Of a stretch of 29,173 bases of DNA, positions 1 to 29,173 are shown one piece after another (positions within the stretch are counted from its first letter, which is position 1; every line of letters starts with the position of its first letter). The notes under the pieces are model-generated. The model made no database searches and was not told the origin of the DNA. It saw only the letters and a program-made list of their open reading frames with translations. This DNA comes from Acrasis kona (taxonomy: Eukaryota > Heterolobosea > Eutetramitea > Acrasida > Acrasidae). Both the position numbers and the translations under genes were made by a program. Location: assembly GCA_026419775.2 (NCBI GenBank), contig JAOPGA020001103.1, positions 1 through 29,173 on the forward strand, given 5' to 3'.

Positions 1-905
1 CTTGCATGCGCACCAACTGCTTTTGTTTCTTCTTGCTAAGTGGTGTTTCTTGCTCGATGTTATCGCTGTTTAATGCACTGAATGGACGTTTCTTGCTGAA
101 AAGGTTATTTTGGTATTCTTCCTGTTGTTGTTGTAATTCCATTTGCATCAATTGATCTCTAACTTGTTTGGCTTGTTGGTCTTGTTGTGCTTTTTGAACG
201 GCATTGGCTTGCTTTTGGATGGAGAACTTTTTAAACGAAGGAGTGGCTGTTGTTGGTTGTTGTGTTTCGCCATTAAAGTTGTAACCTGGATACATTTGTT
301 GTATTTGTGATTCTGCTGGTGGCGGTTGTGCTATGGGAACGGTTTGCTGTTTTGCTTTGTTAATTTTCTTTATAATGTGTCTGTTTTATTGTTACGGTAT
401 TTTTAAAATACGAATACTTACGGAGGAAGTGTTTCTGCTTGCCAATTGTGTGTGAAGATTGTTCCCTCCCTTTGTGCTTTTACGATAACATACCTGAGAT
501 GGTTTTGTATTTGTTGTTCTGTTTCTGGTGTAGCAGAGGCTATTGATATCTCTACGAATTTTTGTAGAGTTGCTGGGTAATTGGTACTCGACGATGAAGG
601 TAAACTACTTTAAAATTTTAGTTTTGGCTGATTTGAGCAACATACGGTTGTGACGATTGTGTGGGTTTTTGAACTGATTGTGGCTGTTTGGGTGGTTGCG
701 GTTTTTTTGGTATTGCATTCCATGAGGCAGTATATTGAGGTTGAACAGTTGGGGTCGTCTGAGGTTGAGCGAAAGGCCACATTGGTTGTGGTGCTACATT
801 GAATGAAGGATTAACTGGTGCAGCTTTAAATGGTTTTCTTAATGGATGATTAGTATATCATGTTTGAATAACTCACTTCTGCTTGGTGTTGGTATTGAGT
901 GACAT
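1..905 (-). CDS. LENG8: LENG8/THP3-like protein, N-terminal part (gene runs off the left edge)
   Basis: Four exons read on the minus strand: 905-877, 837-646, 607-422 and 380 to beyond base 1. They are separated by GT-AG introns of 39 nt (838-876), 38 nt (608-645) and 41 nt (381-421), and all joins keep frame. The N terminus is a Pro/Gln-rich low-complexity stretch. Then comes a block with YPATLQKFVE, later REGTIFTHNWQAETLPP, which matches the conserved LENG8 segment around 'PxxLKxYVxRxF ... DGTAxTxxWxxExLP' as I recall it. A Gln-rich region and a basic KKRPF / SKKKQKQ segment follow. In LENG8/THP3 proteins a C-terminal SAC3/GANP domain follows and the family acts in mRNA processing or export; that domain would lie outside this window, so the assignment rests on the N-terminal motif only. 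The start ATG at 905 lies 22 nt after the stop of the upstream AAA ATPase gene. Confidence 0.72.
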
Positions 906-927
906 GGATTACAAAATAATACAATAA

Positions 928-3273
928 TTAAAATATTTTATTACCCGAGGGCACACAAAATTTTTCATACTTCCTCAACATCTTCTTCGTGACCGATGGT
1001 CTAAACGTTTCAAATGCTTTTTCAAAATGTCTCAACTCAACACAATCGATCTCAACGTTCTCACTCAACGCATTCAAACCCGCCCGATGACACAAGTTCA
1101 CAATATCAGCACCTGTATACCCATCACTCTGGTCAACAAAAGAATTATTTTTATTTGTAAAAACATCTCCAACGGAATTACCAAAGTCGAACACAAAATT
1201 AGATTCTTTTTTTGTTATTACATTATTTTCTAACCGATACACGACCTCATCACTCACTTTCATTTTCTTTAATGTCATTTTCCAAATTACACATCTTGCA
1301 GCAGCATCAGGTACCCCTACATACAAAACATTCTCCAACCTTCCAGGACGCATTAATGCAGGATCTATGGAACCAGGTACATTTGTAGCAGCTATCACTA
1401 CCACTCTAATGTTGTTACTTTTATCCACAAGTGAATCCAACTCCAGCATGAGCTGAGAAACCAATTTTCCTGAATTAATTCCAACCGAATCTCTATTCCC
1501 AAACATGGCTTGCATTTCGTCAAAAAAGATTACACACGGACTTGCTAATTTGGCTCTTCTAAAAACTTGAGCGAGTGATTTTTCGGACTCTCCAATTTCT
1601 GATTTGATGAGGTCGGGAATGTTGATGGAAATAAAGTTGGCATCACTTGCAGTCGCGATGGCTTTTGCAATTAGTGTTTTACCGGTACCTGGAGGTCCAT
1701 AAAGTAATAGCCCGCCTGGTGGCTTGATGCTCATTCGATGATACGATTCTGGAAATTGTAAAGGCCAGATGATCATTTCGTTGATTTTTGATTTGACGTT
1801 GGTCAACCCTCCAATGTCTTCAAAAGTAATGTTTGGTATTTCGATAACGTCGTCGACATTCTGATTGTTTGTGATCATTGAATATGGTTTCATGTTATTG
1901 ACGTGGACCATTATTTGATCAATTGTGATGATGTTGTCTTTGTTGAATGATTGTTCGTTTAATGTTAATTGTTGCAATTTTAAAAGATCGGCGTGTACGA
2001 AACCATGGCATGAAGAATTAATTGTTTTCATCATGGATGTGAATTGTTCGTTATTGTGATGAGGTGTAATGATGGGTTTGAATAGAGCCGTTAAGATTTG
2101 TAAGCGTTCTTGATGTGTAGGTGCGTCAACAAACAATTCTTCCTATAAAAAATTAAAATGTTGGTCATAAGAAAATGCTGCTTACGTCAAACTTTCTTCT
2201 TATAAAATCGTCAAAGTCTTCAATGTTGCTGGTGATCCCAACGACACACATTCCTGGAACATGCTTTACTGCACTCAATATGGATGTAAATTCTTTTATT
2301 AACTGAAAATCTTTAAAGTTCTTTTCTTTTGGCATTAAAAGCTCAATGTGGTCAAACAACATGATGCAAGGAGATGATTGTAAGTTTTTGAAAATGTTGG
2401 TGAGGTTGATGAGTCCCTCATCAGCTTCAAACAGTCGGGAATAAATGTCAGAATGTGAAATGGTTTTAATCTTTGCACCGAGACGGTTGGCTATATCATG
2501 AACAAGAAATGTTTTTCCGACTCCGTAGGGACCATACAGAAGAAAAGATTTCGCAGTTGAGTTTATTTGGTTCCCCTCTGACAATGCAAATTTGAACATT
2601 GTGTAAAGTGTTATTTCTTGTTCGCTTAAAGAAATGTCTAATGCTAATGGATTGATTGAAGGCGGATCATTAAAAACAATACTTGTCTTATCTGTAACGA
2701 CTCCGTAATCTTCGGAATGACCGCGACATGCTACATTAAAGTGTATGAAGACCGGACCTTTTAATGATAAATCACACACATTTAGCACACCTATTTTCTT
2801 CACAATTTTTAAAGAATTTACCAATAAATGTTTGACATCTATATAAAGAATTAAATCGAGTACGAATTTGTTTACATACAAAAATTAGAAGTTGGTATTT
2901 TCGATTCAGGAGTAAGAATGATTTGATCCCATGGTCTCACTTGGCTGTAATTTTTTATTCCATTTATTGTTATTTTCTCTCCTGGCTGGCAACCAACTTC
3001 TTTCAACGCGTACTCGGTCAGGTAAATTTCAAGTTTAACATTTTGAGGATTGAATGTTTTACGAACAACATCAAAACTATAATCGATGTAGGTGCGAAGT
3101 AGCACACCATTTGTTGAAACGCAAATGTCGTTACAATCCTCTGCTTTCAATAGCTTTGATAGCGGTAAAGATATTACTGCGTATGATTCCACTACGCTGA
3201 TACCCACTCGATCTACCTCCCTCCTCTCATGTTGTGTGGGGTCGAATCTGTGAACAATCAACTCAACCTCCAT
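928..3273 (-). CDS. AFG2: AFG2/SPATA5-like tandem AAA ATPase
   Basis: Three exons (3273-2880, 2838-2186, 2142-928) joined by 41-nt and 43-nt GT-AG introns give 753 residues. Residues 1-130 look like the N-terminal double-psi barrel. D1 has Walker A GPYGVGKT (234-241), but Walker B reads IMLFDH, with His295 where the catalytic Glu is expected. D2 is canonical: DIGGL, Walker A GPPGTGKT (498-505), Walker B VIFFDE (Asp557-Glu558), sensor AATN, Arg-finger segment MRPGR and GYTGAD. The linker (HGFVHADLLKL) and C terminus (RPSVTKKMLRKYEKF) resemble AFG2/SPATA5 more than CDC48 or PEX1. AFG2 proteins extract Rlp24 from pre-60S ribosomes in the cytoplasm. I start at ATG 3273 because the open frame further upstream has no ATG. 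The last codons overlap an AATAAA (937-942, minus strand), a possible poly(A) signal. PEX1/PEX6 or SPATA5L1 are alternatives. Confidence 0.8.
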
Positions 3274-3314
3274 GTATTGTAATAATGCGGTGATGAAAAA
3301 GAACACATATTTAT

Positions 3315-4615
3315 TTACATTTGCATTATCTCTTTTCTCTTTGCCTTCTCAAGGATCACCTTTTTGATCTCTTCCCATGTCTCTGTGACGGACTTGTTGT
3401 CAATACTGCTTGTATATAAAATACTTTTGATGGGATTATCATTTGATTTGTTGATGAACTCCTTTGTGATGTAATCTTTAGCTTTTTCAAAATCGTTTCC
3501 TGCACTGTATTCGGGGAAAGTTGCCCACAAGTCCTTAGTCTTAATCTTCTCAGCCAAAATGTCTATTTTGTTAAACACAACTATTACCGAACATCCTAGA
3601 AGGTAGGGACTTTGAACGTCTCTTTCGAATGCCTCCATAGCATCAGCCATTGTTGTTCTCTTATCTACTTTTTGATCAAAATCAGACAGAGATATAACAT
3701 AAATCATAATGTCTAGTTGATCAGCTGCTGCAGTGTGACTGTCCTCAAGCATGTAGTTCGTTTTTTCTCTAATGATAAAGTTAAGTTAATAATGAATGTC
3801 GACATTACCTCTCCATCAAGATAACATCTCTATCTTTTATAACCAATTTCTCATTTACATTGTCCGGTCCTTCGACTCTAAATCTGAACATGTCTTCTTG
3901 TGAGGCTGAATAATTATTCTCATTGTATTTTGTAGCGTTTTGGAAGAAGTAGGGTGCTGAGTCGTTGATATTGAACTCGTGTCTCTTTTGCTCCCAAGTT
4001 CTCTGTACGTTCTTATCCTCCCATAGTTTCACTACTCTGTTTGTAAACTCTTCATCCCATTGATAGTTCTTTGAATCTGTTCTTTCCATAATGTACAAAG
4101 CGGTCTTCAGATTCTCATCAAGTGTATAGGCAGCCCTTATACGATCATAGTCGTTAACGAAAGATCTCAAATTTGCAATAATAAATTTCCTGATTTCGGG
4201 CATGGTGTTAGCACATTCATTTAAGGTGTATGCTGCTTTCCCCTCAATGGATTTGATATGTCTACCTAAGCTTGAGTTAATACAAATGCGATCCAAAAGT
4301 GTAATTACGTAGTGTTGACTTTCCACAATTTTCAGCGCCGGCAAATAACACACGAATGGGCTCTAGTCTTGCAGGCGTAAGATCTTTTCTTCTAAAACTA
4401 ACGTGTGATATATCCTCTAGAATATCCACATTAGCCATGCTATTCATCATCCCCCTCTTTGGATGTGCTTTTGCGTCAGATTTGCTACCAGCGTCAACCT
4501 TTGGCTCTAGAGGTTTGGGCTCCACTTTGTCAACAACCGGTGGTTTCTTAGAGAAATCATCAAAGATATCACCTCCATTGATGCTCTTGAACATTCCACT
4601 CTTTCCTTTAGTCAT
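3315..4615 (-). CDS. Divergent heterotrimeric G-protein alpha subunit
   Basis: Exons 4615-4309, 4265-3809 and 3768-3315, joined by GT-AG introns of 43 nt (4266-4308) and 40 nt (3769-3808), encode 405 residues. The P-loop is GAENCGKST (93-101). The helical domain is recognisable by LWEDKNVQRTW and EFNINDSAPYF (182-209), hallmark G-alpha sequences. G4 is FNKID (320-324) and G5 is TSSID (374-378). Two key parts are degenerate. Switch I reads RVEGPD where RVKTTG is usual, so the Mg-binding Thr is absent. Switch II reads DVILMER (249-255) where DVGGQR is usual, so the catalytic Gln is absent. There is no N-terminal MGxxxS myristoylation signal; instead a ~90-residue charged Lys/Pro extension precedes the GTPase domain. 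An in-frame ATG exists at 4714, but the 4615 start gives the more protein-like sequence. The product probably acts at a membrane, but how it attaches is not visible. Its stop lies 41 nt before the start of the AFG2-like gene. Confidence 0.9.
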
Positions 4616-4873
4616 ATTGTGTTTGTTAAAATTTATTGTCACAACAATAGAATTTCTGTCGATTCTCAAGAATGACGTGCTAAATTTAGATTGACATTCA
4701 CTAATTTTAGTCAAAATAAAACACTTCTATTTTGCTGAAGAAACACGTACGTGTTTTGTAATTGTGGAGACAGGCAAAACTCTAATTCGCAGATCACTTG
4801 TTCAGATAGATACTGAGTGTTATTTTAAAAAACTCTCCTCTTCAAAATAAAACAAAATTTTATAAAGATACAA
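4616..4873. other. Intergenic: 5' flank of the G-alpha gene and 3' flank of the basic secreted-protein gene
   Basis: No supportable gene. The stretch must hold the G-alpha promoter (minus strand) and the end of the gene at 4874-6901. A/T-rich runs occur near 4825-4875, but I see no convincing TATA box or hairpin. Confidence 0.4.
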
Positions 4874-6901
4874 TTAATTAAAGTTGAATGTCCCCAACTT
4901 CTCATCAGTTTCGCTTAGCTTTCCGTATTTAGAGGTAAATACATCAACTTTGCCATCCTTGCCATCCTTGACCACGACACTAGTATCACTTGGAACAGTA
5001 ACTGTGGCCTTCTTTCCATCTCTCTCCATTTCTACATTTACGCTTTGTACTCCGTACATACCAGCATACTTGTACTCATCATGGTCAGTTCCACCATTAG
5101 CCTTGATATTCCTTCCTTGGAACATTTCTTTACCCTTTCCTCCGTTGTACGTCATCGTCGTCTTCAAATCACCTCCAGACAAGTTCTTGATGTATGTGTT
5201 ATCAGTACTGACGCGGTTTGGTACCAACATTAACAAGGCATTAGTAATTTGACCAAGTGGTGGTGGTAGTACATTAGCAATACCTCCAATGACTGCTTTG
5301 GCTGCTGCGATACCCTTTTCTTGTGGACTTCTAGCAGTGATGATATCTTGTAATCCTCCAACTAGTCCACCTACTGCTCCTCCAAGTGCCTTACCAACTG
5401 TATTGCCCACCATCTTCGCTACTTGACCGCCCACCATTTTCTCCAATTGATTAGCAGCGATCTTTCCTCCCTTCTTTGCAACATAGTCACCAACTTTACC
5501 GAGCATCTTATCCATTCCGTCTTTGCCGACTTTGCTCAAGATCTTATCATAGTTATCGCCTAGCTTCTTCTTGATTTCTTCAGCTTTTTGTTTTTGTTGC
5601 TCTGACACCATTAAGTTCTCTAATTGTACTGGCTTGTCGCTCTTTTTCTTTTCCTCGTCTTTCTTCTTCTTATCTTCTACTGCCTTCTTGGCTGCTTTTG
5701 TGGCCTCATCCTTCGCTTTATTTGTCAGTTTCTTCACGCCCGCATCCAACAACTTCTTCGTGAGCTTCTTGACAGCTTCTTTGGAAAATCCATTTTTAAT
5801 CATTTTTGCTGCTTTATCCAACACAGATTTGGTAATTGCTTTGAATCCCTTGTTGAAGCTGCTAGCAGATTTTTTAGATGCAGATTTCATCGCCAAGCGA
5901 CCTATCTTTAATAGATTCTTAGGAATATTCAACTTCTTTAGTGCTTTGTTTGCGTTTTTCTTGTTAGATAGTGACTTGGAAAACTTGCTCATTTTGGAGA
6001 TAAAATTCTTCATGTTAGCTTTCAATGCCTTAGCTGCTTTCATTTTGCGATTCTTTTCGATGGCTTTGATGGCCTTTTGCAAAGAAGAAATTGCTTTGAA
6101 AGCGCCATTCTTTCTAGATAGAATATTGGCAAGTGCCTTATTAATCTTATTGCCAATCTTCTTTAAAGCCTTTGAAATGTTCTTCTTTGGTTTGTTGTGC
6201 TTCTTATTTTGGCCTTGGTGCTTCTTGTTGTGCTTCTTATTATGGTGCTTCTTGTTATGGTGCTTCTTGTTGTTGTGCTTCTTGTTATGATGCTTCTTGT
6301 TGTGATGCTTCTTGTTGTTGTGCTTCTTGTTATGGTGCTTCTTATTGTGATGCTTCTTGTTGTGATGCTTCTTGTTATGATGCTTCTTGTTATGATGCTT
6401 CTTGTTGTGGTGCTTATCTAAGCGATTTTTGTGTTGTTTCTTATTGTGATGCTTCTTGCCTTTATTGCGGTTATTGGGTTGTTTCTTTTTATGTTTCTTT
6501 TCAGAGCGATTCTTGCTGTGTTGCCTCTTGTTCTTGTTGTGGTTTTTATGCTTATGAGATGGGTGTTTGCGTTGAATACCGTAGATATAAGGTCTTTTAG
6601 GTACGAAGAGTGGCTTCCTATGTTGTTTGTTGTTGTGACGTTTTGAGTTATTAGAATTACTGCGACTGTTGCTGAAAGCGGGTTTCTTTTGGTGGTTCGA
6701 TTGGTTTTGGCGCTTTGGAGGTGGACGATGTTTTGGAGGTGGGTTGTGTTTGAGTTTTGGTACTGGCTGTTGCTTTGGAGCCGGATTACTTTTAGGTTTT
6801 GGAGCTGGTGGTGAAGGCTTCGCTTTAGTAGCTGCTTTTCCTGTCACCAAAAACAAGATGACAAACAACAACAGCAACAGCAACAGCACTCTTGAACTCA
6901 T
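4874..6901 (-). CDS. Secreted, strongly basic His/Asn/Lys-repeat protein with glycine-zipper segment
   Basis: A single exon of 675 residues. Residues 1-22 form a signal peptide (MSSR, then a run of Leu, ending VTGKA). Residues 25-60 are Pro/Lys-rich. Residues ~60-160 are rich in Asn, His, Lys and Arg. Residues 164-228 are a tandem array of about twelve HHNKK or HNNKK pentads. Residues ~240-430 are Lys/Ala-rich and predicted helical (repeated NKALKKL-like and KAIxKA-like patterns). Next comes a segment rich in small residues (GGQVAKMVGNTVGKAL, then GGAVGGLVGGL) that resembles a glycine zipper or membrane-inserting helix. The C-terminal ~110 residues are less repetitive, with Gly/Thr/Val strands (KKATVTVPSDTSVVVKDG). 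I recognise no family. Plausible roles are metal, nucleic-acid or polyanion binding in a wall, vesicle or cyst; membrane activity is only suggested by the Gly-rich segment. The whole frame stays open despite extreme composition, which supports it being a real gene. Confidence 0.82.
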   Translation of the reverse strand: MSSRVLLLLLLLFVILFLVTGKAATKAKPSPPAPKPKSNPAPKQQPVPKLKHNPPPKHRPPPKRQNQSNHQKKPAFSNSRSNSNNSKRHNNKQHRKPLFVPKRPYIYGIQRKHPSHKHKNHNKNKRQHSKNRSEKKHKKKQPNNRNKGKKHHNKKQHKNRLDKHHNKKHHNKKHHNKKHHNKKHHNKKHHNKKHNNKKHHNKKHHNKKHNNKKHHNKKHHNKKHNKKHQGQNKKHNKPKKNISKALKKIGNKINKALANILSRKNGAFKAISSLQKAIKAIEKNRKMKAAKALKANMKNFISKMSKFSKSLSNKKNANKALKKLNIPKNLLKIGRLAMKSASKKSASSFNKGFKAITKSVLDKAAKMIKNGFSKEAVKKLTKKLLDAGVKKLTNKAKDEATKAAKKAVEDKKKKDEEKKKSDKPVQLENLMVSEQQKQKAEEIKKKLGDNYDKILSKVGKDGMDKMLGKVGDYVAKKGGKIAANQLEKMVGGQVAKMVGNTVGKALGGAVGGLVGGLQDIITARSPQEKGIAAAKAVIGGIANVLPPPLGQITNALLMLVPNRVSTDNTYIKNLSGGDLKTTMTYNGGKGKEMFQGRNIKANGGTDHDEYKYAGMYGVQSVNVEMERDGKKATVTVPSDTSVVVKDGKDGKVDVFTSKYGKLSETDEKLGTFNFN
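6233..6412 (-). repeat. Tandem 15-bp repeats encoding HHNKK/HNNKK pentapeptides
   Basis: About twelve in-frame 15-bp units (plus-strand form resembling TTGTTATGGTGCTTC) with silent and His/Asn differences between copies. The period is a multiple of three, so copy-number change keeps the frame. The units encode residues 164-223 of the basic secreted protein. Confidence 0.93.
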
Positions 6902-7144
6902 TATTTAATTGTTAGTAGCCGTAGATACCGTACTTCTATTTTGGGTCAATATTATTCTAAATGGCTCAACTACTGTAGAACTAACATTGTAAAGGATTAA
7001 TTACCAGTCCTATTTCAGAAAATTTTCCTAGTTTTTGGATAAAATTGAACACGTGTGATGTGACAAATGACAAGGAAACTTTTAAGGATGTCATAAATAA
7101 TGACAATTATTGATGTTTGATGAAAACTGCCCAAAACTTTTTCA
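6902..7144. promoter_or_regulatory. Shared divergent promoter region
   Basis: A 243-bp gap between two diverging genes that both begin with signal peptides: the basic repeat protein (minus) and the hydrolase-7TM-RGS protein (plus). No gene is visible in it. I see no clear TATA box or repeated operator, so the call rests on position only. Confidence 0.55.
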
Positions 7145-9960
7145 ATGAGAGCACTGTGCATCACACTCTTTATTGTCTTATTTGTCAGAGGACAGCTCAA
7201 CGTTACATGGAATGAGTGTCCGATTTTTAATAGTTTGGGGTATAAAGATATTTTATTCAATGCAAAGTCGAAGGACGTCATATCAAAGTGTGGAACAGCT
7301 GCATATCCTTATGACTATAGTGAACATGAATACTTTTCAAATACAATCAAAGCATATTTATCACCTTCACCGGTAGGTAATGTTGTTCTTATAGGAGAAT
7401 CATTAATAGTGAGTTCGACTTTATTCAAATATAACAAATATAGGGGGTAAGTGGGGAGGGAATCGAAACCATTGGATTTCAACTTTTTAAAATATTGAAC
7501 GGAACTCACAGCGTGTACATGCCATCTATTAGAGGTTCTACCTCTGCATCGCTTGTAGACCCTTACTCGTGCACCGATTATGAGTTCTTGGACCACATAC
7601 CTTCTTCATGCTCTGCTAAAAACACATCTTGGATTAGCGTTGACAACATGGCTCAAGACCTAATATCCTTCACAAACCAAATTAGGAGGGACCAACCCAA
7701 TATCCCCATCACACTTTATGGACGTAGTTTCGGAAGTTACATTGCTAACAGAGCTTTAAGCATTGATTCAACGATTTGTGATTCATTAGTGTTTGAGTCC
7801 GCATGGGGGTAAGTATTGAAAGCTTCAATTATTTAACAATTCAGACCTCACACAAACGCTTCCGAATGGGATTCGAACCGCGATATTGTTGCATCTAAGA
7901 TACTAGGAATTTTCGACAACAACACATTACCCGAATATAAAAAGAATACAGACACACCTGCTTTGAATGCGTACTCTAATTTTCTAATTGCACAATTCGA
8001 TTATTTTTGTGGACATCCTCAAGAATCAATGTACGATCTAAAATACATGTCTCTTGCATCGTTATTCGACGAAACATTAAGACCAAAGTTCTTGGGTTTG
8101 CTTTCATTAATAGACAAATGTGATTACAATAGTTATGGTAACCTTCTATCGTACATCCCAACAAGTCAAGACAGTCTTTTTTCGGCATATGTAAAGAAAA
8201 CAACTCTTATGAATACGGGAGTCGTCACCAATAATGTTCTCATATCAGAGCTAATTGACATCAATAAAGCATCGTCCGTCTTTAAGAATAAAATATCCTC
8301 TCAAAGCACAAATTATGCCATCGGAAAGTTAATAGGATCCGGATGGACCATTTCAGCACAAAGTAAATATCGTTACCAAGCGGCAGTTAATTTTAGTGGG
8401 CCTGTTTTGATATTAAATGGTGACTTGGATCCACGATCAAGCACTTCTAGTGCAAAATGGTTTTCTTCTCAGTTTAACAATAGTAGGATCTTTATAATGC
8501 CACAAACAATGAGCGATTGTGTTTCCTACTCATTATATGACGGAGATTTGAATACGACTTGCGGTGCTAATATCATAAAGCAGTTTATTGGTTGTAATAA
8601 TTGCACAATCAACTCTAGTTGTATAGCAAGCATGAGAGGAATGAATTTCAAGGGTAATGCACTGACCCAGTTTCTTTTCAAGGATAGTGTATGGAATTCA
8701 TACTACATAGCCCCAAATGTGTCTTCTATAGTCATCTCTGTTGTTTTTTGTTGTAATTTTATTTTTGTATGTGTTGTAACAATATGTTTGATTGTTTTAA
8801 GAAAGTATCGCAGGGTGACCTCTAGGGGATTTGTGCCATACTTTGGTTTGTTGTTTGTTGTAATCTTTTCTGCAGATTTGACGATATTACTCGCTGCTCA
8901 GAATGTGAGAATATCTGATTTGATCGGGGTTATGCACTCCGTCAGCTATTCCGTACTACTTTGCTTCTGCTATGCTATTCTAGTCCAATCAGTGAGATAT
9001 TATTTACTAAGGGTAATGTACAGACAAATGTCTAATACGAGAAATAGAAATATGATTGCCCGTCTGATGGCTAATCAGTTCGTATTTGTTATTTCGTCCA
9101 TCGTGTTATTCTCCACATCCGTCATATATGCGCTGGCGATCTATTATGCTGATGGCTTGAGGTATACTGGTTTATCGTTTACGATCGTAAAGTACTCATT
9201 TTTTGCTGCTTGCGGCATATTGGGTCTTCTTGCGGCAATTATGGCTGTGTTTGATTTCATAAGCGAATTAATTTTGAATAAAGGAAACTTGAGAAAGGTG
9301 TTAATTATCAACGATCCGTTACATTTCAGAGCGGACGCAATTATCTTGATTCCAATCATTCCATCGGGAATTTTTGGTTATTTGTATCGATTTCAAACTT
9401 ATCATGTCCTTCTTGAGATGTTCTTCCTGCTTGTCATAATGTATTCTGGTGGTACTGTTGTTATATCATGCGTGGTTGACTATTTTATGAGCAGGTATGG
9501 AAAACAAACAATCCTAGTTAGTGACGATGACTTTACTGGAGATAACACTAAGTTAAGAGACGCCATATTAACGCAAGAAGGAGCTGTGGATATATTCAGG
9601 AAATACTGCATAAACGAGTTTAGTCTTGAGAATTTACTTGGTCTTCAAGAGCTTCAAATTTTGATATCCATGGAGGAAGTTAGTGATGAACGAATGAAAA
9701 TATTTGAACAAGAATTTATTGATAGAAATGCACCAATGCAGTTGAATGTACCATCAGACGTATTTAAGCTTTTTGTTGCTGCTCTTCAGCCAAATTCCAC
9801 ACAAGAGCATAGAAAAACAGCATTGAAAAAAGTACAAGACATTACATTGATGAACGTAATGGATACATTCGAACGATTCAAAAATACAAACGGATACAAA
9901 GAGGCTGTGAATATTATTAAGAGTGAGAATTCAATAAAAAGAAACGTCGGAATTGAGTGA
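7145..9960 (+). CDS. Receptor-like fusion: TAP-type alpha/beta-hydrolase ectodomain, seven membrane helices, RGS domain
   Basis: Exons 7145-7446, 7512-7808 and 7845-9960 (GT-AG introns of 65 and 36 nt) give 904 residues. Residues 1-16 are a signal peptide. Residues ~20-470 are an alpha/beta-hydrolase of the tripeptidyl-aminopeptidase-like type: nucleophile elbow YGRSFGSY (Ser173), acid loop NGDLDPRSS (Asp395) and a Cys-bearing tail (CGANIIKQFIGC, then SSC) typical of TAP-like C termini. I see no His where the third triad residue is expected (MPQTMSDC, ~418-425). Seven hydrophobic helices follow at about 493-518, 529-551, 559-587, 610-635, 649-672, 697-715 and 721-747. Residues ~769-884 match the RGS fold: FRKYCINEFSLENLLGLQEL, then QEFIDRNAPMQLNVPSDVF and DTFERFKNTNGYKEAV. 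RGS domains speed GTP hydrolysis by G-alpha. The signal peptide plus seven helices put the hydrolase outside and the RGS inside. The ORF has no frameshift. The domain combination is one I do not know as described. Confidence 0.88.
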
Positions 9961-10082
9961 AAAAAGACTTTTTTAATTGTTAAATTCTCTAAAAATTGAA
10001 CGCAAAGTTTAACAGCGGTTGTAGGCTAGGAAAACAGTTTTATTCAAGTTTTTAATGTTGTGAACATAATGTGGGTTGTCAT

Positions 10083-10208
10083 ATGTTTTGCATGGTTTCA
10101 TGTGGTGCGGACAAGTCTGACTTTCCAGATGATGTGACGGAAGATCAATTTAAAGATTTTACTAAAGCATTATGTGCGCCAATTTGTTTCCTTGCCATCA
10201 CGCTCTAA
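10083..10208 (+). CDS. Possible 41-residue peptide
   Basis: ATG to TAA, beginning MFCMVSCGADKSDF and ending in CAPICFLAITL, with an acidic middle (PDDVTEDQFKDF) and a short hydrophobic tail. Composition is protein-like, but at this length an open frame can occur by chance. There is no recognised family and no neighbour in the same frame. It could be a real small protein or a remnant exon. Confidence 0.22.
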   Translation: MFCMVSCGADKSDFPDDVTEDQFKDFTKALCAPICFLAITL

Positions 10209-10233
10209 TCAAAATGTATAGAAAAGAAAATTG

Positions 10234-10274
10234 AAATTGTCCTCCAATTTGCTTCAACATGTGTAGGACAATTT
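10234..10274. repeat. 10-bp inverted repeat (AAATTGTCCT / AGGACAATTT)
   Basis: Perfect 10-bp arms at 10234-10243 and 10265-10274 with a 21-nt spacer. It could fold as a hairpin in RNA or mark a protein site. No flanking direct repeat was seen to make it a transposon end. Confidence 0.45.
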
Positions 10275-10730
10275 AGATTTTTTGATGTAAAATTGATTAT
10301 CAATCGTGATGGTGTCGATCATGACACTTGTCGAAAAGAGTTGATTGTGTTATTCTTCTTTACGGCGATTGCATGCCTCTTGATGATTTGCCTCTAAGTT
10401 TGACTACGAATGTTGATGCTACTACTAGTCGCTGTTTGGTGTGGATTCCGATTAACATTTTCTGATCTTGACTTGATTAATGCTTTTTAATGTGATCTTT
10501 TAAATGTGGATTTTGAAAACACCTGCAGAAGGTAATAATTCAATAAGGAAGCAATGGGTGCAATCGTCTTTGAGTTTTCCGAAATCTTGGGACTTTTTAA
10601 TCAATAGTTTTTTATAAAACAGGAATCAACCTATTGGTAGTTTACAAAACCCTCGAAAGTTGATATAGCCTTTTTAGGTTTGATATTAGACTGGTGTCAA
10701 CCTCAGTAGTTTCCTTCGAAATATATTTGG

Positions 10731-10737
10731 TATAAAA
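10731..10737 (+). promoter_or_regulatory. TATA box (TATAAAA) of the giant DUF gene
   Basis: TATAAAA lies 58 nt before the ATG at 10789. A transcription start 25-30 nt downstream would leave a short leader of about 25-30 nt, which fits the compact gene style of the window. Confidence 0.5.
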
Positions 10738-10788
10738 ACTGTTTTTTTTTAACACTTGGTGTGTGTTATTTCATTTCAAAACAGTCGC

Positions 10789-13700
10789 ATGGTAGTGCAT
10801 AATTATTACGATACTGTATTCGCGCTCAGAGGAGCAGAGCATTCCAGTGACCCTGATGGGCTTATTCAAGATTTTGTGGAATTCTTCACTAGCTCTGAGG
10901 TCGGGAAAAAATTCCATTTAAACATTAAATGGGATCTATTGTATTCCAATACACAATCATCAGACATCAAAAAAGAATTGAAGGAGATGGATGTCGGTCG
11001 AACATTGGTTATGTTTATTAGAGCGCAAAACTCAGGATTATTTATGACCAAGCTGGAGAACGAAAACCTCCTCGTATCAGCGTTCGAAGCATCATTACCC
11101 ATGAGAGCGATAATGAGTGCACCCAGTTCCATCAGAGTTAAGTGTCCAGGGGCCGCAGTAGAAGTTGACCATGCACATCTCACCAGTAGTTCTTTTTTAA
11201 AAGAATTTTCCAAACACGTTGAGACTCTGTCGAACAACAAACTTGATGATACTTCGTCAAAGTTTTTTAAATCAGGTGTAAGTTATCATCACATTGTATA
11301 GCTAAACATATAATAGGAAAAGAACAGTGATGCCAAAGATGTCGTGGATCCAAAATATGTAACAACGTGGCTTCTTTCAGCGATTTCAGGGAATTCTGGT
11401 ATGTCCGAGGCGGCAGTTAGAGTAACAAAAACTATCAAGGACTTTGTCGAATCCAACAAACGTCGAGATCCTACGTGGTTTGTGATCAAAGTACCCCTAC
11501 AAACAAGTTTAATTAGAAGGTATGGGGAGGAAGAGGGCTATGTCATCTACAAGTTGACCATAATCGAATTTCTTGTATGCTCGTGCATAAAGTATTTTAC
11601 AATACACCACGAAAAAAGAAGCGTTTCTGACGTTCTCTTCCAAATGATTAAAAAAATCGCAAATAAAATCAAAAAATTAGGATCTTTTCCATTAGAAGCG
11701 GGAAGTGAATTTTCCAACTTTGTAGTACAAGCAATACAAAAACATGTCGTTGTTATTGAGAAAGTGCGCGCTGTTATAGATGCAAATTGGGAGGCGATAC
11801 AAAACAATTATCAAGAAAGAAGGACAATAAAATTTAAAGCTCCTGACTCTGGTGCCCAAGATTGTTATCTCAAGTTTGTTGCTCTCCAAAAATTTATCTG
11901 TTCTTTATCGGAGCCAACTGATTACCGTACCAAAATTCCTTTTCGACCTCATATCTCTGGTTCTGAGAACTTTTTATTTGAATACGAACTCAAATTGCCG
12001 TCAACGCCTATTGATCAATCCAATGAAATCCTGGGAGGTGTATTAGATTTTCAATCATTTGAAAAATACTTCAAAGGAGCAACTGAACAGTATTCGAACA
12101 ATCCCGAAGCATGGAGTAATGCCCTCCTCACAATGTTCCATGCTGCAGTCATCAAGGACTCAATGTGTGTCAATGCTCATCCGATATTAAAACAACATAA
12201 GACTGGTCTTGATATTAGCATACTGAGCGATCTCCTATTGCCGTTCAAACATCAGATGCAAATTCTTGAAGAGATTTGTAATTATGTAACCAAGCGAGAT
12301 AAAAAGGCTAAATTTCCTTCATTGACGGACAGTCTTACCATAGACGATGAAGATTCATTTGCAACGAGGTTTTGTGAACAGAATAGTAGTATGATTCAAT
12401 ATAAAAAAATGATTCAAGATAAAAGCGAGCAGCTGCGCAAGGCGAATGAAGATGCTGTTATCGAACAAAAGGTTGTGTATAACCAGTTAATTAGAAGATC
12501 TCAAGAGATTCCATGTGAAAGAATATTGCACATGATGAGAAGAAATTGTGAGAGCTGTAGCTGCAGAAGAAATGCTGAATCTATGAAGGGGTCTGTATAT
12601 GAGTGGCCATTACCAAAAGAGGATAATAAGATCAACTCGGTAATTTTTGAATTAAGAATGCCAAAAGACCTTGCAGAGTTAAGAGACATGATATATCTGG
12701 TAATGTTTGAAGCTTGTCAATAAAGGATGAAACAAAATGTCCTAGTGTGTCGTTGTTATTACAAGAATACGAACCGCTTAAAAGATATTACGAAGGTCAT
12801 CAAAAGTATGCTGTAATGGCCAGTAAGACAAGGCCTCAAATGAAGTCAGCACGTATTACTGAACATATTTCCCAATTCAGCAGGCCATGTGGGATGACTT
12901 TCCATATGGCAGATCAAAGTAAAAAAGAATTCATCGTCAACCAGGAACCTTCTGTGTCTGGAAGATGTATTATGAATATTTCTGATCCTAGTTTCCGTTC
13001 TTTACAATGGATGGTTGATGGTTTCCATACCAACAATGAAGTCATAGCCAAGCAAAATACTTGTCCTCGTGAAATGGCTACATCCGAATTCATTGCTTTT
13101 GGAGATGTCAGAGTCAACAAGAGAATACAATGGGATAATATAATAATCGCCCTCGAATCTCGCTCGATCAGCTTAAGTAACCAAGCATCATATGCATTGT
13201 TTTGTCAAGCGATATGGCAGGCAGGCTCTACGGGTAGTAATTGGAAGAGACAACCTCATGAACAAATCGGTGGCCCAAAGAATGAAATCTTGTTGACAAT
13301 TCTTAATGAAATCACAGATAGGTTTGAAACAAATTGGAAGGAATGTGATGTTATGCTCATTGTTGTTACAATTACATGTCGATTGTTATGCCTGAGCGAG
13401 ACTAAGGAAGACCAGAAGAAATGTGTTGAATTAATAAAAAAATGTAGAGGATGTATCCTTAAATGGATCGAAATCATCACTAACATGTTGCAAGAAATAT
13501 CTTCTGTTCAGTTCGAAGATATTGCTGATCGTAGAAATGATCTTTGTAAAATTGCTGCTTGCGGTGTCATCACTTACCATGTTGGCTCCGATTATCTTCC
13601 GTTAGTTGCAAATGATGGCCAAGACCTAGTAGATTTTTTGCTCATTTCTTCCATTTTAATCCAAAATAAACATAAAATGGAAAAGAATTTCCTTCATAGA

Positions 13701-16700
13701 GTACAGCAATCATCATTAGTTATGCAAAAGTATATGCACAATCACATAAAATCAAATCCCAGAATCTTGGATTGGTATGTGCAACAGATGTGGGCACCAT
13801 CAAAGAAAGGCACAATCCAAGGTTGGAAGAGAGAAGGAGTTTGGTACCAAACTACTTTTCAATCTGAAACGTCAACTAATTTGTTGATAAACACTCTAGA
13901 CGGCGACTTTTTAGTTAATGGTGATAGATTAGCGCGTCTTAGCGACCGTATCACGAACCATGATGATTACAAGAGGACCTTTAGCTCTGAGATTGTATTT
14001 GAAGTGTTACCAAGTAACAAACCTGATACCCAGATAACAAAACATTACTATCACCAGTCCAAACTTTCATTCAAGTTGACAGCAAACAACAAATTGAGAA
14101 TGTCGGAGGTATACGACGACAAAAGAGTTCTTCATTTTGTTTCCCATACTCTATTGAAAGATGAACTTCCTCATCATATGGTTTACGACTATAGTCATTG
14201 GTACGATGAACAAAAAGAAGTCGTTGAATTCAGACCCTTAAGTACATCTATATTGCAAGAGCCTCAGTCTTCTTTCACATTAAATGTAAAAGATAAGAAC
14301 CGCATTCATCTGTTTGACAATCGTCTTCCCAGTTTGTGGTTAGTTGACATCAACAGTCCATCTTTTGGAACGGTAGTAAAGAATTTGTTTGACAGATTAG
14401 AATTAAGGCAGCACGTTCATGTGTATTATGATATTGAAAATGAATGTATTCAAATTAACTTGCCCAGAATGGGTTTGCGATTTACAGTTGATCATGACCG
14501 TGATGTTATCAAATCAAGAGAGTTTGATGGTATGTTTGTTAGCCCTAATCAATCACTTGGTACTCTAATTGGCCTAACCAATGGTCTTGTTCTTGTTGAT
14601 AAAATTGGTAATAAAAGATTGATTGTTCCTCACGGACACATTGATAGAGCCACGAGTAATTACGGCCATCAAGAAACAATCATTAGGATGCCGCTGGAAA
14701 CTGAAAATCTTTGTTATTATGTTTATGAAGTTGATGATATCTTAAAACAGTTAAAAGCTGATTCGAGCAATAGCTGGCTCATGTTGGTAAACTTGTATGC
14801 ATCAACATCCTCTTTCACTCCCGATAAATTTAATGGATTATGCGGTTATGAATCGGCACTGCAGCTACTGCAATCTCCTTTATGTCATTCATCGCAGCCT
14901 CTTGATATAACAACCTTCGAGTTGTTGACTGAAATTATTAATTGTTCACCACATATAGAGGAAGCAAAGAGCGGCCAATCAATTACTATCGTCTGGCCCA
15001 GTCATCTACCCTCCATGGCTGCTTTAGATGTATACAAGGCGTTAGTAAACTGGATCATCCATGATAGTAATAAATTAAGTAAACTGTTCCCAGACAGAGA
15101 ACCAGCTCAGCTCTTGGAGTATTCAGAAAATGCTCACGTTAAAGCCTACTGGGGAAGTTATTATTTGTATGGTGTAGATGGCCACTTACAATCCATTCAC
15201 GAATCTACAATCATTGGTAAACCTCCAAAAACCACTAAACACATTCCTCGACACTCATTCTTGACGGAGCACGGTGATGTCGCTAACATATCTGAAATCA
15301 TGTTGCGTGGTAGTTGTTTCACTTTTGATCCAGACAGTCTTAACCACATCTATAATTGGTTGTTAGAAAAGCCACAATGTAATAGTCTGGTGTTAGATCA
15401 TACATTGAAAGGTGACATTCTATCATGGGCGGAGTTAGATCCAAAACAAGACTTCTTATCATTATATCACTTGACGATAGAAACTAAGAATCAGTACATG
15501 CTTTGCTTCTGTTTGAGTTTGTTATCATTTAGAAACAACTCTTTTAAACAGTACTTGACGTCTCTGGCAATTATGGCAATTTATTCTGACACAGCATTGT
15601 CCATTAGTACAGACATTGACGTTATATATTATCCGCAAGAAGGTTACCAATTCGATCGTTCGAAAATGGCTAGAATCATTCAAAATTGTGCAAAGGAAAA
15701 GCCACATGGTTATCATTCATCACCACAGAAATTTCTCGAAACAGAATTGCAATTTGCATATCGATGTCAGACGGACTTCCAAAGTAATGTCGATGCATTA
15801 AGTTCCCAATTACTCGAGTTTTTAGCATCAATGAATCAGAGAAAATATAATGATACTATCTCCTTAGACGACTCTTACGAAGACTACTTTGATGTTTCCC
15901 AACTACAAAACTCTGTTTCAAATCAATTGAAACTATGGTACAACAATAAATATTTGTTTGATTTCTTTACAAATTACGAAGAAGAGTTAGAGTCCTTACA
16001 ACCACAATTGGAACTGGAACAAGAAGAGTACGAAACAAATTGGACGTTCGATAGAACGTGTGATGCACCAAGGCAATCGTCAGATGAAATCATGGTTGAT
16101 TTGTGTTTAACGCAACAAAAAGATTCTATATCAATATTTGATGCAAAAATACTCTTCGAAATGTGTAGCGAAGAAGAGAAGATTTCGAACAATCTCAAAA
16201 AGTCTATTATGGACGAAGGTGAGATAGATGACTTGTTTGTCGATTCAGAATGTGAAGTTGTAAACGACTACAAAAACAACTTGAAGGAGAGTTGGAGCGC
16301 TTATATGCAAAAACTTCAAAAACCAGATTGGTTTAATACAGACATTACAAAAGGTCTTGACAGAGAAATTAAAATGAAGAAGGATCAAGTCGAGAGGGAC
16401 ATACAATCAATTATTGAAATCATTCAAGAAAGTTGGTTTAAATCATCAAGTTCAGATGCAATAACTGCCGCACTACAAAAAGCCGATTTATGGCCAAAGT
16501 TCACCATAAGAAATATTCTTCGTTTGATTGTTTCGCCAGATCATAATCAATCAAGTGACATTATGACGTACATTGGTGCTTTGGGTGTTCTTCTTACAAA
16601 GAAACAACGATACAGTAGACTTCTGCAACACATTGCACTAAACGACAAAAATGCAATCAAAAAGGAATTATTCTATCAAGGACACGTCAATTGGGTACCA

Positions 16701-19700
16701 AAGGACTATCCAGAGTGGTTGCTCTTGGAGATTGAGAATAACTTCTTGGTAAGACCCACTCAAGCAACTGTTGCACTGGAGATGTTGAAGAGCGAATCAA
16801 ATATGACTCTTCAATTAAACATGGGAGAAGGCAAAACATCAGTTATTGTTCCATTGTTGGCATCTTCGGTGGCTGACGGTAAAACATTGGCTCGTGTTGT
16901 GGTGCTCAAACCACTCTTAAAAGTTAACTTTGAGTCATTACAACAAAAACTTGGAGGGATTTTACAACGTAGAATCTATTTGATACCTTTCCAAAGAGAT
17001 TTTGAATTCGATCAATCTGATTTGGATCAAATGCTAGAAATATTTGAAGAATGTTGCACTCGTAGAGGTGTTATCATGACTCTACAAGAGTACATGTTAT
17101 CTTTTCAATTGATGGTACTCGATAGAGCAGAGCAACCATACTCACACTCTCTGTTATCCATACAAAAGTACTTGGATTATACCACTAGAGACATTCTTGA
17201 TGAATCAGATGAGATTCTTCATTACAAGTATCAATTGGTATACACGGTCGGTGGTCAAAATGCTATCCATGGTGATGAACTACGTTGGACCGTCATTCAA
17301 CAAGTTCTACAAATCATAAAAAACAAAGCCAGCATATTTGCAGATAAATTCCCAAATGATGTTGAGTACATTGAATCTCAACATGGGTTTGATTATCCCC
17401 TATTAAGAACCATAGACCATGAACCAGGCAAGGCATATCAGTGGCTATGTGAAATGATCATTAATGAGATCATTAAAGGCGATAGCACAAGCCATAACAT
17501 TAAACTACCAGAAGTCCATTCTAGTTCTCATTCGACCGTGATTAACTTTGTTGTAAAAGAAGACATCGATCAACAAACATTTGGCAAAGTCGAAGAAATG
17601 ATGGGTGGAAGAGACACATACGGATATCTCACTCTACTTATCATAAGAGGTTTGTTGGGTTGTAAAATCTTGTTCCATTGTATGGGCAAGAGATGGAGGG
17701 TTAACTATGGTGTCAATCCCAAAATTAGCCGACGGATGGCAGTTCCCTTTAGAGCGAAGGACCTTGCCTCTGATAGAACTGAATTTGGACACTCTGACGT
17801 GGCCATTTTGTTCACTTTGTTAAGTTACTACTACTCTGGAATTTCATTACAACAAATTGAAGAGTGTTTCAAAATTCTAGAAGGTTCTTCTTATAGAGAC
17901 CAAGAGTACATACGTTGGACATCGTCCTACAATGTGCCACCATCCATAAGTTCGTTCGATAGCATCAATCTACTTGATCATGACCAGCGTCACTTGATAC
18001 ATCAGTACATGTCAAAAAACACTTCGGTAATTAATTATTGGTTATCACACGCAGTGTTCAGAAAGGAAGCCAAACAGTTTGAAAAAAAGATTGTAACCTC
18101 TGGATGGGATTTGGCAAAAACCAAAGAGTTGTCTTCTCGCTCCACAATCGGATTCAGCGGAACAAATGATACTCGATTGTTGTTACCTACATCTATCCAA
18201 CAACGAGATTTAGATGAATTGAAGTCAACGAATGCAATGGTGATTCATTATTTGCTTAGCCACAATGGTTATGAACCATTGCAAACCAACACACCGGCTC
18301 TCACCCTATTACAAACCATTTCCGACTCTGGAATCAGAATTCTACTGGATGTAGGAGCATTGATGCTTGAATTAAACAATCAGTCCGTGGCTACCAATTG
18401 GTTGTTCATATCTCCACCGGACATTCAAGCAGCTGTTTATTTTGATGCACAAGATCAATTAGTGGTTGAAAGTCGTTCAGGATTGATTGAAAAACTATCC
18501 ACATCTCCTTATCAACGTAATCTTGAAAAGTGTGTAATCTACCTGGACGACGCTCATTGCAGAGGTACTGATTTGAAGTTCCCACCTAATGCAACAGCAG
18601 CAGTTACCTTGGGTAAAGGAATTACCAAGGATAAGTTTGTACAAGCTTGTATGAGAATGAGATTATTGGGACATGGTCAAAACGTGCAGTTTTATGCCAG
18701 TAACGAAGTTCATATTCAAATAACTAATATGGTCGAAGGTTCAATTCCAAATGAATTCTCTACAAAAGCAGTCATCAAATGGGTCAACTCCAACACCATC
18801 AAAGCAACGCTAGATGGATTTGTTCAATTCGCACTCCAAGGAATCGGTTATCAGAAAAGAAAAGATATTTGGAACCACATAGTCGTCGCCAAAACACAAT
18901 CCCACATTACATCATTATGTAAGCTATATACCGAACCCAGTGCTCCCAAGTTATACATGCTCTATGGATGTGAGAGACATAGTGACACAGTGCCCAACAT
19001 TATTAACAATCAATTGAATGCTATACACAAGAACGTCATTGACAAGTCAGAGTTTATAAAAATGTGTAGACCTGTCACCAGTCACTGTAAGCGATATGTT
19101 TCTAAACAAGAAGGATATGCTCAAATACTCAACGAAGAACAAGAAAGAGAGTTGGAAGCAGAAACTGAAAATGAGCAACAAATTATCAGACCAAAGGTTG
19201 AAAAACCACACAAACATGGAGTTGACCAGAGATTGCTACAACTATTATCCCCAAAGATGAGAGTTCATACCTTTGACCCAATATCCACCGACATTGAAAA
19301 CACAAGTTTCGAAAAGTATTTTGAGCAAGAAGGTTGGAGTCATAAAATTACATGTAGTAGAGATTTTCAAAAAGTAGTGGAGAAAAATACAGGAAAGAGT
19401 ACAGATTACTTAAGGCCCATCAAATACTTGATAACATACTACGACACCGAGTTCCGCAAACTTATATTGATAAGTGATTATGAGGCCAACGAACTATTAC
19501 CCTACTTTACTCAAGATACTCACAATGCTCAGATTCGATTACAAATGTATAGCCCTCGATTAAGACCTGATCAAAGAATTCTAATTGACATGCCAGAGCT
19601 GCAACTACCACTGGTGAAACCGACACAGGAATCCTCACAGGAAACGACATCAAGGAGTCACGTACCACCTAACATATTGGCACAGTTATCAATGTTGTCT

Positions 19701-20339
19701 GGAAACCAGTACTTTTCTGACAACGATGAAAAAGAAAAGGTGTGCGACTTTTTAGGATTTTGTTTGAGACCATGGACAGAAGAGCAACAAAAAGCATTTG
19801 ATGAGAATAAAATTCACTCGACTGGGTTTATTCCTCCTGAATATCGAGTCGAACTTGGATCGAGATGTAATTTCAAATGCAATCCCACCCCATTCTTCCA
19901 AGAGTACATTCTAGCTCGCACCAGATGTCAGAGTTTTTCTGGTTCGCATGTTGGTAGTATTTTCATTAATGCTACAAGGCGTGACGACGAAAAGAACCAT
20001 GGTAATGAAAAATTAGAAAGACAAATAGAAGAGCTAAAAGAGAAATGTAGGTTGTACGAGGACCAACGAGTCATATCAGAGTTTTCAAAGGACGTTTGTA
20101 TCAAGGTCAAGGTAGAAGGAAAGGAGGATTCTTTTGAGTATTATGTCAATGAAGATGATAGGTTATCGCTTGAAGCATTCCACAGGACTATCAAGAATTA
20201 TCTTATCGATGATGAGTTGATGGATAAGGATCAAAAGATTGAAAAGATTCTAACAAGTGGTCAAAGTAAAGTAGTGAAGAGCACACTTAAAAGAATTAAG
20301 ATGGACGATAGCTTCACAATATACATAGAAAAAGCATAG
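10789..20339 (+). CDS. Giant DUF6606-DUF3638-DUF3645 protein with SF2/SecA-like ATPase core
   Basis: Exons 10789-11277 and 11317 to ~12699, then 12726-20339, about 3160 residues. The first intron is 39 nt. The second join is unclear (see findings): either a 26-nt intron at 12700-12725 or a one-base frameshift. The N-terminal DUF6606 part carries MFIRAQNSGLF, then KCPGAAVEVD. The core has Walker A NMGEGKTSVI (Lys1994), an acidic box DILDESDEIL (2113-2122), and RGTDLKFP (2570) followed by QACMRMRLLGHGQ (2597), which resemble helicase motifs V and VI. A Glu-rich segment (EQERELEAETENEQQ) and IIRPKVEKPHKHG are typical of this family before its C-terminal third. The last ~110 residues hold a coiled coil (KLERQIEELKEKCRLYE) and a small beta-rich tail. 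Function in the family is unknown; nucleotide-driven remodelling is inferred from the motifs. Start: first in-frame ATG after the TATA box. Length is in the family's normal range as I recall it (~3000). Confidence 0.9.
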
Positions 20340-20354
20340 ATGACTTGTTAAACT

Positions 20355-20360
20355 AATAAA
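20355..20360 (+). terminator. Poly(A) signal AATAAA after the giant DUF gene
   Basis: Canonical AATAAA starting 16 nt after the stop codon that ends at 20339. The short distance fits the compact 3' ends elsewhere in the window. Confidence 0.55.
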
Positions 20361-20699
20361 CTGGTCTTTCTTAATGTTGCACTTTTATCAGATAACTCGT
20401 CGATTAATTACGGAATGAATAAAAAAACTAACATAGCGGAGTGAGCGTAAATGTTATAATTCACCAATTCTTTGTAACCTTCGTTTGATTGTGGCATTCA
20501 TTTCAAATTGGGAAATTGCAATCATTGTCAAAGGAACTCACATCAGCATATAGGTATGGGTGTTTTGGACAAATATCTCCCATCTCTTTATGAAACTACC
20601 AGTGTGTCTGCCAACAATTATCATCAGATCAGCATGGAGGTAGGGTTGTTAACTCACTCAATGAGGCGGGGCAATACAAGGAGTTTATTTTCAAAAGGT

Positions 20700-20808
20700 T
20701 AACTTACCGCATTGTTCGCACTTGTATGTAACAGTGCTCTTGGTTTACAGAAGGCACATCGCTTTGATTTGTCGCACTTCTCTAAACGGTGGCTTGCAAT
20801 GCAAAAAT
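20700..20808 (-). pseudogene. Remnant of a transposase C-terminal zinc ribbon (piggyBac-like)
   Basis: On the minus strand one frame reads ...HRLEKCDKSKRCAFC and then, after a one-base shift, KSTVTYKCEQCGK. The CxxC ... YxCxxC layout after a basic stretch is that of the zinc ribbon ending piggyBac-type transposases (Tnp_zf). No transposase core is visible upstream, so at most a decayed tail is present. The second Cys pair runs straight into a good splice donor (GGTAAGTTAA), so a spliced exon of an unrelated zinc-binding gene is an alternative. Confidence 0.33.
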
Positions 20809-21050
20809 TATAAATCTGAAAGGGTCTTAACAAATTTCTTTTCTCTACAATCACGCTTGTTGCAATTGTTTCAAGATAATTTGGGCTGCTGTTAATCTCT
20901 CCACTTATTAGGAGAGAGGAAATTCAATATTTCTGCCAGATTAACTCAACCAAAATTTTTGAGTCTCATAACAATGCATACAATTGATATAAACGAAAAA
21001 AATTGAAAAGATGTTGAAAAGTCACTTGGGCACCCATTTTAATGTGTTTT

Positions 21051-21075
21051 CTAAGGTTAACTTCGGTCAACTTAG
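21051..21075 (+). other. Hairpin with C(UUCG)G loop
   Basis: CTAAGGTTAAC, then TTCG, then GTCAACTTAG. The stem pairs with one bulged G and one A-C mismatch and is capped by the unusually stable cUUCGg tetraloop. No adjacent gene gives it a role. Confidence 0.3.
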
Positions 21076-21245
21076 AGCCAAATAAATGTGTGGAGTGGTT
21101 AAGAGTTAATACAAATTAATTAACGGGTTCCCCTATAAAGCTGAATGTTGTCACATTAAAAGTACAGATAAAGTTCATTTTATACCAATTTAAAAGAAGT
21201 TTCAGTTTACAAAATATAGATTCAATTAAGTTTTATTTTTAGATA

Positions 21246-21317
21246 ATTTACCGCAATCAGGTTTGATTGCGGGGTGTTGATTGCGGAGCAGATTTACCGC
21301 AATCAGGTTTGATTGCG
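21246..21317. repeat. Clustered palindromic repeats with CCGCAATCA / TGATTGCGG half-sites
   Basis: A 26-bp unit starting ATTTACCGCAATCA and ending TGATTGCG occurs twice (21246-21271 and 21292-21317). Each unit is itself an inverted repeat with a GGTT centre. An extra TGATTGCGG half-site sits between them (21278-21286), giving five half-sites in about 70 bp, one of which lacks its last base. It looks like an operator array or a mobile-element end. Confidence 0.85.
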
Positions 21318-21325
21318 AGTGCTAA

Positions 21326-21664
21326 TTCCAGAGTGAATGTTTGTCAGTAGATTTTGGCAATATAAAAGGTTTCCTCGCCACTCTCAAAAGTATACAACCT
21401 AACTGGAGGGTGAGCAAAATAACCAAACTACAGAAGATATACCATGTTAAAAAACTGGATTGTGGCAATGTCAAAGGTAATTGGAATGGAACAACAGTAA
21501 TTATCAGCCATGGATTAAGAAATAATTCTGAGGTAGTAATGACATTCAAGAACGATGAAGGTTATGTTCGTGTAACAAGGGACGTTGTCAGGTGGCTGAA
21601 CGAAGACAGGGGATTGGACCCAAGCATAACCAAAAAAATATATTTTTCGCTGCTTGCTTTATAA
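21326..21664 (+). CDS. Possible exon or small gene, ~107-residue open frame without ATG
   Basis: The frame is open from 21326 to the TAA ending at 21664 and reads like a normal globular protein (WRVSKITKLQK, RVTRDVVRWLNEDRG). It has no in-frame ATG near its beginning. Two AG acceptor-like sites, at 21331 and 21347, would allow it to be a 3' exon; I cannot find the upstream exon. It starts directly beside the CCGCAATCA repeat cluster. No family recognised. Confidence 0.35.
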   Translation, partial: FQSECLSVDFGNIKGFLATLKSIQPNWRVSKITKLQKIYHVKKLDCGNVKGNWNGTTVIISHGLRNNSEVVMTFKNDEGYVRVTRDVVRWLNEDRGLDPSITKKIYFSLLAL

Positions 21665-21713
21665 GTATCGAGATATATGGGCTAACCGAATTCACAACTC
21701 GATCTGTGATGGT

Positions 21714-21964
21714 TTATGGAAAATAATTTGCATCTTCTTCTTTAATTGTTAACAAATCTGAAAATTCTTTGTCAGTTTTTATAACATAGGAATCTTTGAT
21801 ATAATCTTAGATCTCTCTTTATAGATGCCTTTTGTTTGGTCGGTAAACGACAATTTGACTTTTGATATCGCTTTTTCCATCTCCTTTGTTTCTTCCCTTA
21901 GATTCTTCTCTAAGTTGCGGGCTATTAAGATATCAGCGTCTGATAATACTACCTCTTTGCTCAT
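21714..21964 (-). pseudogene. Small coiled-coil gene with a frameshift
   Basis: Starts at ATG 21964 (MSKEVVLSDADILIARNLEK) with a charged, helical, coiled-coil-like body. The first frame stops at 21779 after 61 residues. A second frame picks up from about 21800 with protein-like sequence (KTDKEFSDLLTIKEEDANY) and ends at TAA 21714-21716. The two pieces fit a protein of about 85 residues broken by a one-base shift near 21800-21805. This could be a decayed gene or a sequencing indel. No family recognised. Confidence 0.4.
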
Positions 21965-22154
21965 TTTATTTAAGATGTAGATCTTACTTACAACAATAAA
22001 AAACCAGTTTTTATGGTTGACACTTTATAACCTTATTTACTAAATTGATTCGCAATTTTACAAAATGCTACTGCTTTTAGCACATACTGTTATTTTGACT
22101 TAAAAGGCGATGGCTCGCATTCACTGTTTGCCTTGTAAACACATCGATTCATTT

Positions 22155-23045
22155 TCAAGTTTCCATTAGTATTGTTGATATTTTGCGATGCACAGAAAGA
22201 GGCTTGAAAACTCTAAAGTGCCTGATGAATTTATGGAAGGTGTCCATACTAACATATCCAAGTAAACTAGCATATATGGACCTCTTCCAATCTTCCGGCA
22301 GCTCTGGCATCTCTTCACTTCCTTCAATACCACGTTGCGTCAAATAATATGGCGCTCCCCATAATTTAAAACAGCCTCGAATAACAAAACCAGGTTTCAG
22401 ATCATCCTGGATAACCTTGTTGATCCTGACCATCGCATCATGTAATTTAGGTTTATTGTAGCGACAGTCAAGAAGCAAATGTTGCTGATCATCATGTGAC
22501 GAATGACACCGAGGATATTTAGTGTCGTAATTAGGATTGTTGCTCGAGTAGCATCTTTGACAGTGTGCAAAGTTGGTTGGAGCGGAGGCGGACTAAGAAC
22601 TTCTGTTCACTCTTGTTTAGTTTGTCAACATCTACAGACGCTTTAATGTGGTATACATCATGTAGAAGGTATCATATTTGTAGTCAACTGAGTAAGCACG
22701 TTTAGAAGACAAATAAGATTTGATACTTCCATCAGCGGTAGCAGAACCGTCGGTACCAGGTGACACTGTCAGTGATGTCCACTTGAGTTTGTGCAGAGAG
22801 ATTCTTTCTCTGCTGATTTCTACATAGTTAGATGCGAGATCTTTGTTGATGTATTGTTTTGATCTAGTTGTGCATCTAGAGTGGAAATTGTGGAGGTTGG
22901 ACTGTAGGAGGGTGAATAGCTCATCGATACCGACAGGGTTTGACCACAAGGTGTCCCAGCCGAAACGTCTCGTCTGATTCAGACGGTTGAAACTAAAACT
23001 CCACTTCCAAACATGTGTATGTTGTAATATATGAACGGTTCAGGT
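22155..23045 (-). mobile_element. Decayed non-LTR retroelement-like fragment (RNase H-like part and zinc knuckle)
   Basis: Read from right to left in at least three frames. First frame, ~23043 to 22632: WKWSFSFNRLNQTRRFGWD, later SPGTDGSATADGS, which resembles the first RNase H motif (TDGS). Second frame, ~22655 to 22575: a piece with SEQKFLVRLRSN. Third frame, ~22590 to 22155: CQRC, then YPRCHSSHDDQQHLLLDC, the C..H(L)L..C pattern found after reverse transcriptase/RNase H domains of LINE-type elements, and an open tail ending LMET. No reverse transcriptase core (YxDD) is visible. The successive frame changes mark it as non-functional or as several short exons. A host gene with unrecognised introns is the alternative. 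Confidence 0.45.
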
Positions 23046-23324
23046 TTAGGGTAATATCCCATTCTAGGTATTATCCAGTGTTCCTATTCGAGTATAACGA
23101 GAATCCAGTAATGAGCTCCGCAGGCACTATAAAGTGACAAGGAGCGCGACAGAATAAATTAACTAAAATATATTGATAACTCAAACTACTGTTCTTTATA
23201 TTACTGGACCTTACGTTTTTATCACAGTGTAAATGAAAAAATAAGAAAATTTCTTCAAAACACGTTAAAAAACATATTTGAGGTTCAGTAATCCTAATCT
23301 CGTCACGACTAATTTTTCTTAAAA
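23046..23324. other. Spacer after the nuclease gene
   Basis: A/T-rich with many stops. A short minus-strand frame (about 23095-23060) with WIIPRMGYYPKPEPF may extend the retroelement remnant upstream through another shift. Nothing else supportable. Confidence 0.35.
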
Positions 23325-26106
23325 TCATGGACTCATTTCTTGATATCCTATAGCTTCGACATCGATTCTTTTCTTAAACTCTTCCGCAACTGCTTTGAAA
23401 GTCTCTTCATTAGCGATTGTGCCTGTACGTCCGTTCGCTTTCTGGTATTCAACTTGTTCCACCTCATATCCAACTTGATTTTTCAAAAATTTCAATAATT
23501 TTGAGAAAGATGTCGCATCGACGTCACGATCACGTCCATTCACCACAACGCACACTTTGAGGGTATGTTGCTGATTACTCTCCTCTTCATCAATATTTAT
23601 TAAAAGGGGAACTGATTCTTCGGTAACCAGGAATCAATGGAGCCATCAAATCGATGAAATCGTCAGTGACAGTAGTACTGGTTCTAACACCGGCGTCACA
23701 AACTTTTTTAAAGGAATCTATTGCTTGTTCGCCCATCCACAATGTTAGTCCTTCGCCACTTATAATGATGACCTCCATTCGGGATGGAACATCCAAATAT
23801 GGAACATTCAAAGTGCAGTTCTGCATTTTGTTCTTGTTTTGCTCGGACATGTCGTCATCACTCATTTCTTCATCGATCGACATCTCATCATCATCCTCTC
23901 GATCGTTGTTATCATAATAGTCTGCATCACGTTTATCATCTTCTTCTTCCCAGAACGAGCAATATTTTCCGCAATCGTTATTATGACACGAATTGCATAC
24001 GAAATCTTTGTAATCTTCGACTTTATAGTCTCTGATTGAAAGACATTCTAGATGGAACCAATCGTTACAATTATCGCACTGAATCATTGGTTTGTCATCA
24101 CAATACACTTCCTTACATACACAGTACCTTGCTTCAGGATCAATAATTTCGACTTTGGTTTGACTGTCACTGATGCGATTCATTTCCTTTGTGGTGAACT
24201 TGTATAATCCTGAGGATATGACCAATGACTTTTTATATCCAATCGCATTTTGAATGTATTTTGTGACAGAGTTGGCTGCCACAATTAAGCAGACTCGACA
24301 ATCATCATTCGCTTGGAGCCATACAATTGCTTTGTTTACTTCTTCTTGAATAGTGGGAGCCCCAACATTGTGTGCGTTCTTTGATGCGATACAAAGGCAT
24401 AGATGAGATGAGATTTTAAAAAACACATCTGATGAACCAGATTGTGGAGCAGGAATCCCGACACATCCAGAGGGTAGCATGCTTTCAAGTAATCGAGTGA
24501 ACTGAGCAGAGTTGACGTTAACTTTCCATGGATGGACCTCTAATACTTTTCGCTCTTGTGTTGAGATATGTCTTTTTCGAACTAATATAAGCTTGGGTAA
24601 TAGTTTGATGAATTTTTGGCCACTACGCAATTTTACCTTCTTTTCCGCCAACATCTTGGACTCTACCAGCAACTCATCGAATAGATGGATCCAGTTTGGT
24701 GGGTTTCCAACGTCGATACACATCATCATCTTGAGCAAAAGCGCGTACAACAGACCGCGCTCTAACAAAGCGCCCCTTTCAGTAACATCACCACAAAGAA
24801 GCGAATCTGCCAGTCCCATAACTACATCCAACTTGTTCGCTTTGTTCTGTTCTTTAAATTTTCTCACGGCGTATTTGGGCATGGTGATTCGAATTTGATT
24901 AGATGTGGCTGGCTTCACATAAATGTTACCAACTCCCAATAGGCGCAAGAGTGGTATTCTGCGGTCTTGAAACGTAAAGCAAAAACCATGAGGAAAATGT
25001 ATATTCATTGACGCTAGCAAGATGAGCATGTGGTTCATCTCTTTGCACAAACCATATTTATCGGCTAGACTTATCTCTCTTCTACAAAATTGTAAGATGT
25101 GCTCATATATTACGTCATCAAATGCCTCGACTATCCTTTGTTGGCTATTGAGTAATATACCACGACTGTCGTTCAATAGGTACATTAAACATTCTCTAAC
25201 CAGTCTTGGGACTCCTGCCGTGCGGTTGTACAATGTCTCTACGAAATATCTCACGTCCTGTTTTGATAGTTTACAATCGTTATGCAAAGCTTGTTCGATT
25301 GTTTCTGAACGAGATGGCGATCTTGTGGTACGTTGAATGATGAAAAGTATGTGCTCCGAACTTAATGGATCAAGGAAAATGGGGTACGGTGGACTGGGTG
25401 AACGTATTATTTTAATCATATTCAGGCCAATCATAGAGAAAGCTGTGGATTTTGAGGTTGCAATGTGAAAAAAGTTGTCCGATTTGAAAGTAGGTTGTAA
25501 GTCTAGCCAAAAGTTGTAAAACATTCGCATTTCATCTTGAAACGACATGGCTTGATTTGTGTAAAATTTGCACAAGCACTCCACCTCGTCCCAGTGAACG
25601 AAGAATGATAACTCTTTGTAATTCTCCTCTACTTGTCGAACAACATCCAAAATGGATTGATACGGACCGAAGGTAATTTTTTTCTTGATTGATATGCTAT
25701 TCACGAGAACGTCCGCAAGAGCTTTGCTTCGTTGCATTGCTTCGTTCGTTCTGAACTGCGGAACTTGCACTTGATTTAATGAGATCTCCAAATGAACTGC
25801 TTTTTTTAGGTTCTCCACCCTTCTTACAGTCCTTTCGTCCGTCGTATGCTGGGTTATCTTATCCCAGAGTTTGTTCTTTGTAAGTATAGCTCTCATTTTA
25901 CGTATAAATGTAGTTTTCCCTGAACCACTGTATTGTTCAATAAACACAAAAACCCCATGATCAAATCGAAAAGAGGATACAAGTGCCTTTAACGCTTTGA
26001 AAGCTTGATCCTCACGGTTCACAAACAGGAGTTCGAATTCAGGAGAATTTGGGTCTCTTTCTTCAATGTACGAAATACTATTAGATATAAATGGTTCACT
26101 GACCAT
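23325..26106 (-). CDS. ATPase-nuclease-PHD protein (Crinkler/RHS-like), frameshifted near the C terminus
   Basis: A long open frame of 838 residues starts at ATG 26106. Residues ~10-350 are a P-loop ATPase: Walker A YSGSGKTT (59-66), Walker B FFVHWDE (Asp173-Glu174). Residues ~440-640 look like a PD-(D/E)xK nuclease of the Crinkler/RHS class: Glu449 in ERGALLERGL, Asp560 in GSSDVFF, Lys576 in CIASKN. Residues 661-708 are a C4HC3 PHD finger (YCVCK, IQCDNCNDWFHLEC, FVCNSC), which in other proteins reads histone H3 tails. A long acidic stretch (718-757) follows. The frame stops at 23590, but the next frame is open and protein-like across the stop (EESVPLLINIDEEESN) and continues to TGA at 23325, adding about 100 residues. 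A one-base shift near 23615-23630 separates the two. No introns are seen. The gene may be intact apart from a sequencing error, recently damaged, or decoded by frameshifting. Its role (host defence, effector or selfish-element control) is not determined. Confidence 0.75.
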
Positions 26107-26436
26107 GATGGCAAGATCTTACTCTTGAGATTACTTTCTTTTCTTTTTGGAGGCTTTATGATTCACGTCACTCATGTTCAAAGCTGATTCTTTGGGGAGG
26201 GTTTTAAGTCACTCATGTTCAAAGCCGAAATTGAAGTTAAAGTTAACCTTTACAACGACCACAGAAATTAGGTGGTTGACCTGGACACGTGTGTGTTTTT
26301 GTGGTCGTGCGTGTGGTTCTTTAGCCTTGAAATTATTTAATTGGTTGAAAAATAATAGCAGAACAACAGGACATACGAATATTAATCAACAATGTAGACC
26401 ACCTCACCAACATAATAAAAACAAACTAATATAACA
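26107..26436. promoter_or_regulatory. Divergent promoter with direct and inverted repeats and a CACGTG box
   Basis: A 330-bp gap between the nuclease-PHD gene (minus) and the gene at 26437 (plus). It holds an 18-bp direct repeat, GTCACTCATGTTCAAAGC, at 26167-26184 and 26208-26225. It also holds a 9-bp inverted repeat, ACGACCACA (26255-26263) with TGTGGTCGT (26300-26308), which flanks the palindrome ACACGTGT (26285-26292) containing a CACGTG E-box/G-box. No ORF of note. Confidence 0.6.
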
Positions 26437-27024
26437 ATGAAGTATTGCTTAAATGAACTAGTTAAAGTTGACGACTGTGTTTTTGAATCGGAAAGAGCTA
26501 TCACAAACGTACCTGTAGACAATGATGTGTTGGCAAATGCCGCTGCCGTTTTGAAGAAAATGGTGAAGAAAAACAGACCTGCAAACACGACCAAAACATT
26601 ACCTATTTCTGAGCAGCAGTTTCACGCCATGTTCAACACATCGACAGCAACAAGGACAATACCGGTTGGAAATAAAACACGACTGCACCTTCCTGTTGAG
26701 AAAACATTCTTCGAGGTGGATGAACACAGTATAAAAACGTCTTCGGTGAATTCGCTACAAAAAGTACAAGGTAAACCAACAACTACCAATCTTTGCTTCC
26801 ATGTAGTGCCTGTTACTGCCCTAGACACTGCAACCGGAAGGCCTGTTCCTACCTCTGATGGAGATACTATGGCAAGATGTGTGCGAGCGACGAAAAGACA
26901 ATTGACGTTAGGCACCAACCATGTCAAACAAGTGCCCAATCCAAACAACATAGTTTTACCGAAAATACATTTTCCTGTCATGGAATTAAATCCGAGAGGG
27001 AAAATACATGGAGAGACTACGTGA
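26437..27024 (+). CDS. Hypothetical 195-residue protein
   Basis: A single exon from ATG to TGA, starting MKYCLNELVKVDDCVFESER. It is moderately basic, with a helical segment (NAAAVLKKMVKKNR) and many Thr/Val/Pro stretches. No signal peptide or membrane helix is seen. I do not recognise it. It diverges from the ATPase-nuclease-PHD gene across a repeat-rich promoter, which suggests shared control but proves nothing about function. An AATAAA lies 27 nt after the stop. Confidence 0.62.
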   Translation: MKYCLNELVKVDDCVFESERAITNVPVDNDVLANAAAVLKKMVKKNRPANTTKTLPISEQQFHAMFNTSTATRTIPVGNKTRLHLPVEKTFFEVDEHSIKTSSVNSLQKVQGKPTTTNLCFHVVPVTALDTATGRPVPTSDGDTMARCVRATKRQLTLGTNHVKQVPNPNNIVLPKIHFPVMELNPRGKIHGETT

Positions 27025-27050
27025 AAGTCTTAAACGTCTTGAAAAGAAGA

Positions 27051-27056
27051 AATAAA
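27051..27056 (+). terminator. Poly(A) signal AATAAA after the 195-residue gene
   Basis: AATAAA starts 27 nt downstream of the TGA at 27022-27024, followed by a T-rich tract (about 27060-27090). Confidence 0.5.
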
Positions 27057-27143
27057 CTTGTTACTTTCACTGTCATATCGTTCTTCTTGTCATCATAAGT
27101 TTTTGTTATTGTAACCGAACCTTTCAAATGTCTAACATCTGAC

Positions 27144-27939
27144 ATGCCCAATCAACGCGACCCCATAGATACTGTGTTGCAGCAGTATAGCATTGTGCGT
27201 GCTCGTGTAGATGGTCAATACAGATATGATGTGTCATTGTAATTTGGTAACCTAGATAATAGAAGAAAGAACGGTAAAAGGTCAAGAAAATACGAAATCA
27301 AGTCAGAGTTTTTAGGAATTACGAGATCAAAAGGATGTCACAACGACATTGTTATTATCGAAACCGCAGTAGTCTTAAGAAAAGAGAAGGACATTGTAAT
27401 TTCACATCAAGCAATAATGGTTTGGATTTATGACGGAACCGACGATGAATTACGGCGTGCTTGTTCTACTCTTGATTTGAACAGAGGTATGCCTGTTGGC
27501 AGACCTGCCAGGAAGGTACGTAATGAGAACGTCGATTTAGGCCCAATATCAGATGAGGATTTACTATCGCATCTGCACAATGCAATCGCCACTCGATTCA
27601 ACATCGTCACCGATGAACATGTCCTCCGATGTGTCAACTTACTTTTGAAAAAAGGTACAACAAGGCAGGAGGCCCGAGTATCCAAAATAGAGTCGTTGGG
27701 TATCATACAGATAAAAAGAAGGTAGCGAAAGAAGTAACTCAACAGTAAGGGAAGCAGGAGATACTTGCGTTGTGTTGAAGGGACGCATAATACCACAGCC
27801 CAACAGGTTGAACATGCCGTCGGAACATTGGGAGGCCGTTTGCAAAGCATTTCTTGAGGCCATAAAGAACGAAAAGTTTGTGTACCCCCCGGATCATCCT
27901 CAAGTTCCAGCCCCAATTTCGCACAATTTTCGATTTTAG
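27144..27939 (+). CDS. Hypothetical 235-residue protein in three exons
   Basis: Exons 27144-27238, 27281-27699 and 27746-27939 (total 708 nt). The first proposed intron (42 nt, GTAATT to AAAAG) removes an in-frame TAA at 27240. The second (46 nt, GTATCA to CAACAG) skips the TAG at 27723 and joins to a frame that is clearly coding (MPSEHWEAVCKAFLEAIKNE). Both joins keep phase and have the size usual for this window. The protein begins MPNQRDPIDTVLQQYSIV; its middle is basic (RGMPVGRPARKVRNE), then SDEDLLSHLHNAIATRF, perhaps helical. No family recognised. If the introns are wrong, this is a pseudogene with one stop and one frameshift. A long minus-strand frame (27428-28114) overlaps it, starts with TTG and reads poorly; I treat it as a shadow. 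Confidence 0.58.
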
Positions 27940-28402
27940 TCCAGCTCAGTCGAACGATTGATGGGATCCTAATCGGTGTGAAGTGAGTCACACCGAATAA
28001 GACAGTGTCACACATCCCATCGAGATTTTTGACGAGACATTGACATCTCCGCAGGACCTTGAACTGAGGTATACCCTGATTCTGAGCTCTGAATGTTAAC
28101 GTTGCCAGTTGCAAGATTTGGACTTACAAACAACCGAACTTCGTAGTAATTGCGATCGTTCAACGACGAATAATGAAAACAGCAGTCTATTATCCAATAC
28201 TATTGATTCAAACGTTAAGCAGCTCATCATGATTGGAATGATACTAATGGGTCAAGTATTATGGGGAGTGGATGCAGACTTATACTATTCAATAAATTAT
28301 TTTTTATTAGTGGTTATAAATTCAAGTTTGGCTGTAAACCTAAAGCCTACCACGTTCGCGGCAGCCGTTACAGAACACAAGAACACTATCCAAGGGGACT
28401 CG
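27940..28402. other. Spacer with nested inverted repeats
   Basis: No convincing gene between the stop at 27939 and the CYTH-like frame. A nested inverted repeat occupies 27960-28021. A plus-strand frame is open from about 28109 into the next feature, but it lacks an early ATG and passes through an intron-like T-rich tract ending TTATTAG near 28311. Confidence 0.4.
27960..28021. repeat. Nested inverted repeats
   Basis: Outer arms GATGGGAT (27960-27967) and ATCCCATC (28014-28021). Inner perfect arms TCGGTGTGA (27973-27981) and TCACACCGA (27988-27996) with a 6-nt loop. It could be a strong RNA hairpin in the 3' region of the upstream gene, or a binding site. Confidence 0.65.
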
Positions 28403-28687
28403 ATGAAGAGTTTGTATAATCCTACAGAAAAACGCAAACTCGTTTGGCAAGAACAATTTTCTTTCACCACAAATACGTTTGAGAGTCTGGTCAAACATTT
28501 TCCGGATCCTGCCCGTAGCAGTTTCACAGATTACTTCAAAGACGTTGATAGCCTGCTCATTAACAACGGGTATTGGTACAAAATGAGATTTAACAAAGAT
28601 GAAGGAGAGTGGGAACATTCTTTGAAGTATTGTCATTTTACAAAATGTATGACCACCCAAATACAGTCCGGGGAAACTTTTTTCTAA
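28403..28687 (+). CDS. Short CYTH-like (triphosphatase-family) fragment
   Basis: 94 residues from ATG 28403 (MKSLYNPTEKRKLVWQEQF). The order of an ExExK-like beginning (QEQF), then FTDYFKDVDSLLINNGYWYK, MRF and GEWEHSLKY resembles the first half of CYTH domains ('YYD...Ll..g.wLR.R...W.LK'), which act on triphosphate substrates such as thiamine triphosphate. The ExExK signature is poor, and the second half of the domain (about 100 residues) is missing. A possible 40-nt intron at 28627-28666 gives only a short tail. So this is either a truncated copy or an incorrectly modelled gene. The open frame extends upstream to 28109 without a good start. Confidence 0.35.
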   Translation: MKSLYNPTEKRKLVWQEQFSFTTNTFESLVKHFPDPARSSFTDYFKDVDSLLINNGYWYKMRFNKDEGEWEHSLKYCHFTKCMTTQIQSGETFF

Positions 28688-28709
28688 AAATTTCGCCCGA
28701 TTTTTGCTT

Positions 28710-28738
28710 GTGAATTTCTGTGAATTTCTGTGAATTTC
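28710..28738 (+). repeat. Three tandem copies of a 10-bp unit (GTGAATTTCT)
   Basis: GTGAATTTCT occurs 2.9 times in tandem, immediately followed by TTCAAGAA, a TTCnnGAA heat-shock-element core. It lies 25-53 nt upstream of the ATG at 28763, so it is probably in the promoter or leader of that gene. Confidence 0.6.
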
Positions 28739-28762
28739 AAGAAAAACACACGAAGTTGCATA

Positions 28763-29173
28763 ATGGCACCAAAGAATCCAGTTAAGCTGTACTTCGCTAA
28801 ACAAGCAAAGGATACACTTAGAGGGCTGTACACAGCTAAATCCATTCAGAGTGAGATGGAATCATATTGGGACGCTATGAAGGAGGCTGTTAAGGACGAC
28901 CACAATTACGTGATCAAGTACTCATCCTCGGACAAGAAGCTAGAGAAGAAGTACATTGGTCACATCAATGACTATCTAGAGAGCGAGAGGGCGTTGAGAG
29001 ACGCTCAACATATCTTCACCAAGCTTGACAAGAAAGCAATATCCAGAAAGAGGAATGAAGCTGAAGGAAAGCTGAAAATGGAGTCTGGTGTTGATGCGGT
29101 ATACCACAAAACCAAGTTTATGAAGAAGACAGAGGAAGCGTTATCAAAAGCTAAAGAGCGCACCAAGAAAATG
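28763..29173 (+). CDS. Lysine-rich coiled-coil protein, 5' part (cut by window end)
   Basis: ATG at 28763 opens a frame that stays open for 137 codons to the window edge. It begins MAPKNPVKLYFAKQAKDTLR, then KSIQSEMESYWDAMKEAVKD, and later long charged helical stretches (KKAISRKRNEAEGKLKM, KKTEEALSKAKERTKKM). It is very rich in Lys/Glu and probably a coiled coil. Codon use differs from its neighbours: GAG, AAG and CTG are frequent, which suggests high expression or a different origin. No family recognised; no signal peptide. Confidence 0.68.
   Translation, partial: MAPKNPVKLYFAKQAKDTLRGLYTAKSIQSEMESYWDAMKEAVKDDHNYVIKYSSSDKKLEKKYIGHINDYLESERALRDAQHIFTKLDKKAISRKRNEAEGKLKMESGVDAVYHKTKFMKKTEEALSKAKERTKKM

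Follow-up and report, generated by a model that had tools for sequence, protein, structure and literature searches.

The locus considered here raises the question of whether a single gene can join a hydrolase-like ectodomain to a seven-transmembrane (7TM) part and an RGS domain and, if so, what such a protein does. It lies in a 29,173-nucleotide stretch of DNA, referred to as the window, from Acrasis kona, which is described as an amoeba with aggregative multicellularity (PMC11589745). The window is contig C551 of the genome searched (37.35 Mb, 1,021 contigs), and a public protein search gave NCBI's protein for the gene as AKO1_004376, of 902 amino acids; this NCBI model is labelled P0001 below. 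AKO1_004376 has, in order and within one gene, a hydrophobic leader, a TAP/S33-like hydrolase ectodomain, seven transmembrane segments and an RGS domain. We regard it as probable that the protein is a 7TM RGS receptor whose catalytically degenerate TAP/S33-like ectodomain acts as a pseudo-hydrolase ligand sensor tuning the RGS domain. The initial annotation had recognised the leader, the hydrolase and its elbow, the 7TM part and the RGS domain; its first intron was misplaced, and the incompleteness of the catalytic triad had gone unremarked.

The revised gene model encodes 914 residues with no internal stops and is made up as follows.

7145..7408, plus strand: exon 1, residues 1-88, with the hydrophobic leader (about residues 1-22) and the start of the ectodomain, from translation and hydropathy
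7409..7443, plus strand: intron 1, 35 nt, GTGAGT..TATAG, on the basis of NCBI P0002 and P0003 and the paralogue models
7444..7808, plus strand: exon 2, residues 89-209 plus two bases, with the degraded GGPG region and the nucleophile elbow
7809..7844, plus strand: intron 2, 36 nt, GTAAGT..TTCAG, as initially annotated
7845..9960, plus strand: exon 3, the remaining hydrolase, the 7TM part, the RGS domain and the stop, in a single uninterrupted frame

Two other placements of the first intron were rejected because the paralogues contradict both. An intron at 7447-7511, as first annotated, drops VSGEGIETIGFQLFKILNGTHS and counts some of the real intron as coding sequence; in the alignment, an equivalent of VSGEGIETIGFQLFKILNGTHS is present in all eight other paralogues and, in the region after GGPG, in stand-alone hydrolases. 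The intron implied by P0001, at 7373-7443, omits VGNVVLIGESLI, and the equivalent residues are retained in NCBI's own paralogue models P0002 and P0003. Our paralogue models, which have intron 1 at the same site, came from a splice aligner guided by the window model, so that it is P0002 and P0003 that supply independent evidence for this intron. Introns in the A. kona genome are reported to range from 9 to 95 bp (PMC11589745).

That two adjacent genes or an assembly chimera have been mistaken for one is extremely improbable and was rejected: no point in its support was found, a single open exon of 2,116 bases spans both junctions, the order is repeated on eight other contigs, and NCBI also predicts a single protein. 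The predicted gene is thus, as had been claimed, a hydrolase-7TM-RGS fusion in one spliced frame rather than a set of separate genes. Nine full-length members of 907-934 amino acids share this domain order (the window protein, C333, C719, C466, C888, C530, C362, C237 and C36); the models for C466 (at its start), C888, C362 and C36 include doubtful short introns, and the motifs counted below lie elsewhere. The search of the A. kona genome with P0001 gave 32 matches. A tenth copy, C241, matches C719 apart from ten mismatches as far as the RGS part, within which the two sequences diverge, and for that reason it was left out of the nine-member counts, whilst C150 holds only scattered fragments (L022, L030, L035) that are 80-83% like the window protein. 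To judge by the C241 near copy (L012) and the C150 fragments, duplication and decay within the family seem to be continuing. Among the matches listed, NCBI proteins appeared for three members, P0001, P0002 and P0003, the last two being shorter than the revised models. No hydrolase fusion outside A. kona was found among the matches listed in the public protein searches, which worked by shared 5-residue words and may miss Naegleria and others. Literature searches of limited scope found no described hydrolase-7TM-RGS protein, in keeping with what had first been stated; in the portions of text available, the word 'RGS' occurs 0 times in PMC11589745 and the word 'hydrolase' 0 times in PMC12716839.

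The N-terminus has the hydrophobic leader that was first proposed as a signal peptide, with a family-averaged hydropathy peak at residues 4-22. The similarity of the following region to alpha/beta-hydrolases also stands, the window protein scoring slightly below the Pfam cut-offs for Hydrolase_4 (24.5 bits; cut-off 27) and Abhydrolase_1 (24.4 bits; cut-off 25.8). Abhydrolase_1 is passed by C530 (28.6 bits) and C466 (26.4 bits), and the long exon of C530 passes PF08386 (30.0 bits; cut-off 21), which bears out the description as TAP-like. The GxSxG-type elbow is GRSFGS, at residues 181-186. The window ectodomain is homologous to the stand-alone A. kona hydrolase C308 (E=1e-20 over residues 51-513 of P0001). 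Against solved structures, the family profile matched the esterase 2wtm (E 0.00054) at positions 307-349 only, C308 had no match at 0.01 and the stand-alone hydrolase C71 gave weak rows only (best E 0.099). The nine ectodomains (first 530 residues) were aligned with five stand-alone A. kona hydrolases, a sixth, C564, being excluded as a near copy of C148 (the C564 frame also shows VVH). The alignment places the active-site positions as follows.

7726..7728, plus strand: Ser183 of GRSFGS, the nucleophile position, Ser in five and Gly in four of the nine paralogues
8428..8430, plus strand: Asp405 (NGDLDP), the triad Asp position, kept in 9/9
8512..8514, plus strand: Ser433, at the catalytic His slot of intact hydrolases, His in 0/9 paralogues

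The window protein therefore has the nucleophile Ser and the catalytic Asp and is without the catalytic His and the GGPG motif, its GGPG region reading GESLIGVSGEG against LQGGPGAGGEA in C308. In the five stand-alone hydrolases, GGPG and His are each present in four and Ser and Asp in all, C226 having DGPG and no His. On these counts, with Ser, Asp and His together in 4/5 stand-alone proteins, the initial description of the ectodomain as peptidase-like is not supported. As aligned, the ectodomain appears to be an alpha/beta-hydrolase fold that has lost its His, and the family tree allows between one and three changes between Ser and Gly. C362 has one His eight residues past the catalytic slot. 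Another, His212, is retained in six of the nine paralogues and is located beyond the next strand after the elbow; judging from the fold, this is not where an alpha/beta-hydrolase would carry its His. The ectodomain is probably not an enzyme, residual or altered chemistry being possible given the Ser in five members and the Asp in nine.

Those same residues, together with His212 and the presence of ordinary hydrolases of similar kind in the A. kona genome, are what would favour a membrane-bound hydrolase or acyltransferase that is still active, perhaps in a non-canonical way, and that is anchored and regulated by its 7TM-RGS part, processing a surface substrate and reporting the product. However, the empty His slot, the loss of Ser from four members and the loss of GGPG make this a quite unlikely reading, as does the finding that the window ectodomain is about equally like the Gly members (30-41% identity) and the more distant Ser members (36-47%).

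Mean pairwise identity amongst the nine members is 38% in the ectodomain, 31% in the 7TM part and 30% in the RGS part, so the ectodomain is the best conserved. Between the window gene and C333, dN/dS (NG86) is about 0.10 for the ectodomain (dN 0.24, dS 2.31), about 0.12 for the 7TM part and about 0.23 for the RGS part, with dS values of 1.4-2.3 that are near saturation; when C719 is the partner, dS exceeds what can be measured in two of the three parts. For the window-C333 pair, these estimates indicate that constraint is acting on all three parts. The best conservation and the low dN/dS imply that the ectodomain still has a use, which is probably other than that of the enzyme from which it descends. 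Eight ectodomain Cys are retained in all nine paralogues, and in every member the ectodomain has a higher density of sequons than the rest of the protein.

The membrane part comes next.

8707..9489, plus strand: seven hydrophobic segments, at about residues 498-534, 538-564, 564-599, 612-650, 652-689, 701-728 and 723-758

The seven helices of the initial annotation are recovered between residues 498 and 758 in the hydropathy averaged over the nine paralogues, where eight peaks follow the leader and the overlapping pair at 564-593 and 579-599 was merged to give seven. No GPCR was matched when the family profile was compared with solved structures at E up to 1, further rows with E above 0.6 being taken as chance. 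Mean K+R counts are 4.7, 4.2 and 2.1 for inner loops 1-3 and 0.8, 0.3 and 0.7 for the outer loops. These charges, except those of inner loop 3, which is net acidic (K+R 2.1, D+E 3.0), and the ectodomain sequons predict an N-terminus outside and a C-terminus, with its RGS domain, in the cytosol.

The 7TM-RGS half is homologous to P0005 along its whole length (P0001 488-884, E=1e-17 in a single comparison). P0005 and P0004 are metagenome proteins that differ from the window protein in having a GPS motif, before the 7TM-RGS part, and a different N-terminus in place of the hydrolase. Thus, the 7TM and RGS parts form one module that is found with differing ectodomains. In the window protein, a scan with E allowed up to 10 detected no GPS (PF01825) next to the first transmembrane segment. 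The position of the GPS in P0004 and P0005 contrasts with the account in the available text of PMC12716839, where the GAIN/7TM linkage is placed in holozoans.

At the C-terminus are the following.

9562..9903, plus strand: RGS domain, residues 783-896, from Pfam PF00615 and PDB RGS chains
9616..9633, plus strand: EFSLEN motif, invariant in 9/9
9862..9879, plus strand: DTFERF motif, DTxxRF in 9/9

An RGS domain had been claimed for about residues 769-884, and PF00615 locates one at residues 783-896 of the revised model with 26.7 bits against a cut-off of 23.9. PDB RGS chains were matched with a best E of 0.00056 by the window domain singly and of 4.3e-06 by the family profile, many chains being matched. 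Five paralogue RGS parts were scored on Pfam; C530 and C333 exceed the cut-off, and C888 (22.2 bits), C237 (21.0 bits, its row cut at an intron) and C466 (16.9 bits) fall below it. The Asn of the next motif after EFSLEN is also retained in all nine paralogues. We take the EFSLEN, Asn and DTxxRF positions to be the G-alpha contact residues of RGS4-type domains, and their retention throughout the family is consistent with GAP activity of the RGS domain. Since the RGS motifs are invariant and the domain order recurs in all nine members, the fusion is not a product of chance.

According to the genome paper, A. kona has a wealth of heterotrimeric G-protein regulators (PMC11589745). A hand count gave 28 G-alpha loci above cut-off among the listed rows, near copies included; GPS matches number 40, and at least 150 RGS matches are listed from 202 candidates, the window's own RGS not being among those listed. 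One G-alpha gene lies in the window itself.

3315-4615, minus strand: G-alpha gene, exons 4615-4309, 4265-3809 and 3768-3315, PF00503 at 177.7 bits

It has a P-loop, GAENCGKST, and NKID, and in an alignment to a G-alpha-i1 chain MERREKTN stands where switch II would have DVGGQR; it is a divergent and perhaps non-hydrolysing G-alpha. Its position, 2.5 kb away on the opposite strand, was rejected as evidence of pairing because it lacks DVGGQR and because, among the matches listed, only 3/28 G-alpha loci have an RGS within 10 kb (C604, C693 and C321), against about 2.2 expected from density, in a hand count that left aside the window's own pair.

The six long-frame RGS genes covered, from a set of 20, show two or three hydrophobic segments instead of seven. 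Two or three segments are seen in the eight RGS frames L059-L064, L002 and L005, with a large stretch that separates or precedes them and, ahead of the RGS domain, a long inner region; in L059-L064 we take this inner region to look cyclase-like, and L064 gave RGS alone on Pfam. Elsewhere in the window, the minus strand has a 676-amino-acid frame at 4877-6904 that combines a hydrophobic leader with long repeats rich in Lys, His and Asn (KKHHNKKH) and that Pfam did not match at 0.01. Also on this strand are two adjacent frames at 931-2884 with AAA ATPase domains, perhaps one gene of the peroxin or Cdc48 type, and an 842-amino-acid frame at 23593-26118 with a P-loop-like GSGKTT and a PHD finger. 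On the plus strand, two long adjacent frames at 11320-20339, with DUF6606 in one and DUF3638 and DUF3645 in the other, are probably one very large protein.

In the neuroligins, a dead hydrolase domain serves as a protein-protein docking surface, and the Acrasis family could likewise be adhesion or cell-recognition receptors that dock during aggregation, with the RGS domain as readout. The fact that an aggregating amoeba has nine such members, divergent from one another, the GPS motifs of related 7TM-RGS proteins and the eight invariant ectodomain Cys fit this idea, which we nevertheless consider unlikely, as Pfam found neither an adhesion repeat nor a GPS in the window protein.

A receptor with a pseudo-hydrolase ligand sensor is the reading preferred here, since retention of the RGS motifs and of the ectodomain, with loss of the enzyme residues, fits a ligand-binding sensor. 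The former substrate pocket would now bind a ligand (a peptide, a lipid or a surface partner) with no turnover. Binding would be relayed via the helix bundle to alter how accessible the RGS domain is or how it is oriented, and this shift would change the rate of GTP hydrolysis on a G-alpha, perhaps a self-activating one. The scheme assumes that A. kona possesses self-activating G-alphas and that the ligand changes GAP activity. In plants and Naegleria fowleri, some G-alphas are reported to load GTP unaided, with RGS proteins setting the OFF-rate (PMC9283941), so that a receptor bearing its own RGS domain need not be an exchange factor in order to signal. With this family, A. kona would have several ways of controlling the G-protein OFF-rate from outside. 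As first suggested, the likeliest function of the protein would be to sense something outside the cell and to turn a G protein off. The initial interpretation holds for the one-gene architecture and, within the searches made, for the lack of a prior description; its peptidase-like ectodomain is not supported, and its RGS1-type background is too narrow.

More tentatively, these proteins may stand for a type of pseudo-enzyme receptor in which the pocket of a dead hydrolase senses and gates the protein's own RGS domain, the signal setting the OFF-rate and not the ON-rate, and which has expanded and diversified in an amoeba whose aggregates form fruiting bodies, perhaps for the detection of aggregation or prey signals. 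Few receptors are, to our knowledge, known to control a G protein via GTP hydrolysis. Nine related proteins whose sensor derives from an enzyme, with natural Ser/Gly variants at the old active site, provide a testable set and offer candidate receptors for a protist with aggregative multicellularity. The family also adds a likely independent case of the evolution of a hydrolase into a receptor through loss of His.

The comparison with known systems can begin in A. kona itself, where the stand-alone TAP/S33-like hydrolases C308, C71 and C224 have an ectodomain homologous to that of the fusion, including the C-terminal Cys segment. They differ from the fusion in possessing GGPG and His along with Ser and Asp, in a C-terminal hydrophobic stretch as judged by eye and in having no RGS in frame. 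Plant AtRGS1, compared by description, is similar in having a 7TM part joined to an RGS domain, but is not known to have a large ectodomain. It is reported to speed GTP hydrolysis on a self-activating G-alpha (PMC9283941). The plant RGS1-type background first given was correct in that 7TM-RGS proteins are known, and too narrow, as N. fowleri is described as having 28 of them, along with 79 other RGS proteins (PMC9283941). Several of these have EGF-like, lectin/carbohydrate-binding or GPS ectodomains; N. fowleri G-alphas, two of which are self-activating, engage 7TM-RGS proteins and their GTP hydrolysis is accelerated (PMC9283941). These heterolobosean proteins, compared by description, share the ectodomain-7TM-RGS order and the C-terminal RGS domain with the window protein, but a hydrolase is not mentioned in the available text of PMC9283941. 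For the ectodomain, a precedent is GID1, the gibberellin receptor, an alpha/beta-hydrolase turned receptor that is suggested to have lost its active-site His (PMC3531792). Unlike the Acrasis family, GID1 is a plant protein, is kin to the hormone-sensitive lipases and signals via DELLA/SCF. Thus, receptors with the order ectodomain-7TM-RGS were already known, and what the Acrasis family appears to add is an ectodomain made from a degenerate hydrolase.
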